Origin: Novosphingobium sp.
Lineage (GTDB): Bacteria > Pseudomonadota > Alphaproteobacteria > Sphingomonadales > Sphingomonadaceae
Direction: 5' to 3'
Length of the DNA: 64,000 bases
NCBI GenBank assembly: GCA_024236215.1
Contig: JACKKX010000002.1
Span: 558,001-622,000, forward strand
The first letter of the stretch is position 1. The number at the start of each line of letters is the position of its first letter. Both the position numbers and the translations under genes were made by a program. Shown here one piece after another: positions 1-64,000 of the stretch. The notes beneath the pieces are model-generated. The model saw only the letters and a program-made list of their open reading frames with translations, made no database searches and was not told the origin of the DNA.

Positions 1-219
1 CGTGAGGAGGAAGCCGAAAAAGAACGGCGGAAGCACGAGAAACAACATGATCGGCGCATGCAGCAGGCTTGCGGGGATGGGTTGCTCAAGGTGCGGCCCC
101 ATCCCGCCGAGGGCGAACAGCGTTGCGCCCCACCACATTATGACCAAGGCGAACTGGGCCGCGCCAACGAGAAACAGCAGCCGGTGCGGGGCCGCAAGGA
201 CGACCGGGGCTTTTACCAC
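1..219 (-). CDS. NnrS family protein, N-terminal part (cut by window start)
   Basis: This is the first 73 codons of a hydrophobic protein that runs off the window edge. I start it at GTG 219-217, which overlaps the TAA stop of the upstream CopD-like gene, a sign of translational coupling. The visible part has an HRLLFLVGA opening, one membrane segment, then a HAPIMLFLVLPPFFFGFLLT stretch that matches the first two helices of NnrS proteins. NnrS proteins are multi-helix haem/copper membrane proteins tied to nitric oxide and nitrosative stress. Its place at the end of a cbb3 oxidase operon that has an NsrR-like regulator upstream fits that role. The family call rests on a short segment; GTG as start is inferred. 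Confidence 0.72.
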   Translation of the reverse strand, partial: MVKAPVVLAAPHRLLFLVGAAQFALVIMWWGATLFALGGMGPHLEQPIPASLLHAPIMLFLVLPPFFFGFLLT

Positions 220-683
220 AAGCCATGGCTCCCGCCAGCAGCGCCGATGATCGTGATCAGCGAGGCCGCCAGCAGAACACGATGCATGATCTCCATCCGG
301 CGAAAATCGGCGGCTGGCGTGGACGAATGGCGCATGCGCTTATGGATGACGAGCGGTTCGAGCACGAACAGCATCATGGCAAACATCGTCCACACGGCCA
401 CCATGGCCGTCATCCACCAAAATTGCGGTTGGCCGAACCGTTCCCATAAGCCGGCGCGCCAGACCATCCAGAAGCCGCTGAGGCCGGCCAGCGCCACCCA
501 GACGCGCGCCTGCCGGGCAAAGCCGCGTTCGAACCGATGAAATCCCGAGAGCCGCTCATCCGGCAGAGTGTCGCGCCGGATCGCTGGCAAGGCCACCGTG
601 GTGACAAAGGCGACGCCGCCGATCCACAGCACGACGGAGGCTATGTGGATCACTCGGGCCATCAGGAAGTCATCCATCGCCAT
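213..683 (-). CDS. CopD-like four-helix membrane protein
   Basis: A 156-aa integral membrane protein with about four hydrophobic helices. It opens with IHIASVVLWIGGVAFVTTV, the histidine-bearing first helix typical of the CopD/DUF2269-like superfamily, and has a second His near VIHKRMRH. Such proteins are often found beside nnrS. They are suspected of binding haem or copper in the inner membrane, but no reaction is known. The gene sits 45 bp downstream of ccoS and its stop overlaps the putative nnrS start. It is probably the penultimate gene of the cbb3 operon transcript. The family assignment is fairly sure; the function is not. Confidence 0.7.
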   Translation of the reverse strand: MAMDDFLMARVIHIASVVLWIGGVAFVTTVALPAIRRDTLPDERLSGFHRFERGFARQARVWVALAGLSGFWMVWRAGLWERFGQPQFWWMTAMVAVWTMFAMMLFVLEPLVIHKRMRHSSTPAADFRRMEIMHRVLLAASLITIIGAAGGSHGLW

Positions 684-728
684 GCTCCTGCGATCCTGTC
701 GCCTTGCCGGGGGTGGAACCTGTCCCGG

Positions 729-881
729 TCACAGCGGCTTGTCATCCTCGTCCCGGAAAATCCGCTCCGACGCTCCGGTAACATCCTCGTACTGGCCCGT
801 CCTGCATGCCCAGAAGAATACTGCGAGACCCAGACCGCCAAGGGCGATCGACACCGGGATCAGGAAGGTCAGTGCACTCAT
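729..881 (-). CDS. ccoS: cbb3-type cytochrome oxidase maturation protein CcoS
   Basis: A 50-aa protein with one N-terminal membrane helix (about residues 4-24) and a short acidic cytoplasmic tail with the family pattern of an aromatic-Asp-Asp run (QYEDVTG) and a final FRDEDDKPL. CcoS is needed for correct cofactor insertion (haem b and CuB) into the CcoN subunit. The ATG overlaps the TGA of the DUF2189 gene (ATGA), which decides the start; a longer frame upstream is antisense-like noise. CcoS is usually found with ccoG, ccoH and ccoI. Those genes are not in this window, so they must lie elsewhere or the maturation set is reduced. Confidence 0.9.
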   Translation of the reverse strand: MSALTFLIPVSIALGGLGLAVFFWACRTGQYEDVTGASERIFRDEDDKPL

Positions 882-1666
882 CGGCAAATCGCGCGATAGG
901 CATGCCATGTCGCATGGCCCAGCCACGGAAATACGACGATCAGCCCGATCATCCCGGTCGCCACCGAAAGCACAAACAGCGCCAATACCACCGCACCCCA
1001 GACAACCAGCGCCGGCAGATTGTTCCAGACCAGCGCCCAACTCGTGCCCATCGCGGTCAGGCTATCCAGCCGCCGGTCGAGCATCATCGGAATCGAAAAG
1101 GCCGAAATGGCAAAGGCGAAGGCGGCGAACAGGCCGCCGACTGCCGAGCCGACCAGCAACATCGCCAGCCCCGTCGGTGTGGCGAACAGCATCTGCACGA
1201 TATGGTTGAATCCCGGAAACGGCCGGACACCGAAGAACAGGGCGTAGATCAGCACCGCTGCCCGCATCCACAGCAGCAGCAGCCCGCACAACATCGCGCC
1301 AGTGAACAGGATCTGCCCCCCCGACTGCGCCCGGGGCATCAGCATATGCGCCAGCTTAATGGGCCGGCCTTCCTCTAGCGAGCGGCTCTTGTCGTAAAGT
1401 CCGATGGCCAGCGCCGGAGCAAGGATGAGAAAGCCGGCAAGCACCGGGAAGATGGCAAAATCCCATTCCAGCACCACCAGTCCCACGATGAGCGCAGCGG
1501 ACAGCAGGAACACGAACAGGCCGTAGAGCAGGCTGGACAGTGGATTGCGCGTCAGGTCGTGCCATCCCGCGCGCAGCCAGACGGTAGCGCTGCTGACCGG
1601 CAGGTTCCGGGCATAGGGACTGATCCGGGGGAGCGGCGGGACGACGGGGGGGATGGTGGTCATCAT
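878..1666 (-). CDS. DUF2189 integral membrane protein
   Basis: A 262-aa protein with about six membrane helices after a proline-rich cytoplasmic N-terminus (PPVVPPLPRISPYARNLPVSS). The WLRAGWHDLTRNPLSSLLYGLF segment and the later YDKSRSLEEGRP loop are typical of DUF2189, a family described as cytochrome c oxidase-associated membrane proteins in alphaproteobacteria. Its biochemical role is unknown. It lies between the small membrane protein gene and ccoS, and its stop overlaps the ccoS start. Its position inside an oxidase operon supports a role in assembly or stability of the cbb3 enzyme, which is an inference from context only. Confidence 0.82.
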   Translation of the reverse strand: MMTTIPPVVPPLPRISPYARNLPVSSATVWLRAGWHDLTRNPLSSLLYGLFVFLLSAALIVGLVVLEWDFAIFPVLAGFLILAPALAIGLYDKSRSLEEGRPIKLAHMLMPRAQSGGQILFTGAMLCGLLLLWMRAAVLIYALFFGVRPFPGFNHIVQMLFATPTGLAMLLVGSAVGGLFAAFAFAISAFSIPMMLDRRLDSLTAMGTSWALVWNNLPALVVWGAVVLALFVLSVATGMIGLIVVFPWLGHATWHAYRAICR

Positions 1667-1681
1667 CGTCTCCTGATCATG

Positions 1682-1867
1682 TCAGCATGACGGCTGGGCC
1701 GCGGTGAAGATGCCGGGGCTTGCGGGTTGTGCACCGGCCTTGGCATGCGCCACGCAGCGCGGCTGCGAACTGATAGCGACATAGACAAGATGGGCATTGG
1801 CGAGCAGCACGACGACGAGCGCGATGACGGACCATATCACGATCGAGCGGCGGGATGGTGCGGTCAT
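1682..1867 (-). CDS. 61-aa single-helix membrane protein in the cco operon
   Basis: A small protein whose start (ATG at 1867-1865) overlaps the end of ccoP by four bases (ATGA). It has a short basic N-terminus, one strong membrane helix (about residues 9-31) and a tail with a Cys (SQPRCVAHAK) that might be exposed on the periplasmic side. I recognise similar short proteins after ccoP in sphingomonads but know no defined function for them. Its length and position invite comparison with FixH/CcoH, but it is far too short and lacks that fold. It may be an accessory subunit or assembly helper of the oxidase. Confidence 0.68.
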   Translation of the reverse strand: MTAPSRRSIVIWSVIALVVVLLANAHLVYVAISSQPRCVAHAKAGAQPASPGIFTAAQPSC

Positions 1868-2748
1868 CGCCGGCTGGCTCCCTTGTCGAGGAGATAGACC
1901 ACGAGGATCTTGCGATCGACCGGACTGAGCTGGTTCTGCCAGGCGGGCATTTCGCCCTGCCTTCCATCGTAAACCGAAGTATAGACCGACTGCGCATCGC
2001 CGCCATAAAGCCAAGTACGATCCGAGAGGTTGGGTACGCCCAGCGCCTGGTTGCCGCGTCCCTCCGGTCCGTGGCAGGCGACGCAATTGGCCGCGAAGAC
2101 CGCCTGCCCCGCCGCGACCGATTGCGCGGTTCTGCCCAATGCATGGGCCGGGTCCGACAGCGACAGGACATAATCGGTCACCGCCAGAACGGCGTTGTTG
2201 TCGAGAATGCCATCGCGGCCAAACGCCAGCATCTGGCTGACGCGTGTATCCTTGCTCTTGCTGCTGTTGACGCCGACCGCGATGGTCTGTGCGATCATGT
2301 CGGGACTGCCACCCCAAAGCCAGTCCTTGTCAATGAGGTTGGGAAAGCCCTTGCCGCCGGTTGCGTTGATGCCGTGGCAGGCCGCGCAATTGTCGCCGAA
2401 CAATCGGTGGCCGTCTTCCCGGACGATTTTCATCAAGGCCGGGTCGGCGCGGATCTGGTTGTAATCGAGCGCCGCGATCCGGCCGGTCCAGGCGCTGCGT
2501 TCCTGCGCGGCCCGTTCAACGATCCGGGTCACGGTCGTCCGTTGATCCACGCCAAGCAGGCCGTGCGTATAGGTGCGGCCAAGCGGCCAGGCCGGCATGA
2601 GAATCCAGTAGCCCACGGCGAACAAGGCGCTGAGGATCAGGAAGAGCCATACCGCGCGGGGTACCGGGGTGTTCAGTTCCTTGATGCCGTTCCATTCATG
2701 GCCGGTCGTCTGGTGCCCGGTGTGAGGATCGCGTTCGGTTACAGCCAT
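1864..2748 (-). CDS. ccoP: cbb3-type cytochrome c oxidase subunit III (dihaem cytochrome c)
   Basis: A 294-aa subunit that passes electrons through two c-type haems to CcoO/CcoN. Residues 1-30 carry the family start (HEWNGIKELNTPVP), residues 33-52 form the membrane anchor, and two CXXCH haem motifs follow: CAACH at 121-125 and CVACH at 222-226, each with a later Met that can act as axial ligand. The start is set at ATG 2748 because the conserved N-terminal motif begins soon after it; an upstream in-frame ATG would add 22 residues that look non-coding. The gene overlaps the end of ccoQ by ten bases. Confidence 0.95.
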   Translation of the reverse strand: MAVTERDPHTGHQTTGHEWNGIKELNTPVPRAVWLFLILSALFAVGYWILMPAWPLGRTYTHGLLGVDQRTTVTRIVERAAQERSAWTGRIAALDYNQIRADPALMKIVREDGHRLFGDNCAACHGINATGGKGFPNLIDKDWLWGGSPDMIAQTIAVGVNSSKSKDTRVSQMLAFGRDGILDNNAVLAVTDYVLSLSDPAHALGRTAQSVAAGQAVFAANCVACHGPEGRGNQALGVPNLSDRTWLYGGDAQSVYTSVYDGRQGEMPAWQNQLSPVDRKILVVYLLDKGASRR

Positions 2749-2909
2749 GGCTTGTCCTCGTCCTCGATGATGTCCCGGGCTGCCTTGTCGAACCGGTCCC
2801 GGTTCCGAGGCCACAAGGCGTAAGCCAGAGCTACCGCCGCCATCGCGAGCAAGTAGACCAGCCCGAACGACTTGGAGAAACCGACCAGCGTGGAATGGGC
2901 GATGTCCAT
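2739..2909 (-). CDS. ccoQ: cbb3-type cytochrome oxidase subunit CcoQ/FixQ
   Basis: A 56-aa protein with one membrane helix (about residues 15-32) followed by a charged tail ending in IIEDEDKPWL. The acidic DED-K-P end is typical of CcoQ. The subunit is not catalytic; it stabilises the interaction of CcoP with the CcoNO core. It begins four bases after the ccoO stop and its end overlaps the ccoP start, giving the standard order N-O-Q-P. The start at ATG 2909 gives a normal family length. Confidence 0.92.
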   Translation of the reverse strand: MDIAHSTLVGFSKSFGLVYLLAMAAVALAYALWPRNRDRFDKAARDIIEDEDKPWL

Positions 2910-2913
2910 CGGG

Positions 2914-3639
2914 TCACTTTCCTGCCGGTTCGGGTGCCTGGGCCGCCTTGCTAAGCTTGCCCAGAACCTGGAGATAAGCGACCAGCGCATCCATTTCCGA
3001 TACGGTGCGCTTGTCGCCATCGAACAGGCGCACCTGCGTCGCCGGGCCATAGCGCTTCACCAGCCCCTGCGTGTCGCCATCGGGCGAAGCCTGGGCGACC
3101 GCGTCGGCTGGCGCGTTTGCGATCATCGCGTCAGTATAGGGCACACCTACGTCGCGCTGCGCTTTCAGGTGCTCGCCAAGGTAGGTGGTCTGCAATTCGG
3201 TGGTGTTCAGCCAGCGGTATTTCGGCATGACGGACTGCGGCACTACGCTGCGCGGGTTGGTGAGGTGTGCCACCTGCCAGGCGTCGGAATACTTGCCGCC
3301 GACGCGGGCGAGATCGGGACCGGTGCGCTTAGAGCCCCACAGCATCGGATGGTCGTACTTGGACTCCACCGCCAGCGAATAATGGCCATACCGATCCACG
3401 TCGTCCTGCAGCGTGCGGATCATCTGCGAATGGCAGGCATAGCAGCCTTCGCGGATGTAGATGTTGCGCCCGGCGAGTTCGAGCGGTGTGTAGACCCGCA
3501 TGTTCGGGTCGGTCTCCACCGTTTCGTCAATGGTGAACAGCGGGGCAATCTCGATCAGGCCGCCAATGCTTGCGACGACCATGATCGCGAGGACCAGGGT
3601 GATGGACTTGCGTTCAAGCCGGTAGTGGATTCCGAACAT
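2914..3639 (-). CDS. ccoO: cbb3-type cytochrome c oxidase subunit II (monohaem)
   Basis: A 241-aa membrane-anchored monohaem cytochrome. An N-terminal helix (about residues 13-31) is followed by the hallmark haem motif REGCYACHSQMIR with CYACH at 66-70, and by the axial Met in SVMPKYRW (M138). The protein takes electrons from CcoP and hands them to the binuclear centre of CcoN in the inner membrane. It starts six bases after the ccoN stop. Nothing unusual is seen; the length fits the family. Confidence 0.96.
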   Translation of the reverse strand: MFGIHYRLERKSITLVLAIMVVASIGGLIEIAPLFTIDETVETDPNMRVYTPLELAGRNIYIREGCYACHSQMIRTLQDDVDRYGHYSLAVESKYDHPMLWGSKRTGPDLARVGGKYSDAWQVAHLTNPRSVVPQSVMPKYRWLNTTELQTTYLGEHLKAQRDVGVPYTDAMIANAPADAVAQASPDGDTQGLVKRYGPATQVRLFDGDKRTVSEMDALVAYLQVLGKLSKAAQAPEPAGK

Positions 3640-3645
3640 CGCCGC

Positions 3646-5292
3646 TTACTCCGCAGGCTCGAGGTGGGCGAGGACCGGCTCATCTCCCGGCGGCGCAACG
3701 GTGGGCGCCGGTTGGCGGATCGTCATCCAGATATTGTAGCTGCCGACCACCGCGCCGGTCAGGAAGAACAGCCCGCCGATGGCCCGCGCGATGTAGTAGG
3801 GATGCATCGCCACGACCGTATCGAGGAAGGAGTAGGTCAGCGTGCCGCTGTCATTGTAGGTGCGCCACATCAGACCCTGCAGAACGCCCGAGTTCCACAT
3901 GGCAAAAACGTAGATCAGCGTTCCCGCCAGGGCGAGCCAGAAATGCACCTCGACCAGCGCCGGGGAATGCATCCGCTCACGCTTCCACAACCATGGCACC
4001 AGCGCATAGATCGAGCCGAAGGTGATCATGGCGACCCAGCCCAGCGCCCCCGAATGGACATGGCCGATCGTCCAGTCGGTATAGTGGGACAGCGAATTGA
4101 CCGGACGGATCGCCATGAACGATCCCTCGAACGTCGACAGGCCGTAGAAGACGGCGGCCATCATCATGAAGCGCAGCGTGGCGTCGTCGCGGACCTTGTC
4201 CCATGCGCCGTTCAGCGTCAGCAGCGCATTGGCCGCCGCGATCCACGAAGGGATAAGCAGCATCAGCGAGAAGGTCATGCCCAGCGTCTGCACCCACTGC
4301 GGCAGCGCCGTGTAGTGCAGGTGGTGCGAACCGGCCCACATGTAGAAGAAGGTGATCCCCCAGAAGCCGATGATCGACATGCGGTAGGAATAGATCGGGC
4401 GCCCAGCTCGCTTGGGCAGGTAATAGTACATCATGCCCAGGAAACCGGCGGTGAGGAAGAAGGCGACCGCGTTGTGGCCATACCACCACTGCGTCATCGC
4501 GTCCTGCACGCCAGAGAACGCCGAATAGCTCTTGGCGCCGGCGAAGGACACCGGCACCGCCAGGTTGTTGACGATATGGAGGATCGCGACGACGAGAATG
4601 AACGCCAGGTAATACCAGTTGGCGACGTAGATATGCGGCTCCTTGCGGCGCGCCAGCGTTCGCAGGTAGAGCACGAGGTAGGTCACCCAGACCACGACCA
4701 GCCAGATATCGGCATACCATTCCGGTTCGGCATATTCCTTCGACTGGGTAATGCCCATGAAATACCCCGACACCGCCAGGATGCAGAACAGGTTGTAGCC
4801 CAGCAGGACGAACCACGGGCTGAACTGGCCCGGCATCCGTGCGCGCGATGTGCGCTGCATCACATGGTAGGAGGTGGCGATCAGCGCATTGCCGCCAAAT
4901 CCGAAGATCACCCCGGTGGTGTGGACCGGCCGCATTCGCCCGAAGCTGGCCCATGCCGTGTCGAAGGTCATGTCGGGAAAGGCCAGCAACAATGCCACCC
5001 AGACGCCCATGAACATCCCGAACACGGCCCAGGCCATGGACAGGATGATCCCAGCCTTGCTCGGGTCATCGTAATATGAGGCCAGTCGCGTATCGTCCGG
5101 TTCCGGCGCAAAATATCCGCGCAGGACCACGGCGAGCAGGCCAAGGCTGTAGAGCGCTACGATGTAGCCGTGAATTTCCATGGCATCGGCGCGCATCGCT
5201 GCAGCTGCCGCCATGACGATACCGATCATCGTGCCCAGGATCAGGATGGCAATCGCTGCCTGGCGTTCGCTTAAGGTGAGACCTGAGATCAC
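3646..5292 (-). CDS. ccoN: cbb3-type cytochrome c oxidase subunit I (catalytic)
   Basis: A 548-aa polytopic membrane protein (about 14 helices), the proton-pumping catalytic subunit that reduces oxygen at high affinity. Metal-ligand histidines are visible: H124 in RPVHTTG (low-spin haem b), H273 in WWYGHNAV and H323/H324 in GSHHLHY (CuB), and H411/H413 in [10 protein letters not shown] (haem ligands). The reading frame begins with GTG at 5292-5290, preceded by a good GAGGGAG ribosome site, so GTG is the likely start. It is the first gene of the ccoNOQP operon. About 250 bp separate it from the gene upstream and carry a perfect inverted repeat (listed separately). Confidence 0.97.
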
Positions 5293-5362
5293 GCGCGAAC
5301 TCCCTCAAAGGACATGGCAGGAATTATCACAATAGATGCATTTGGCATACCGCTTATTGTTG

Positions 5363-5387
5363 AGAAATTGCTTTTGCAGCAATTTCT
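5363..5387. promoter_or_regulatory. Perfect 10-bp inverted repeat upstream of ccoN
   Basis: The arms AGAAATTGCT and AGCAATTTCT flank a 5-bp spacer (TTTGC), about 70 bp before the ccoN start. No U-run follows on either strand, so a rho-independent terminator is unlikely. An operator for an oxygen or nitric oxide responsive regulator, or a 5'UTR hairpin, is more plausible. I looked for an FNR/FixK box (TTGAT-N4-ATCAA) here and did not see a good one. About 20 bp closer to ccoN, AGATGCATTT at 5334-5343 resembles one half of an NsrR site. Confidence 0.45.
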
Positions 5388-5542
5388 TGTGGCAATACCG
5401 GGCGAGGTCCAGCAGCGACAATGCACGGCCTCCAATCCAGCGGGGGCAAGCGTCGAATGCGGTCCGGAGCTGCCGAGCCGCCAGCGGATCTGCTGGTGTC
5501 CCTGGCTGCAAGTGAGACTGCCGGGATATGAGCAACCTGGAA

Positions 5543-6278
5543 TCATTGCCCGGCAGCCGCCGACAGACGGGCTGCAAAGTGATGGAAGCGCTCGTGGGTT
5601 CCAGGAGCATTGCGCGCCTCCACTTCCTCAAACTCCGCAAATATCTGCCTGCGGGCCTCGGCAGGCACCAATCGTTCGACCATCGGAAAGACCATCTGGT
5701 CCTCTTTCCAGATGTGTTCCGGATAAAGGCGCTCGATGGGCTCGATGGCCGCTATGACCTTCCCTTCAGAGCCTGGCTCACCTGCGTGATAAGGCCCCCA
5801 CATACCGCGGGTGGCGACGTATTCATTTACGTTGACATGGCAGTGATACCACATCGTTCCGGCCGGCTCGGCGACGAACTTGTAGGTAAAGCTGTCGCCG
5901 GGCTGGATGCCCAGTTGGGTCATGTCGGGCACGCCGTCCATCTGCCAGGTGCCGCGCTGGAGAATACCGTGCCAGTGGATCGAATGCGGCAGGGTGGTGA
6001 GGTTGTTCACGGTGACTTCGACAAGGTCGCCTTCGCCGACGTGGAACAGGGGAGCGGGAACCTGGCCGGCGAAGGCGAAGGTGTGGAAAGTCTGGTTGCC
6101 GACCAGTGTGATCCGCGTGTCCTCGATGTTCATTTCGAACTTGTGGGAAGCGCGGCCCGTGCTTGTCGATGTCGAGGGGGGCGCTGGCGGCCGACGCAGA
6201 GGCCGAACCCAGAACGGGAAGCGCGCCCGCCGCCGCCAGGCTGGTCAGAACCGCATCGCGTCTGGTAAGCTTTGGCAT
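5543..6278 (-). pseudogene. Cupredoxin (multicopper oxidase-like) domain joined to a hemerythrin tail; frameshifted
   Basis: The first 46 codons (from ATG 6278, after an AAGGGG ribosome site) encode a Tat-like signal (TRRDAVLTSLAAAGALP) and DIDKHG; the frame then breaks near 6155-6160, where one extra base is enough to explain the shift. The body continues in another frame (6133 to 5543). It contains a cupredoxin domain with copper-type motifs HSIHWHG and WYHCHVNVNEY plus a following Met, as in nitrite reductase/laccase relatives. After about 115 residues it switches to EHIWKEDQMVFPMVERL and THERFHHFA, which read like the last helices of a hemerythrin domain. A normal two-domain copper nitrite reductase would be about 340 aa. 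I infer a deletion fusion plus frameshift, or a sequencing error in an unusual real fusion. Confidence 0.6.
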
Positions 6279-6295
6279 GTCCCCGCCCCTTAAAT

Positions 6296-6312
6296 AGGTA
6301 TGTATAATACCT
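6296..6312. promoter_or_regulatory. Palindrome AGGTAT-N5-ATACCT upstream of the cupredoxin gene
   Basis: A perfect 6-bp inverted repeat with a 5-bp spacer lies 18-34 bp before the start codon at 6278. On the minus strand it overlaps a TATTAT/TATACA stretch that could serve as a -10 box. A dyad on the promoter, one gene downstream of an NsrR/Rrf2 regulator, suggests an operator for that regulator. The sequence does not closely match the E. coli NsrR consensus, so the link is an inference. Confidence 0.4.
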
Positions 6313-6408
6313 CATTTATGGGCGAATTGTGCGTAGTGGAAAGTGAAAAATGTTGCTTTTTTAGTGCAATAAATTTGCTTGATTGCCCGTCAGGCTGGCT
6401 AATCGGCT

Positions 6409-6855
6409 TCAGTCTGTGGCCGGAAGGTTCCGGCTGAGCTGTTCGTTGAACCAGGCAGTGTCAGGCACGAGGTCGGCGACGGTGTAGCCATCCAGTCGCT
6501 TGAGGAAGTCGCCAAGGGCCAGCCCCAGGGCATTCTGGAGGCCGCAGACGCCGAACGCTGGGCACATGTTCCGCGCCGGCGACATGCATTCGACGAAGGT
6601 TTCGAGGTTTTCGAGATCCCTGACGACGGTTCCAACGTTCAGATCTCTTGCCGGAACGGCCAGGCGCAAGCCGCCGCTGCGCCCGCGAGCCGTGTCGACG
6701 TAGCCCGATTGCTGCAGGCGCTGCGCCACCTTGGCCAGATGATTGCGCGAGATGCCATAGCTGCGTGCGATCTCATCGACCGACATTTGCCGGTCGGCTG
6801 AGGCGAGCAGCATGAGGATGCGCAGGCCGTAATCGGTTTGCAGGCTGAGATGCAC
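6409..6855 (-). CDS. Rrf2 family regulator, NsrR-like
   Basis: A winged-helix regulator of about 148 aa. The N-terminal LQTDYGLRILMLLA is the classic Rrf2/NsrR start, followed by the recognition region SRNHLAKVAQRLQQSGYVDTARGRSGGLRLA. Three cysteines lie in ECMSPARNMCPAFGVCGL (C96, C104, C110 counted from the upstream ATG at 6873), as expected for an iron-sulfur cluster that senses nitric oxide. I prefer GTG 6855 because family members begin just before L-x-x-x-TDYG; ATG 6873 would add six residues. NsrR represses nitric oxide detoxification genes. The nearby nnrS and copper-protein gene support this reading. Confidence 0.85.
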   Translation of the reverse strand: MHLSLQTDYGLRILMLLASADRQMSVDEIARSYGISRNHLAKVAQRLQQSGYVDTARGRSGGLRLAVPARDLNVGTVVRDLENLETFVECMSPARNMCPAFGVCGLQNALGLALGDFLKRLDGYTVADLVPDTAWFNEQLSRNLPATD

Positions 6856-6915
6856 GATGCCAACATGGGCCAAGTCGTTTTTCGAGGCAACCGTCTGGAG
6901 CCGCCTCGCGCCATG

Positions 6916-7329
6916 TCAGGTTTTGTCTGCACTCTTGCGGACATTGACGATGGTGAGTTTGCGTTCACGCCCGTCGCGGTCAGGCCACAGGATGGATTGG
7001 CCGGCGCGCAGACCGATCAAACCGGCGCCGACTGGCGTGAGAATGGACACACGCCCGGCCGCGATATCGGCGTCCCGGGGAAAGACGAGTTCGACCGTCC
7101 GGTCGGCGCCGCTCGCCTCGTCGATGAATTCCACTGTGGAATGCATCGTGACGACATCGGGCGGAAGGCTGGCCGCGTCATGGACGGTGGCGCGTGAAAT
7201 TTCGTCGAGCAATTGCCGACTGACTTCCGGGACCCGCGCTTTGGCACTCAACGCGAGATCAGTCAGTGTATCAGCCTCGACATCTATCATGTGTATCGGC
7301 GGCCGCCGTGTGGCCTTCTTCGTGGTCAT
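6916..7329 (-). CDS. rnk: Regulator of nucleoside diphosphate kinase / GreA-GreB C-terminal domain protein
   Basis: A 137-aa protein with an N-terminal helical part (residues 1-55) and a GreA/GreB C-terminal FKBP-like domain (about 60-130). That domain shows MHSTVEFIDEASGADRTVELVFPRDADIAAGRVSILTPVGAGLIGL and the pattern SILWPDRDGRERKLTIV, typical of Rnk. Rnk proteins bind RNA polymerase near the secondary channel but lack the long coiled coil of GreA. The role in sphingomonads is not defined. It ends about 60 bp upstream of the NsrR-like gene on the same strand. Confidence 0.85.
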   Translation of the reverse strand: MTTKKATRRPPIHMIDVEADTLTDLALSAKARVPEVSRQLLDEISRATVHDAASLPPDVVTMHSTVEFIDEASGADRTVELVFPRDADIAAGRVSILTPVGAGLIGLRAGQSILWPDRDGRERKLTIVNVRKSADKT

Positions 7330-7569
7330 GACAATGCAAAATCCGGAGCTTGTATCGCGGGTCCGCGATCAAATCGCGGCGATGGAGAGGATTTTCGCCC
7401 CGAGACCGGAGCACACCGCACCGGATCCCGGGGCTAGTTGCCCGCGAGAAGCTGACCTGCGTGAACGCGAAAACGCGGTTGGATGGATTGAGACCACATG
7501 ATGCGAGCGTGCAACGACCGCATCGACAAGTCAAATATGCTGGTCTGATTGGCGCCCCTTCCCCGCAAA

Positions 7570-7815
7570 TCAGGCAAAGGCGCCTGCATCATCCATTTGC
7601 TGGAGCGTCAGTGGCATTTCGACCGCGTCTGCAACAAGGATCGCGAACTTGGCTCCGCGATAATAGATGTCCGGCCTGTGCCAGGCCTCCATCACCTTGA
7701 GGCGCACACCGGCCAGTTCCACCTCTTCGCCGGGAACCGGCGGGTTGGAGAAATGGAAGCTTCCTTCGGCTGTTGCCGTTTGCCGATTCCGGCCCAGGAA
7801 TATGTCTACCAGCAT
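7570..7815 (-). CDS. 81-aa protein of unknown function downstream of sodB
   Basis: I do not recognise this protein. It opens MLVDIFLGRNRQTATAEGSFHFSNPPVPGEEVELAG and looks like a small soluble beta-rich domain with a conserved-looking EAWHRPDIYYRGAKFAILV segment. The start at ATG 7815 gives a compact protein; a longer frame to 8004 overlaps sodB in a non-coding-looking proline-rich stretch. It lies 28 bp after sodB and is probably the last gene of the peroxiredoxin-carbonic anhydrase-sod transcript, which suggests an oxidative stress setting but proves nothing about function. Confidence 0.6.
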   Translation of the reverse strand: MLVDIFLGRNRQTATAEGSFHFSNPPVPGEEVELAGVRLKVMEAWHRPDIYYRGAKFAILVADAVEMPLTLQQMDDAGAFA

Positions 7816-7843
7816 GTCTTTCCATCCTTTCCAGAGCGTGTGC

Positions 7844-8533
7844 TCAATGCGTTGCCGCAGGAAAACTCCAGAGGGAGCCTTGTCCGGTGGCGGCGGCAAA
7901 TTGCTTTTCGGCGAACCGCCAGTTGGCGAGCTTGCTCCACCAATCTGTGAGCCAGGCGGCCCGGTCCTGCCGATGCTCGATGTAATAGGCATGTTCCCAG
8001 ACATCGCAGGTCAGCAGCGGGATCGTGGTGGTATCGCTGATCGGCGTCTGGGCATCATGGGTCGACAGCACTTCGAGGACGCCGTTGCGGGCGACGATCC
8101 AGACCCAGCCCGAACCGAATTGCCCCAGCCCTGCGGCGATGAAGCGTTCCCGCAGCTTCTCCGGACTGCCGAAGGTTTTGACGATGGCCTCGGCGAGCCG
8201 TCCCTCCGGCCCCGCACTCCTGGGCGTCATACTTTCCCAGAAAAAGCTGTGATTCCAAGCTTGCGCCGCGTTGTTGAACAAGGCGGCGTTGCCCGTCCTG
8301 GCGGCAGACCGGATCACGTCCTCAAGGCTGGTCGGGGCGAGGCTCTGCCCGGATAGCAGGTGGTTGAGGTTTTCGACATATTTGGCGTGATGGCGATCGT
8401 GATGAACGTGGAGGGTCTCTTCACCGAGATGGGGCTGAAGATCCTGATAGCCGTAAGGTAACGGCGGCAGAGTGAAGGTCGCTGGTGCTGACGACGCCGC
8501 GGTAGCTGTCAAGGATGGGTTCCTTTCAGGCAT
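7844..8533 (-). CDS. sodB: Superoxide dismutase, Fe/Mn family
   Basis: A 229-aa enzyme that converts superoxide to oxygen and hydrogen peroxide. It has the usual N-terminal hairpin (TLPPLPYGYQDLQPHLGEETL) with metal ligand H44, the second ligand H95 in QAWNHSFFWE, and the signature DVWEHAYYIEH carrying the last Asp and His ligands. Gly-Ser near GLGQFGSGWVWIV is typical. There is an extra N-terminal Ala/Ser-rich extension of about 18 residues. ATG 8533 is chosen; a longer frame extends into the upstream gene. Whether iron or manganese is used cannot be told from this alone. Confidence 0.93.
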   Translation of the reverse strand: MPERNPSLTATAASSAPATFTLPPLPYGYQDLQPHLGEETLHVHHDRHHAKYVENLNHLLSGQSLAPTSLEDVIRSAARTGNAALFNNAAQAWNHSFFWESMTPRSAGPEGRLAEAIVKTFGSPEKLRERFIAAGLGQFGSGWVWIVARNGVLEVLSTHDAQTPISDTTTIPLLTCDVWEHAYYIEHRQDRAAWLTDWWSKLANWRFAEKQFAAATGQGSLWSFPAATH

Positions 8534-8534
8534 T

Positions 8535-8957
8535 TCAAATCTCCTCGGATTGGTTCGCAGGTGCCATTCCGGCATCTGCAGCCCGCATTCGGGCGCGCAG
8601 CGCGGCCAGGCACAGCGCAATGGGCAGGATGTCATGCGTTCCCCGCGACCGGTCCTCGGCACTCACGACGATGACGTCCAGGCAGTCATGCTCGATCCAG
8701 CAGCCAGCGGGCACCAACGAGGCTGCCGCTGACCAGGTCCGCGTATAGTTCAGCGCCCGGACACGGTTGCCATCCTGTTGGCGCCAGATGCCCGGTTCCA
8801 GCTCTTCAAGGTCGGCCAATGCGGGGAAGATGGACTTGCCGATTGCCGCGTCCAGTTCGCGAGAAGGCGCGGTGGCGGCAAGGCAGGACGCGATCGCGCC
8901 GCGTAGCGGTGCCAGCGCATTACCCGCCCTGGCCGGAAGCGGTGCATGACAGGCCAT
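8535..8957 (-). CDS. 140-aa unknown protein between carbonic anhydrase and sodB
   Basis: The start ATG 8957 overlaps the TGA of the carbonic anhydrase gene (ATGA), and the gene stops one base before sodB, so it is co-translated with both. I do not recognise the family. The sequence has an Ala-rich helical first half, then RALNYTRTWSAAASLVPAGCWIEHDCLDVIVVSAEDRS, a globular stretch with two Cys and a Trp, and a helical C-terminus. No signal peptide or membrane helix is seen. The tight packing between two stress enzymes suggests a related role. Confidence 0.62.
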   Translation of the reverse strand: MACHAPLPARAGNALAPLRGAIASCLAATAPSRELDAAIGKSIFPALADLEELEPGIWRQQDGNRVRALNYTRTWSAAASLVPAGCWIEHDCLDVIVVSAEDRSRGTHDILPIALCLAALRARMRAADAGMAPANQSEEI

Positions 8958-9637
8958 CACTCCAGCTTCCCCGCCGGCAGGCACTGCGCTGAATCGACCG
9001 GCGGCTGGACGGCCTCCAGCAAGCCATCACCGATGGCGTAGACCCAACCATGGAGCATGAGCGGCGCGCCGCGGCTCCAGGCCGCAAGCACGACGGGATT
9101 TGCGGCCAGCGCGGCAACCTGGGCCGAGACGTTGCGCCGACAGAGTTCCTCGGATGAAACCGCACGGCCGGCGCGGTTGGCGTCATGGCTGGCGCAAGTG
9201 TTCCGGTACAGCTTCCTAAGCGGGGCAAGCCACAGGCCGATGGCGCCGCCGGGCTCTGTCCCGGCCATTGCCGCGTCCACGCCGCCGCACCCGTAGTGGC
9301 CAACCACGATGATGTGATCGACTTCGAGCGCCTCGACCGCAAACTGCAGGGCGGCCTGGAAATTGGGATCATCCGGATTAGCGAGATTGGCGACGTTGCG
9401 ATGTACAAACATCTCCCCCGGATCGAGATCGACGATTTCGGTGGCGGGCACACGGCTGTCGGCGCATCCTATCCAGAAGTACCGGGGCCTTTGCTGGCCA
9501 ACGAGCCTCTTGAAGAAACCCGGATCGCTCGCTGTCTTGCGGCTGGCCCATTCCCGGTTGCGATCGAAAAGTTCGGTGAGCGCGCAGTCCTCTTGCAGCT
9601 CGGCCGGAATTCCAGGTTCAGGCAAGCCACCGGTCAT
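8957..9637 (-). CDS. Beta-class carbonic anhydrase
   Basis: A 226-aa zinc enzyme that interconverts CO2 and bicarbonate. Zinc ligands are C58, H114 and C117 and the catalytic dyad is D60-R62, seen in WIGCADSRVPA and VVGHYGCGG. The N-terminal LFDRNREWA and the later RNVANLA are characteristic of the plant/E. coli Can subclass. The ATG at 9637 overlaps the peroxiredoxin TGA, so the genes are translationally coupled; the longer open frame upstream is antisense noise. Pairing with peroxiredoxin and SOD is an uncommon arrangement. Confidence 0.94.
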   Translation of the reverse strand: MTGGLPEPGIPAELQEDCALTELFDRNREWASRKTASDPGFFKRLVGQQRPRYFWIGCADSRVPATEIVDLDPGEMFVHRNVANLANPDDPNFQAALQFAVEALEVDHIIVVGHYGCGGVDAAMAGTEPGGAIGLWLAPLRKLYRNTCASHDANRAGRAVSSEELCRRNVSAQVAALAANPVVLAAWSRGAPLMLHGWVYAIGDGLLEAVQPPVDSAQCLPAGKLE

Positions 9638-10275
9638 GAAGCGCCGGTATGCAGATCGACAATCCGCAGATAGGGCTTCAGGGTGCGGAAGCCTTGCGGG
9701 AACTGGCGCGCGGCCTCCTCGTCCGACAACTTGGGTGAAATGACCACGGGTTCCCCTGGCGTCCAGTTGACCGGAGTTGCGATACTGCGAGCATCTGTGA
9801 GCTGCAGGCTGTCGATCGCACGCAGGATTTCGGCGAAATTGCGGCCCGTGCTTGGAGGATAGGTCAGGATCAGCCGAATTTTCTTGGTTGGATCGATGAC
9901 GAAGACCGACCGGACCGTGACCGTGGGATCGCTCTCGGGGTGGATCATGTCGTATAGCTTGGAAACCCGGCCGTCCGGATCCGCGATCATCGGAAAATCG
10001 AGGCGGGCGCCTTGCGTTTCCTCGATGTCGTGTTCCCATTTGTGGTGCGCCTCAACCGGATCCACCGAAAGGCCGATCGGTTTGACATCACGCTTGTCCC
10101 ATTCGGAACGAAGCTTGGCCACTTCACCCAGTTCGGTGGTGCAGACCGGAGTGAAGTTCTTGGGATGGCTGAACAGCACGCCCCAACTCGTTCCCAGCCA
10201 GTCATGGAACCGGATGCGGCCGTGGGTTGTGTCCTGTTCGAAATCGGGGGCGGTCTGCCCGAGATGAATGGTCAT
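9634..10275 (-). CDS. 1-Cys peroxiredoxin (Prx6 type)
   Basis: A 213-aa thioredoxin-fold peroxidase that reduces hydrogen peroxide and organic peroxides. The peroxidatic cysteine C45 sits in the active-site motif FTPVCTTE; SHPKNFTP before it is typical of the Prx6 branch. The C-terminal half holds the family's dimerisation arm (VNWTPGEPVVISPKLSDEEA). It is the first gene of a tightly overlapping minus-strand chain (peroxiredoxin, carbonic anhydrase, unknown, sod). A LysR regulator is transcribed divergently 200 bp away and may control it. Confidence 0.94.
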   Translation of the reverse strand: MTIHLGQTAPDFEQDTTHGRIRFHDWLGTSWGVLFSHPKNFTPVCTTELGEVAKLRSEWDKRDVKPIGLSVDPVEAHHKWEHDIEETQGARLDFPMIADPDGRVSKLYDMIHPESDPTVTVRSVFVIDPTKKIRLILTYPPSTGRNFAEILRAIDSLQLTDARSIATPVNWTPGEPVVISPKLSDEEAARQFPQGFRTLKPYLRIVDLHTGAS

Positions 10276-10474
10276 GAGCGGCTCCTGTCGGGATGCTCAC
10301 CCATTTTGGGGTCAGGTTGATAACCAAGCAAACGAATGATATTCATGCTTAGAAGCAAGAAATTTGATATTATAGTTCCGGAAGTGCTGTGCAGTCGCCG
10401 TGCGCCATGACAGGCGGTGCAGGGCCATCATCAACGCTGTCATATTCGGCGATTGTCAGAAGGAATCCTAGGGT

Positions 10475-11323
10475 ATGGATATTGCGGTTGCCCGGACATT
10501 TCTCGAAGTCGTGAAGACCGGCAGCTTCGTTCGGGCAGCCGAAAACCTGAACCTCACGCAAACGGCGGTCAGCGCGCGGATTCGCGTCCTGGAAGAACAA
10601 CTGGACCGCCTCGTCTTCATTCGTAACAAGGCTGGTGCCAGATTGACTCCGGCCGGTGAGCAGTTTCACCGGTTTGCGACCACGCTTGTCCAGGTCTGGG
10701 CGAGGGCACAGCGCGCGGTGGCCCTGCCACCGGGGCGCGAAACGGTTGTAACGATCGGGGCAGAACTGAGCCTGTGGAGCCCGCTGCTGCGGCACTGGCT
10801 TCTGTGGATGCGCCGCGAATGTCCGGAGATCGCTGTCAGCACGCAGATTGACACCTCCGAGCGGCTGATGGAGCAGGTTCAGGATGGTTCGCTCGATGTG
10901 GCGGTGCTCTATGCCGCCCCGAGCCGGCCCGGCATGATTGCCGAACTGCTGTTCGAGGAGAAGCTCGTCCTTGCCCGGACGACGCCGACGACCAAGCCGC
11001 TGGCGCCGGAGGACCATGTCCTCATCGACTGGGGAGAGGAATTCGCGGCGAGTTACCAGGCGGCATTTGCAGATCAGCCCAATGCAGTAGTGTCGATCAG
11101 CTATGGGCCGCTCGCGCTCGACTATATCCTCGCGACAGGCGGGGCGGGCTATTTCCGCAAGGGTTTCATTCGTTCCTACCTTGAGGAAGGGCGGCTCGCC
11201 CTTGTCCCCGGCAGCCCCGAGTTTTCCTACTCCGCCTATGCAGTCCATTCGACCAAGGCTGACCCGGGGGTCATGGACCGGGTGCGCGCGGGCTTGCGTG
11301 CGGCTGCGGCGATCGCGGCATGA
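10475..11323 (+). CDS. LysR family transcriptional regulator
   Basis: A 282-aa regulator with an N-terminal winged helix-turn-helix (residues 1-60; ARTFLEVVKTGSFVRAAENLNLTQTAVSARIRVLEEQL) and a periplasmic-binding-like effector domain (about 90-280). The HTH is very close to the LysR consensus. It is divergent from the peroxiredoxin gene and lies just upstream of a ferritin-like gene and the cysJ-cysI-metB set, so it could respond to oxidative or sulfur signals. The effector is unknown. ATG 10475 follows GAAGGAATCCTAGGGT, an acceptable ribosome site. Confidence 0.9.
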   Translation: MDIAVARTFLEVVKTGSFVRAAENLNLTQTAVSARIRVLEEQLDRLVFIRNKAGARLTPAGEQFHRFATTLVQVWARAQRAVALPPGRETVVTIGAELSLWSPLLRHWLLWMRRECPEIAVSTQIDTSERLMEQVQDGSLDVAVLYAAPSRPGMIAELLFEEKLVLARTTPTTKPLAPEDHVLIDWGEEFAASYQAAFADQPNAVVSISYGPLALDYILATGGAGYFRKGFIRSYLEEGRLALVPGSPEFSYSAYAVHSTKADPGVMDRVRAGLRAAAAIAA

Positions 11324-11341
11324 AGGAAATGAGGTGATGCC

Positions 11342-11830
11342 ATGAACGAACCTACCTCCCCACCCTGCGGTGCGGCCGACGCCGACGACGTCTACATGGG
11401 ATATGCGGGGAGGGACGAAATTGTCGCCGCCCTCAACGAATTGCTGGAGGCAGAAAGGGCCGGTGCGCGGGTCGCGGCCGAGAGCGCGAAAACAAGATCA
11501 CCTGCCGGATTTGCCGAACTGATGCGGCACGTGCGTGCAGACGAGGTGCACTGGTGCGCGATGCTCGATCGGCATATCCGGTGTCTTGACGGATCGCCAT
11601 CGCACAGCACCGGAGACTTTCACGCCAGGGCGATGGCCATTGCCGATCCGGTCGAACGGCTGTCCTTTCTCAACCGCGGACAGCAGTGGGTGGTGCGCAA
11701 GCTGGAGGCGCTGATGCCCCGGATACGCGATGACCGGCTTCATGCCGATCTGGCTGAAATGGCGCAAAGGCATCGTGATAACGTAGCGGCAGCCGAAGAT
11801 TTTCTGGGGCGACTGCAATCCCGGAAATAG
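11342..11830 (+). CDS. DUF6306 ferritin-like helical protein
   Basis: A 162-aa mostly helical protein. It has the pattern ELLEAERAGARVAAESA, then EVHWCAMLDRHIRCL and a long C-terminal helix region, like ferritin-like (DUF2383/DUF6306) four-helix bundles that carry Glu and His residues for a di-metal site. It follows the LysR gene by 18 bp and may be in the same transcript. Its function is unknown; metal or thiol stress handling is a guess from the fold. Confidence 0.68.
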   Translation: MNEPTSPPCGAADADDVYMGYAGRDEIVAALNELLEAERAGARVAAESAKTRSPAGFAELMRHVRADEVHWCAMLDRHIRCLDGSPSHSTGDFHARAMAIADPVERLSFLNRGQQWVVRKLEALMPRIRDDRLHADLAEMAQRHRDNVAAAEDFLGRLQSRK

Positions 11831-11849
11831 AATAAAATTTATTGCTTTG

Positions 11850-11870
11850 AAGATGCAATAATATGCATTT
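11850..11870. promoter_or_regulatory. NsrR-like inverted repeat upstream of cysJ
   Basis: AAGATGCAATAATATGCATTT contains ATGCA and TGCAT half-sites separated by 6 bp, in an AT-rich stretch of the 168-bp gap before cysJ. The left arm resembles the 11-bp NsrR half-site (AAGATGC...). The classical spacing is one base longer, so the match is imperfect. No other promoter elements are convincing here. Confidence 0.3.
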
Positions 11871-11998
11871 GCAAGATGTCAATGCCAGCGCGACAACCGC
11901 GCTCCTGACCGAATGCTTCTGACGACAGTACCCGCGTAGACCACTTCTCCGGGGCTCCCGCACAGGAAGTATGGCGCGGTCGTCGAGGGATTGCAGGC

Positions 11999-13792
11999 AT
12001 GGCGGTAAATGAAGTGCCCGGTGCGGTCTTGGCCGCCAGACAATGGCAGTTGGTCCAGGAATTGGCGGCCGGCCTGGCGCCGCCGCAGGCGCAATGGCTC
12101 AGCGGCTACTTCGCCGGCCTTGGCGCGGTGCTTCCTGCCGCGGCGGCGAGCGGGACTGGCCCTGGGCCGACGCCGCGTTCGCTTACGATCCTCTATGGGA
12201 CCGAGACAGGCAATGCAGCCGACGTGGCGAGGGCCGCCGAGGCGGCTGCGCTTGCGCGGGGGCTGGCGGCTGCGGCGGTGGACATGGCCGACTACAAGGT
12301 GCGGCAACTGGTGCACGAGGAAGACCTGCTGATCGTTGTCAGCACTTACGGCGAAGGCGACCCGCCCCAGCCGGCGGCGGGCTTCTTCGAATTCGTCGAG
12401 GGCCGCAAGGCACCGAAGCTGCCGGGCCTGCGTTTTGCCGTGCTGGCGCTTGGCGATTCCACCTACGAACACTACTGCCAGGCGGGCAAACGGCTCGATC
12501 GGCGGTTAGAAGAACTGGGCGCGCGGCGCATCAGCGACCGGGTCGATTGCGATGTCGATTACGAGGATGCCGCCGCCGCGTGGACGCAGGCCGTCATCGC
12601 GCAGATTGCCGCTGTGGCCCCGCAAGGAGCGATACCCGCCGCGGTACTGCCCGGCAGCGCTATCGCCGCTGCCAGGCACGACAAGCGCAATCCGTTTCCT
12701 GCCGCGGTAATCGAGAACATCGCCATCGTCGGGCGCGGATCGACCAAGGAAACCCGCCACGTTGAATTCTCGCTCGCCGGCTCCGCGCTCGCTTACGAAC
12801 CCGGCGATGCGCTCGGCATCGCCGCCGAGAACGATCCGGCAGCGGTCGCCGCGCTGCTCGGCGCGCTATCCCTGCCCCCCGACGCTGCATTGGAGATCAA
12901 GGGGCAGACCCTGACTCTAGGCGAGGCGCTGACCCGGCGCTTTGAAATCACGGCCGCAACCCCGCGCTTTCTCGACTACTGGGCCATGCTGAGCGAGGCA
13001 ACTGCGCTCAGGCAGTTGCAGGATGCGGACAGGCCGGGCGAACGCGCAATATTCCTGCGGACGCATCATATTGTCGATATCGTCCGCCGGTTTCCTGTTG
13101 GCGCAGTCATGCCGCAAGGCCTGGTGTCGGCACTGCGCCCCTTGCAGCCGCGGCTCTATTCGCTCGCATCGAGTTTGTCGGCAGCGCCTGACGAAGCACA
13201 TCTGACGGTGGCGCCCGTGCGCTACGCGCTGCACGGGGAGCAGCGCAGCGGGGTGGCTTCCGGGCTTCTGGCCGACCGCGCCGACCCCGACACTGTCCTG
13301 CCGATCTATGTCCAGGCCAATCCGCATTTCCGTCTGCCTGCAGACGATGTCCCGATCATCATGATTGGAGCAGGCACGGGTGTCGCGCCCTATCGCGCCT
13401 TTCTGCAGGAGCGCGAGGCGAGGGGAGCCGCGGGCCAGAGCTGGCTGTTCTTGGGCGAACGCAATTTCCGCACCGATTTTCTCTACCAGACCGAATGGCA
13501 GGCCTGGCTGAAGGATGGCACGCTTGGCCGGATGGATGTCGCCTTTTCGCGCGATGGGCAGGAGAAGGTCTATGTCCAGCACCGAATGCGCGAGCGCGCT
13601 CGTGACATCTTCGCGTGGCTGGAGGACGGCGCGCACGTCTATGTCTGCGGCGATGCTGCTCATCTGGCTCCCGATGTCCATGCGGCGCTAGTCGAGATCG
13701 TGGCGAGCGAAGCGCGCACAGGATGCGAGGCAGCCGAGGACTATGTCCGCTCGCTCCAGGCCGATCACCGCTACCAGCGCGACGTCTATTGA
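11999..13792 (+). CDS. cysJ: Sulfite reductase (NADPH) flavoprotein alpha subunit
   Basis: A 597-aa diflavin reductase. An N-terminal linker (1-60) leads to a flavodoxin domain (about 61-200; LTILYGTETGNAADVA, STYGEGDPP, LGDSTYEHYC), then an FAD-binding domain with a connecting insert (about 235-440; RLYSLASS) and a C-terminal NADPH-binding domain (IGAGTGVAPYRAFLQER, FLGERN, YVCGDA, ending in HRYQRDVY). It passes electrons from NADPH through FAD and FMN to the CysI haemoprotein. It directly precedes cysI by 10 bp. Alphaproteobacteria often use other sulfite reductases, so this gammaproteobacterial-type CysJI pair is notable. Confidence 0.95.
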   Translation: MAVNEVPGAVLAARQWQLVQELAAGLAPPQAQWLSGYFAGLGAVLPAAAASGTGPGPTPRSLTILYGTETGNAADVARAAEAAALARGLAAAAVDMADYKVRQLVHEEDLLIVVSTYGEGDPPQPAAGFFEFVEGRKAPKLPGLRFAVLALGDSTYEHYCQAGKRLDRRLEELGARRISDRVDCDVDYEDAAAAWTQAVIAQIAAVAPQGAIPAAVLPGSAIAAARHDKRNPFPAAVIENIAIVGRGSTKETRHVEFSLAGSALAYEPGDALGIAAENDPAAVAALLGALSLPPDAALEIKGQTLTLGEALTRRFEITAATPRFLDYWAMLSEATALRQLQDADRPGERAIFLRTHHIVDIVRRFPVGAVMPQGLVSALRPLQPRLYSLASSLSAAPDEAHLTVAPVRYALHGEQRSGVASGLLADRADPDTVLPIYVQANPHFRLPADDVPIIMIGAGTGVAPYRAFLQEREARGAAGQSWLFLGERNFRTDFLYQTEWQAWLKDGTLGRMDVAFSRDGQEKVYVQHRMRERARDIFAWLEDGAHVYVCGDAAHLAPDVHAALVEIVASEARTGCEAAEDYVRSLQADHRYQRDVY

Positions 13793-13802
13793 AGGACTGA
13801 TC

Positions 13803-15515
13803 ATGACGAGGAGCATCGACCGAAGCCGCGACCTTTCCCAGCCGCTTGATCGTCTGAGCGCCGATGAGCGCATGAAGGACGCGAGCGATTACCTGCGCGG
13901 CACAATCGACGAGGGTCTGCTCGATCGCATAACCGGGGCCATGCCTTGTGCCGACGACGTGAAGTTGATGAAGTTCCACGGGATATACCAGCAGGACGAC
14001 CGCGACCTGCGCGACGAGCGTCGGCGACAGAAACTTGAACCGGCTTACCAGTTCATGATCCGCGTACGACTGCCGGGTGGTGTCTGCACGCCGGCGCAGT
14101 GGCTGAAACTCGACGAACTCGCCCGGGCCCACGGCGGCGAAACCCTGCGGGTCACCACCCGCCAGACGTTCCAGTTCCACTGGGTACTCAAGAACCGCCT
14201 GCAGCCGGTGATCCAGGGGCTTCACGACGCCCTGCTCGACACCATCGCCGCCTGCGGCGACGACAGCCGCGGGGTGATGTGCACGGTCGATCCCCAGGCC
14301 TCCCGCTTTCACGCCGAGGTTGCTGCCATGGCAAAGCGGGTGAGCGATCACGTCATCCCGAAAACCCGGGCCTACCACGAAATATGGTATGGTGAGGAAC
14401 GGATCGCGTCCTCCGGGCCGGAGGATCCGTTCTATGGCCGCACCTACATGCCGCGAAAGTTCAAGATCGGCTTCGCGCTGCCGCCCTCGAACGATATCGA
14501 TGTCTATGCGCAAGACCTGGGGTTCATCGCCATCGGCGGACCGGACGGGCTGGAAGGATTCAACGTCGTCATCGGCGGCGGCATGGGGCGCACCGATCAG
14601 GCACCGGAAACCTATCCGCGCCTCGCCAGCCTTATCGGCTTCGTGCCCGCAAGTCAGGTGATCGCCTGCGCCGATGCGGTGATGGCGGTGCAGCGGGATT
14701 ATGGCGACCGCAAGGACCGCCAGCGCGCCCGCTTCAAGTACACCATCGACGACAAGGGACAGGATTGGATCAAGGCAGAGATTGAGCGCGTGATGGATGC
14801 GCCGTTCGGGGAACCGCGATCCTTCATCTTCACCTCCAACGGCGATACGCCTGGCTGGAGTGCCACGACTGATGGGCGGCAGCACCGCACCATATTCGTC
14901 GAGAATGGCCGGCTCGATCGCAAACTTCTGGATGCCTTTCGTGACCTGGCGCGAATCCATCGTGGCACCTTCCGCCTGACTCCCAACCAGAACCTGATCG
15001 TCGCCGGCGTGAAGCCGGAGGACCGACCAGCCATCGACGCGGTTCTGGGCGATCACGGCCTTGGCACCGACACATTCTCTGCCTTGCGCCGCAATGCCAT
15101 CGCCTGCGTCGCCCTGCCCACCTGCGGCCTCGCCATGGCGGAAAGCGAGCGGTACATGCCATCGTTGATCGCCCGGATCGAGAGCATCCTGGCGAGCCAT
15201 GGTCTGTCTGCCGAACCGATCACGATCCGCATGAGCGGTTGTCCGAACGGCTGTTCGCGGCCCTACATCGCCGAGATCGGTTTGACCGGCCGGGCGCCGG
15301 GCAAGTACAACCTTTATCTCGGTGGTGGCTTCCACGGCCAGCGTCTCAATCGCATGGTGCGCGAGAATGTGGGCGAGGCGGCGATCCTCGAACTCATGGA
15401 CGATGTGATTGGCCGCTATTCCCGCGAACGGAAGCCGGACGAGCGCTTCGGTGATTTCACCATCCGCGCAGGTATCGTCCGCGAGGTGACGGAAGGATGT
15501 TTCTTCAATGACTGA
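13803..15515 (+). CDS. cysI: Sulfite reductase (NADPH) haemoprotein beta subunit
   Basis: A 570-aa enzyme with sirohaem and a 4Fe-4S cluster that reduces sulfite to sulfide in six electrons. The cluster cysteines are C435, C441, C480 and C484 (CVALPTC and SGCPNGC), the same spacing as E. coli CysI. The two sulfite/nitrite reductase half-domains are seen with RLPGGVCTPAQWLKLDELA and RVTTRQTFQFH. ATG 13803 is 10 bp after cysJ; the longer frame upstream overlaps cysJ. The stop overlaps the start of the metB-like gene by eight bases, showing one operon. Confidence 0.96.
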   Translation: MTRSIDRSRDLSQPLDRLSADERMKDASDYLRGTIDEGLLDRITGAMPCADDVKLMKFHGIYQQDDRDLRDERRRQKLEPAYQFMIRVRLPGGVCTPAQWLKLDELARAHGGETLRVTTRQTFQFHWVLKNRLQPVIQGLHDALLDTIAACGDDSRGVMCTVDPQASRFHAEVAAMAKRVSDHVIPKTRAYHEIWYGEERIASSGPEDPFYGRTYMPRKFKIGFALPPSNDIDVYAQDLGFIAIGGPDGLEGFNVVIGGGMGRTDQAPETYPRLASLIGFVPASQVIACADAVMAVQRDYGDRKDRQRARFKYTIDDKGQDWIKAEIERVMDAPFGEPRSFIFTSNGDTPGWSATTDGRQHRTIFVENGRLDRKLLDAFRDLARIHRGTFRLTPNQNLIVAGVKPEDRPAIDAVLGDHGLGTDTFSALRRNAIACVALPTCGLAMAESERYMPSLIARIESILASHGLSAEPITIRMSGCPNGCSRPYIAEIGLTGRAPGKYNLYLGGGFHGQRLNRMVRENVGEAAILELMDDVIGRYSRERKPDERFGDFTIRAGIVREVTEGCFFND

Positions 15516-16677
15516 CGACAAGGCCGATAGCTGCCCTGAGACGATTGCCGCCGCGTTCGGGGTCGCCAGTGATCCAGCGTTTGGAGCGGTCGCGCCGCCA
15601 CTCTATCTTTCTACGACCTACGAATTTGCCGGATTTGAGCAGCCGCGAGCCTACGACTATGGACGCGCCGGCAACCCGACGCGGGATCTCCTTGCGGAGG
15701 CTATCGCCAAGCTCGAGGGTGGGGCAGGCGCGGTAATCACTGCGAGTGGAATGGCGGCGGTCGATCTCCTCGTCAGCCGCCTGCCCGCCGGCGCGCAGGT
15801 CGTGGCCCCGCACGACTGCTATGGCGGCACGATCCGCCTGCTCAAGGCCCGCGCCGAGCTTGGCCAGATCGGCCTTCGCCTTGTCGATCAGGCTGACGCC
15901 GGGGCTTTCGCGTCGGCACTTCGGGAGCGGCCGAGACTGGTGCTCGTCGAAACGCCCAGCAACCCCCTGATGCGGATCGTCGACATCCGGTCAATCTGTA
16001 CCATGGCACACGAGGTGCAAGCCGAGGTGGCGGTCGACAACACGTTTCTTTCGCCGGCCATCCAGCAGCCGCTTGCGCTGGGGGCCGATTACGTCATCCA
16101 CTCCACCACGAAATACCTGAACGGCCATTCCGATGTGATCGGCGGCGCCGTTGTCGCGGCCGATGCCGTGCAGGTCGAGGCGCTGCGCCATTGGGCTAAC
16201 GTCGTGGGCAGTACTGGCGCGCCATTCGACGCCTGGCTGACCCTGCGCGGATTGCGTACGCTGTTCCCGCGAATGGAGTGGCAGCAGGCCAACGCAATGG
16301 CCGTTGCGCACTACCTCGAATCCCATGCAGCAGTAGCGAAGGTCCATTATCCGGGGCTGCCCTCGCACGCGGGCCATGCCGTGGCGAGCCGCCAGCAGCG
16401 CGGCTTCGGCGCGATGCTGAGCTTCGAACTGGTCGGTGGGATCGAGGCCGTGAAGTGCTTCATCGCCGCGGTGGGTTGCTTCACGCTCGCGGAATCGCTG
16501 GGTGGGGTCGAAAGCCTTGTCGCCCACCCGGCAACCATGACCCATGCCGACATGGGCGCCGAGGCGCGTGCTCTTGCCGGGATCAGCGATAATCTGCTGC
16601 GGTTGTCTGTCGGCATAGAGGCCGAGCAGGATCTCATTGTCGGACTGGGACAAGGGTTGGCAGCATGTGGTGGTTGA
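15508..16677 (+). CDS. metB: Cystathionine gamma-synthase-like PLP enzyme (MetB)
   Basis: A 389-aa member of the Cys/Met metabolism PLP family. It resembles E. coli MetB closely along its length: PPLYLSTTYEFAGFEQPRAYDYGRAGNPTRD, APHDCYGGT, and the PLP lysine K202 in HSTTKYLNGHSD, plus TLAESLGGVESLVAHPATMTH near the end. It would join an activated homoserine with cysteine, or with the sulfide made by CysJI if it acts as a direct sulfhydrylase. The overlap with cysI supports a link to sulfide use. Substrate (O-succinyl or O-acetyl homoserine) cannot be fixed from sequence by eye. Confidence 0.88.
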   Translation: MTDDKADSCPETIAAAFGVASDPAFGAVAPPLYLSTTYEFAGFEQPRAYDYGRAGNPTRDLLAEAIAKLEGGAGAVITASGMAAVDLLVSRLPAGAQVVAPHDCYGGTIRLLKARAELGQIGLRLVDQADAGAFASALRERPRLVLVETPSNPLMRIVDIRSICTMAHEVQAEVAVDNTFLSPAIQQPLALGADYVIHSTTKYLNGHSDVIGGAVVAADAVQVEALRHWANVVGSTGAPFDAWLTLRGLRTLFPRMEWQQANAMAVAHYLESHAAVAKVHYPGLPSHAGHAVASRQQRGFGAMLSFELVGGIEAVKCFIAAVGCFTLAESLGGVESLVAHPATMTHADMGAEARALAGISDNLLRLSVGIEAEQDLIVGLGQGLAACGG

Positions 16678-16714
16678 ACCAGCGAAGAATGGCGCAGGTT
16701 CGTGAGGAGGCGAC

Positions 16715-16951
16715 ATGTCTGCCCGGGTGCTGATCGTCGATGCGTTTGGGTTGGTACTTGAGCTTAGCGGGTTCGCCATGGCGTTTTGGCAATAATTTGT
16801 CAGGCGCCTGTTCGGGTGGTCCGCGCCGCGCTCACGGCCTGTTCGCGGCGAAGGCGATCCGGTAACGTATGTCCTTAGAATATCCGGAACCATGATCATG
16901 GTCTTCGGCATTGCACTGGGAACAATGGTGACGCTGTTCAGTCTCGCCTAG
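16715..16951 (+). pseudogene. Small two-helix membrane protein interrupted by an in-frame TAA
   Basis: From ATG 16715 (GAGGAGG ribosome site) the frame encodes MSARVLIVDAFGLVLELSG and a first hydrophobic stretch, meets TAA at 16793-16795 (codon 27), then continues open in the same frame for 51 codons to TAG at 16949-16951. The part after the stop reads FVRRLFGW, RPVRGEGDPVTYVLRISG and a membrane helix TMIMVFGIALGTMVTLFSLA, which looks like the conserved body of a small membrane protein family I have seen without known function. The frame is unchanged across the stop, so a nonsense mutation of a real gene is the simplest reading. Readthrough cannot be excluded. Confidence 0.55.
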
Positions 16952-16965
16952 CAGGAGAGCCTTCC

Positions 16966-17253
16966 ATGACTGACACTGGCGGCAACGACCTGTTGATGCG
17001 GATCGCACGCAAAATCGCGATGCGTTATCGGGCCGGCGAGGACAGACTGGAAGATCTCGTCGGACAGGCGATCCAGCGATATAGCGTGGAAGGAGCGGCG
17101 CCCCCAGTCCTCGCTGCGGATGTCAGATTCGAGGTTCGTCGTTTGCTGGAATCGGACATCGTTTCCGACTTGGTCGATGAAGCTTCGATCGAGTCCTTCC
17201 CGGCAAGCGACCCGCCCGCATGGATTGGGCGCAGGCATCGCGGCGTCTTGTGA
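16966..17253 (+). CDS. 95-aa protein with a C-terminal ESFPASDPPAW motif
   Basis: A small soluble protein starting 14 bp after the preceding stop, behind a GGAGAG ribosome site. The N-terminal half is helical and charged. The C-terminus carries DLVDEASIESFPASDPPAWIG, a motif common to many small proteobacterial proteins of unknown function. The stop TGA shares one base with the start of the following DUF488 gene. I can give no function. Confidence 0.62.
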   Translation: MTDTGGNDLLMRIARKIAMRYRAGEDRLEDLVGQAIQRYSVEGAAPPVLAADVRFEVRRLLESDIVSDLVDEASIESFPASDPPAWIGRRHRGVL

Positions 17254-17627
17254 TGGGCACTCTAAGCCTGAAACGGGCCTATGTACCGCCTGACCCAAAC
17301 GATGGCATTCGGCTTCTAATCGATAGGCTCTGGCCGCGCGGCGTCAGTCGAAGCGAGGCTGCAATTGACTGCTGGATGAAAGAAATTGCGCCGTCTGTGC
17401 CGCTGCGCAAATGGTTCGGACACGACCCTGCCCGATTTGCTGAATTCAGCGAGCGATATCGCGAGGAACTGGATGAAAACCCGGAAGCCGTCGCACAGTT
17501 ATGCGACATGGTGCGCCAGCATGACGTGACGCTGGTCTACGCTGCTCGGGACCCTCACATCAATCATGCTCGCGTCTTGGCGGAATACCTGGCTGAACAC
17601 GAATGTTCACCCAACGCTACGACCTGA
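17253..17627 (+). CDS. DUF488 family protein
   Basis: A 124-aa protein with the DUF488 pattern: LKRAYVPPDPNDGIRLLIDRLWPRGVSR near the start, WMKEIAPSVPLRKWFGHDPARFAEFSERYREEL in the middle and VTLVYAARDPHINHARVLAEYL at the end. Family members are small conserved proteins, widespread in bacteria, with no proven activity. The ATG at 17253 uses the last base of the upstream TGA, so the pair is co-translated. Confidence 0.88.
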   Translation: MGTLSLKRAYVPPDPNDGIRLLIDRLWPRGVSRSEAAIDCWMKEIAPSVPLRKWFGHDPARFAEFSERYREELDENPEAVAQLCDMVRQHDVTLVYAARDPHINHARVLAEYLAEHECSPNATT

Positions 17628-17658
17628 TCTGATTTACACTTTGATGAGACCGGTCCCG

Positions 17659-18057
17659 TTATCGAACTCCGGCGCTTTGCTGGCGCAAATAGGCAATGAC
17701 ATCGGCACGCTTCTGGGCATCAGTCAAACGAAACGCCATTTTCGTGCCCGGAATTACGCTGCGGGGATCCCGAAGCCAGCGATCGAGATTGTTTGCGTTC
17801 CAGATGATACGAGAATTTTTGACAGGCGTCGAATAGGCGTAGCCGGGCGCCGATCCGGCCTTGCGGCCATAAATACCTCGGTGAGCAGGTCCGACGCGGT
17901 TGGCGTCGAGTGAATGGCAACTGCCGCAATTGGCGGTATAGATTGTCGCCCCACGTACCGCGTCACCGGGGGCGGCGAAAAACGTTGTCCCGCAAAGTGC
18001 GAAACTCGCTGCTACAAGGAACCTTGCCCTTGGAATCAGGGCATGGCGAGCATTCAT
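17659..18057 (-). CDS. Class I cytochrome c, periplasmic
   Basis: A 132-aa monohaem cytochrome with a signal peptide (about residues 1-29), a haem motif CGSCH at 44-48 and axial Met M107 in PGTKMAF. Motifs VGPAHRGIYGRKAGSAPGYAYS and NLDRWLRDPRSVIPGTKM are those of mitochondrial-type cytochrome c550/c2. It would carry electrons between the bc1 complex and terminal oxidases such as the cbb3 enzyme encoded in this window. It is convergent with the DUF488 gene. Confidence 0.92.
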   Translation of the reverse strand: MNARHALIPRARFLVAASFALCGTTFFAAPGDAVRGATIYTANCGSCHSLDANRVGPAHRGIYGRKAGSAPGYAYSTPVKNSRIIWNANNLDRWLRDPRSVIPGTKMAFRLTDAQKRADVIAYLRQQSAGVR

Positions 18058-18139
18058 GATCCATGTCTCCCGACACTTGCCAGCCGATCTCCCAACCGGT
18101 GAGGGGGAGCAGGCTAGGAAACCGGCTGGCGGTGCGACC

Positions 18140-18727
18140 CTAGCCGAACATCAGTGCGGCCTTGGGCAAACTTTCGCCGAGCGTCGAAGATAGCAGCGCC
18201 CAATGGGCCGCTTCGTCGGCAGCGATCCTGGCGCTCACTTGCGCCAGATCGCGGCTTCCGAACGAGGGGATGACGCCGATGTACGCATTGGCCGCACCCT
18301 TCTCATGCGCCTGGGCCAACCTCAGTACGTCTTCCTGCGTCTTGATTGCGGCGATGTTCAGACTGGTCAGGTATTCTGCCCGCGATTTGGGGGACACCGG
18401 GTGACCGCCGAGCTGAGTGATCGCACTGGCCAAGGCGTCGCGGTGTCCCTTGTGGTGTCCCTGGAACAGCAGTGCGACATCAAGCACCGGCTTCTGCAAC
18501 AGTCCACTTTCCGCGCCAATCTGGTAGGCTTCGATTGCCTCCAGCTCGAGCCCGAGGGCGACATTGAGTATATCGATGTCGCCCTGATGGGCCGCCGTGC
18601 CTGGCTTCCGACCGTGGGTGCGGGCAAGGGCAGGGGCATTGCCCAGAATGCCAATGGCTGCGACCGACAGCAGTCCGGTGCTGGCAATTCCGATCATGCT
18701 GCGGCGCGACGAGACAATGTGTTCCAT
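18140..18727 (-). CDS. Exported ferritin-like domain protein
   Basis: A 195-aa protein with a twin-arginine-like signal (SSRRSMIGIASTGLLSVAAIG, about residues 6-35) followed by a four-helix ferritin-like domain (about 50-190). Helix motifs with metal-type residues are seen: LGLELEAIEAYQ, FQGHHKGHRDAL, AHEKGAANAYIG and DEAAHWALL. The ATG at 18727 follows a GAAGGAGG ribosome site. Family members are exported, of unknown function, and often next to ECF sigma factor genes. Here a sigma factor is divergently encoded 220 bp away, suggesting control by it. Confidence 0.8.
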   Translation of the reverse strand: MEHIVSSRRSMIGIASTGLLSVAAIGILGNAPALARTHGRKPGTAAHQGDIDILNVALGLELEAIEAYQIGAESGLLQKPVLDVALLFQGHHKGHRDALASAITQLGGHPVSPKSRAEYLTSLNIAAIKTQEDVLRLAQAHEKGAANAYIGVIPSFGSRDLAQVSARIAADEAAHWALLSSTLGESLPKAALMFG

Positions 18728-18949
18728 GTGCGTAAATCCTCCTTCAGGATTCATGCGGCTGGTGGGCTGGTGGAGCGGGCCGCACCGGTCATCTGCGACC
18801 GTACTCCCTTTGATGCCATCTGTTCGCAAAGGTTCCGGTCAGTGGTGCCATTCCTCGTGGCCCATGATCGGAACCTTTGCCAGCCCGTGGTATCCAAGCA
18901 GATGAAGCGAGCCGAACGGATACAGACCGTGTCGCAAAAGGAGGCTGGC

Positions 18950-19654
18950 ATGACTGCATTGCGCCTGATCGACTATGCGGCAATGGACGACAGATCGCTT
19001 GCCGCGCTCATCGCCGCCCGCGATGCCAATGCTGTCCGGCAGGTGACCGCGCTCAACAACCAGCGCTTGTTTCGCGCGGCATGGTCTATCCTCAAGTCTC
19101 GCGCCGATGCTGAGGATGCGGTGCAGTCTGCCTATCTCAAGGCCTTCGCCGCGATAACCTCGTTCACAGGTGCGTCCTCGCTTTCGACCTGGCTGACGCG
19201 GATCGTCATCAATGAGGCGCTGGGCAAACTCCGGTCAGACCGGCGCAGGCGTGCGCGGCTCGATCCAGATTCCGTCATCGATCTGGAGCAATACAGAGAG
19301 GCACTGATGCGTGGCTCGGCGACCGCAAACGACCCTGACCGGGAACTGGCCCTGAAGCAGGTCAGGCAGATGATAGAACAGGCAGTCGCCCGACTGCCGG
19401 CACAGTACCGTCTGGTCTTCGTCCTGCGAGATATCGAGGGCATGTCGGTCGATGAAGCGGCAAAGGCGCTCGATGTCGTGCCGGCGACCGTGAAGACCCG
19501 GCTGTTTCGGGCCCGTCAGCTCCTGCAACGCGAACTTGAACCCGAACTCAGGCCGACTCTCGACGGAGCTTTCCCGTTCGCCGGCGCGGATTGCGCCGGC
19601 CTCACAGGCAGGCTGCTGGACACGCTGGCTTGGGAATGTCCCGGCGGCAGGTGA
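18950..19654 (+). CDS. ECF-type RNA polymerase sigma factor
   Basis: A 234-aa sigma-70 family factor with region 2 (about 35-105; NQRLFRAAWSILKSRADAEDAVQSAYLKAF and SSLSTWLTRIVINEALGKLR) and region 4 (about 140-195; LPAQYRLVFVLRDIEGMSVDEAAKALDVVPATVKTRLFRAR). ATG 18950 follows AAAAGGAGGCTGGC, an ideal ribosome site, which decides the start over longer frames. No anti-sigma factor gene follows directly, although the C-terminal tail with ADCAGL resembles a short zinc-type extension. It is divergent from the ferritin-like gene, a likely target. Confidence 0.9.
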   Translation: MTALRLIDYAAMDDRSLAALIAARDANAVRQVTALNNQRLFRAAWSILKSRADAEDAVQSAYLKAFAAITSFTGASSLSTWLTRIVINEALGKLRSDRRRRARLDPDSVIDLEQYREALMRGSATANDPDRELALKQVRQMIEQAVARLPAQYRLVFVLRDIEGMSVDEAAKALDVVPATVKTRLFRARQLLQRELEPELRPTLDGAFPFAGADCAGLTGRLLDTLAWECPGGR

Positions 19655-19715
19655 TGTCGAGAGCGCCGGAGTGATTTGCGGGACTTGCCATGTTCAATAA
19701 CTACAGGATCGCGCT

Positions 19716-19997
19716 GTGGGGTGCATCGTGTACCATGGGCATCGCGTGGATGCGGTCTATGTTCGTCCCGAGGGTGAGGCACCCGTCGCATCCGACGACG
19801 AGGGAGTCGAGACCAATGAAGCTGGTCCGAACGAGCGGTCGCTGGCTCAGGTTACCGGACCTGTCTTCGTCAGCATGGAGGCGCCGAAACTTACTCGCCC
19901 TCAGCGCGGCGGGCGGGGAATTATCCAATACGCCACTCGTGATTTCGCCGATGAGAATGGCGTCAGCTATGAGGCGCGGCGGGACATCTGGGCTTGA
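19716..19997 (+). CDS. Possible small protein of unknown function
   Basis: A 93-aa open frame with a plausible C-terminus (IIQYATRDFADENGVSYEARRDIWA). I recognise no family. The 5' part contains several alternative starts and codon use is not clearly coding. It could be the 3' remnant of a longer gene at the edge of the accessory region. Low confidence. Confidence 0.3.
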   Translation: MGCIVYHGHRVDAVYVRPEGEAPVASDDEGVETNEAGPNERSLAQVTGPVFVSMEAPKLTRPQRGGRGIIQYATRDFADENGVSYEARRDIWA

Positions 19998-20635
19998 ACG
20001 GGGTGCGGTCCTTCTAGGCCGTAGCCAAATACAAGGAAGCGGACAGGGTGCCGCTTCGCGGATTCGCCGCTTCAAATGCACATCTCTGGTCTGGTTTGGC
20101 TCTCAAACCGGTTGGCCGCATGGGAGGTGCACCCCGTCGCAAAAGGATCAAAAATGGGGGTATCGGTGGGGGTAATTTACGGTTTGTCTTCCAGAATATC
20201 ATATTATTACAGTGTGATAAGTGGATTCTTTAGATCCCTCCTCCGCTACCATTCTCAACATCCATTGCGCCCTTGGGTCCCAATCCATCGGGAGCCCTTC
20301 GACAGGCTCAAGGTGATCGGCAAAGTTCCGGTGGATCGAAGCTACGGGAAGGCACGGTGGCCGAAGTCACGGAGGTTAGGGTGACAGTTGCGACAATCCC
20401 CAAACTCCGAATTTTCCTACACCTCCCGATCCTGTCATGCTGCGCGTCCGGTCTATTGGCCTTCGCTCTTTGACAGTCGAAATCTCCGCTTCACGCAGCC
20501 TCTCCCGCACGCCGGGCGCAAAAAAGTGACACTCAAACGCGCGCATGTGTCACCTTTTTCGCGACAACATGCTAATCTTTATTGCGAAACTACCCGGACA
20601 GGGGTGTCACCTTTTGGCGCGGCCTGTCCGGCCCA
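19998..20635. other. Non-coding stretch at the island's left side
   Basis: I see no convincing gene in these 638 bp. The stretch includes a CCCTTCGACAGGCTCAAGGT segment (20299-20318), similar to short palindromic repeats seen between genes in sphingomonads. It also has two copies of a GTGTCACCTTTT motif (about 20549-20560 and 20604-20615). The base composition drops compared with the region before it. It probably marks the transition into accessory DNA. Confidence 0.4.
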
Positions 20636-20662
20636 GTGGTCTGAGCCCGCAGTTTCTACCAA

Positions 20663-21580
20663 CTACGAGTAGAGCCTTGGGCCGTTTTGATGCCCTTCGC
20701 TGGGTGTGATGGCAACAACCGTATTGGGGGCATGCCCCCAATACGGTTTGCCGGTTGATCCTGCCCCTATCTCGGCCGGGGTCCTGTTCCCGAGGCTCGA
20801 GTGGGGCCGGAAGTGGTTGTAGTCGTGCCGCCATGCCTCCAGCTCCTGGCGGGCATGTGCGAGGCTGGTGAAGATCGTCTCGTTCAGGAACTCGTCCCGC
20901 AGCCGCGCATTGAAGCTCTCGATGAACCCGTTCTGATAGGGCTTGCCCGGCGCTATATAGTGCCACTCGACATTGTGCTCCTTGCTCCAGCGCAGGATCG
21001 CCATGCTTGTCAGCTCGGTGCCGTTGTCGCTGACGATGGTGTGGGGCCGCGCCATCCGCTCGAAGACCGCTGCATCGAGTTCGCGCCCGACCCGCGCGCC
21101 GGAGATCGACGTATCGGCGATCAGGCGCACACACTCCCGGCTGTAGTCATCGACCACGACGAAGATCCGGAACCTGCGTCCGCAAGCAAAGGCATCGGAC
21201 ACGAAGTCGAGGCTCCAGCGTTGGTTGGGGCCTTGCGGTATCGCCATCGGCGCCCTTGTGCCCAAGGCCCGCTTGCGACCGCCGCGGCGGCGCACCTGCA
21301 GCCGTTCCTCGCGATAGAGCCGTCGGAACTTCTTGTGGTTCATTGTCCATCCCTCCCGGCACAGCAGCCAGTGCAGCCGCCGATAGCCGAACCGGCGGCG
21401 CTGGCTGGCCAGTTCACGGATGCGCTCGCGCGCCTTCCCATCGTCGGGCCGACGACTGACATAGCGCACCATGGTCCGGTCAGCGCCCAGCACCGCACAG
21501 GCCCGGCGTTGGCTCACCTCGAAGACCTCCTGGAGATGAGCCACCGCCTGCCGCCTGGCACCGGGCGCTAGAATTTTTTT
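20663..21580 (-). CDS. IS3 family transposase OrfB (DDE catalytic part)
   Basis: The catalytic part of the transposase, about 305 codons from the frameshift site. An HTH_21-like region (GKARERIRELASQRRRFGYRRLHWLLCREGW) precedes the retroviral-type integrase core. The DDE triad is visible: D in WSLDFVSD, D in IVSDNGTE and E in FIESFNARLRDE. It has no good start of its own and is expected as an OrfAB fusion made by -1 slippage on A AAA AAA at 21580-21574. The frame is intact, so the element may be active. Confidence 0.9.
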   Translation of the reverse strand, partial: KKILAPGARRQAVAHLQEVFEVSQRRACAVLGADRTMVRYVSRRPDDGKARERIRELASQRRRFGYRRLHWLLCREGWTMNHKKFRRLYREERLQVRRRGGRKRALGTRAPMAIPQGPNQRWSLDFVSDAFACGRRFRIFVVVDDYSRECVRLIADTSISGARVGRELDAAVFERMARPHTIVSDNGTELTSMAILRWSKEHNVEWHYIAPGKPYQNGFIESFNARLRDEFLNETIFTSLAHARQELEAWRHDYNHFRPHSSLGNRTPAEIGAGSTGKPYWGHAPNTVVAITPSEGHQNGPRLYS

Positions 21581-21834
21581 GCGCTGATCTCCTTGAGCAT
21601 GGCGTTGTCGAGCATCGAGTCCGCCAGCAGCTTCTTCAGCCGCTCGTTCTCCTGCTCCAGCTGGCGCAGCCGCCGGGCGTCCGACACCTCCAGCCCGCCG
21701 TACTTCGACTTCCACTTGTAGAAGGTCGCCGAGCTGATCCCGTGACGGCGGCAAACATCCGCCGTCGCCATCCCCGCTTCCTGCTCCTTCAAAACAGCGA
21801 TGATCTGCTCCTCGCTGAACCTGCTCCGCTTCAT
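21568..21834 (-). CDS. IS3 family OrfA (DNA-binding part)
   Basis: An 88-aa protein with an HTH (FSEEQIIAVLKEQEAGMATADVCRRHGISSATFYKWKSKYGG) and a leucine-zipper helix (RRLRQLEQENERLKKLLADSMLDNAMLKEI). It ends AKKF-stop at a run of seven A residues. OrfA binds the inverted repeats and, when joined to OrfB by frameshift, makes the transposase. The start is ATG 21834, with the terminal repeat just upstream. Confidence 0.9.
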   Translation of the reverse strand: MKRSRFSEEQIIAVLKEQEAGMATADVCRRHGISSATFYKWKSKYGGLEVSDARRLRQLEQENERLKKLLADSMLDNAMLKEISAKKF

Positions 21835-21900
21835 TCGTCCGTCTCCTTGTCAGGGCCGGACTCTACTTATCACTGGAGGAAATCTAGGGGCTCAGACCAC

Positions 21901-22181
21901 GATTACAATGGCTTAGCTGCCAGCTGGATCAGTTCCGGGTCGCAAGTCATTTCTGATTGAGATGCTGCCACACCCCAAAATCGCCTCTTTCCCTCGCAAC
22001 ATCAATACCTTGCACCAGCGAAGCTTCGCGTACGGTGTGCCGGGTTACCGCTTCCCTTTCGCGCGCCTCGCTCCGGTGATTGCGACCGCCCGTGCCATGC
22101 CGGTCTCCAGCCCCTCGATCGCATGGAGCGGGCCGCAACCTCAGGCGGAACGGTCAATGAGGATTATGCAGACCCTTGTAA
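21901..22181. other. Gap between the IS3 element and the immunity gene
   Basis: These 281 bp carry short open frames on both strands with no recognisable product. Base use is mixed, and the fragments may be the remains of an older gene. I see no promoter, tRNA or repeat. Confidence 0.3.
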
Positions 22182-22460
22182 CTACGAGCTCTCTCGCCAC
22201 TTCTTCGACTGATATGATTCAGGAATTGGATCGTTCAGAGGGTCGATGCCCTGAGCTTCCAACTCATCAAACCATTGATCGCGAACTCCAATCGGCAACT
22301 TATCACCCGACCATGGGCAGAAGCTAATATGCTGGTTGACTTCCACGGACTCGTTCACCCGTACGATAATGCTGTATTCGTCAAACCGCTCATCATATCT
22401 CACAAGGCCATTTGAGATTTGTATCGCCATTTGGTCACAGCAAAACTGATTATCGCACAT
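22182..22460 (-). CDS. Candidate immunity protein of the Rhs orphan toxin (DUF6980-like)
   Basis: A 92-aa protein that begins 11 bases inside the 3' end of the Rhs tip gene, the classic toxin-immunity layout. It starts MCDNQFCCDQM (three Cys in a row of four positions) and has SFCPWSGDKLPIGVRDQWFDELEAQGIDP. That resembles the DUF6980 family, where the motif is usually CPWCG; here one Cys is replaced by Ser. DUF6980 genes are often found next to polymorphic toxin tails. I infer that it neutralises the colicin-E3-like RNase encoded just upstream; no binding evidence exists in sequence alone. Confidence 0.68.
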   Translation of the reverse strand: MCDNQFCCDQMAIQISNGLVRYDERFDEYSIIVRVNESVEVNQHISFCPWSGDKLPIGVRDQWFDELEAQGIDPLNDPIPESYQSKKWRESS

Positions 22461-24420
22461 TGATCGTTCTTCCAGGAACCGGAGGGCCGATCATAGCGCC
22501 ACTAACTGGGTCCATCACGCCTTGGTGATTCCCGCGGCGATCATATACTTCGATGTTGTTGTGAGTGTAATCCCACTCGTAATAGCGACTTCCATCAGTT
22601 TTCGTTTTGCCCCGCCAAGGACGCAGCCTTTGCCACACCGGTGATGTCGCCTTGGTGCATTCATTGTGGACCCACGTTTCTGCCTCGCCCACAAAGTAGG
22701 TATGGAAGTCAGCGATTTCGAGATTGTAGGTTAGCTTGGTGGCTTCGGTGTCGATGACATCGACGACAACGGCGATCCCGTCTTCACGAGCCAGCCTTCG
22801 GCCCGCTTCCAATTCTGCGCTAACAACCCATTGGTTGTCTGCCGTCCTCCAAGGGTGATCGTCGGTCGTTTCGTAGGTTTCATCGCGCCAATCACCTGCC
22901 TCGTCCTGATAGGAAACGGTGACCGTCCAGATTCGCCTTTCGTGTGCTGGGGTAATTCCGACGATCGGCTTGGCTTCGGTCTCCCCCGTTACGTCGCTGC
23001 GTGAGATGACCAGATCGCCAATCTCCAACTCTTCGATGGGCCTAAGACCTGTCGGCGTCGAAACCAGTGTCCCAGCTGTAAAGCAGCATGGCCCCCAGCT
23101 CCCACTCGCGCCACCGCCACCACTTCCCGGGTGTGTGTATACTGGATCAATTATTCCTAAAACCCAGAGAACTTCACACCATCCTGTGCATTCTGTGGCA
23201 TCAACCTGATTTGCAATCGACCCGGTGACTACAATCGTGTTGTCCCCACTTTGCGGCGTCCCACCGCCATCCGCCGCATGAGCCATCGCGACTAAGCTCT
23301 GGCGTGCCTTGTTTGCGATAGCTAAGGCGATACATACGGAATTACAATTGCGAGGTAAGTGAGGCGAAAGCACCTTTGCGTCGCAGGAACCGTTGTTGCG
23401 AATGAAGGTCGCGCTCGAGCATGCTGACACTACTAAGATTTCTTCGTACAACCCGCTCGGATCCACCGCATTGACCGGATCCCCGCCTACGTAGTTGTAC
23501 CAGTTCATCCCGTCGGCATAGCCGATGGGATCGGTCTGCATGAACCGGCCGAGGGTGGGCGAGTACATGCGGGCCTTGTAATAGGAAAGCCCGAGTTCGG
23601 GAAGCCAGGCCTGGCCGGTGTACTGGAAGCGCCCGAGATTGCCGCTTTTGGGGATACCATATTCGTCATAGGCGTTGATGCCGATCAGCGCCCCGGCGTT
23701 GTCGGCAAGCGCGATCACCGAGCCGCGCTCGTCGGCGCCGAGCAGGCGGCGGGTGGCGGAGGAGATCGCGCTGCCCTCGTACCAGGCAATCGGATCGTCT
23801 CCCGAGGAGGTGGCGTGAGCATAGCGCCGGAGCAGAGTGCCCGCGCCGTCGTATTCAGCCACAAGATCGTCGCCATCGTAGAGCAGCCGCAGCACCGCGC
23901 CGCCGCCGACCACCTCGTAGAGCCGCCCGAGCGGATCGTAGCGCAGGCTGGCCGCATGCGCGCCTGAGGCGGATACCAGCCGGTTCTCGACATCGTAGAC
24001 GAAGCTGTTCGCCCCATCCGAGGCGAGGTTGCCCCCGGCGTCGTAGCTGATGCTCGTCGCCCCGGCGGCGGTCATCTGGTTGAGGCCGTTGACGGTGTAG
24101 TTGCGGTTGACGTTGTAGACCCCGTTCCAGGCATAGGCATCGTTGCTGCGCGTGGTCGAGGCGATCTGCGAGGCCGGGTTGTAGGTGAAGGTGGCGGTGA
24201 TGTCCGAGGCGCTGCCCGACAGATCGAGCCCCTGCGAGTTCAGCCGCCCGGCCGCGTCATAGCCATAGCTCGCCGCCAGCCCGCCACCCGATCCGGTCGA
24301 GGCCAGCGCGCCCGAATTGGCGTAGACATAGCTGCGCAGCGTCGCCGAGGCGCTGTCCATCGCTGGCATAAAAAGGGAATTATGCACGTGGCACCGTATT
24401 CCGCGTATTCCCCTCCCCAA
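22450..24420 (-). CDS. Orphan Rhs tip: core repeats, Hint domain and colicin-E3-like RNase
   Basis: An open frame of 656 codons. Residues 1-21 are junction sequence; from 22 on it copies the end of the full-length Rhs protein (YD repeats, then the core ending RMYSPTLGRFMQTDPIGYADGMNWYNYVGGDPVNAVDPSG). A unique tail follows: a Hint autoprocessing domain (CCFTAGTLVSTPTGLRPIEEL, TDDHPWR, YNLEIADFHTYFVGE, VHN) and a toxin domain. The toxin end YYEWDYTHNNIEVYD...GSMDP-like region matches the colicin E3/cloacin RNase domain, with D617, H620 and E624 in the D-x2-H-x3-E order and R651 near the end. It lacks a signal or N-terminal region, so it is a silent cassette or is expressed only after recombination with the upstream rhs. 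Confidence 0.8.
   Translation of the reverse strand: MGRGIRGIRCHVHNSLFMPAMDSASATLRSYVYANSGALASTGSGGGLAASYGYDAAGRLNSQGLDLSGSASDITATFTYNPASQIASTTRSNDAYAWNGVYNVNRNYTVNGLNQMTAAGATSISYDAGGNLASDGANSFVYDVENRLVSASGAHAASLRYDPLGRLYEVVGGGAVLRLLYDGDDLVAEYDGAGTLLRRYAHATSSGDDPIAWYEGSAISSATRRLLGADERGSVIALADNAGALIGINAYDEYGIPKSGNLGRFQYTGQAWLPELGLSYYKARMYSPTLGRFMQTDPIGYADGMNWYNYVGGDPVNAVDPSGLYEEILVVSACSSATFIRNNGSCDAKVLSPHLPRNCNSVCIALAIANKARQSLVAMAHAADGGGTPQSGDNTIVVTGSIANQVDATECTGWCEVLWVLGIIDPVYTHPGSGGGGASGSWGPCCFTAGTLVSTPTGLRPIEELEIGDLVISRSDVTGETEAKPIVGITPAHERRIWTVTVSYQDEAGDWRDETYETTDDHPWRTADNQWVVSAELEAGRRLAREDGIAVVVDVIDTEATKLTYNLEIADFHTYFVGEAETWVHNECTKATSPVWQRLRPWRGKTKTDGSRYYEWDYTHNNIEVYDRRGNHQGVMDPVSGAMIGPPVPGRTINVR
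23246..24357. repeat. Rhs core duplication, orphan copy
   Basis: This 1112-bp segment aligns without gaps to 25478-26589 (constant offset 2232 bp). The encoded proteins differ at only about fifteen positions. Outside the boundaries the sequences diverge at once, at the toxin tails on one side and at a junction in front of GCGCTGTC on the other. Homologous recombination between the copies would swap the toxin tail of the full-length gene. Confidence 0.9.
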
Positions 24421-24577
24421 CTCTGATTGTCAATTTAGTGCACTGTCACCGTAATTTTAGCGGGGAGTCAGAACTGATTGTCACATTTCCCCAGTCAAAC
24501 CCTTTCCCGCCATCATAGTGGTTGCGAAGCCAGTTCGTCATGCACGGATTAATACCGCGCGTTCTCACACTTTGCGG

Positions 24578-25048
24578 CTAGTCGCGATTTACGACGAAGG
24601 GAGGCATCGATTTTGACCATCTTCCTAACTGCTGACGCGCCTCATACCTTTCTCTGTCCATCAAACCTGATAATCCGCACGTATCGACTTGCAGCCCTTC
24701 GGACGGAGTGCTTCGAGACAAAAATAGCAAGTAGTTTCGCCCAATCTGAACTGGCAACGCCGCCGAATTGTGCGGGTTCTCGAATGTAAGTGTCTTTCCT
24801 GAAGGCTTCTTAAACGAGGAGAGCACCCGAACGGTAACTCGATCAACCCGATCGTGGTATATCTGACCGTCATAAACGTATGAAGTCGCGGCATCCCGTA
24901 CAATGCGGGATACCTTGCCCTCTACGACGTATTCGGATTCGCGGTATTCTCTTTCTAAAGAGGGTCGGCCGTTAACACACATCGAAGCATGCGCCGATGT
25001 AGACACCGCAATTTGAAGACATATACCTGCAAGCAAGACTCTATTCAT
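24578..25048 (-). CDS. Exported protein next to the full-length Rhs gene; candidate immunity protein
   Basis: A 156-aa protein with a signal peptide (MNRVLLAGICLQIAVSTSAHA, cleavage near residue 21). A beta-rich domain follows: REYRESEYVVEGKVSRIV, VDRVTVRVLSSFKKPSGKTLTF and RNYLLFLSRS, with two Cys (one near the mature start, one in VDTCGLSG) that could pair as in netrin/TIMP-like OB folds. It starts two bases after the rhs stop, the place where immunity genes lie. Export would suit a toxin acting in the periplasm, but the function is an inference. I do not recognise a named family. Confidence 0.58.
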   Translation of the reverse strand: MNRVLLAGICLQIAVSTSAHASMCVNGRPSLEREYRESEYVVEGKVSRIVRDAATSYVYDGQIYHDRVDRVTVRVLSSFKKPSGKTLTFENPHNSAALPVQIGRNYLLFLSRSTPSEGLQVDTCGLSGLMDRERYEARQQLGRWSKSMPPFVVNRD

Positions 25049-25050
25049 TT

Positions 25051-28000
25051 TCACTTTCCCTCGACCTGAAAGGTGCCTGCTGGACAACCGTTTGGATTAT
25101 CCGTGAACAGGAATACCTTCGCATTGGTTCCGAGATCTATACCGCCAGTGACCTCTAGGATGAGCTGCCCTGGGGCTCGGCTCATAATCACATCCTGAGC
25201 GGCGAGAGAATTGGGCGCGATCGCTCGGTTGTCTACTACATCCGTTATTCCCGAGAAGGCCAACGATTTGCTGCCATCGGCAGAGCTGGCGATGCCGAAG
25301 GTATTAGGTCCAAAGGAACGGTACGACGAATTCCATTGTGCCGTTCTAGACCATTGTCTCGGTATAACAGCCACTGAGTTAGGCGTAATTAGCGATCCGA
25401 AGGCGCCATAGTGGGGGCTCTTAAGAAAGTTGGGATTACCCCGCAGGACGTATGCAAAACCAGAGCAAGCAACCTGACCACTTTGCGGCGTCCCGCCGGC
25501 ATCCACCGCATGAGCCATCGCGACTAAGCTCTGGCGTGCCTTGTTTGCGATAGCTAAGGCGATACATACGGAATTACAATTGCGAGGTAAGTGAGGCGAA
25601 AGCACCTTTGCGTCGCAGGACCCGTTGTTGCTAATGAAGGTCGCGCTCGAGCATGCTGACACTACTAAGATTTCTTCGTCCATCCCGCTCGGATCCACCG
25701 CGTTGACCGGATCCCCCCCGACGTAGTTGTACCAGTTCATCCCGTCGGCATAGCCGATGGGATCGGTCTGCATGAACCGGCCGAGGGTGGGCGAGTACAT
25801 GCGGGCCTTGTAGTAGGAAAGCCCGAGTTCGGGAAGCCAGGCCTGGCCGGTGTACTGGAAGCGCCCGAGATTGCCGCTTTTGGGGATACCATATTCGTCA
25901 TAGGCGTTGATGCCGATCGGCGCTCCGGCATTATCGGCAAGCGCGATCACCGAGCCGCGTTCGTCGGCGCCGAGCAGGCGGCGCGTGGCGGAGGAGATCG
26001 CGCTGCCCTCGTACCAGGCGACCGGATCGTCTCCCGAGGAGGTGGCATGGGCATAGCGGCGCAGCAGCGTGCCCGCGCCGTCGTATTCGCCCACCAGATC
26101 GCCGCCATCGTAGAGCAGCCGCAGTGTCGCGCCGCCGCTGACCACCTCGTAGAGCCGCCCGAGCGGATCGTAGCGCAGGCTGGCCGCATGCGCGCCCGAT
26201 GCGGTCACCAGCCGGTTCTCGACATCATAGACGAAGCTGTTCGCCCCATCCGAGGCAAGGTTGCCCCCGGCATCGTAGCTGAGGCTCGTCGCCCCGGCGG
26301 CGGTCATCTGGTTGAGGCCGTTGACGGTGTAGTTGCGGTTGACGTTGTAGGCCCCGTTCCAGGCATAGGCATCGTTGCTGCGCGTGGTCGAGGCGATTTG
26401 CGAGGCCGGGTTGTAGGTGAAGGTGGCGGTGATGTCCGAGGCGCTGCCCGACAGATCGAGCCCCTGCGAGCTCAGCCGCCCGGCCGCGTCATAGCCATAG
26501 CTCGCTGCCAGCCCGCCACCCGATCCGGTCGAGGCCAGCGCGCCCGAATTGGCGTAGACATAGCTGCGCAGCGTCGCCGAGGCGCTGTCGGTGATCGAAG
26601 TGGGACGGTTGAGCACGTCATAGTTGAAGGCGATATAGCCGGCATCGGGCCAGGTCATCCGCGTGCGGCGCCCCGCGGCGTCATACTGATACGAAAGCGT
26701 GCGGTTTGCGCTGTCCATCGCCTGGGTGGACGAGGTCATCCGGCTCAGCGCGTCGAAGGCAAAGCTGATCCCTTCGCCGCTGGCGCTGTCAAACCGGGCG
26801 TAGGCTGGCCGGCCGAGCAGGTCATAGCCGTAGAACACGTCGCGAGTGTTGGTCGAGGAAAGGCCCGAACGCTCGGGCACGGTCTTGCCGGTCATGCGGC
26901 CCAGCGCATCGAACACGAAGGCAAGGGTTTCGCCGCGCCGGGTGCGATAGCTGGTGACGTTGCTCGCCGCATCGTAACCGAGCTGGACGTAGTCGCTACT
27001 CGAGCTGGAGTTCGATCCCTGGGTGGTGACCGGATAGCGTGTTTTGACCAGCCGATCGATGCCGTCGTATTCGTAGGTGGTGCGGTTGTTCTCAGCATCG
27101 GTGGCGGTCAGAATCTGGCCATTGCCGCTGTAGGTGATCGTCGAATCGTCTGACTGATCGGATGTGCCATAGGCGCTGGTGACCTTGATCAGGCGTGAGC
27201 CGGGATCATAGGCATTCTTGGTAATGCGATCCGGCCCAAAGCTCCCTGCGGTCCCCAAAATGCAGGCCGAGGTTGGCAGCGAGCCGAAGATTGCGCTGTT
27301 CATGCGGATTGCGGTGCAGGTCAATCGGCCCAATGCGTCATATTCGGACTGTGTCACCGAAAATGTGGTCGATCCAGCGATCAAATCGGTACGGGTTACT
27401 CGATGGTTTGCATCATAGGTGGCGGATACCTTTCGCACCAAGGAAAAGGCGGCCCAATCGGTGTCCGTCGTGCCGTTTACGGTGCCGTATTCCACCAGGC
27501 TTGCATCGCCCGCAGCCGTATAGGTGACCCGCACTGCCGGTCTGGGTAGCGAGCCCGAGGCATCGGGATCGGGATAGATCATTCCGACAAGGCGATCATT
27601 CGCATCATAACGATAGGTGGTCGTATCGGCGTTTCCGGACAACGGGCCATCAATAGTCAACAGGTTGCCCCGCGCATCATAGGTCATCGCGGAAGTTGCA
27701 CTGAGACTGTTGTCTCCTGCTGCGGTTGTAACCGAAGTCTGATTCCCGTTGCCATCGTAGGCGATCGTTGTTTTGACCTCATCGGAAGTGCCATTGCAGC
27801 TCGCGGTGCTTGCGCACTGTGAGATTCCGGTCAGATAGGCGATTCCTCCGATGGTCGTGTAGGAATAGCGCACCTGCGGCTGAACACCGCCCGATATGGG
27901 CGCGGGACCGGTAACGCTGGTAAGCTCTCCTGTACTGCTATCGTAGGCATAGGTCGTGGTGTTGCCGCGCTCATCCGTGGTTGAAACAGGCTTGTTGCAG

Positions 28001-29349
28001 GTCTTCGCATTGGTGCAACTTGAGGGATAGCTCGCCGTGGTAACAATGTCAGCGAGGCCCGATCCCGATTTGGCTACCTGGCGTGTCTCGGTAATGTTGC
28101 CGCGCGCATCGAGCGTGTAGTTGACGTAGTTTCCTTCCGGAAACGTGATGCGGGTTAGCCTGCGGTCGGAATCGTAGGTGTAGCTTGTCGTGTTGCCATT
28201 CTCATCGGTGCGCGAATAGGGATGAGTGAGCCCTTGGCCCATGGTACCGGACTCAAACACAACGGTGCGCGTTCCGCTCAGCGCATCGGTTAGAGTGACA
28301 GCTCGGGTCGTGCCATTGTCAACCACCGAGTAGTTAGTGGTGACGCCGTTGTTCGTCGCTGAGGTCACTTGTCCGGAAGAAGTAGTGGCCGAGAATGAGG
28401 GCGTGCTTTCACCGGGCCGCTGGATGCTCGTTCCGGTTACCGTGGTAACCTGGCTGTCGGGCGTGGTCACCGTTGTGACACCTGCCGAAGGGCTCGCATA
28501 GCTGACGGTCGCCTGGATCGTCGTGTTGCTCACGGCTGTGTTGTAGAACTTCGCGGAGGTCCGTGTCAGCCAACTGGCCGGCGGCGGCGTGCTGCCAGAT
28601 CCGTTGGGGTTGAGGCCGCTACCAACATAAGCGAACTTTATCTTGTACCCAAAGTTGTTTGCCACGGCCCAAAGCCTGTGGCCGTAGAGGGTCACTTGCT
28701 GGCCGTTTTGCGGGACACCCGGATAGGCATAGAGTCCGTGGCTGAAGGTAACCACACCGCCATTTGGGTAGGTGATCGTGGCAGGCAACAGGTCACATGA
28801 TGTCATCGTGCCTTCCGAGCCGCAGAAACTGGTCAAAGAGCCATCCGTGCCGTAGCCCATACTGTCAAAGACGATACTGGTCCCATCGGGGCGGGTGTAG
28901 GTATATGAGTTCGCTCCTCCCGATAGCGTTGCCCCATTGTTCTTCGTGGAAGCACCAGTGCCATGGAACACGTCGACACTTCGATCGGGAAGCCCAATGG
29001 TGATGGTGACCGTCGACCCGGCTGTCGTCTTGGTGAACGTGTAGGAATCCCACTGCGAAGGAGCGTAGACATTGTTCTGCCGGATCAGCTTCAGCTCGGC
29101 TGGGCCGCTCCCAATCGAACCTTCTTCAAGCGAATAAACGAGATCACGCACCCCCAGATCGACGCCGTTTTCGTCAAGGTTGCGAAATTCCGGAATCGTC
29201 TGTGCAACGGCTGGCGCCGGAAAGGCGAGCAAGAGGGCAATCAGTGCGCAAATGCCAAATGCGACAATGTTACGCGAGCCAAAGCCAGGCACCCATCTAC
29301 CCTTCATGAAATCTCTCCGGATTTCCTGGCGCATGGACTTGCCTCGCAA
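25051..29349 (-). CDS. Full-length Rhs polymorphic toxin
   Basis: A 1432-aa secreted protein. A signal or membrane segment (about residues 28-50, IVAFGICALIALLLAFPAPAVAQ) precedes a short N-terminal domain and then many YD/RHS repeats (Y-D-A-x-G-N/R-x patterns, about 370-1130). The Rhs core ends at YNYVGGDPVNAVDPSG (about residue 1215), and a variable tail of about 200 aa follows. Its last ~147 residues (from SGFAYVLRGNPNF) match no toxin fold I know. A shared stretch with three Cys separates core and tail. Starts at 29349, 29334 or 29307 are all possible; the last leaves the shortest pre-signal. The repeats should form a closed shell around the tail. Confidence 0.85.
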   Translation of the reverse strand: MRGKSMRQEIRRDFMKGRWVPGFGSRNIVAFGICALIALLLAFPAPAVAQTIPEFRNLDENGVDLGVRDLVYSLEEGSIGSGPAELKLIRQNNVYAPSQWDSYTFTKTTAGSTVTITIGLPDRSVDVFHGTGASTKNNGATLSGGANSYTYTRPDGTSIVFDSMGYGTDGSLTSFCGSEGTMTSCDLLPATITYPNGGVVTFSHGLYAYPGVPQNGQQVTLYGHRLWAVANNFGYKIKFAYVGSGLNPNGSGSTPPPASWLTRTSAKFYNTAVSNTTIQATVSYASPSAGVTTVTTPDSQVTTVTGTSIQRPGESTPSFSATTSSGQVTSATNNGVTTNYSVVDNGTTRAVTLTDALSGTRTVVFESGTMGQGLTHPYSRTDENGNTTSYTYDSDRRLTRITFPEGNYVNYTLDARGNITETRQVAKSGSGLADIVTTASYPSSCTNAKTCNKPVSTTDERGNTTTYAYDSSTGELTSVTGPAPISGGVQPQVRYSYTTIGGIAYLTGISQCASTASCNGTSDEVKTTIAYDGNGNQTSVTTAAGDNSLSATSAMTYDARGNLLTIDGPLSGNADTTTYRYDANDRLVGMIYPDPDASGSLPRPAVRVTYTAAGDASLVEYGTVNGTTDTDWAAFSLVRKVSATYDANHRVTRTDLIAGSTTFSVTQSEYDALGRLTCTAIRMNSAIFGSLPTSACILGTAGSFGPDRITKNAYDPGSRLIKVTSAYGTSDQSDDSTITYSGNGQILTATDAENNRTTYEYDGIDRLVKTRYPVTTQGSNSSSSSDYVQLGYDAASNVTSYRTRRGETLAFVFDALGRMTGKTVPERSGLSSTNTRDVFYGYDLLGRPAYARFDSASGEGISFAFDALSRMTSSTQAMDSANRTLSYQYDAAGRRTRMTWPDAGYIAFNYDVLNRPTSITDSASATLRSYVYANSGALASTGSGGGLAASYGYDAAGRLSSQGLDLSGSASDITATFTYNPASQIASTTRSNDAYAWNGAYNVNRNYTVNGLNQMTAAGATSLSYDAGGNLASDGANSFVYDVENRLVTASGAHAASLRYDPLGRLYEVVSGGATLRLLYDGGDLVGEYDGAGTLLRRYAHATSSGDDPVAWYEGSAISSATRRLLGADERGSVIALADNAGAPIGINAYDEYGIPKSGNLGRFQYTGQAWLPELGLSYYKARMYSPTLGRFMQTDPIGYADGMNWYNYVGGDPVNAVDPSGMDEEILVVSACSSATFISNNGSCDAKVLSPHLPRNCNSVCIALAIANKARQSLVAMAHAVDAGGTPQSGQVACSGFAYVLRGNPNFLKSPHYGAFGSLITPNSVAVIPRQWSRTAQWNSSYRSFGPNTFGIASSADGSKSLAFSGITDVVDNRAIAPNSLAAQDVIMSRAPGQLILEVTGGIDLGTNAKVFLFTDNPNGCPAGTFQVEGK
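25478..26589. repeat. Rhs core duplication, copy inside the full-length gene
   Basis: Partner of the 23246-24357 repeat (same length, no gaps). It covers the last YD repeats, the Rhs core and the start of the tail up to the GGTPQSG codons. Tail sequence diverges immediately after. Confidence 0.9.
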
Positions 29350-29662
29350 ACCCAGCGCAACTGATTCTTCAGCCGCAAAACGAATCGGCTAATGTGCGTT
29401 CGCTAAGATCATTTCCTGTTCGGTCAAGCTAATTTCGGTGAAAAGATTGAGAATCAAGATCAGTAGATGATGCGAATCCTGCTGCGTGGCGAGATCGATT
29501 TCTACATAAAATCACTCATTTTTGGTCTTCAATCGTTCGTTTGCTTATCTTATTTCGTAAATGCTACGGTAATCATCCTTCATGCTTGCAGAGGATGCGG
29601 CCATTCGTTAGGATCAGTTGTTGAGCGAAATTGCCCAGAAAATGCATGAACGGAGAGAATCG
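29350..29662. other. AT-rich intergenic region, divergent rhs promoters
   Basis: About 310 bp between the start of the full-length rhs gene and a small YD-repeat gene on the other strand. It is clearly richer in A/T than neighbours, with stretches such as TTTCTACATAAAATCACTC and TTATTTCGTAAATGCT, and probably holds promoters for both. I cannot place a -35/-10 pair with confidence and see no stable hairpin. Confidence 0.4.
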
Positions 29663-29875
29663 ATGAAACAATCTGCGTGCTTTGCCGGGGCCGTGCTGAT
29701 GCTGGCGCCGACTGTCGCCCATTGCGCGGAAACCATCACCTACACCTACGACGCCAGGGGGCGCCTGGTGCAGGTCGTGCATTCTGGATCGGTCAACAAT
29801 GGCGTCCAGACCACCTACACCCACGACAAGGCGGACAACCGCAAGAACACCACCACCACCGGCGCGCCGAGTTGA
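29663..29875 (+). CDS. Small exported YD-repeat protein
   Basis: A 70-aa protein with a signal peptide (MKQSACFAGAVLMLAPTVAHCA) followed by one YD unit: ETITYTYDARGRLVQVVHSGSVNNG and TTYTHDKADNRKN. Similar short proteins occur near rhs genes in sphingomonads. The role is unknown; it may assist Rhs export or be a remnant of an Rhs N-terminus. Start at ATG 29663 is favoured because it begins the signal peptide; earlier in-frame ATGs at 29618 and 29645 exist. It is divergent from the full-length rhs gene. Confidence 0.65.
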   Translation: MKQSACFAGAVLMLAPTVAHCAETITYTYDARGRLVQVVHSGSVNNGVQTTYTHDKADNRKNTTTTGAPS

Positions 29876-30037
29876 AAGGTTGCGATTGAAAAGAGGTGGC
29901 GCTGGATCCCCCTTGATGATCGCTTGGCCGCTGTCTAGGCCGAAGTTAGAGGGGCTGATGCCGCTGACAAAGCCGACCTTCGCAGGCCTGCAATTGATCG
30001 CTGGAAGCCGTCGTTGGTTCATACTGCCTATCTGCGG

Positions 30038-30934
30038 CTAGTCGTGTTCGTCGGCTTGGCGAGACGCGAGCACTGCCATTGTAACGGCATCCACTCCCAT
30101 GATGTCGAGGTTCGACTCGATGAATGCATGCGCATCTTCGCGTGACGATGCCCAAAGGCGTTGTGAAGCCGATGCAATCGAGGCTCGATTGACCCGCTCA
30201 ATTAGCTCGGCCGACGGTATTTGCGAAAGGACTGCCTCTGTTTCCTTCGTCCGCGTCCCGATGAACAGGCGGTGCGGTGAAATTGGAACGTGGATGTGGA
30301 AGCCCGGTCTGGAAAAACCTCCATCCCAATATAGGGGAAGGTCCGACAGCAGCAGCCTTCCGTCCTCTGGCTCGAATTCGCGGAACCACCATTTAAGATC
30401 ACCAAAGGCGTCGAGCACCTCCGTATTGAAGATCATTCGCGGCAACCAAGAGGTGAGTGGCGAGGCTTCCAGCATGCCAGGATGATTTTCTGTGAACCAT
30501 TCTTGGGTCGTTGGCCAGCCTTCGGGCAGTGTAATAGCATCTCGATCCGCGAGTGATTTGCGAAGCAGCGCCATGCCTTGCGTCCGCAGGAATTCAATCG
30601 TGTCGGGTTGGCGCACGCGCAGCGAGCTCAGAAAAAAGGTCCAGGCGATGTGATCGGCTTCACTCAAACGCTCGTGGCGCTCTAGCTTTTCAACCGCTTT
30701 GGCCGCGCCATCGTCGATCCGCGCGAAGATCTTTTCTTCCACGATATCGCGAGAGAACCCCGATACGTCCGCCAGCAAGGCATAGAGGCCACTTTCGTAG
30801 CCTGTCGATTTGGGTGTCCTCCGACTGCAGACGAGGCGCCCATTTCGCCGAGAAAAGCAAAAAAGCCGCCCCGTGCCATCAGTCCAGCCGCTCAACAGAA
30901 ATTGCGGGACATAATGGTGCTTCATGTGCCGCAT
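30038..30934 (-). CDS. DUF4238 domain protein
   Basis: A protein of about 298 aa with the DUF4238 opening HHYVPQFLLSGWTDGTGRLFCFSRRNGRL and later LPRMIFNTEV and PLYWDGG...FHIHVPISPHRLFIG. DUF4238 proteins are soluble, of unknown activity, and common in accessory and defence regions. I place the start at ATG 30934, which has a weak AGG nearby; 30925 is an alternative. It begins 50 bp after the large HTH gene on the same strand, so the two probably form an operon. Confidence 0.78.
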   Translation of the reverse strand: MRHMKHHYVPQFLLSGWTDGTGRLFCFSRRNGRLVCSRRTPKSTGYESGLYALLADVSGFSRDIVEEKIFARIDDGAAKAVEKLERHERLSEADHIAWTFFLSSLRVRQPDTIEFLRTQGMALLRKSLADRDAITLPEGWPTTQEWFTENHPGMLEASPLTSWLPRMIFNTEVLDAFGDLKWWFREFEPEDGRLLLSDLPLYWDGGFSRPGFHIHVPISPHRLFIGTRTKETEAVLSQIPSAELIERVNRASIASASQRLWASSREDAHAFIESNLDIMGVDAVTMAVLASRQADEHD

Positions 30935-30984
30935 CGTGACCTGTGCGTGCTGCGCTCGCAAGTCGCCTTTGCGCGGCCAACCTA

Positions 30985-33900
30985 TCACCTACCGAGCCGC
31001 TTGCGGACCGCTTCGTCGGTATCGTGCAAACGGCCCTGATGCTCATAGTCGGCGGCGATTTCCAATAAGCATCGCGCCGTGAAGGGGTGATCGACGCGGA
31101 TAGCTTCCGCATCGTCTCGAAATTTCTTGGCGAGATCACGTTCCTGACTGCCACCCGGCGCGCGCCAGTGGACGCCGCGACTATTGAATTTCCCAATGTG
31201 GAAGCCCGATTTGACCTCCTCAGTGCCGATCGCGTCGAGAGCTTCACGCACCGCCTGATGCGGCCAATGACCGTCCTTACCGGCTGGCGATTTGCCCAGT
31301 AAGTTGCCGATGCGCCGGTCGCCGGATGCCTGCCGCCCGGCAACTGCACAACCTTCGCGCACCCCAATTATCCACGCGAGCAGCGCCGTGGTCTCTATAC
31401 CGCCGTCTTCGCGGGTGCCAGGAATGCGCTTCAAGTGCTCAAGCAGGCTCCAAGCTTTGGTGACGAGCTTGGCTCGCTGTTCGTCCGAACCCTCATCGGA
31501 AGGATCGGCAATGCCGTCGTCGCGCTTGAACACCATCGTGACTAGATGCACGAACTCGTTGGGATTTTCCGTGATCAGCTGTTCCAGTGCCGGAGTCCCA
31601 TGCTTATCATGCTGCAAGGCGTCAAAGAATAGGAACTCGAGAGAGGCACGCTCGGCAAGTGGCATGGCGTCATTGACGGCAACTGTCGCCAATGCCTCGC
31701 CGATGTGCCACGGGTCGATGCGCACAACGCTCGCTTCCGCCAATTCCGCGTTCGGAATTTCGCGCAACACACGAACCAAATCCGTCGGGTCGATTTTCCT
31801 CGCCATCATTCCAACCGCTTGAAATGTTGCAAGCGGCCGCTTTGCGGCGAGCGCACGGTCAATCATGAAGGTCAGGTCTACCGCTTCGAGATGCCAAGGC
31901 TGAATCGCAACCTTCCTCCAATACTCGGTCGAAACTGCGGGCCGGAGCAGCTCAATTGCTTCCCAAGTTGATCGCTGGAATGGTGCGCCAAGGAAGATGC
32001 GCAGCGCATTCGCATTGCCGCGTGACTCGTCGCCAAACAACGCATCGCGCGCTTCTTCCCCGCACCTATGGACAAACGAAAGAAGGCAAGAATCGATCGC
32101 CTGCGTCATGCCAGGATCAGGCCAGTCGAGCAGCGCGTCGATGATCGCCGCGTGGGTGGACGCGTCAGTAATTGCATGCAACGCGTTACCCACCGCACCA
32201 TGCGCCCTGCCGCTCCGCAATAGCGCTATGATCCCATTCAGCCCCTCCGCTGCGTAAAGCTCGGCGACGGCCTGCTCTCGCAATGCAGCAATGCGACGGT
32301 CCCGCGCTTCGAAGTCAAATTTGTCATCTTCAATCTCGCCGTTCGATTCCGGAACGTAGTAATCGGCAAACAGCCAGCGGTGCCGCATTACCGGGTCCTC
32401 GGGGACGAGCTTCGCCGAAAAAGACGTGATGCGCTCGGTCAGCGTTTTGTCGTCGCTACGCCGTCCTTGGCGCAGTACAAACCGGCGCAGACGCTCTGCA
32501 AGCTCAGAACGGTCGTGATCTGACGGTCTGCCGGCAAGCCAAGCTTCGGCGCGGTCGAGAAGCGTGTTGCGATCTTCGTCCGGCACGCTTGGGAATAGCT
32601 CAAACATTTCGCCAAGTTGGTCGACGGTATAGTCAGGCCAGGTAAGCAGCAGATCGAGCGCCTTCCGCTGCATCGCGAACTGATCACCGTGCACCGGCCG
32701 CGCATCGCGGCCGGCGGCATCGTTGCGCCAACGCGGATGCGCATTTTCGCTGGCGTGGTCGTGATTGCTCAACTGGCGAATCAGTAGCCGCCATGCTGCA
32801 TGCGACCGAGTTTGCGCGAATGTCTCGACCTTGCGCAAGCGGTCGCCGATTGGAGCAGCCGTCTGCGGCCACCAGAAACGCACCAGCGAATAGAGCGAAT
32901 TTTCCGGCTTGTTCGACCAGTTGTCGTCAATCCGGACTTCGCTAAGTCGCGCAAGCGCATCGAAAGCGCGCACGAAATAGTCGCGGCTCCACGCAACGAT
33001 CTCCAAGGCCCAGAGCAGACCAGTCCGATCAGGACCGTCAAACGGAGCGCTGCCGACCGGGCGGAGCATTGCGAGAAGCTGCGGGTCAGCCGATCGAAGG
33101 TCGGCATCAACAGCGGACAAAAAGGCGCCGGGGGCAGCCTCGGCAAGCAGTTGGAGATCGCCTTGTCGGCTAAGCCATTTGCGCGCGTTCGCACCTTTGA
33201 GGACGTGAGCGACTAGCGCGTCGATTCGTGGCGCGACATTTCCGACGCGCGCGCCGAGCAACTGATCACCATAAAGCGCTAGTAGCACCAGCAATTCGCC
33301 GACTGCTTGGCGAAGCGCACCCGAGACTTCGGGACGCTTGCCAAGGATATTTGCACGCCAGCGCTCATCGGCGGGCAGATCGAATTGTGGATCGTCGAGT
33401 GAGAAGACCAATTCTGCAAGTTTGAGAAACTCGTCCAGGTCTTCGGGCGTGATTGCGTCGGCGATCGCGAACAACGCATCTTTGCGCGAGACTAGCCCGC
33501 GGTAATTGCCCAATGCCCACACTGGAGCATCTTCAAGCCCCGACAACTCGGCCAAGTCACGTTCGACTTCTGCGATCTTCTTGTTCGCCATCAGCTCGAT
33601 ACAGTCGATGTCGCCTGCGACATCGCGCTTCCAAGCTCCTGCGAAGAAAATCGGGACAAGCTTGCGAAGCAATTCCGCGCGTTGCGCCCAGCCTGGACGG
33701 CGCAGTTCAGGCGATAACGCCAACCGGCGACGCAAAATAGTTGGGGAGTTTCCGGCTTCAGCACGCCAGCGCGGCCAGTCATCCCGCTCGATGCCCATTG
33801 CTTCGAGTGCAGTGTCGAACGCATCGTCGGCAAGCGGTTCGAGAGCAATGTCTGGATCCAGTTCTACCGCCGTTCGGGCCCGTGCGATGATTACGCGGTG

Positions 33901-35022
33901 GCTCCGAAACAAACCGGTCGCAGCGCGCTCGGTCTCGGCATTCTCTGTAATCAGCACCCCATTAGGCGCTGCGGCCGCCAGTCGACGTAGGGCGTCGGGT
34001 GTCGACAGCACGCATGCCGCGCTCGCCGCTGCGCCCAAGCTGCCGTCGGCCTCCTTAAGCGCTTCCGACAGGAATGCTGTCACCTCATCGACCGAGTCTC
34101 CCACAACGACGAAAGGCCGCTCATTCGGTGCTGCCAGCCAATCGTGCAATCGAGCTCGGTATGCCTCAATCGCCGGGTCGAACAGTTTCGGCGAGAGCGG
34201 AGGCTTTGTGGCTCCCGACCAGTCGCGAGCGACTTCGTCGATGACGCGCAATCCGTCGGTTGAACGATTGAGCTCACGCGCGAACCATGCTTGAGTTTGC
34301 GCTGACTGATCGAGCCATTGTGCAAGGTCGGTTGCGTCGAAAGCGCGCACATCTCGCCAATCGCCAGCTTCACGTTGTTTCGCGGCCCAAACGTCCTTTC
34401 CGGGCCAGTTCCGTGCGGTAACGAAAACAAAGGTCGTCGACCGCCGTTCAGGGAGCGTCAGTTTACGGCGTTCGCTAATGTCGGCGGTCGGTTTGCCTTG
34501 CAAATCACTGGAAACGCTTAACTCCCAACCGGAGTTTCCATCTGGAACCCACGGACTGGAGCTCGGAGCATCGACCCGTCCGTCCCAACCAGGTCGTTGT
34601 CCGGCGTCATGGCCCGGAAAGTCGACCAATCGCGCATCGGGTGCGACCGAGTAGACCAATCGTCGAATAAAGACAGGTAACACTGTGCGGGAGCGCGCTG
34701 TTTCAGCCCAGCGCGCAATGTCCGTTGATGTGATGTCGTGATAGTCTGCCGCGTTTTGCTTCCACGCAGCGTCAACACTGGCAGCTTCGCTTGCATTGCG
34801 CACACTCCCGGCGTCGACCTGCCCCTGGTCACGCATTAGGGCTTCGCCATCGAGTCCAAATTCTCTGGCGAGCTTTATCGCCATCGCTTTTGTCAAACGG
34901 GTTTTGCCCGCGACGAGGTTCGAAAGGCCTGGCCGCGCGACTTTGAGACGTCGCGCTGCTTCACTGATCGAAATCCCGCCCAGGCTCGCCCTTATCGCCG
35001 CGCCAACATCTTCTTGTTTCAC
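30985..35022 (-). CDS. 1345-aa HTH protein, candidate defence effector
   Basis: The start is GTG 35022, because AGGAGA lies 7 nt before it; an upstream ATG at 35046 lacks a site and lies inside a palindrome. Residues 1-65 form an XRE-type helix-turn-helix (ISISEAARRLKVARPGLSNLVAGKTRLTKAMAIKLAREFG). Residues about 95-255 hold a conserved-looking domain with FIRRLVYSVAP, DFPGHDAGQRPGWDGRV, GWELSVSSD and TTFVFVTARNWPGKDVWA, with acidic and Lys residues (D134, D147, E167, K177) that could be nuclease-like. The rest (about 300-1345) is helical, rich in Trp and Leu, with no P-loop I can see. I recognise no named family. Domain logic (sensor-like HTH, possible nuclease, long repeat body) resembles anti-phage proteins, but this is an inference. 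Confidence 0.62.
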   Translation of the reverse strand: MKQEDVGAAIRASLGGISISEAARRLKVARPGLSNLVAGKTRLTKAMAIKLAREFGLDGEALMRDQGQVDAGSVRNASEAASVDAAWKQNAADYHDITSTDIARWAETARSRTVLPVFIRRLVYSVAPDARLVDFPGHDAGQRPGWDGRVDAPSSSPWVPDGNSGWELSVSSDLQGKPTADISERRKLTLPERRSTTFVFVTARNWPGKDVWAAKQREAGDWRDVRAFDATDLAQWLDQSAQTQAWFARELNRSTDGLRVIDEVARDWSGATKPPLSPKLFDPAIEAYRARLHDWLAAPNERPFVVVGDSVDEVTAFLSEALKEADGSLGAAASAACVLSTPDALRRLAAAAPNGVLITENAETERAATGLFRSHRVIIARARTAVELDPDIALEPLADDAFDTALEAMGIERDDWPRWRAEAGNSPTILRRRLALSPELRRPGWAQRAELLRKLVPIFFAGAWKRDVAGDIDCIELMANKKIAEVERDLAELSGLEDAPVWALGNYRGLVSRKDALFAIADAITPEDLDEFLKLAELVFSLDDPQFDLPADERWRANILGKRPEVSGALRQAVGELLVLLALYGDQLLGARVGNVAPRIDALVAHVLKGANARKWLSRQGDLQLLAEAAPGAFLSAVDADLRSADPQLLAMLRPVGSAPFDGPDRTGLLWALEIVAWSRDYFVRAFDALARLSEVRIDDNWSNKPENSLYSLVRFWWPQTAAPIGDRLRKVETFAQTRSHAAWRLLIRQLSNHDHASENAHPRWRNDAAGRDARPVHGDQFAMQRKALDLLLTWPDYTVDQLGEMFELFPSVPDEDRNTLLDRAEAWLAGRPSDHDRSELAERLRRFVLRQGRRSDDKTLTERITSFSAKLVPEDPVMRHRWLFADYYVPESNGEIEDDKFDFEARDRRIAALREQAVAELYAAEGLNGIIALLRSGRAHGAVGNALHAITDASTHAAIIDALLDWPDPGMTQAIDSCLLSFVHRCGEEARDALFGDESRGNANALRIFLGAPFQRSTWEAIELLRPAVSTEYWRKVAIQPWHLEAVDLTFMIDRALAAKRPLATFQAVGMMARKIDPTDLVRVLREIPNAELAEASVVRIDPWHIGEALATVAVNDAMPLAERASLEFLFFDALQHDKHGTPALEQLITENPNEFVHLVTMVFKRDDGIADPSDEGSDEQRAKLVTKAWSLLEHLKRIPGTREDGGIETTALLAWIIGVREGCAVAGRQASGDRRIGNLLGKSPAGKDGHWPHQAVREALDAIGTEEVKSGFHIGKFNSRGVHWRAPGGSQERDLAKKFRDDAEAIRVDHPFTARCLLEIAADYEHQGRLHDTDEAVRKRLGR

Positions 35023-35032
35023 GATTTGTCTC

Positions 35033-35053
35033 CTGTATTGTGTCATAATACAG
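35033..35053. promoter_or_regulatory. Operator-like palindrome in front of the 1345-aa HTH gene
   Basis: Perfect arms CTGTATT and AATACAG flank a 7-bp spacer, 11-31 bp upstream of the GTG start. Read on the gene's strand the site includes TATTAT, a possible -10 box, and runs into the AGGAGA ribosome site. A dyad overlapping promoter and ribosome site of a gene that encodes its own XRE domain is typical of autorepression. Confidence 0.6.
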
Positions 35054-35376
35054 ATACACTCGCAGAATTAGAAGGGTGGTCAGTACGCACACCTCAACTG
35101 TCGGTGCTTGCAATCGAGCTGATGGGGAATCGAGTGGCGCAATGTCGCACAACAGCCGATTGATGCGTAAACCCAAGGAAATGGCGGGCAATGAGGCTCA
35201 GGATCATGCTGCAAGCCAACGGCGTCAGGACCGACAGCTGTCGGCCAAACGTATTGAGAGCCGAGGGCCGCTTTCCGCATCCAAAGAGCAAAAGCTGCCG
35301 TTCCGGACCGTCCAAAAAAGCCGTCACCCGCTGCCTGATGTCCCATCGGCAAAACGCAGTTTGAGCGTCAAACGCG
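35054..35376. other. Intergenic region without a clear gene
   Basis: About 320 bp between the promoter of the HTH gene and the 3' end of the zinc-ribbon gene. Open frames exist on both strands but none has a ribosome site or a recognisable product. It probably holds the upstream control region of the HTH gene. Confidence 0.4.
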
Positions 35377-36321
35377 CTATCCAATGCCGCCACCCCCGAC
35401 ATAAGTGCAGTCGCTCAGTTGCGGCGCACCCAATAGTTCGGTGATCGACGCGCACTGGGCGATAAAGCGTTCACCCTTCTCCAGTCTCGCCGCTTCCTGG
35501 GCGAAGTTGGAGCCAAAGTGCAGTGTTACGTCGGCGAAATCGCTCCCGGCGTACAGCGAGATCATCGGTTCGTCCGCCGCATCGAGCTCGATCGACGAAA
35601 TGCGCCCTTCGATCTGTACTGGCTGAGCGCCGTACTTGAGCTGCGCTGCTTGCTCGTTGGCCTGGTAATCCTGGTAAAGCTCTGCCGCCGTTACCGGGAG
35701 CGCAGCAGCCTCTGGTACCTGCAAACCAGACGGATTGTCTGCCGGTGGCCCCAGTGTGGCACTGCTGGGCTTTGGTGGATCGACCAGGGTGCCAATAATA
35801 GCCAGCCCGACAAGCACGGCAGCGCCGATGCCCAGCCCTTTAAGCAGCTTGTTCGAGCTTTGCACTGGCGTGCCAGGCACGAACGCATAGCCGCAATGCT
35901 TGCACGCCATAGCAGCCGCCTTCACAGTTTCGGCGCAGCGCGGGCAAACCTTGTCGCCGTCGATTGGCATTGGATTCGCTTGTGCCCCCGGCGACGCGCC
36001 AGTGGCGAAGGTAAGAGCGCCCGGAGCCGTCCGAACCCAGCCCTTGCGTTCAAGCATGGTCATCGTGAGCTCGTTGCCCTTGATGCCGTAGAACACCATC
36101 GAGCCGATCAACCCAAGCCCTGCCAGTGGGACGAGCATGCTGATCTTCGGCGAGAGCACGCCGACAACGCCGATCATGGCGACGATAGTGCCGTGCAGGT
36201 GCAGGCCGCGAATGAACAGGGGGATGCCGTAGAATTCCGTCAACAGGAACAGCATCCAGCTGAAGCCCTGTTTTACTATCTTCTGCTCTCCAGTTTGCGG
36301 ATTGGTGAAGGTGACAAACAT
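35377..36321 (-). CDS. Membrane protein with zinc ribbon and OB-fold (tRNA_anti-like) domain
   Basis: A 314-aa protein with four parts. Residues 1-95 form an N-terminal membrane module (FVTFTNPQTGEQKIVKQGFSWMLFLLTEFYGIPLF and two further hydrophobic segments). A zinc ribbon follows with CPRC and CKHCGYAF. Then comes another helix (LLKGLGIGAAVLVGLAIIGTLV), and finally a tRNA_anti-like OB-fold domain (YQDYQANEQAAQLKYGAQPVQIEGRISSIEL ... DVTLHFG), which in other proteins binds nucleic acid or ligands outside the membrane. ATG 36321 begins the conserved module; longer frames are not supported. Function unknown. It is divergent from the XRE regulator at 36408. Confidence 0.75.
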   Translation of the reverse strand: MFVTFTNPQTGEQKIVKQGFSWMLFLLTEFYGIPLFIRGLHLHGTIVAMIGVVGVLSPKISMLVPLAGLGLIGSMVFYGIKGNELTMTMLERKGWVRTAPGALTFATGASPGAQANPMPIDGDKVCPRCAETVKAAAMACKHCGYAFVPGTPVQSSNKLLKGLGIGAAVLVGLAIIGTLVDPPKPSSATLGPPADNPSGLQVPEAAALPVTAAELYQDYQANEQAAQLKYGAQPVQIEGRISSIELDAADEPMISLYAGSDFADVTLHFGSNFAQEAARLEKGERFIAQCASITELLGAPQLSDCTYVGGGGIG

Positions 36322-36407
36322 CTGAAATCCTCCGAATTCTGTTGGTGATGTCGCTAGCAGGCTGAGAAAGGGTCGTAAATACCGTGGCTCTATAGGCGCT
36401 GCTGCCG

Positions 36408-36665
36408 TTGATTGAGCCAGTGGCTCGAACTTCTGGGAAAAATGCTGAAACGCCGATTCTAAAGCGGCTAGGCGATGCTGTGCGCGCGCGCCGCAAAGAG
36501 CTGGCCTTGTCGCAAGAAGCCCTGGCTGATTTGGCCGGTGTTGATCGTTCACACATGGGCAAGATCGAACGGGGCGAGCGCAACGTGACACTGCTCAACA
36601 TCGAGCGAATTGCTTCCGCGCTGAAAACCACCCCGTCCGCCTTGCTGGGTAGTGCTGGGTACTAA
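36408..36665 (+). CDS. Small XRE family HTH regulator
   Basis: An 85-aa protein, nearly all one Cro/C1 helix-turn-helix (about residues 18-80; LGDAVRARRKELALSQEALADLAGVDRSHMGKIERGERNVTLLNIERIASAL). It has no extra domain. Such single-domain regulators often control restriction, toxin or phage genes. It is divergent from the zinc-ribbon protein, 86 bp apart, and could control it. Confidence 0.85.
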   Translation: MIEPVARTSGKNAETPILKRLGDAVRARRKELALSQEALADLAGVDRSHMGKIERGERNVTLLNIERIASALKTTPSALLGSAGY

Positions 36666-36668
36666 CTT

Positions 36669-36764
36669 TCAATACTCGCTGGTCAGCATGACCGTGAGCA
36701 CGCGCGTAGTTTGTGCCGGGTCGGCCGGATCATCCGAACCATATGTCAGGCTCGGATCGTAATA
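36669..36764 (-). pseudogene. DUF3768 gene, C-terminal fragment (left of the IS110 element)
   Basis: On the minus strand the stop TGA at 36671-36669 closes a frame reading YYDPSLTYGSDDPADPAQTTR and VLTVMLTSEY, the conserved C-terminus of DUF3768 proteins. Upstream of the first YY codons (36764) the frame enters the IS110 left end. It completes the N-terminal fragment at 40801-41082: joined, they give 125 codons in one frame with the family motif WKID-YYDP. Confidence 0.8.
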
Positions 36765-36825
36765 GATCCTATGCAGGCCGGATCGGCTATGCCGTTGTTC
36801 CGTCAAACCCCACGGAGAACGCTAA

Positions 36826-37977
36826 ATGGAGAACTCGTCGTCAGATTACTGCCCCAAGACTTCTGTCATTGTCAGCGTTGAGCTCAGCAAGCGCAACTGG
36901 CTTGTTGCTTCGCTCTCGCCAGGAGCCGCGAAGCCTTCGCTACGGACAATTCCTGCCGGGAACAGCGCGGCACTGATCAGTCACCTTCGCAATCTTGAGT
37001 GCAAGGCCGCTGATCGTATCGGTGAACCTGCCGCCATTCGCCTGTGCTTCGAGATTGGATATGATGGCTTCTGGCTCGCAAGGCTACTGCGGTCGAACGA
37101 TATCGATACATATGTGCTGGATCCCGCCAGCTTCCTCGTGTCGCGGCGAGGCAGGCGCGCAAAAACCGACCGGATCGACGCCGAAGCAATGATCGGAATC
37201 CTCAAAGCCTATCTCGCTGGCGACAAAAGCGTGTGCCGTGTCGTGGACGTGCCCTCCCCCGAGGAGGAGGACGCGCGCAGAGTAATGCGAGAGCGCGGCG
37301 ATCTCGTGCACGAGCGCACCCGAATTATCTCTCGGATCAGGGGGCTACTTGCATTACAGGGCATACGATCTGTCAAAGCCATCAAGGGCGGTGACTGGTC
37401 AAAACAGCTCGACGACATGCGCACCGGCGATGGGCGGCCTTTGCCACCAAACCTTCGTCGACAAATTGAGCGCTGTTTCGAACGGCTCGCGTTGCTCAAC
37501 GATCAGATCAAGGACATCGAGCGGGACCGCGCTGAAGTTGTGCTCCATGAGGAGTCTACCTTCCCATGCCGAGAGAAAGCGGTTCGCCTTGAGCAGCTGA
37601 AGGGCATTGGTCCGAACAGCGCGGCAATGTTGGTTGCTGAGGTTTTTTGCCGAAAGTTCGAAAGCCGACGACACGTCGCGGCCTTCCTTGGGTTAGCTCC
37701 GGCGCCCTTCGCCAGCGGCGACGTGTCGCGTGATCAGGGCATCAGCAAAGCCGGTAACCGAAGCACACGTGTGCAGATGGTGGAACTTGCCTGGTGTTGG
37801 TTGAAATATCAGCCAAGTAGCGAACTGACCGTTTGGTATCGCAACCGGTTCAAAGGCAACGGCGCTCGCGCGGCAAAGGTGGGGATCGTTGCGCTCGCCC
37901 GAAAATTGTTGATCGCGCTTTGGCGCTTTGTGGAGACCGGTCTGGTCCCTCAAGGTGCCGAGCTCCGCGCCGCCTGA
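36826..37977 (+). CDS. IS110 family recombinase
   Basis: A 383-aa DEDD-type recombinase. The N-terminal RuvC-like domain (about 1-165) has E19 in VSVELSKRNW, E76 in CFEIGYDGFWL, and D115/D118 in AKTDRIDAEA. A coiled-coil region (about 170-250) leads to the C-terminal Tnp_20 domain with a helix-hairpin-helix start (LEQLKGIGPNSAAML) and the catalytic serine S297 in PAPFASGDVSRDQGISKAGN. IS110 enzymes use a structured bridge RNA to pair donor and target DNA. The gene is intact. The 629-bp array begins at its codon 277. Confidence 0.93.
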   Translation: MENSSSDYCPKTSVIVSVELSKRNWLVASLSPGAAKPSLRTIPAGNSAALISHLRNLECKAADRIGEPAAIRLCFEIGYDGFWLARLLRSNDIDTYVLDPASFLVSRRGRRAKTDRIDAEAMIGILKAYLAGDKSVCRVVDVPSPEEEDARRVMRERGDLVHERTRIISRIRGLLALQGIRSVKAIKGGDWSKQLDDMRTGDGRPLPPNLRRQIERCFERLALLNDQIKDIERDRAEVVLHEESTFPCREKAVRLEQLKGIGPNSAAMLVAEVFCRKFESRRHVAAFLGLAPAPFASGDVSRDQGISKAGNRSTRVQMVELAWCWLKYQPSSELTVWYRNRFKGNGARAAKVGIVALARKLLIALWRFVETGLVPQGAELRAA

Positions 37978-38284
37978 TGCCTATGTTGCAACAGGCTCGA
38001 TAAGGCGACGCGGATTGGTGTGATGCGTGACCGGGAAAGTTGATGGCGCCTGAAAACGCCCAGTAGTAGTTTGGTCCGCATCCGCCTTTGCTCGATCCGG
38101 GGATGTGAATACGGATTATGGTGCGCGGGAACGGCCGCGACCGGATACAAGTCTATGCACGGATAGTGCATCAGCTGACCTCGGAACGAATGAAGCCAAT
38201 CCTTGAGCATTGCGTGTGGGGGCCCCCAACGCGTCAACAGAAGGAACCGTTCAATGCGATCTTGACAAGGCCCGGATCATACAA
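37978..38284 (+). ncRNA. Putative bridge RNA region of the IS110/IS1111 element (first of five copies)
   Basis: The 307 bp between the recombinase stop and the right end are where IS1111-group elements encode their bridge RNA. Stem-loops are visible: TGGCG-N7-CGCCC near 38043-38063, ATGCAC-GGATA-GTGCAT at 38155-38171 and the GC-rich palindrome at about 38217-38228. A loop-like stretch GATCCGGGG (about 38093-38101) shares GATCCGGG with the minus strand of the right end. The assignment rests on position and structure by eye; no covariance search was run. Identical copies lie at intervals of 629 bp. Confidence 0.45.
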
Positions 38285-38606
38285 GTTCGAAAGCCGACGA
38301 CACGTCGCGGCCTTCCTTGGGTTAGCTCCGGCGCCCTTCGCCAGCGGCGACGTGTCGCGTGATCAGGGCATCAGCAAAGCCGGTAACCGAAGCACACGTG
38401 TGCAGATGGTGGAACTTGCCTGGTGTTGGTTGAAATATCAGCCAAGTAGCGAACTGACCGTTTGGTATCGCAACCGGTTCAAAGGCAACGGCGCTCGCGC
38501 GGCAAAGGTGGGGATCGTTGCGCTCGCCCGAAAATTGTTGATCGCGCTTTGGCGCTTTGTGGAGACCGGTCTGGTCCCTCAAGGTGCCGAGCTCCGCGCC
38601 GCCTGA
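38118..38606 (+). CDS. Chimeric frame: right-end sequence fused to recombinase serine domain (first of four)
   Basis: At each array junction the right-end DNA opens in frame into the truncated recombinase gene, giving 162 codons: 56 from the non-coding end (MVRGNGRDRIQVYARIVHQ...) and 106 from the recombinase C-terminal domain (FESRRHVAAFLG to ELRAA), including the catalytic Ser. Identical frames occur at 38747-39235, 39376-39864 and 40005-40493. None has a good ribosome site, so expression is doubtful. If made, it would be a serine-domain protein without the RuvC-like domain. Confidence 0.3.
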   Translation: MVRGNGRDRIQVYARIVHQLTSERMKPILEHCVWGPPTRQQKEPFNAILTRPGSYKFESRRHVAAFLGLAPAPFASGDVSRDQGISKAGNRSTRVQMVELAWCWLKYQPSSELTVWYRNRFKGNGARAAKVGIVALARKLLIALWRFVETGLVPQGAELRAA

Positions 38607-40800
38607 TGCCTATGTTGCAACAGGCTCGATAAGGCGACGCGGATTGGTGTGATGCGTGACCGGGAAAGTTGATGGCGCCTGAAAACGCCCAGTAGTAGTT
38701 TGGTCCGCATCCGCCTTTGCTCGATCCGGGGATGTGAATACGGATTATGGTGCGCGGGAACGGCCGCGACCGGATACAAGTCTATGCACGGATAGTGCAT
38801 CAGCTGACCTCGGAACGAATGAAGCCAATCCTTGAGCATTGCGTGTGGGGGCCCCCAACGCGTCAACAGAAGGAACCGTTCAATGCGATCTTGACAAGGC
38901 CCGGATCATACAAGTTCGAAAGCCGACGACACGTCGCGGCCTTCCTTGGGTTAGCTCCGGCGCCCTTCGCCAGCGGCGACGTGTCGCGTGATCAGGGCAT
39001 CAGCAAAGCCGGTAACCGAAGCACACGTGTGCAGATGGTGGAACTTGCCTGGTGTTGGTTGAAATATCAGCCAAGTAGCGAACTGACCGTTTGGTATCGC
39101 AACCGGTTCAAAGGCAACGGCGCTCGCGCGGCAAAGGTGGGGATCGTTGCGCTCGCCCGAAAATTGTTGATCGCGCTTTGGCGCTTTGTGGAGACCGGTC
39201 TGGTCCCTCAAGGTGCCGAGCTCCGCGCCGCCTGATGCCTATGTTGCAACAGGCTCGATAAGGCGACGCGGATTGGTGTGATGCGTGACCGGGAAAGTTG
39301 ATGGCGCCTGAAAACGCCCAGTAGTAGTTTGGTCCGCATCCGCCTTTGCTCGATCCGGGGATGTGAATACGGATTATGGTGCGCGGGAACGGCCGCGACC
39401 GGATACAAGTCTATGCACGGATAGTGCATCAGCTGACCTCGGAACGAATGAAGCCAATCCTTGAGCATTGCGTGTGGGGGCCCCCAACGCGTCAACAGAA
39501 GGAACCGTTCAATGCGATCTTGACAAGGCCCGGATCATACAAGTTCGAAAGCCGACGACACGTCGCGGCCTTCCTTGGGTTAGCTCCGGCGCCCTTCGCC
39601 AGCGGCGACGTGTCGCGTGATCAGGGCATCAGCAAAGCCGGTAACCGAAGCACACGTGTGCAGATGGTGGAACTTGCCTGGTGTTGGTTGAAATATCAGC
39701 CAAGTAGCGAACTGACCGTTTGGTATCGCAACCGGTTCAAAGGCAACGGCGCTCGCGCGGCAAAGGTGGGGATCGTTGCGCTCGCCCGAAAATTGTTGAT
39801 CGCGCTTTGGCGCTTTGTGGAGACCGGTCTGGTCCCTCAAGGTGCCGAGCTCCGCGCCGCCTGATGCCTATGTTGCAACAGGCTCGATAAGGCGACGCGG
39901 ATTGGTGTGATGCGTGACCGGGAAAGTTGATGGCGCCTGAAAACGCCCAGTAGTAGTTTGGTCCGCATCCGCCTTTGCTCGATCCGGGGATGTGAATACG
40001 GATTATGGTGCGCGGGAACGGCCGCGACCGGATACAAGTCTATGCACGGATAGTGCATCAGCTGACCTCGGAACGAATGAAGCCAATCCTTGAGCATTGC
40101 GTGTGGGGGCCCCCAACGCGTCAACAGAAGGAACCGTTCAATGCGATCTTGACAAGGCCCGGATCATACAAGTTCGAAAGCCGACGACACGTCGCGGCCT
40201 TCCTTGGGTTAGCTCCGGCGCCCTTCGCCAGCGGCGACGTGTCGCGTGATCAGGGCATCAGCAAAGCCGGTAACCGAAGCACACGTGTGCAGATGGTGGA
40301 ACTTGCCTGGTGTTGGTTGAAATATCAGCCAAGTAGCGAACTGACCGTTTGGTATCGCAACCGGTTCAAAGGCAACGGCGCTCGCGCGGCAAAGGTGGGG
40401 ATCGTTGCGCTCGCCCGAAAATTGTTGATCGCGCTTTGGCGCTTTGTGGAGACCGGTCTGGTCCCTCAAGGTGCCGAGCTCCGCGCCGCCTGATGCCTAT
40501 GTTGCAACAGGCTCGATAAGGCGACGCGGATTGGTGTGATGCGTGACCGGGAAAGTTGATGGCGCCTGAAAACGCCCAGTAGTAGTTTGGTCCGCATCCG
40601 CCTTTGCTCGATCCGGGGATGTGAATACGGATTATGGTGCGCGGGAACGGCCGCGACCGGATACAAGTCTATGCACGGATAGTGCATCAGCTGACCTCGG
40701 AACGAATGAAGCCAATCCTTGAGCATTGCGTGTGGGGGCCCCCAACGCGTCAACAGAAGGAACCGTTCAATGCGATCTTGACAAGGCCCGGATCATACAA

Positions 40801-41082
40801 ATCGATTTTCCAGAACATGTCGGCACCGAACAGGGTGAAGTCGCCAAAATCGCGCTCGCCGTGCGGATCGTTGTCCTTGTCAAAGCCGTCGTAAGTGGCG
40901 AGAGCCAGGGCAACCATACAGGGGTTGTAGCCGGGCAGTGCCTCGATACCCTGGGTAATCATCACCCGCCCGCCATTGGCTCCGATCGCGCTCCTGTCGC
41001 CGCGCCGTAACGCATCGTTGAGGCGGGCGATCATTTCGGCCCGCGGAACCGGGGCACACGTTTCCTGTTGCTGGATCTGCAT
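40801..41082 (-). pseudogene. DUF3768 gene, N-terminal fragment (right of the IS110 element)
   Basis: Ninety-four codons from ATG 41082 with the DUF3768 motifs ARLNDALRRG, GGRVMITQGIEAL and DGFDKDNDPHGERDFGDFTLFGADMFWKID. At 40800 the frame enters the IS110 right end and stops after 16 foreign codons. DUF3768 is a small protein family of unknown function common on alphaproteobacterial plasmids and islands. The missing C-terminus lies at 36669-36764. Confidence 0.85.
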
Positions 41083-41173
41083 GTTGCATTCCTTTCTCGT
41101 AGTTTGGCTGTGTGGTTGAGGTGTCGCGCCGCGAGGAGCGGCTAGACCTATTGCGCGCCGCTCATGGCGCTGA

Positions 41174-41788
41174 TCAGATGCGGCTCAGGAACCGCTTGGG
41201 ATTGAACGCGGCTTTCCAGCCGTGCTGCTCATAGGTGGTGGAGTCGAGCAGGCCATCTGCACATGCGCGCCATAGGACCGTATCGATGGTAGCAATGCGG
41301 TAGCCGGTCTGCCGGGACAGGCGGGCGCATAGCTTGTGCGTGTCAGTCCGGTCTCGGCGGGCCAAGCGCTCCAAATGGACATCGGGCTTGGCGACATCAG
41401 CGCCCAAATTTTTGGCCAGGTGAAAACTGGTTACGCCACCGATCCACGGCAAGCTGCGCAGGAAATTCATAGGGTCTGCTTCAGCCAGGTATGTCGCAAA
41501 CAGTTGCTCGCGCTCACCCCAGATCCAATCGATGGCCTTGGCTTTGCCCGGATGACCAAATACGGCGGTTGCTGATATTCCATTGGTCAGCGCGGCCATG
41601 CAGCGGTTGAAGATCGGTTCCGCGACCCGGTTCATCATCCCTGAGTTGCAGATCACATAGACGGCCTGCTCTGCGAACGTCTCGGCATGAGCTGGACGCG
41701 GGATCGCTTCCGACCATTCGATCATGTGGCCATAGCCCTCGGCACGCATCACCGCTTCGATCCGGCGAAAGCGCTTCAGGGTAATCAC
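41174..41788 (-). CDS. HhH DNA-glycosylase-like protein
   Basis: A protein of about 204 aa. GTG at 41788 overlaps the integrase TGA (GTGA), which makes it the likely coupled start, although an ATG at 41857 is open. The segment LRSLPWIGGVTSFHLAKNLGADVAKPDVHLERLA is a helix-hairpin-helix followed by the conserved Asp region of HhH-GPD DNA glycosylases, and IATIDTVLWRAC resembles their last helix. These enzymes remove damaged bases. The substrate is not clear, and the N-terminal half is less typical. Its tight link to an integrase suggests a mobile-element role. Confidence 0.65.
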   Translation of the reverse strand: MITLKRFRRIEAVMRAEGYGHMIEWSEAIPRPAHAETFAEQAVYVICNSGMMNRVAEPIFNRCMAALTNGISATAVFGHPGKAKAIDWIWGEREQLFATYLAEADPMNFLRSLPWIGGVTSFHLAKNLGADVAKPDVHLERLARRDRTDTHKLCARLSRQTGYRIATIDTVLWRACADGLLDSTTYEQHGWKAAFNPKRFLSRI

Positions 41789-42375
41789 AGCAGGGCTATC
41801 AGCTTGCGCTGTGCCTCCCGATCCCCCTCGATATATCTCTCCGTCGTTGTGAGGCACGAATGCCCGGCTAGTTCCTGGATGTCCTTAAGTGAGCCGCCCG
41901 CTTTGACGATCAACCGGGCCGAGCGTGTGATGAACGTGCGCCGGCCTGAGTGTGATGAGCACCCATCGTAGCCAAGCTCACCGTAAAGCTGGGTGAACCA
42001 GTTGACGATCGATCGCGGCGTCATGTGGCCACCACGCAGCGAACGGATCACGGGGCCTTTGGTCGGCTTGCCCTCGAGCCGGTACAGTTGGCGCAGTGCC
42101 AAAATCAGTTCCGGGTGAAGCGGGATGGTGCGCTGCCGCCCGTTCTTGGCGATGGTGCCGCTGACAAAAATCTGATTGCCGATCTTGCCGCGCGCCGTTG
42201 CCACCATTGACCATTGCAGCCCGGCTATTTCGCAGGCCCGCAAGCCAGCGTGGAAGCTTAGAAGGATGATAACGGTATTGCGCTCTGCCGCGCGCCAATC
42301 CCCGACGTAAACGAGCATTCGCCGCACGTCGGCTGGCGCCAGCACCCGTGCTGACGTTGCCATGAAACCCACCAT
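41785..42375 (-). CDS. Tyrosine recombinase (phage-type integrase)
   Basis: A 196-aa site-specific recombinase with the catalytic residues of the family: the first Arg in FHAGLRACEIAGLQW, H-x-x-R in HSGRRTFI, the later His in LAGHSCLTTTERYI and the nucleophile Tyr in that same motif. It is shorter than typical island integrases because only a small N-terminal domain precedes the catalytic core. It lies about 225 bp from tRNA-Pro, a common attachment site, and probably mobilised this island. Confidence 0.88.
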   Translation of the reverse strand: MVGFMATSARVLAPADVRRMLVYVGDWRAAERNTVIILLSFHAGLRACEIAGLQWSMVATARGKIGNQIFVSGTIAKNGRQRTIPLHPELILALRQLYRLEGKPTKGPVIRSLRGGHMTPRSIVNWFTQLYGELGYDGCSSHSGRRTFITRSARLIVKAGGSLKDIQELAGHSCLTTTERYIEGDREAQRKLIALL

Positions 42376-42600
42376 GTTGCTGAAAGCAGCGCAAGCGCGC
42401 GCTGCGCCGCAATGGTAGCAGATTCCCGTTGAAATGTCAAATATACGTCTAAAATCAGATATTTACATGAAATTCTGGTGCGGCGCAGACGATGAGTACT
42501 AAGGCGAGGTGAGGCGTGTTCCAGCCACTGTTCGTGCTTGCTATGTGCTTGCTGGAGAATTTTAGTGGGAAGCGCTGATCCGCTAAGCCCCTGGAAAACT
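42376..42600. other. Gap between the integrase and tRNA-Pro
   Basis: No gene is visible. The segment is somewhat AT-rich (AAATATACGTCTAAAATCAGATATTTACATG at about 42439-42470 includes a possible imperfect dyad) and could contain integrase-binding sites and the integrase promoter. Confidence 0.35.
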
Positions 42601-42677
42601 TGGTCGGGACGAGAGGATTCGAACCTCCGACCCCCACACCCCCAGTGTGATGCGCTACCAGGCTGCGCTACGTCCCG
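42601..42677 (-). tRNA. tRNA-Pro (anticodon GGG)
   Basis: A 77-nt cloverleaf on the minus strand. Acceptor arms CGGGACG (42677-42671) and CGTCCCG (42611-42605) pair, the T-arm holds GGTTCGAATCC, the anticodon loop reads CTGGGGG (anticodon GGG), and CCA is encoded at 42603-42601. The 3' end faces the integrase gene, so the tRNA is the probable attachment site of the island. I did not find a second copy of its 3' end in the window by eye. Confidence 0.95.
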
Positions 42678-42900
42678 ACCGTGATCTCCGCCGCCGCCAT
42701 ATGGGGGCGGAGAGTGGCGCCTATAGGCAGGGCGGGGCGCGATGGCAAGCGCCTCGCGCTTTGTCCCTGCTCCCCCTTGAACCGGCGCGGCGAGGCGCCA
42801 TCTGGGGGCGACGCGTTGCTATCGCCCGGCGTAGCTGCTAGGCGCGCGCAATTCATTCCGGCCTGGCCGGGACACAGTTTCACGAAAGCGGAAAACCGTC

Positions 42901-43239
42901 ATGTATCATCCCCTTCTTTCCACCCTGGCCCAGGCCGCCCCGGCCGGTGACGGCCCGCCGACATGGACCGGGTTTCTGCCGCTGATCGCGATGGTTGCGG
43001 TGTTCTGGTTCCTGATCCTGCGTCCGCAGATGAAGCGCCAGAAGGAGCTGCAGAACAAGCTGGGGGGATTGAAGAAAGGCGATCAGGTCCTCACCGGCGG
43101 CGGTTTCCTTGCCAAGGTGATCAAGATTGACGAGCACTACGTGGACCTTGAACTGGCACCCAACGTCAAGGTCAAGGCGCTCAAGTCGACCATCGCCGAT
43201 GTGGTCCCGCCGGGCGGCGCGGCTCCGGCCAACGACTGA
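42901..43239 (+). CDS. yajC: Preprotein translocase accessory subunit YajC
   Basis: A 112-aa protein with one membrane helix (GFLPLIAMVAVFWFLILRPQMKRQKELQ, about residues 24-42) and the YajC signature RPQMKRQKE...LKKGDQVLTGGGF. It forms a complex with SecD and SecF, which follow directly and pull exported proteins across the inner membrane using the proton gradient. The start ATG 42901 matches family length; the N-terminal 20 residues are slightly extended. Gene order yajC-secD-secF is the usual one. Confidence 0.95.
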   Translation: MYHPLLSTLAQAAPAGDGPPTWTGFLPLIAMVAVFWFLILRPQMKRQKELQNKLGGLKKGDQVLTGGGFLAKVIKIDEHYVDLELAPNVKVKALKSTIADVVPPGGAAPAND

Positions 43240-43271
43240 TCCGGCACACGAATTTCCTGGGGCGCTGAACG

Positions 43272-44876
43272 ATGCTCGAATTTCCTACCTGGAAGAAGGT
43301 CTGGCTGTGGGCCATCACCCTGGTCTTTGCGCTGTCCGCGCTGCCGTCGATCTTCTCGGTCGCCGGTCTGCCCTGGCCTGCGGCGCTGCCGTCGCCCAGG
43401 GTCAATCTCGGACTCGACCTTGCCGGCGGCAGCCACATCCTGCTTGAGGCCAATCCCGAGCAGGTCAAGCGCCAGCGGCTGGAGACGATGGAGGAAGACG
43501 TTCGGGCGCGGCTACGTCAGGCGAGCAATCCGATCCGGGTCGGCGACATTTCCACCGCCAATGGCTCGGTCAGCTTCCTGGTGGCCGACAAGACCCAGGT
43601 CGATCAGGTCCGCGAACTGCTCCAGACGCTGACCAGCGGGGCGCAGCTGACCGGCCAGCGCGACTGGGATTTCAACGTTATCGATGAAACCCGCATCGTT
43701 CTGACCCCGACCCAGGCCGGGGTCGATCAGGCGGTGAGCCAGGCGATGGACACCGCGACCGAAGTTGTCCGCAAGCGCATCGACGCGCTGGGCACTCGCG
43801 AACCGACGATTATCCGCCAGGGTGCCGACCGGATCGTGGTACAGGTGCCCGGTCTCAAGGATCCAACCGCGCTCAAGAACCTGCTCGGGCAGACCGCGAA
43901 GCTTGAATTCAAGCTGGTCGACGATACGCCGCTTGCCTCCGATCTCCAGCAGGGGATCGTGCCCCCGGGTGACGAGCTGGTAGCCTTCGCCGATCCGGCC
44001 AAGGACGGGGCGGTTCCGCTTGCGCTCAAGCGCCTCGGCGGGATCAAGGGCGATCAGCTGTCCAATGCCCAGCAGGGCTTCGATGACCGCACCAACGCGG
44101 CGATCGTGACGATCACCTTCGATCAGGCGGGCGGCGCCAAATTCGCCAAGCTGACCACCGAAAACGTCAACCGCCGCTTTGCCATCGTGCTTGATGGCAA
44201 GATCCTCTCGGCGCCGGTGATCCAGGAGCCGATCATCGGTGGGACCGCGCGGATTTCGGGCAATTTCACGGTCGAAACCGCCAACCAGCTGGCGATCGCG
44301 CTGCGCTCGGGCGCACTGCCGGTCGATCTCAAGGTGGTGGAAGAGCGCTCGGTCGGGCCCGATCTGGGTGCGGATTCGATCCAGAAGGGCCTGATCGCGA
44401 TCGGGGTGGGCACCCTCGCGGTGGTGCTATTCATCCTGGTGACCTATGGCCGGTTCGGAATCTACGCCGATCTCGCGCTGGTGGTGAACGTGCTGATGAT
44501 CCTGGGGGTCATGGCGCTGCTCAACACCACGCTGACCTTGCCGGGCATCGCCGGTTTCGTGCTGACCATCGGCGCCGCGGTCGATGCCAACGTGCTGATC
44601 AACGAACGCATCCGCGAGGAACGCAAACGCGGGCGCCGCGTGGTTCAGGCTGTGGAGATGGGTTACAAGGAAGCCAGCCGCGCGATCTTCGATGCCAATA
44701 TCACCAATGTCATCGCCGCCGCGCTGATGTTCTTCTTTGGCTCGGGCCCGGTAAAGGGCTTCGCCGTGGTGCTGGTGATCGGCGTCATCACCTCGGTGTT
44801 CACCGCCGTTACCATGACCCGCATGTGGGTCGCCGGCTGGCTGCGCAAGGCGCGGCCGCATGACCTCAACATTTAA
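43272..44876 (+). CDS. secD: Protein translocase subunit SecD
   Basis: A 534-aa protein with six membrane helices. It begins MLEFPTWKKVWLWAITLVFALSAL with helix 1, has a large periplasmic P1 domain (about 40-350) and the RND-type motifs: LGLDLAGGSHILLE and GAAVDANVLINERIREE. It uses proton flow to draw proteins through SecYEG. It lies 32 bp after yajC and 12 bp before secF. Nothing unusual in the sequence. Confidence 0.97.
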   Translation: MLEFPTWKKVWLWAITLVFALSALPSIFSVAGLPWPAALPSPRVNLGLDLAGGSHILLEANPEQVKRQRLETMEEDVRARLRQASNPIRVGDISTANGSVSFLVADKTQVDQVRELLQTLTSGAQLTGQRDWDFNVIDETRIVLTPTQAGVDQAVSQAMDTATEVVRKRIDALGTREPTIIRQGADRIVVQVPGLKDPTALKNLLGQTAKLEFKLVDDTPLASDLQQGIVPPGDELVAFADPAKDGAVPLALKRLGGIKGDQLSNAQQGFDDRTNAAIVTITFDQAGGAKFAKLTTENVNRRFAIVLDGKILSAPVIQEPIIGGTARISGNFTVETANQLAIALRSGALPVDLKVVEERSVGPDLGADSIQKGLIAIGVGTLAVVLFILVTYGRFGIYADLALVVNVLMILGVMALLNTTLTLPGIAGFVLTIGAAVDANVLINERIREERKRGRRVVQAVEMGYKEASRAIFDANITNVIAAALMFFFGSGPVKGFAVVLVIGVITSVFTAVTMTRMWVAGWLRKARPHDLNI

Positions 44877-44888
44877 GGGCCGACCATC

Positions 44889-45866
44889 ATGCGCCTGCTC
44901 AAACTCGTTCCCGAAGACACCAACATCCACTTCCTCAAGTGGCGGGTGCCGTTTTTCCTGGTCTCGGGCGTGCTGGTAACGCTCAGCTGGGTGATGGTGT
45001 TCATGAACGGCCTCAACCTGGGGGTTGATTTCATCGGCGGCCAGATGATCCGCGTGACCTTTGAGAAGAGCGCCGAAGCCCCGGTTGCCACGCTGCGCAG
45101 CGAGGTGGAAAAGCTCGGCTATGGCGAGCCGACGATCCAGCGCTTCGGTCAGCCCAACCAGGTCTCGATCCGGATGAAGCTGCCTGCGGGCGCGGAGAAG
45201 GATCCGGGGCTGGCCGACGCGATGGCGAACAAGATCACCGCCGCGATCAAGGCCACCCATGCCGATGCGCGGGTCGATGGAGTCGATTCGGTTTCGGGCA
45301 AGGTTTCGGACGAGCTCTATCAGACCGGCATGAAGGCGCTCGGCTTCGCGATGATCGCGATCTCGATCTACATCTGGATTCGGTTTGAGTGGCAGTTCGG
45401 CGTGGGGGCACTGCTCAGCCTGTTCCACGACTTTTCGCTGACCATGGGGATGTTCGCGATCACCCAGATGGAGTTCGATCTCAACATCGTCGCGGCGATC
45501 CTGACTATCATCGGCTATTCGCTCAACGATACGATCGTGGTTTATGACCGGATCCGCGAAAACCTGAAGAAGTTCCGCCGCATGCCGCTGCCCGAGCTAC
45601 TCGACCTGTCGGTCAACGAAACGCTGGCCCGCACGGTGATGACCTCGCTGACCATCCTGATCACGTTGCTGGCGCTGCTGCTGCTGGGCCCCAAGGTGAT
45701 CTTCGGCTTCACCGCCGCGATCACGCTGGGCATCTTCATCGGCACCTACAGCTCGATCTACATGGCGGCGCCGATCCTGGTCTGGCTCAAGGTAACCTCG
45801 ACCAGCTTCGTGCCCACCGAGACCGCGCTGGAACGGCAGGAACGGATCGCGCGCGAGGGCGCCTAG
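44889..45866 (+). CDS. secF: Protein translocase subunit SecF
   Basis: A 325-aa membrane protein with six helices. It opens MRLLKLVPEDTNIHFLKWR, has LGVDFIGGQMIRV in the first periplasmic loop and the conserved YSLNDTIVVYDRIREN with RTVMTSLTI. It partners SecD. It is convergent with the glycosyltransferase gene, with three bases between their stop codons. Confidence 0.97.
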   Translation: MRLLKLVPEDTNIHFLKWRVPFFLVSGVLVTLSWVMVFMNGLNLGVDFIGGQMIRVTFEKSAEAPVATLRSEVEKLGYGEPTIQRFGQPNQVSIRMKLPAGAEKDPGLADAMANKITAAIKATHADARVDGVDSVSGKVSDELYQTGMKALGFAMIAISIYIWIRFEWQFGVGALLSLFHDFSLTMGMFAITQMEFDLNIVAAILTIIGYSLNDTIVVYDRIRENLKKFRRMPLPELLDLSVNETLARTVMTSLTILITLLALLLLGPKVIFGFTAAITLGIFIGTYSSIYMAAPILVWLKVTSTSFVPTETALERQERIAREGA

Positions 45867-45869
45867 CCG

Positions 45870-47066
45870 CTACTTTCCGGCGAGCCGCCGCCAATAGGCG
45901 GCCAGCTCTTCGGCGTTGCGCTCCCAGCTGAAACGCTGCGAATTGGCGGCAACGGTTTCCTCGTCGGGCTGATTTGCGAGCACTTCGGCAATCCCGGCGG
46001 CGATGGCCTGGGGCGTGCGTTCCACGATCCGCCCGGCCGATGGATCGCGCAGCACCTCGCGCGCGCCGCCGATATCGGGGATCACCAGCGGGGTGCCGCA
46101 GGCCAGCGCCTCGATCCAGGCATTGGCGATCCCTTCGCTGGCCGAGGGCAGGGCGAGGACATTGGCGGCGGAGAGCAGCTGCGGCAGCAGATCGTGCGAA
46201 ACCTGGCCGAGGAACTGGACCCGTTCCTCCACATCCAGCCGCGCGGCGAGCGCGCGCAGCGCGTTCTCGTCCGGGCCGGCACCGGCGAAGGCCAGGTGCA
46301 CGCCGGGCAGGTGCCGAAGCGCCTCGATCACCAGCCCCTGGCCCTTGCGCTCGATCAGCGCCCCGGTCACGACCACCAGCGGACCTTTCACCCAGACCCC
46401 CAGTTCGGGAACCGCCGAAACCAGAATCCGGGCCTGGGTGCGGGGCAGGGGGGTGAAGCGCGCGTGGTCGATCCCGGTGTAGTGCACCGTGATCCGTTCC
46501 CCGGGCATGCCCAGCGCGGCCATGTCGCCCTTGAGCGCGCCGGACACCGCCAGCATTCCCGCCGCGCCCTGTGCCGCCGCTCGCATCTGCGCCAGCGGGG
46601 CCGGGCGGCGGCCCCAGAAATGGATATCGGCGCCGCGCGCCTTGATCGACCAGGGCAGGCCCAGCCGTTTGGCGATTTCCGCCACGGCCGGGCCATCGGG
46701 GAAGAAGAACTGGGCATCGATCAGATCGAACGGGCGTTCGGCGTGGAGCTTTTGCACCAGCGGCATCACCGCGCGCACGATGCGCCCGGCGTTGCTGTCG
46801 CCGCCGAAGCGCGGAACCAGCGTAAAGCGCGGGTAATGGACCGTTGCGCCCTGAAGCTCGCCCTGCTGCGGAGCACTGTCATGGGTGCGATAGGGCTCAC
46901 GGCGGGAAAGCGGCCAGGGTGGCACCCCGATCGGGTTGACCACGGTCAGATCGATATCCCCGCGCCGCGCTACCGCACCGAGCGAATATTCGACGAACTT
47001 GCCGAAACCGGGCCGGGCCGGGGTGGGAAACAGGGTGGAAAGCGAAAGGACGCGCGGCTTGTTCAC
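45870..47066 (-). CDS. Glycosyltransferase family 4 protein
   Basis: A 398-aa GT-B fold enzyme. The N-terminal domain has FPTPARPGFGKFVEYSLGAVARRGDIDLTVVNP and a glycine loop; the C-terminal domain (about 210-395) has VTGALIERKGQGLVIEAL, FAGAGPDENAL and the donor-binding motif LPSASEGIANAWIEALACGTPLVIPDIGGARE. Related proteins transfer sugars from nucleotide donors to exopolysaccharide or lipids, but acceptor and sugar are unknown. The start overlaps the stop of the HTH gene (ATGA), so the two are co-transcribed. Confidence 0.9.
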   Translation of the reverse strand: MNKPRVLSLSTLFPTPARPGFGKFVEYSLGAVARRGDIDLTVVNPIGVPPWPLSRREPYRTHDSAPQQGELQGATVHYPRFTLVPRFGGDSNAGRIVRAVMPLVQKLHAERPFDLIDAQFFFPDGPAVAEIAKRLGLPWSIKARGADIHFWGRRPAPLAQMRAAAQGAAGMLAVSGALKGDMAALGMPGERITVHYTGIDHARFTPLPRTQARILVSAVPELGVWVKGPLVVVTGALIERKGQGLVIEALRHLPGVHLAFAGAGPDENALRALAARLDVEERVQFLGQVSHDLLPQLLSAANVLALPSASEGIANAWIEALACGTPLVIPDIGGAREVLRDPSAGRIVERTPQAIAAGIAEVLANQPDEETVAANSQRFSWERNAEELAAYWRRLAGK

Positions 47067-47632
47067 AGCTTGCGCACCAGCATTTCCGCCACCGCGATCC
47101 AGGCCGGATTATCCACCACCACCTGGCGGCTGCCCGCGCCGGGGGCAAGCACGGCGACGCGGTGCTCATCCCGGTCGATCATCCGCCCGAAGGTAAAGCG
47201 ACCGCCCGCGCGTGGCACCAGCACGTCGCGGTTGAGCAGGCGGGCATAGTCCGCCGGGCCATGGCGGCGCAGCCAGACCTGATCGCCCGCGCGGTATTCG
47301 CCGGCGCTCGTCTCGATCGCCAGCGCCACAAGATCGCCGCTGCCCAGCGCTGCGGGCAATACTGCCTCACGCGGGGTGGCAAGTGCTTCGGCTCCGGTCT
47401 CGGTGAAGCGGGCAATATAGCTGGGCGTTTCTTGGTCGTCGCCGCGCACCAGTAGCTCGGGCTCCACATCGAGCGCGGCGGCGATCCGGTTCATCCAGGC
47501 CAGCGACAGTTGCCGCATTCCGGTTTCGAGGCGGCCAATGGTCTGCGCCGTGGTTGGCGGTGAACAGCGCGTGGCGACGTCGGCCAGGGTCATGGCCCGG
47601 GCGCGGCGGATATCGCGGATGCGGTTTATCAT
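47063..47632 (-). CDS. HTH regulator with S24/LexA-like C-terminal domain
   Basis: A protein of about 189 aa with an XRE helix-turn-helix (about 1-65; RDIRRARAMTLADVATRCSPPTTAQTIGRLETGMRQLSLAWMNRIAAALDV) and a C-terminal half (about 80-185) resembling S24 peptidase-type repressors, with LGSGDLVALAIETSAGEYRAGDQVWLRRHG. I do not see a complete Ser-Lys dyad. I take ATG 47632 as start; an ATG three codons earlier is possible. Its target may be the downstream glycosyltransferase gene, with which it overlaps. Confidence 0.75.
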   Translation of the reverse strand: MINRIRDIRRARAMTLADVATRCSPPTTAQTIGRLETGMRQLSLAWMNRIAAALDVEPELLVRGDDQETPSYIARFTETGAEALATPREAVLPAALGSGDLVALAIETSAGEYRAGDQVWLRRHGPADYARLLNRDVLVPRAGGRFTFGRMIDRDEHRVAVLAPGAGSRQVVVDNPAWIAVAEMLVRKL

Positions 47633-47726
47633 GCGGAGCAACCTTTAACCGATTTGGTTTTTCGCTTTCCTACAATCAGGCTGATTTGGCAAGCCCTTGG
47701 CGATTCATTTCAGCAAGGGGAACACT

Positions 47727-48200
47727 ATGCAGCGCGAACTCGCCCAATGCGAACTGACCAGCGAAGGCCCGGTGCGGCGGCGGCCCGAGCGCGGGCGGCG
47801 CGCGGTCACGGTCAACCTTGCGGAAAGCCCGCTCGGCTGGCTCCATGCGCGCGGCCATCTTTGCGATGCGCAGTTTCTGGCCGGGGAGCGATTGCGGCGC
47901 GATTGGGAGCTGGCCCAGCTCTCGCCGGGGGTGACGATGCGCTGGGACGCGGTGCGGATCAAGGGCAGCGGGCCGGATCGCGGCCTGTCCGGCAGTGAGC
48001 GCCAGATCGCCGCGCGCCAGCGCTTCGATGGGGCGGTCGCCGCTGCCGGGCCGGGCCTGAGTGACGTGCTGTGGCGCGTGGTCTGTGCGGGCGAGACCCT
48101 GCCCGATGCCGAACGCGCCCTGGCCTGGCCCGCGCGCAGCGGCAAGCTGGTGCTGCGCCTGGCGCTTGATCGGGTGGCTGGATTCTATCGCATCGGCTGA
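47727..48200 (+). CDS. DUF6456 domain protein
   Basis: A 157-aa protein typical of sphingomonads. It has a short charged N-terminus, then NLAESPLGWLHARGHLCDAQFLAGERLRRDWELAQLSPGVTMRWD, which is the DUF6456 core, and RLALDRVAGFY at the end. The pattern resembles a DNA-binding helical domain. Start ATG 47727 follows AAGGGGAAC. Function unknown; the gene is divergent from the HTH regulator. Confidence 0.82.
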   Translation: MQRELAQCELTSEGPVRRRPERGRRAVTVNLAESPLGWLHARGHLCDAQFLAGERLRRDWELAQLSPGVTMRWDAVRIKGSGPDRGLSGSERQIAARQRFDGAVAAAGPGLSDVLWRVVCAGETLPDAERALAWPARSGKLVLRLALDRVAGFYRIG

Positions 48201-48303
48201 GCGCTCGTCGGCGCTGCCAAGCCGTTCGTCGAACAGGCTGCCTTCAGGCCCTCCTTCCTGCCAAGAGGCCTTATTCTGTATGGGCGTGTGGAAGGGACGG
48301 AAC

Positions 48304-50118
48304 ATGATCGATCGGCGGCTTTTTCTGGCATCGGGCAGCGCGGCGGCATTGTTGACGGCGCAGCCCGCCTGGGCCAAGGCCAAGGGGGGCAAGGGCGATG
48401 CCGGTCTCAACCGGCTGCTTGATGCCATCGCCGATGATGGGATCGCCCATTCGCCCGAATATGCAACCGCGCTGGGGCTCGACAAGGGCAAGCTCGCGCC
48501 CTTGCGTGCAAAGCTCTCGCCTGTAACCGCCGCCGAGCGCCATACCGATCTGGCCCGCAACAAGCGCTGGCTGGGCAAGCTCAAGGCGGTGCCAGAAGCC
48601 GGGCTTTCCTCGGCGGGCAGGCGCAACAAGGCGCTCGCCACCTACATGCTGGAAAACCGCACCATCGCGGCGGAGCGGTTTGATCTGGACGGGGTGCAGA
48701 ATCCCTACCGCATCTCGCAGCGCAGCGGCGCCTATTTCGACGTTCCCGATTTTCTCGGTTCGCAGCATCCGGTGAACGATGCCGTCAATTGCGATGCATA
48801 CCTATCGCGTCTTTCGGCCTTCGCCACCGTTCTCGACGAGGACAGCGCAGAGCAAAAGGCGCAGTCGGCGCGCGGCTATACCGCGCCGGGCTGGGCGCTC
48901 GACCTGACCTTGGGACAGATGGCCAAGCTGCGCGAAGCAGCACCCGCCGCCAGCAACATGGTCGCGTCGCTGGCCGATCGGGCCAGAGCCAAGGGGATCG
49001 GCGGGGATTGGGCGGCGCGCGCAGCGAAGATCGTCGAAAGCCAGGTCTACCCCGCGCTTGACCGGCAGATTGCGTTGATCGGTGAGCTTCGCCGCACGAC
49101 TGCGGCGGGCGATGGCGCCTGGCGTCTTCCGCGCGGCGAAGAAATCTACGCCGCCGCGCTCAAGCAGGCGACCACCACCGCCATGAGCCCGGAAGAAGTC
49201 CACCAGGCCGGGCTCGATCAGGTGGCCGACATCACGGCCCGGCTCGATTCGATCCTTAAGGCCGCCGATATGACCCAGGGTAGCGTGGGTGACCGGCTGA
49301 CCGCGCTCAACCAGCGGCCCGAGCAGCTCTTCGCCAGTGATGACGCCGGTCGCAAGGCGCTGATCGACAGCCTCAACGCCGGTGTTGCCGACATGTGGCA
49401 GCGCCTGCCCCAGGCCTTTGCGGATATTCCGCGCCAGCCACTGGAGATTCGCCGGGTTCCGGTCGAGATTCAGGACGGCGCCTCGAACGGCTACTACAAC
49501 CGCGCTTCCATGGATGGCAGCCGCCCGGCGATCTACTGGATCAACCTCAAGGACGTGGCCGATTGGCCCAAGTTCTCGCTCCCCGCGCTGACCTATCATG
49601 AAGGGGTTCCGGGGCATCACCTGCAGGGTTCCTACGCTCAACTTTCCGGCGATCTGCCGATGCTGCTGCGCAACAACTTCATCTCTGCCTATGGCGAGGG
49701 CTGGGCGCTCTACGCCGAACAGCTGGCCGACGAGCTGGGCGCCTATTCGGGGATCGAACGCGCGGGCTATCTGCAATCGTTCCTGTTCCGCGCCGCGCGG
49801 CTGGTGGTCGATACCGGCATCCATCACAAGCGCTGGAGCCGCGAACAGGCGACCGATTACATGGTTGCCACCACCGGCTTTGCCCGTCCGCGCTGCCAGC
49901 GCGAGGTTGAGCGTTATTGCATCAGCATCGGCCAGGCCTGCTCCTACAAGATCGGGCACATGGCCTGGGTGAAAAATCGCGCCAAGGCCCAGGCCGCGCT
50001 GGGCGACAAGTTCAGCCTGCAATGGTTCCACGAGGTGCTGAAAGAGGGCGTGATGCCACTCTCGATGCTCGAGGCACGGATCGACGAACGCGTGAGGGAG
50101 CGTCTGGCAGCGGGGTAG
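48304..50118 (+). CDS. DUF885 family exported hydrolase
   Basis: A 604-aa protein with a twin-arginine-like leader (MIDRRLFLASGSAAALLTAQPAWA, about residues 1-24). The rest is a helical metallopeptidase-like fold. The zinc motif is H432-E-G-V-P-G-H438-H in LTYHEGVPGHHLQG, followed by FISAYGEGWALYAEQL. DUF885 proteins are related to M32-type carboxypeptidases, but their substrates are not known. ATG 48304 follows GAAGGGACGGAAC; the longer frame upstream overlaps the DUF6456 gene. Confidence 0.88.
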   Translation: MIDRRLFLASGSAAALLTAQPAWAKAKGGKGDAGLNRLLDAIADDGIAHSPEYATALGLDKGKLAPLRAKLSPVTAAERHTDLARNKRWLGKLKAVPEAGLSSAGRRNKALATYMLENRTIAAERFDLDGVQNPYRISQRSGAYFDVPDFLGSQHPVNDAVNCDAYLSRLSAFATVLDEDSAEQKAQSARGYTAPGWALDLTLGQMAKLREAAPAASNMVASLADRARAKGIGGDWAARAAKIVESQVYPALDRQIALIGELRRTTAAGDGAWRLPRGEEIYAAALKQATTTAMSPEEVHQAGLDQVADITARLDSILKAADMTQGSVGDRLTALNQRPEQLFASDDAGRKALIDSLNAGVADMWQRLPQAFADIPRQPLEIRRVPVEIQDGASNGYYNRASMDGSRPAIYWINLKDVADWPKFSLPALTYHEGVPGHHLQGSYAQLSGDLPMLLRNNFISAYGEGWALYAEQLADELGAYSGIERAGYLQSFLFRAARLVVDTGIHHKRWSREQATDYMVATTGFARPRCQREVERYCISIGQACSYKIGHMAWVKNRAKAQAALGDKFSLQWFHEVLKEGVMPLSMLEARIDERVRERLAAG

Positions 50119-51906
50119 TTACCCTTCGACCAGCTCCGCCAGTTCCAGCCAGCGCTCCTCGGCCGCGTCCTTTTCGGCGCGGGCCGCGTCGATTGCTTTG
50201 GTCAGCGCGGCGAATTTCGCGGGATCGCGGGTATAGAGATCGGGATCGTGCAGCGCGGCTTCGTCGCGGGCGATTGCCGCCAGCAGTTCCTCGATCCGGC
50301 CCGGCAGCAGATCGTAATCACGCTGGTCCTTGTAGGAGAGCTTGGCCTTTTTCGGCGGCGGCAGCGGAGGCGGGGGGGGCGCCTCGGCAGTGGCCTTGGG
50401 TGCACGCACCGGGGAAACGCGGCCCTTGCGCTGCTTTTCCCAGTCGGCATAGCCCCCGGCGATCACGTCGACCTTGCCCGAACCGTCGAGACCCAGCGTG
50501 ATGGTGACGGTACGATCGAGGAAATCGCGATCGTGGCTGACGATCAGCACGGTGCCGTCATAATCGGCGATCACTTCCTGAAGCAGATCGAGCGTCTCGA
50601 GATCGAGATCGTTGGTCGGCTCGTCGAGCACCAGCAGGTTCGATTTGCGGGCGAATTCGCGCGCCAGCAGCAGGCGGCTGCGCTCGCCGCCCGATAGCGT
50701 GCCGACCTTGGCATCGACCAGCCCCGGATCGAACAGGAAGTCCTTGAGATAGCCCTGGATGTGCTTGCGCACGCCGCGCACGTCGATCCAGTCTCCGCCC
50801 TCGGCCAGAACGTCGCGCACCCGCTTCTCGGGGGAAAGCAGGCTGCGCTGCTGGTCGATCATCACCCCGTGCAGCGTTTTCGCCAGAGTGACCGTTCCTG
50901 TATCCGCCGCCAGTTCGCCCGTCAGCAGCTTGAGCAGGGTGGTCTTGCCCGAGCCGTTGGCGCCGACCACGCCGATCCGGTCGCCGCGCTGGATGCGCAG
51001 CGAAAAGTCGCGGATGATGGTGCGTTCGGCGAACTTCTTGCTCACCCGGTCGGCCACGATCACCGACTTGGTCTTGACCTCGTCGGCCACCAGCTTGAGC
51101 TTTGCCGCGCCCTGGGGATTGAGCATGGCGGCGCGCTGGGCGCGCATTTCCCACAGTTTTTCCAGCCGCCCCTGGTTGCGCTTGCGCCGCGCGGTGACCC
51201 CGCGTTCGAGCCAGTGCGCCTCGATCTTGAGCTTGGCGTCGAGCTTGTCGGCGGCGCGGGCCTCTTCGGCGTAGACCGCTTCCATCCAGGCTTCGTAGCC
51301 GCCGAACCCGATCTCCTTGCGGCGCAGACTGCCGCGATCAAGCCACAGCGTGGCCCTGGTCAACCGTTCGAGGAAGGTGCGGTCGTGGCTGATGACCACG
51401 AAGGCGCCGGAATAGCGCGAAAGCCAGGATTCCAGCCAGTCGATCGCGGCGAGATCGAGGTGATTGGTTGGCTCGTCAAGCAGCAGCAGATCCGGTTCCG
51501 AAGCCAGCGCCCGGGCCAGCGCCGCGCGGCGCCGCTCCCCGCCGCTGGCGCTCGCCGCCTTGCGCTCCATGTCGATGCCGAGCTGCCCGGCGATCGATTC
51601 CACTTCGTGCCGGGGCGGGGCGTCCTTGCCGGCCAGGGCGAAATCCATCAGCGTTTCAAAGCCGGTGAAGAACGGGTCCTGTTCCAGCATGACGATTTTG
51701 GTTCCCGGCTGGATCGAGCGCTTGCCCCGGTCCGCCTCGATCTGCCCCGCGATCAGCCGCAACAGCGTGGTCTTGCCCGCTCCGTTGCGCCCGATCAGCG
51801 CCAGCCGATCGCGCGGGGCGATGTGCAGGTCAAGCTCCCGAAACAGCCAGCCCGAGCCTTGTTGCAGGCCCAGGCCTTCCCAGGAAAGGATCGGTGCGGC
51901 GGCCAT
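50119..51906 (-). CDS. ABC-F family ATPase (Uup-like)
   Basis: A 595-aa protein with two ABC domains and no membrane segment. Walker A motifs are GRNGAGKT (about 38-45) and GANGSGKT, signature motifs ASGGERRRAALARAL and LSGGERSRLLLAREF. The linker between the domains is positively charged, and the C-terminus is a coiled coil (about 500-595) like that of Uup. ABC-F proteins act on ribosomes or DNA repair rather than transport. It is divergent from the aminotransferase gene and convergent with the DUF885 gene. Confidence 0.92.
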   Translation of the reverse strand: MAAAPILSWEGLGLQQGSGWLFRELDLHIAPRDRLALIGRNGAGKTTLLRLIAGQIEADRGKRSIQPGTKIVMLEQDPFFTGFETLMDFALAGKDAPPRHEVESIAGQLGIDMERKAASASGGERRRAALARALASEPDLLLLDEPTNHLDLAAIDWLESWLSRYSGAFVVISHDRTFLERLTRATLWLDRGSLRRKEIGFGGYEAWMEAVYAEEARAADKLDAKLKIEAHWLERGVTARRKRNQGRLEKLWEMRAQRAAMLNPQGAAKLKLVADEVKTKSVIVADRVSKKFAERTIIRDFSLRIQRGDRIGVVGANGSGKTTLLKLLTGELAADTGTVTLAKTLHGVMIDQQRSLLSPEKRVRDVLAEGGDWIDVRGVRKHIQGYLKDFLFDPGLVDAKVGTLSGGERSRLLLAREFARKSNLLVLDEPTNDLDLETLDLLQEVIADYDGTVLIVSHDRDFLDRTVTITLGLDGSGKVDVIAGGYADWEKQRKGRVSPVRAPKATAEAPPPPPLPPPKKAKLSYKDQRDYDLLPGRIEELLAAIARDEAALHDPDLYTRDPAKFAALTKAIDAARAEKDAAEERWLELAELVEG

Positions 51907-51975
51907 GATGCAGCGCGCCCTAGCGGCACTCGAGAGGCGTTGACAAGCGCCGAGGCCCGGTTGAGAGGTGCGATC

Positions 51976-52818
51976 ATGCGTACAGTCTGGCTAAACGGCG
52001 AATTTGTCCCCGAAACCGAAGCAAAGGTGCCGATCTTCGATCGTGCGCTGCTGTTCGGGCAGGGGGTTTACGAGGTTACCCCGGTGATCGACGGGCGCTA
52101 CTGCAACTGGCAGTACCACGGCGCCCGGCTGGAGCGTTCCAAGGCGCTCTCGCGAATTCATGACGAAACCGACTGGCCCGCGGTCATTGCCGGTCTGATC
52201 GAGCGCAACGAGCTTGCCGAAGGGCGGGTCTATCTTCAGATCACCGGGGGCGCCCCGGCTGATCGCGATTTCCTATCCCCGCTTGAGCCGGTGCCCGCAA
52301 ACCGCTTTGCCTTTACCCAGGAAGCCGCGCTGGTCGATATTCCCAAGGCGCAGACCGGGCTCAAGGTGATGCTCCACCCCGAGGGGCGCTGGGCGCTGCG
52401 CTCGGCAAAGACCACGCAGCTGCTCTACGCCGTGCTCGCCAAGGAAGCCGCGCGAGACGCCGGGTTCGACGATGCCTGGTTTGTCGAGGACGGGATGATC
52501 ACCGAACAGACTGCCGCCAATGCCCATATCATCGATGCGCGCGGCGTGCTGGTTTCGCATCCTGTCGATCATTCGGTCCTGCCGGGGGTGACGCGGATCT
52601 GCACGCTGGAAATCGCCCGCGCGATGGGGCTGGAAGTAGAGGAACGCGCCTTTACCCCCGAAGAGCTGTTCGCCGCGCGCGAGGCCTTCGTTTCGGCAGC
52701 GGGTTCGCTGGTGCTCCCGGTAAGCGAGGTTGACGGCCGCCCGATCGGCAACGGCGGACCGGGGGTTCTAACCAGCGAGATCCGTAAGCGCTATGTCGAA
52801 CAGCTGCGCTCGGCGTGA
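51976..52818 (+). CDS. dat: D-amino acid aminotransferase (class IV)
   Basis: A 280-aa PLP enzyme of fold type IV. It starts MRTVWLNGEFVPETEAKVPIFDRALLFGQGVYEVTPVIDGR, with the PLP lysine in RSAKTTQLLYAVLAKEAA and FVEDGMITEQTAANAHII typical of D-alanine/D-amino acid aminotransferases. It converts D-amino acids and oxo acids and may supply D-glutamate for peptidoglycan. Branched-chain aminotransferase is the main alternative, but the residues fit Dat better. ATG 51976 is set by homology. Confidence 0.85.
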   Translation: MRTVWLNGEFVPETEAKVPIFDRALLFGQGVYEVTPVIDGRYCNWQYHGARLERSKALSRIHDETDWPAVIAGLIERNELAEGRVYLQITGGAPADRDFLSPLEPVPANRFAFTQEAALVDIPKAQTGLKVMLHPEGRWALRSAKTTQLLYAVLAKEAARDAGFDDAWFVEDGMITEQTAANAHIIDARGVLVSHPVDHSVLPGVTRICTLEIARAMGLEVEERAFTPEELFAAREAFVSAAGSLVLPVSEVDGRPIGNGGPGVLTSEIRKRYVEQLRSA

Positions 52819-52861
52819 GCCATTCACCAAGGGTTCAAGGCACTTGGCCTAGGCGCGGCGC

Positions 52862-53158
52862 ATGAACCGCAAGATTGCCCTCGTTCTCACCCTCCCGGCG
52901 CTGATGCTCGCCGTGCCCGCGCTGTCCGGCCCCGGCGGGGAGCAGGGGCAGGCGCGCAGGGAACTCAGCGCCGGCAACGTGCGCTCGCTGCGCGAGATCG
53001 AGCGCCAGGTGCTGCCGACGATGAACGGCGCGCAGTATCTTGGCCCCGAATACGATCCGGTCGCGCTGGCCTATCGGCTCAAGTTCATTCGCGACGGGCG
53101 GGTGATCTTCGTCGATGTCGATGCCCGCACTGGCAGCATCATCCGCCAGCGCCAATAG
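52862..53158 (+). CDS. PepSY-like exported protein
   Basis: A 98-aa protein with a signal peptide (MNRKIALVLTLPALMLAVPALS) and a small PepSY-like domain: LREIERQVLPTMNGAQYLGPEYDPVALAYRLKFIRDGRVIFVDVDARTGSIIRQ. It sits 78 bp upstream of the two-component system and may sense or modulate it. Similar gene pairs are frequent in alphaproteobacteria. Function unproven. Confidence 0.8.
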   Translation: MNRKIALVLTLPALMLAVPALSGPGGEQGQARRELSAGNVRSLREIERQVLPTMNGAQYLGPEYDPVALAYRLKFIRDGRVIFVDVDARTGSIIRQRQ

Positions 53159-53236
53159 CGGGAAAAGCGCGGGTCACTTGCTTGACGCTGCTGGCCTTTC
53201 GCCCCATTTGACCGGCATGCAACCGGGGAACCTGCC

Positions 53237-53914
53237 ATGCGCATCCTGATCGTCGAGGACGAACCCACGCTTGGGCGCCAGCTCAAGTCCACGCTTGAGG
53301 CCAATGGCTATGCGGTCGATCTTTCGACCGATGGCGAAGACGGCCATTTCATGGGCAGCACCGAGGAATACGACGCGGTGATCCTCGATCTTGGCCTGCC
53401 CGAGATCGACGGTCTGACCGTGCTGGGGATGTGGCGCAAGGAAGGCCGCAAGTTCCCGGTGCTGGTGCTGACCGCGCGCGATAGCTGGTCGGACAAGGTG
53501 GCGGGGCTCGATGCCGGGGCCGATGACTACCTTGCCAAGCCGTTCCAGACCGAGGAGCTGATCGCCCGCCTGCGCGCGCTGATCCGCCGCGCCTCTGGCA
53601 ATACCAGCAGCGAGCTAACCGCGGGCGATGTGCGGCTCGATACCCGTTCGGGCCGGGTCACGCTGAACGGCGAACCAGTCAAGCTGACCGCGCAGGAATA
53701 CAAGCTGCTGTCCTATCTGCTCCACCACAAGGGCAAGGTGGTGAGCCGCACCGAGCTGATCGAGCATATCTACGATCAGGATTTCGATCGCGATTCGAAC
53801 ACTATCGAGGTCTTCGTTACCCGGATTCGCAAGAAGCTGGGCGCCGATGTGATCACCACCATCCGCGGCCTCGGTTACAGTCTCGACGATCCGGCCGGCC
53901 CCGGCCGGGGATAG
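53237..53914 (+). CDS. OmpR/PhoP family response regulator
   Basis: A 225-aa regulator. The receiver domain (1-120) has the acidic pocket VEDE, phosphoacceptor D51 in AVILDLGLPEIDG, and LAKPF near residue 101; the C-terminal winged helix (about 130-222) is of OmpR type (LTAQEYKLLSYLLHHKGKVVSRTELIEHIYDQ ... VTRIRKKLGADVITTIRGLGYSL). It follows the PepSY-like gene and precedes its kinase by 7 bp. The closest style is PhoP. Confidence 0.93.
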   Translation: MRILIVEDEPTLGRQLKSTLEANGYAVDLSTDGEDGHFMGSTEEYDAVILDLGLPEIDGLTVLGMWRKEGRKFPVLVLTARDSWSDKVAGLDAGADDYLAKPFQTEELIARLRALIRRASGNTSSELTAGDVRLDTRSGRVTLNGEPVKLTAQEYKLLSYLLHHKGKVVSRTELIEHIYDQDFDRDSNTIEVFVTRIRKKLGADVITTIRGLGYSLDDPAGPGRG

Positions 53915-53921
53915 GACAGGG

Positions 53922-55310
53922 ATGAGCGGGCAGGAAGCCAAGGCGCCTGCCGCCGCCCCCGGCGTGCCGCATACCGGCTCGCTCGCGCGGCGCATGATGC
54001 TGATCGCGGCGGGGTGGATCACCGTCCTGCTGCTGCTGGGCGGGCTGGCGCTCGATCGCACCCTGACCGGGCTTGTTACCCGCAATTTCGACGATCAGAT
54101 GGGCTACATGCTCACCGCGATGATCGGTTCAGCCGAGGTTGGCCCCGATGGCGAGGTGTTTTTCAACCGCCCGCTTGGCGATCAGCGCTTCCTTGAGCCC
54201 AATTCGGGGCTCTACTGGCAGATCAGCGGAACGGGGCATGAGGATTTTCCCTCGCGCTCGCTGTGGGATCGCTCGTTGCAGGTCCGCGCCGATCACTTCG
54301 ACATGAAGCCGCATACCTACGATTCCGATCAATTCGCGGGTGAGCCGCTGCGGGTGATCGAGCGTTCGATCATCCTGCCGGGCAGCGACACCAAATGGTG
54401 GTTCAGCGTCGCGCAGAGCCGGGTCGAGCTGGACAACCAGATCGCCAAGATCCGCTCTATCCTCGCCTGGAGCTTTCTGGTGCTGGGGCTGGGGCTGTTC
54501 CTGATGGCGATGGCGCAGACCTGGTATGGCCTTGGCCCCTTGCGCGGGGTGCGCCGGGCGATCCAGCACATGCGCAGCGCCGGGACCAACCGGGTGACCG
54601 ATCCGCTCCCGCTCGAGGTGCAGCCGCTGGTCGAGGAGCTTAACGCGCTGCTGGCCCATTCGGAGCGCCAGGCCGAGGAGGCGCGCACCCATGCCGGCAA
54701 TCTTGCCCACGCGCTCAAGACCCCGCTCACCGTGGTGATGAACGCGGCCACCGCGCAGGCGCCCGATCTGGCCGAAACCGTGATCCGCGAGGCGGCGGTG
54801 ATGCGCCGCCAGGTCGATCACCATCTCGCCCGCGCCCGCGCGGTTGGACGGCGCGGGGCGGGGCAGGCCCGCGCCAATGTCGCCGAAAGCGTCGAGGCGG
54901 TGCTACGCGCGGTAACCCGGCTCTACGAGCAGACGCGCTTCGATCTTGATGGCAAGCGCGACGCCCAGGTGGCGATCGAGCGCCAGGACCTCGACGAGAT
55001 CCTCGGCAACCTGATCGAGAATGCGGCCAAATATGGCGGCGGCTCGGTGTTCGTGACGATAGATCCCACCGCCGAGCCCGGCTGGTGCGAGATCTGGGTG
55101 GAAGACGACGGCAGCGGCATCCCCGAAGCCGAACGCACCCGCATCTTCGATCGCGGGGCGCGGCTCGATACCGGCAAGCCCGGCACTGGCCTCGGCCTCG
55201 CCATCGTGCGCGACGTGGCCGAGATCTATGGCGGCGGCGTGACGCTGGAGGAAAGCGACGACCTTGGCGGTCTGCTGGTCAAACTGCGGTTGCCACGGGC
55301 GGCGGGATGA
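53922..55310 (+). CDS. Sensor histidine kinase (PhoQ-like)
   Basis: A 462-aa kinase with two membrane helices (about 28-50 and 180-205) around a periplasmic sensor domain, a HAMP-like linker and a transmitter. The phosphoacceptor is H263 in GNLAHALKTPLTVVM, an H-box of PhoQ type. The ATPase domain has the N box NLIENAAKYGG, DDGSGIP and GLGLAIV. Signal unknown; PhoQ relatives sense divalent cations or antimicrobial peptides. The TGA overlaps the ATG of the next gene, so it is in an operon with the TauE/SafE-like protein. Confidence 0.92.
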   Translation: MSGQEAKAPAAAPGVPHTGSLARRMMLIAAGWITVLLLLGGLALDRTLTGLVTRNFDDQMGYMLTAMIGSAEVGPDGEVFFNRPLGDQRFLEPNSGLYWQISGTGHEDFPSRSLWDRSLQVRADHFDMKPHTYDSDQFAGEPLRVIERSIILPGSDTKWWFSVAQSRVELDNQIAKIRSILAWSFLVLGLGLFLMAMAQTWYGLGPLRGVRRAIQHMRSAGTNRVTDPLPLEVQPLVEELNALLAHSERQAEEARTHAGNLAHALKTPLTVVMNAATAQAPDLAETVIREAAVMRRQVDHHLARARAVGRRGAGQARANVAESVEAVLRAVTRLYEQTRFDLDGKRDAQVAIERQDLDEILGNLIENAAKYGGGSVFVTIDPTAEPGWCEIWVEDDGSGIPEAERTRIFDRGARLDTGKPGTGLGLAIVRDVAEIYGGGVTLEESDDLGGLLVKLRLPRAAG

Positions 55311-56020
55311 GCCTCACCAGTCTGACATTCACCGGTGGCCTGGCATTGGGCCTGGCATCCAGCCTGCACTGCCTTGGCATGTGCGGGGGGATTGCATCGG
55401 CGCTGTTTCTGGCCGGGGCGCCGGATGGCGGCAATGTGGCGCGGCTGCGCACCTTCGGTCTGATCCAGCTGGGCAAGGGTCTGTCCTATGCCGCGATGGG
55501 GGCACTGGTGGCGGCATTCGGCGCGGTACTGCTGACCCGGTTCGACAGTCCAACGCTCTATTTGCTGCTGCGTTCCGGCGCGGCGCTTTCGCTGGGGTGG
55601 ATCGGGCTGACGCTGACCGGCTTTGCTCCGCCACTGGGGCTGCTCGACCGGCTGTTTCACGCCATTTCGCAAGGCTTTGAGCGGCTGCGGCGCGCGCTTC
55701 CGCTGGGCGGGGTGCTGGCGCCGCTGGTTGCCGGGATGGGCTGGGGCTTCGTGCCTTGCGGGATGGTCTATGGCACGCTGGTTTTCGCAATGGCGGCGGG
55801 CAAGGCCAGCGCCGGGGCGGCGGTGATGGCCGGGTTCGCGCTGGGCACGGTTCCCGCGCTTACCGCCACGGTGCTGGGCATCGGCTCGCTGCGGCGGCTG
55901 GGCGAGAACCAGCGCTTGCAGGTGTTCGCGGGCCTGGTGCTGATCGCGCTGGCCGCCGCCAGTGTGCTGATCCCGCTCTCAACCATCGCCGCACTGTGCG
56001 GCGAACCGTCGACAGCCTAG
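55307..56020 (+). CDS. Sulfite exporter TauE/SafE-like membrane protein
   Basis: A 237-aa protein with about six helices. The start FTGGLALGLASSLHCLGMCGGIASAL has the Cys and His residues of the UreH-like branch (H-C-x-G-M-C-G-G), and a similar block returns later (GMGWGFVPCGMVYGTL). Related proteins transport metals or electrons across the membrane, often copper for cbb3 oxidase assembly. It overlaps the kinase gene by four bases and its stop abuts the chorismate mutase stop. Confidence 0.86.
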   Translation: MSLTSLTFTGGLALGLASSLHCLGMCGGIASALFLAGAPDGGNVARLRTFGLIQLGKGLSYAAMGALVAAFGAVLLTRFDSPTLYLLLRSGAALSLGWIGLTLTGFAPPLGLLDRLFHAISQGFERLRRALPLGGVLAPLVAGMGWGFVPCGMVYGTLVFAMAAGKASAGAAVMAGFALGTVPALTATVLGIGSLRRLGENQRLQVFAGLVLIALAAASVLIPLSTIAALCGEPSTA

Positions 56021-56326
56021 CTACTTCCCCGCCGCCTGTTCGTGGTGACGGATCACTTCGTCGATGATGAAGCGGATGAATTTCTCGCCGAAATCGGGAT
56101 CGAGCTGGGCATCTTCGGCCAGCTTGCGCAGCCGCGCGATCTGGCGTTCCTCGCGCCCGGGGTCCGAAGCCGGGAGGCCATGCTCGGCCTTGTAGGCACC
56201 CACTGCCTTGGTGATGCGGAAGCGTTCGGCAAGAATATGGATCAGCGCGGCATCGATATTGTCGATGCTGGCGCGAAAGCCTGCGAGCGCGCGGTCGGGG
56301 GTGGGATCGGGCAGGGTCTGGCTCAT
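56021..56326 (-). CDS. Chorismate mutase (AroQ class)
   Basis: A 101-aa helical enzyme that converts chorismate to prephenate for phenylalanine and tyrosine synthesis. The AroQ pattern is seen: FRASIDNIDAALIHILAERFRITKAVGAYKAEHGLPASDPGREERQIARL, with the active-site Arg, Lys and Glu/Gln region. Start ATG 56326 is preferred over an in-frame ATG six codons earlier. It is convergent with the TauE/SafE-like gene. No fused prephenate dehydratase is present. Confidence 0.93.
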   Translation of the reverse strand: MSQTLPDPTPDRALAGFRASIDNIDAALIHILAERFRITKAVGAYKAEHGLPASDPGREERQIARLRKLAEDAQLDPDFGEKFIRFIIDEVIRHHEQAAGK

Positions 56327-56404
56327 CACGGGGCTCGCTAGCACGGGAATGTCGGTATTTCCACGCTTGCCTTATCCGTCCGGCGGGCGCAATGGCGCCC
56401 TGAA

Positions 56405-57421
56405 ATGAGCGCCGATGTCATCCCCCTGCGCCCGCGTGCCAGCGAACCTTCGCTTGGCCCGATCATGGCGCTGACCGCCCAGGGCATGAACGCCGTCAAT
56501 GCCGTGATCCTTGACCGCATGCAGAGCGAGATCCCGCTGATCCCCGCGCTGGCCGGGCATCTGATCTCGGGCGGGGGCAAACGGATGCGCCCGATGCTGA
56601 CGCTGGCGGGCGCGGCGCTGTGCGATTACCACGGCACGCGCCACCACAAGCTCGCCGCTGCGGTGGAATTCATCCACACCGCCACGCTGCTCCACGACGA
56701 TGTGGTTGACGGATCGGAGCTGCGCCGGGGCAAGGCCGCCGCCAACCTGATCTTCGGCAACCCGGCCACCGTGCTGGTGGGCGATTTTCTCTTCACCCGC
56801 AGCTTCGAGCTGATGGTCGAGGACGGCAGCCTGAAAGTGCTCAAGATCCTCTCGAACGCCAGCTCGGTGATCTCCGAAGGCGAGGTCGATCAGCTCACCG
56901 CCGCGCGCCAGATCGAGACCAGCGAGGAACGCTACCTTTCGATCATCGGTTCCAAGACCGCCGCACTGTTTGCCGCTGCCACGCGGATCGCCGCCGTGGT
57001 CGCTGAAAGGAGCGAGGCGGAGGAGCGTGCGCTTGACGATTACGGGCGCAACCTGGGTATTGCCTTCCAGCTGGTCGACGATGCGATGGATTACGATTCC
57101 GAAGCATTCGAGATGGGCAAGGGCAAGGGCGACGATTTCCGCGAGGGCAAGATGACCCTGCCGGTGATCCTGGCCTATGCCCGCGGCAATGCCGAGGAGC
57201 GCGCCTTCTGGAAGGACGCGATTGGCGGCCATCGCACGTCAGATGCGGATCTGGCCCACGCGGTGCAGCTGATTGCCCGCCATGACGCGGTGAGCGCCAC
57301 GCGTGACCGCGCGCGCCACTTTGCCCAGCGTGCGATCGACGCAATTGCCTGCTTCCCCGCCAGCGAGGCTCGCGCCGCCATGGCCGAAGCGGCCGAATTC
57401 GCGGTGGCGCGGCGGTTCTGA
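56405..57421 (+). CDS. ispB: Polyprenyl diphosphate synthase
   Basis: A 338-aa enzyme that builds the isoprenoid tail of ubiquinone. The first Asp-rich motif is DDVVD (98-102) in TLLHDDVVDGSELRRG; the second lies in AFQLVDDAMDYDS. GGGKRMRP near residue 58 binds diphosphate. The chain length (octa- or decaprenyl) cannot be read from sequence by eye, though sphingomonads make ubiquinone-10, so decaprenyl is likely. Start ATG 56405 is standard. Confidence 0.93.
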   Translation: MSADVIPLRPRASEPSLGPIMALTAQGMNAVNAVILDRMQSEIPLIPALAGHLISGGGKRMRPMLTLAGAALCDYHGTRHHKLAAAVEFIHTATLLHDDVVDGSELRRGKAAANLIFGNPATVLVGDFLFTRSFELMVEDGSLKVLKILSNASSVISEGEVDQLTAARQIETSEERYLSIIGSKTAALFAAATRIAAVVAERSEAEERALDDYGRNLGIAFQLVDDAMDYDSEAFEMGKGKGDDFREGKMTLPVILAYARGNAEERAFWKDAIGGHRTSDADLAHAVQLIARHDAVSATRDRARHFAQRAIDAIACFPASEARAAMAEAAEFAVARRF

Positions 57422-57504
57422 ACCGCGTCGGCGCTTGACCGCGCCTTGCTCACCGGCCACCTTGGGTTGCACAGAACAACCCATAGGCCGGGAGAATCCG
57501 CAAG

Positions 57505-58521
57505 ATGCAACGCCGCCGCCTCGGCAAGTCCGCGATCGTCGTTTCCGATATCTGCATGGGCACCATGACCTTCGGCAGCCAGGCCGATGAGGCCTTGGCG
57601 CACCGGGTGCTCGATCAGTGTTTTGAAGCTGGGATCGACTTTTACGATACCGCCGAGGGCTATCCGGTCCCGCCCGATGCCAAATGGGTCGGGCGCACCG
57701 AAGAGATCGTCGGCCGCTGGATGAAGACCAAGCCGCGCGATGCAATCGTGATGGCGACCAAGGTTTCCGGGCCAAGCCACGTCTGGTTTCGCAGCCCCAA
57801 GCGCGAAGGGATGACCGCACTTGACCGGCGCAACATCGTGATCGCGGTGGAAGACAGTCTGCGCAAACTCCAGACCGATTACATCGATCTCTACCAGACC
57901 CACTGGCCCGATCACGAGCTGGCCTATGACGAGACGATGGAGGTGCTCGACGAGCTCGTGCGCGCGGGCAAGGTGCGGGTGCTGGGCTGCTCGAACGAGA
58001 CCAGCTGGGGGCTGATGAAATCGATCCAGACCGCCGAGCGGCTGGGAACCGCGCGCTACCACACGATCCAGAACAATTTCAGCCTCAACAACCGCCGTTT
58101 CGAGGACGAGCTGGCGCAAGTCTGCCGGATGGAGGGGGTCAGCCTGATCCCCTATTCTCCAATCGGCGGCGGGGTGCTTTCGACCAAATACAGCGGTGGG
58201 GCTCGGCCCGAGGGCGCGCGGTTTTCCCGCTATCTCGAGATCGGCGGGCGCCAGGCGGCGATGGCGATGCGCTTTGCCAACGATCGCGCAATCGAATCCG
58301 CGGACCGTTTCGCCGCACTGGCTGCCGAAGCGGGGATGAGCCCGGTGACCATGGCGGTTGCCTGGTCGAAGCAGCACGATTTCGTCGCCTCGACCATCGT
58401 GGGGGTGAGCCGGGAAGATCAGCTTCCCGAAATCCTCGCCGCTGCCGACATGGTCTTGCCCGACGATTTGATGAAGGCAATCGACAAGGTATCGAAGGAA
58501 ATCCGCTACCCGATGGGGTGA
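57505..58521 (+). CDS. Aldo/keto reductase
   Basis: A 338-aa TIM-barrel oxidoreductase that uses NADPH. It starts MQRRRLGKSAIVVSDICMGTMTFG, has the catalytic D-Y-(K)-H set (FYDTAEGYPVP, VMATKVSG, DYIDLYQTHWPDH) and the later cofactor loop. The set is close to the Tas-like/YghZ group. Substrate not known. Starts 83 bp after ispB and ends 10 bp before hrpB. Confidence 0.92.
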   Translation: MQRRRLGKSAIVVSDICMGTMTFGSQADEALAHRVLDQCFEAGIDFYDTAEGYPVPPDAKWVGRTEEIVGRWMKTKPRDAIVMATKVSGPSHVWFRSPKREGMTALDRRNIVIAVEDSLRKLQTDYIDLYQTHWPDHELAYDETMEVLDELVRAGKVRVLGCSNETSWGLMKSIQTAERLGTARYHTIQNNFSLNNRRFEDELAQVCRMEGVSLIPYSPIGGGVLSTKYSGGARPEGARFSRYLEIGGRQAAMAMRFANDRAIESADRFAALAAEAGMSPVTMAVAWSKQHDFVASTIVGVSREDQLPEILAAADMVLPDDLMKAIDKVSKEIRYPMG

Positions 58522-58531
58522 TCGGCGGGCT

Positions 58532-61006
58532 ATGGCCGCGGCGATGAGCGACCTGCCGATCCACGCCGTGCTGCCCGATCTGCTTGCCGCTTTGCGCGCG
58601 GGCAGCAGCGCGGTGCTGATCGCGCCGCCGGGTGCGGGCAAGACCACCAGCGTCGCTACTACGCTGCTCGATCAAGGCTGGTGCACGGGCACTGTAATCC
58701 TGCTCTCGCCCCGCCGCGTTGCGGCGCGGGCGGCGGCGGAGCGAATGGCGGAGTTGCTGGGCGAAAAGGCCGGAGAAACCGTGGGCTATCTCACCCGGCT
58801 CGACAGCAAGCGTTCCGCGCGGACCCGCGTTCTGGTGATGACCGAGGCGATCTTCGTATCGACCATCCTTGCCGATCCCGAGCTTTCCGGCGTTTCGGCC
58901 GTCCTGTTCGACGAGGCGCACGAGCGGCATCTCGATTCCGACCTTGGTCTGGCCCTGGCGATCGAAAGCAGCCAGGTGCTGCGGCCCGACCTGCGGCTGG
59001 TGGTGATGAGCGCAACGATCGACGGTGCGCGCTTTGCCGCGCTGCTCGATTCCGCGCCGGTGATCGAAAGCGAGGGCAAGGCCCATCCGTTGACGATCCG
59101 CTGGCTGGGCGCGCGGCCCGAACTCAGGATCGAGGAGGCGATGACAAGCGCAATCCTCACTGCCTGGCGCGAGGAAAGCGGCGACATCCTGGCTTTTCTG
59201 CCGGGTGTCGGGGAGATCGAACGGGTGCGGGAGCGGCTGGCGGAACGGCTCCCCGCCGCGCCGATCCTGCCGCTGCACGGACAGTGCGAGCCCGGCGCCC
59301 AGCGGGCCGCGATCCGCCGCGATTCCGAAGGCCGCCGCAGGATCGTGCTGGCCACCGCGATTGCCGAAACCTCGCTCACGCTCGAGGGGGTGTCGGTGGT
59401 GGTCGATGCCGGGCTTTCGCGGCGGGCGGAATTCGATAAGGCCGCGGGCGTCACGCGGCTCGTCACCCACCGCGCCAGCCAGGCCGCCGCCGCTCAACGC
59501 GCGGGCCGTGCCGCACGCCAAGGACCGGGCACAGCCTACCGCCTGTGGGAGGAAGCTGCGCACAACGGGCGTGCAGCATTCGATCCTCCGGAAATGCTCA
59601 CCAGCGATCTTGCGCCGCTGCTGCTCAGCCTGGCGCAGTGGGGCGCGAATGATCCGGCGACGCTGCCCTGGCTCGATCCGCCGCCAGGCGCGGCATTGGC
59701 TGCAGCAACCGTGCAATTGCAAGCACTTACCGCGCTCGATGCTGCGGGCCGGATCACGCAGCACGGGCGCAATATGGCCGCCCTGCCGATGGCTCCGCGA
59801 GAGGCGCATATGCTGCTCTATGCTGCGCAGCATGGCGCGGCACCGCTTGCAGCAAAACTGGCGTTGCTGCTTCAGGAGCGCGGTCTGGGCGGAGGCGGGG
59901 AAGACCTGGCCCTGCGGCTCGATCGCTGGAACGTGGACCGCTCGGCGCGGGCCGATGCGGCGCGCAAACTTGCCTCGGGCTGGGCCAGGCGCGCGGCCGG
60001 TGTGACCGGCGAAGAAGCGCACGGTGAAGTGCCACTGGGCATCCTGCTTGCCGAAGGCTTTCCGGAGATGATCGCGCGCCGCCGCGGTGCGAACGGGGAA
60101 GACTGGCTGACCGCTGGGGGCAGGGGTCTCCGTCTCGATCCGGCATCGCCGCTGGCACGGGCCGAATGGCTTGCGGTGGGAGCTGCCCAGGGCGAGGCGA
60201 AGGGCGCCCGGATTACCGCTGCGATTGCACTCGACGAGGGTGAGGTGCTGAGCTGGCTGGCTCATCGGATCGAGCGACGGCGGACGCTGCGCTGGATTGA
60301 CGGCGATAGCCGGGTGGAGGCGCTGATCGAGGCGCGGCTTGGCGCCATCACGCTGTCGCGCGGCCCCGATCCTTCGCCTGATCCCGATGCAATCCGCGCC
60401 TTCCTGATCGAACGGGTGCGTTGCGAAGGGCTGGCGCTGGTGCCCTGGTCCAAAGCGAGCCAATCGCTGCTGCGCCGGGCGCGTTTTGCCGGGATCGAGT
60501 GTCTTGGCGAGGATGCGCTGTTGGCCGATCTGGAGCACTGGCTGGGTCCCATATTGGTCAGAAGGCTTGACGAGATCGATCCGGCGCGGCTGCACGATGC
60601 GATACGCTCGCGGCTCGATTGGGCCGCGCAACAACAGCTGGACCAGCTGGCTCCGGCCCAGTTCGCGTCACCGGCGGGCACCAGCCATGCGATCGACTAT
60701 GACGATCCCGGTGGACCGAGCGTGGAACTGCGGGTTCAGGCGCTGTTCGGTCTCGACAGCCACCCCGGTTTCGGCTCGTCGCCGCAGCCCTTGCTGCTGA
60801 AGCTTACCGATCCGGGCGGGAAGCCGCTCCAGACAACGCGCGACCTGCCGGGGTTCTGGCGCGGATCGTGGAAGGACGTGCAGCGCGAGATGAAGGGCCG
60901 CTATCCCAAGCACCGCTGGCCCGACCAGCCCTGGACCGAGGCGCCGAGCCTCAAGACCCGCAACGCCTTTGAGCGCGGCCAGGGAAAGCCCGCAGGCGCG
61001 CGGTAA
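58532..61006 (+). CDS. hrpB: ATP-dependent helicase HrpB
   Basis: An 824-aa DEAH-box protein. Walker A is PPGAGKTTS (33-40), the DEAH motif is at 127-130, and motif III is MSATIDG. RecA domain 2 includes HRASQAAAAQRAGRAARQGPGTAYRLW. The HrpB C-terminal domain (about 680-824) follows with PQPLLLKLTDPGG, TRDLPGFWRGSWKDVQREMKGRYPKHRWPD. Its role is unclear, probably RNA metabolism. Complete, normal length. Confidence 0.95.
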   Translation: MAAAMSDLPIHAVLPDLLAALRAGSSAVLIAPPGAGKTTSVATTLLDQGWCTGTVILLSPRRVAARAAAERMAELLGEKAGETVGYLTRLDSKRSARTRVLVMTEAIFVSTILADPELSGVSAVLFDEAHERHLDSDLGLALAIESSQVLRPDLRLVVMSATIDGARFAALLDSAPVIESEGKAHPLTIRWLGARPELRIEEAMTSAILTAWREESGDILAFLPGVGEIERVRERLAERLPAAPILPLHGQCEPGAQRAAIRRDSEGRRRIVLATAIAETSLTLEGVSVVVDAGLSRRAEFDKAAGVTRLVTHRASQAAAAQRAGRAARQGPGTAYRLWEEAAHNGRAAFDPPEMLTSDLAPLLLSLAQWGANDPATLPWLDPPPGAALAAATVQLQALTALDAAGRITQHGRNMAALPMAPREAHMLLYAAQHGAAPLAAKLALLLQERGLGGGGEDLALRLDRWNVDRSARADAARKLASGWARRAAGVTGEEAHGEVPLGILLAEGFPEMIARRRGANGEDWLTAGGRGLRLDPASPLARAEWLAVGAAQGEAKGARITAAIALDEGEVLSWLAHRIERRRTLRWIDGDSRVEALIEARLGAITLSRGPDPSPDPDAIRAFLIERVRCEGLALVPWSKASQSLLRRARFAGIECLGEDALLADLEHWLGPILVRRLDEIDPARLHDAIRSRLDWAAQQQLDQLAPAQFASPAGTSHAIDYDDPGGPSVELRVQALFGLDSHPGFGSSPQPLLLKLTDPGGKPLQTTRDLPGFWRGSWKDVQREMKGRYPKHRWPDQPWTEAPSLKTRNAFERGQGKPAGAR

Positions 61007-61093
61007 TCATTTTCCCCGCCGGGCGCGCCCGTTTTGGGAATTCTGAAAGTATTTGGCCTTACGGACTGCCGCTGAAGCGGGGGAAAGCAAGCC

Positions 61094-61333
61094 GTGATCG
61101 AAGTCGAAATCCAGAACGAGACCTACCAGAGCCAGCAGCGCCTGCGCTTCAGCGCGGTGCCCCGGATCGGAGAGGGCATCCGCCTGCAGGAGCCGAGCGG
61201 CTTCTGGGCGTCCTATGACGTGCTCGACCTGTGGTATCAGAAGGCCGACTTCGGCGATGTCTGGGTGCCCTACCTGCACGTGCGCAAGACCTCCGGCGAA
61301 CTGAGCGGCGAGCCCGCTCCGCTCGTCAGCTGA
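61094..61333 (+). CDS. 79-aa protein upstream of a CheY-like regulator
   Basis: A small soluble protein, MIEVEIQNETYQSQQRLRFSAVPRIGEGIRLQEPSGFWASYDVLDLWYQKADFGDVWVPYLHVRK, with an all-beta look. I recognise no family, although similar proteins are seen in sphingomonads. It precedes the CheY-like gene by 11 bp and is probably co-transcribed with it. Confidence 0.72.
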   Translation: MIEVEIQNETYQSQQRLRFSAVPRIGEGIRLQEPSGFWASYDVLDLWYQKADFGDVWVPYLHVRKTSGELSGEPAPLVS

Positions 61334-61344
61334 CGGAGGCGGCG

Positions 61345-61902
61345 ATGCGCGATCTTATCAAGCGGATCAATTCCCCGTCCGGCGCCGAAAGGATCGGCCG
61401 CGCCGCAATTCCCCAGCCTGAGCTTCCGGCTGCCCCGGAACCGGCTGCGACAGCGACTTTTCCGAGCAAGCGGCCGCCGCTTGCCGAAGCAGCCCCGGTG
61501 TCTGCCCCGCAGCCTGCGGTCGCCGCTGCCCCGGTCAGCCGCAATTGCCTGATCGTCGACGATTCGCGTGTGGTGCGCCGGATCTCGCGCCAGATCGTCG
61601 AAAGCCTCGGCTACACCGTGATCGAAGCAGAGAATGGCGAGGAAGCGCTGTCGCGCTGCAAGCTGGCCATGCCCGACCTGATCCTGCTCGATTGGGACAT
61701 GCCGGTGATGACGGGAATCGAATTCATCACCCAGCTGCGCGCGCTGCCCACCCCGCGCCCGCCCAAGGCGGTATTCTGCACCAGCAAGAACGATACCCAC
61801 GACATCTTTCGCGGGATCGGCGCCGGGGCGGATGAATATGTGGTCAAGCCCTTCACTGAGGCCGCGCTCAAGGCCAAGCTGGAAAAGATCGGCGCCGCGT
61901 AA
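61345..61902 (+). CDS. CheY-like response regulator with proline/alanine-rich N-terminus
   Basis: A 185-aa protein. An Ala/Pro-rich linker (1-65) precedes a single receiver domain (about 67-183): NCLIVDDSRVVRRISRQIVESLGYTVIEAENGEEAL, the phosphoacceptor Asp in LILLDWDMPVMTG, and VVKPFTEAALKAKL. No output domain, so it acts by protein contact as CheY or a phosphotransfer switch. ATG 61345 is favoured by the GGAGGCGG ribosome site; the longer frame overlaps the previous gene. Confidence 0.9.
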   Translation: MRDLIKRINSPSGAERIGRAAIPQPELPAAPEPAATATFPSKRPPLAEAAPVSAPQPAVAAAPVSRNCLIVDDSRVVRRISRQIVESLGYTVIEAENGEEALSRCKLAMPDLILLDWDMPVMTGIEFITQLRALPTPRPPKAVFCTSKNDTHDIFRGIGAGADEYVVKPFTEAALKAKLEKIGAA

Positions 61903-61954
61903 GCTCGCACCAAGGGGACTTGATTCTCGCAGCGATTGGGGCCAATCGCGCCCC

Positions 61955-62233
61955 ATGTCCGCACGCATCTTTCAGCGCCCGAAGAACGCCATGCAGTCTG
62001 GCAAGGCCCTGCTTGGCCAGTGGATCCTCGAATTCGCGCCGTCCGAGGCGCGCGCGGTCGATCCGGTGATGGGCTGGACCGGCTCGGGCGATACCCAGAG
62101 CCAGGTGCGCTTGACCTTCGCCTCGGCCGAGGAAGCGCTGGACTATGCCAAGCGCTACGGGATCGAAGCGGAAGTACACGCCGCTCCACCGCGCCGCCTC
62201 AAGATTCAGGCCTACGCCGACAATTTCCGCTGA
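61955..62233 (+). CDS. ETC complex I subunit, NDUFS4-like
   Basis: A 92-aa protein of the alphaproteobacterial NDUFS4/AQDQ family: ARIFQRPKNAMQSGKALLGQWILEFAP, MGWTGSGDTQSQVRLTFASAEEALDYAKRYGIEAEV and APPRRLKIQAYADNFR. It is an accessory subunit of respiratory complex I near the NADH site. It is encoded away from the nuo operon, as is usual in this group. ATG 61955 starts the conserved segment. Confidence 0.92.
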   Translation: MSARIFQRPKNAMQSGKALLGQWILEFAPSEARAVDPVMGWTGSGDTQSQVRLTFASAEEALDYAKRYGIEAEVHAAPPRRLKIQAYADNFR

Positions 62234-62432
62234 TTGGCTGAACCCCGAAGGGTAGGAGCGGGCTCACCGCCTGCCTGGGTCGCGCTGTGAAGCAACCGGC
62301 AAACCCGCTCCAGCCTTGCCCCGAAGGGAAAGGAAGAAAATGACCGTCCCCATCGGACGAGTCGGTTTCAGTTAGTCGCGCCGCGCCGAGTCGGGCTTGC
62401 GCAAACGCGACAAGGCCGCCATATGCCCGCCC

Positions 62433-62519
62433 GGGAGTCGGTCGGACGCTTGCGTCCGCCAACCTGGTCAGGTCCGGAAGGAAGCAGCCACAACGGGTTG
62501 CGGCGGGTCGGCCGGCTCC
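62433..62519 (+). ncRNA. ffs: Signal recognition particle RNA (4.5S, small bacterial type)
   Basis: The conserved core GGTCAGGTCCGGAAGGAAGC AGCC is present at about 62466-62489, with the GGAA tetraloop. The outer strands GGAGTCGGTCGG and CCGG(CC)GGCTCC pair, so the molecule is a single hairpin of about 87 nt. It is followed by TTTTCCCC. The RNA binds Ffh and guides membrane protein targeting. Its place next to dnaX is usual in alphaproteobacteria. The ends are set by pairing and may vary by a few bases. Confidence 0.92.
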
Positions 62520-62566
62520 TTTTCCCCCTTCGACAATTCGGGCGCCAGCGCCTACCAAGGCCGTGA

Positions 62567-64000
62567 TGGACGATTCACCCGACATTTTCGGAAGCGAGGA
62601 CGAGGATCAGGGCCCCAGCGCGGCTGAGCTTGAGGCCGCCGGGCAGAATTCGATGTTCGGTGCGCCCGATCCGGCGCCGACGCCTGTGGCGGCCAGCGCG
62701 GCTCCGACGCAGCCCTATCGGGTGCTGGCGCGCAAGTATCGCCCGCAGACTTTCTCCGAACTGATCGGCCAGGATGCGATGGTCCAGACCCTGGCCAACG
62801 CGATCCGGCGCGAGCGGCTGGCCCATGCCTTTCTGATGACCGGGGTGCGCGGGGTGGGCAAGACCAGCACCGCGCGGCTGATCGCCAAGGCGCTCAATTG
62901 CATCGGTCCGGATGGGCAGGACGGGCCGACCATCGACCCGTGCGGCCAGTGCGAACCCTGCGTCGCGATTGCCGAGGGGCGCCATATCGACGTGATCGAG
63001 ATGGACGCGGCGAGCCATACCGGGGTCGACGATGTGCGCGAGATCATCGAGGCGGTGCGCTATGCCGCCGTTTCGGCGCGCTACAAGATCTACATCATCG
63101 ACGAAGTCCACATGCTCAGCCGCAATGCGTTCAACGCCCTGCTCAAGACGCTGGAAGAGCCGCCCGCCCACGTGAAATTCCTCTTCGCCACCACCGAGGT
63201 CGACAAATTACCGGTGACGGTGCTGAGCCGCTGCCAGCGCTTCGATCTCAAGCGGATCCCGACCGACCTGCTCGCCGCGCATTTCGCGCGGGTCTGCGAG
63301 GCCGAAAGCGTATCCGCCGAGGATGAGGCGCTGAACATGATCGCCGCCGCCGCCGAAGGTTCGGTGCGCGATGGACTGTCGATCCTCGACCAGGCGATCG
63401 CCCATGCCGATCTGGGCGGCGAGGGGCGGGTCAGCGCGGATCAGGTGCGCGACATGCTGGGGCTTGCCGACAAGAGCGCGCAGCGCCGCCTGTTTGCCGC
63501 GCTGCTAGGCGGGGACGGCGGCGAGCTGCTCGATCTGGTCGACCAGCAATTCGCGCTGGGGGTGGAGCCGCTGGCGCTGCTGCGTTCGGCGATGGAGATC
63601 ACCCACCGCATCACCGTCGCCCAGCTTGGCAAAGGCGATGGCGAGGCGATCTCCGCCGAGGAGCGCGCCGCAGTGGAGGATTGGGCGGGTCGGCTTACCG
63701 CCGGGCAGCTGCACCGCCTGTGGCAGCTGCTGCTCAAGGGCTATGACGAGGTGCGCGCCGCGCCCGATCCGCTTATCGCGGCCAAGATGGCGTTGCTGCG
63801 GGTGCTTCACGCGCAGGATCTTCCCGATCCCGGCAAGCTCGCAAAGCGGATCGAAGAACTCGCGGCAAGCGGGGGAGCGGCTTTTACGGAACAGGCCGGC
63901 GCCCCCGCTACGGCGCCGGCTTCGCAAGCGGAAACGCTTTGGCCGGCATTGGTCGACCGGGTCGAGCATTCGGGGCAGCTGCGCGTCGCCCAGGTGATGC
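62567..64000 (+). CDS. dnaX: DNA polymerase III subunit gamma/tau (cut by window end)
   Basis: The first 478 codons of the clamp loader subunit; the gene runs past the window. An acidic N-terminus of about 45 residues precedes YRVLARKYRPQTFSELIGQDAMVQTLANAI. Walker A is GVRGVGKTS, the zinc-binding Cys group is CGQCEPC with C upstream, Walker B reads YIIDEVHMLS, and the arginine finger is in SRCQRFDLKR. The alternative start GTG 62564 lies directly before ATG 62567. The tau-specific C-terminus is only partly in view. Confidence 0.96.

What the first reader, a model, noticed from the sequence alone, without database searches (positions are those of the whole stretch)
37656..40800. Five tandem copies of the IS110 right end, each ending at the element boundary
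A 629-bp unit is repeated exactly five times. Its right edge is the precise element/host junction, and each inner junction joins the right end to codon 277 of the recombinase. A random tandem duplication would not be expected to stop at the element end. The unit contains the serine catalytic domain and the non-coding end where IS1111-group bridge RNAs lie, so the array multiplies both. I suggest that the recombinase (or its RNA) used an internal pseudo-target at 37656 together with its right end, giving 629-bp circles or one-ended insertions. The internal site GTTCGAAAGCC and the right target flank ATCGATTTTCC both hold TCGA followed by CC.
Basis: partly seen in the sequence, partly recalled or inferred. 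Interest (0 to 1): 0.9.

Follow-up and report, generated by a model that had tools for sequence, protein, structure and literature searches.

The report
Tandem right ends of jumping gene
A small bacterial jumping gene of the RNA-guided IS110/IS1111 kind carries five exact head-to-tail copies of its own right end, and a second strain carries a shorter array ending at the same base, which suggests that the element's end chemistry can misfire and multiply that end together with the guide-RNA gene.

Summary
An IS1111-type element (36765-40800) sits exactly in a DUF3768 gene. One full transposase gene is followed by five identical 629-bp units (37656-40800), the last ending at the element/host boundary. 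Of 35 related loci with a readable right-end/host junction, 3 have tandem right ends: the window, and the chromosomal (3 copies) and plasmid (2) elements of Sphingopyxis sp. FD7, whose unit is different (133 bp) but stops at the same base. The FD7 array occurs at two target sites. The FD7 internal site is the presumed donor-guide segment of the guide-RNA gene, which repeats the right-end sequence, so slippage alone could explain FD7, but hardly the window. Most likely: recombinase cutting at the right end, aberrant joining to an upstream site with 2-6 matching bases, then homologous expansion. In 140 other IS110 loci no comparable array was recognised; 17 were flagged, 9 of them examined and 8 judged by coordinates alone. 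A modest, testable new variant of a known kind.

The parts
36669..36764 (-). 3' part of the interrupted host DUF3768 gene
   Evidence: joined flanks give an intact 125-codon ORF, DUF3768 83/83 positions
36765..36825 (+). left end of the element, starting GATCCTATGCAGG
   Evidence: GATCCTATG at this place in all 28 left ends of relatives printed (27 distinct records)
36826..37977 (+). full-length IS110-family transposase/recombinase, 383 aa
   Evidence: NF033542 197.8 bits over cut-off 140; PF02371 and PF01548
37656..38284 (+). unit 1 of the array (last part of tnp, guide-RNA region, right end)
38033..38044 (+). predicted right-target guide GGGAAAGUUGAU, complementary (with G-U) to the top strand right of the insertion point
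   Evidence: matched by hand to the targets; similar in 9 aligned elements (three versions); mostly in the 5' side of an internal loop
38061..38070 (+). predicted left-target guide CAGUAGUAGU, matching the top strand left of the insertion point
   Evidence: by hand; order top-strand complement first as described for IS1111 (PMC11187229, passages)
38143..38153 (+). GGATACAAGTC: presumed donor-guide segment, repeats the right-end sequence ATACAA(G); the internal breakpoint of the FD7 array falls here
38261..38284 (+). right end CTTGACAAGGCCCGGATCATACAA, copy 1
   Evidence: relatives
38285..38913 (+). unit 2
38914..39542 (+). unit 3
39543..40171 (+). unit 4
40172..40800 (+). unit 5, ending at the element/host boundary
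40801..41082 (-). 5' part of the interrupted host DUF3768 gene
   Evidence: PF12599, joined flanks

Best explanation
This is an IS1111-type element (RNA-guided DEDD/serine recombinase) whose right end has been tandemly amplified. Proposed course: the element's recombinase cuts the top strand at its right end, leaving a free 3' end ...CATACAA(R). Instead of joining the left end or a target, this end is joined, by strand transfer or by priming repair synthesis, to an upstream site in the same element that shares a few bases with it: AA (or AAG if the right flank or circle supplied G) at 37654-37656 in the window, ATACAA at the place of 38145-38150 in FD7. The product is L-p-R|p-R. Once two units exist, ordinary homologous recombination changes the number (5 here; 2 and 3 in FD7). 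Shown: the arrays, their exact ends, two different units with one right breakpoint, the same FD7 array at two target sites. Inferred: cutting by the recombinase, the joining step, and the expansion by homologous recombination.
For: Two different units (629 and 133 bp) in two genomes, both ending at the right-end base. No other tandem duplication inside or abutting this element was seen in the scan of L001-L113. Under duplication at random short matches, about 0.14-0.21% of repeats of at least 2 or 4 bp touch that base. FD7 carries the same array at two target sites: the plasmid one has DUF3768 annotated, the chromosomal one has the same target letters and a flank reading ...VFWKID, DUF3768-like by eye; so the array appears to move, or convert, with the element. 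The element is identical over the aligned 899 + 629 bp to a single-right-end copy on pTK5 (L041), so the window array looks recent. For IS621 the top strand is cut next to the core, leaving a 3'-OH (PMC11208158, abstract and passages) of the polarity fused here. IS1111-type elements make circles without detected empty sites (ISEc11: PMC11187229 passages; IS4321: 5248 circle-junction and 0 deletion-junction reads, PMC5001619 table passage).
Against: The two internal sites are unlike each other and the window's is not target-like (rank 1022 of 3004) and only weakly left-end-like (8 of 15, reached by 47 of 2938 positions; the FD7 site 4 of 15, reached by 1666). FD7 has 6-9 bp of identity at its join and could be plain slippage: of repeats of at least 9 bp, those touching the right end are 1 of 17 and 1 of 12 in two relatives with a GTC right flank, 0 of 14 and 0 of 11 in two with an ATC flank. 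Only two genomes show it; no other IS110 element was recognised with such an array. Circles, cuts and reads were not observed.
Confidence: 0.5

Rival explanations
1. Recombinase-independent tandem duplication: replication slippage or microhomology-mediated repair, the right end being merely one of the two short repeats; later homologous expansion.
For: The FD7 join lies in ATACAA(GTC), a 6-9 bp direct repeat 133-134 bp apart that exists in the four single-right-end relatives tested, because the presumed donor-guide segment repeats the right end. Breakpoints carry microhomology in both cases.
Against: The window join has only 2 bp (4 bp if it formed beside a GTC flank); about 94,000-99,000 repeats of at least 2 bp and 6,700-7,800 of at least 4 bp exist per relative, and 0.14-0.21% of them touch the right end.
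Confidence: 0.27
2. Self-insertion then deletion: a circular copy inserted at 37655/37656 of a resident copy, giving L-p[L...R]p-R; homologous recombination between the two left parts removed one, leaving L-p-R|p-R, then unequal exchange expanded it.
For: Gives exactly the observed order and junction; the expected circle junction (CATACAAG-ATCC) and the internal site share AAG in register (by hand); core pairing matters for IS621 (PMC11208160 passages).
Against: The site does not resemble the DUF3768 targets. I noticed no element inserted in another copy among the related loci, but did not search for it systematically; the insertion in L053 is another sequence.
Confidence: 0.15
3. Assembly artefact.
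For: Reads not available; 7-contig assembly; draft relatives show how k-mer effects mimic junctions (common contig ends of exactly 141 and 99 bases).
Against: Five identical 629-bp units over 3.1 kb in one contig would need long reads (inference); an analogous array is in a plasmid record titled complete (FD7), though its sequencing method was not seen.
Confidence: 0.05

Closest known systems
IS1111 group of the IS110 family (e.g. ISEc11, IS4321/IS5075; seekRNA elements)
   Same: Transposase family, long non-coding region downstream of tnp, two target guides in the order top-strand complement then bottom-strand complement, one orientation at a fixed target, no target duplication in the window.
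   Different: Right end present five times; not mentioned in the passages read, and the word 'tandem' does not occur in the main text of PMC11187229 or PMC11208160.
Sphingopyxis sp. FD7 copies of the same element (NZ_AP017899.1 pSFD01, and the chromosome of G122, equated with FD7 by identical plasmid coordinates)
   Same: Tandem right ends ending at the same base; same target letters.
   Different: Unit 133 bp beginning in the presumed donor-guide segment; 2 and 3 copies.
Tandem IS copies known elsewhere (IS30 dimers, PMC9333248 seen as a search listing; tandem IS26, PMC5001619 passages)
   Same: Head-to-tail repeats involving an element end.
   Different: There whole elements are repeated; here the right end meets an internal site and the left end is absent from the units.

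Membership tests
IS110 family transposase | DEDD (PF01548) plus Transposase_20 (PF02371) domains | tested here: met
IS1111 group | long non-coding region downstream of tnp | tested here: met
   61 nt upstream against 307 nt downstream
IS1111 group | guide RNA with top-strand complement 5' of bottom-strand complement | tested here: met
   sequence match by hand to the natural targets and fold; the RNA itself is not shown, and fold z-scores -0.77 and -0.99 are not significant
IS1111 group | subterminal inverted repeats of 11-13 bp | tested here: inconclusive
   by eye only TATG plus a gapped match (TATGCAGGCCGGATC / TATGATCCGGGCC); no formal test
IS1111 group | fixed target, one orientation, no target duplication | tested here: met
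   absence of duplication tested for the window only. A DUF3768 gene is annotated at the junction in 10 of the 11 annotated plasmid loci L040-L049 and L076; not in L048. L050, L051, L052, L054, L055 list none and L053 is unannotated; their target letters are
IS1111 group | circular intermediate with junction promoter | not testable with these tools
   needs DNA; the right end holds TTGACA as a possible -35

The most novel reading that the evidence does not exclude
An RNA-guided IS1111 recombinase can amplify its own right end: it treats an internal site as a substitute left end, producing tandem arrays that multiply the guide-RNA gene and spare right ends and that remain mobile, so that end-anchored amplification is a natural second reaction of these enzymes.
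Probability: 0.3. Interest if true: 0.72.

Novelty: new variant of a known kind. Interest (0 to 1): 0.5.

Why it matters
IS110/IS1111 recombinases are being studied as RNA-programmed DNA-rearrangement tools. A natural side reaction that joins one element end to an internal site would show how single ends are processed, is directly testable, and would be a fidelity issue for tools. The FD7 case also suggests that a guide-RNA gene which must repeat its own donor sequence gives the element an intrinsic direct repeat prone to duplication.

Tried and rejected
Draft-genome hints of further arrays were rejected or left open. Two contigs of G761 begin exactly at the FD7 breakpoint, but their common end is exactly 141 bases, as a k-mer boundary gives; right arms of G664 and of H115 share exactly 99, and the left matches of G664 stop after 144 and 145 bases. 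H115 left arms end 4 bp before the window's internal site after a common stretch of 535 bases; unexplained, not counted.

Tandem repeats flagged beside other IS110 genes (17 of 140 loci): L163, L165, L171 are repeats of the target region (REP-like, by eye); L131, L159, L160 likewise, judged from repeated matches; L201 repeats lie outside the element; L188 has a second right end 642 bp downstream; L106 has a 61-bp exact tandem on the 5' side, unresolved. L138, L166, L167, L175, L193, L202, L213, L214 were judged only by the coordinates (copies scattered, far from the gene, or on opposite sides of it).

Viral contigs: window junction none; FD7 junction 4 exact 16-mers, none in an element by blastn. 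Plasmids, query across the window junction: 13 records, none with the junction in one piece. Rfam, 36000-41500 only: one match far below its cut-off. Literature: searches, and passages of PMC11187229, PMC11208160, PMC11208158, PMC5001619 and PMC3706429 showed no description of tandem IS110 right ends; PMC3706429 reports an IS110-like insertion with a 5-bp target duplication. Search 67 and passages of PMC7273453 gave FD7 as a complete genome without method. The library is open-access only.

Full report
What is there. The window lies in a 3.08 Mb, 7-contig genome of the same family as Sphingopyxis sp. FD7 (G122 equated with FD7 by identical plasmid coordinates). From 36765 to 40800 it holds an IS110-family element: left end, a 383-aa transposase gene (NF033542, PF02371, PF01548) and five letter-identical 629-bp units. 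It is the only full copy in the genome; one distant IS110 protein (28% identity) lies elsewhere. The element splits a DUF3768 gene: joining the flanks gives the gene back with no base gained or lost.

What kind of element. The non-coding region is downstream of tnp (307 nt against 61 nt upstream). In an alignment of nine relatives it holds GGGAAAGUUGAU (two other versions in relatives), which pairs with the top strand right of the insertion point, then a hairpin GGCG...CGCC, then CAGUAGUAGU, which matches the top strand left of it. By hand, the window target ATCGATTTTCC pairs over 11 positions with the first, two of them G-U. This is the order reported for IS1111 seekRNAs (PMC11187229 passages). 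A second conserved stem-loop has GGAUACAAGUC on its 5' side, nearly the letters of the right end followed by RTC; I read it as the donor guide (inference). Energies of the two stems are not better than shuffles and only 6 of 65 predicted pairs show changes on both sides, so the argument rests on conservation and on the match to targets.

Relatives. Close relatives came from genome contigs, plasmids, 397 family genomes, four genera (80, 94, 14 and 9 genomes; the 14 gave nothing) and viral contigs. I count 35 distinct loci whose right-end/host junction is in the record: the window and the 34 (L012-L016, L018, L019, L027, L030, L040-L055, L058, L059, L064, L076, L077, L350, L354, L362, L368); repeated fetches of one record counted once; L017, L020, L021, L022 and L028, in which I found no right end, and the lone right end L067 left out. 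Three of the 35 have tandem right ends: the window (5 x 629 bp), FD7 chromosome (3) and FD7 plasmid (2), unit 133 bp. Sixteen of the 35 are draft or metagenome contigs, in which arrays could collapse. The window element is identical to the pTK5 copy over the aligned left 899 bp and the 629-bp unit, and that copy has one right end: the array looks recent.

The right breakpoint. In the window the join is CATACAA|GTTCGAAAG (2 bp ambiguous); in FD7 it is ATACAA|GTCTATGC (6 bp ambiguous). Both units end at the element's last base. In four single-right-end relatives, 0.14-0.15% of direct repeats of at least 2 bp, and 0.17-0.21% of at least 4 bp, touch that base; of repeats of at least 9 bp it is 1 of 17, 1 of 12, 0 of 14 and 0 of 11. 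So the window junction is hard to explain by random microhomology, whereas FD7 is compatible with slippage at the repeat that the guide gene shares with the right end. The FD7 array being at two target sites in one strain suggests that an array-bearing element still transposes, or that one copy converted the other.

Is the internal site a target? Not by its letters. Against a matrix from 15 natural sites (a selection that includes the window's own), 37655|37656 ranks 1022 of 3004 positions and the FD7 site 66 of 3004; natural sites score 11.1 to 31.5 in sum, the window site -16.9 and the FD7 site -5.5. As a substitute left end the window site matches 8 of 15 bases, reached by 47 of 2938 positions, and the FD7 site 4 of 15 without gaps, reached by 1666: weak at best. 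What both internal sites share is AAG at the join, the same letters as at the expected right-end/left-end joint of a circle (CATACAAG), which would fit exchange at a shared core; this is suggestive only.

Mechanism. For IS621 the enzyme cuts the top strand beside the core, leaving a 3'-OH (PMC11208158 passages). The 3' end that would be so made at the right end is the one fused in both arrays. I therefore favour recombinase cutting followed by aberrant joining upstream, then homologous expansion (0.5), over recombinase-free duplication (0.27), self-insertion followed by deletion (0.15) and artefact (0.05). No step of the chemistry was observed.

Generality. Among 140 other IS110 loci (L084-L223; many are copies of one element in one genome), 17 had direct repeats within 4 kb. 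Nine were examined: none is an end-anchored array of the present kind, though L188 has a second right end 642 bp downstream and L106 an unresolved 61-bp tandem. Eight were judged by coordinates only. In the pattern search (397 genomes, 7 with a match) only the window genome and FD7 have right ends in tandem. So the phenomenon looks rare in general and, so far, confined to this element.

Literature. Searches of an open-access library returned no description of tandem IS110/IS1111 right ends; of the papers listed I saw passages of five on this subject and the rest only as listings.

Noticed in passing
L027:773-1570 and L016:7467-7889 (relatives of the window element): These elements carry extra DNA between the guide-RNA region and the right end: a carbonic anhydrase gene (Pro_CA, 134.5 bits) in L027 and a 140-aa ORF without Pfam match in L016. 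IS1111 elements with passenger genes next to the right end.
   Followed up: partly
L067:1501-1524 (G363 contig 30): A lone right end of the Novosphingobium type is followed by a target-like flank, but the 330 bases before it do not look like the element by eye: a solo end or a cargo-bearing derivative.
   Followed up: no
L018, L050, L051 (right end about 7466): Right end is followed by GATCTTG, lacking the RTC seen at other insertions, while L044 has ATCGATCTTG after the right end and the same left flank letters.
   Followed up: no
L021 and L022 (Sphingopyxis H115 contig 13, both ends): Both contig ends stop 4 bp before the window's internal breakpoint after 535 identical bases, not explained by the 99-base overlap seen on the other side.
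   Followed up: partly
window 38118-38606, 38747-39235, 39376-39864, 40005-40493: Each inner junction fuses in frame an ATG ORF in the right end to the C-terminal catalytic domain, giving four identical 162-aa ORFs. Probably chance.
   Followed up: no
L053:6870-8040: In Sphingomonas sp. MEA3-1 the element's tnp is interrupted, at base 38-40 of the region that corresponds to the window's unit, by about 1.2 kb that looks by eye like an IS630-type transposase.
   Followed up: no
L188:2937-3049 and 3579-3691: An IS110 element in another genus has a second right-end copy 642 bp downstream (93% identical), perhaps another cargo arrangement.
   Followed up: partly
L106:2551-2675: Exact 61-bp tandem duplication on the 5' side of an IS110 gene.
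   Followed up: partly
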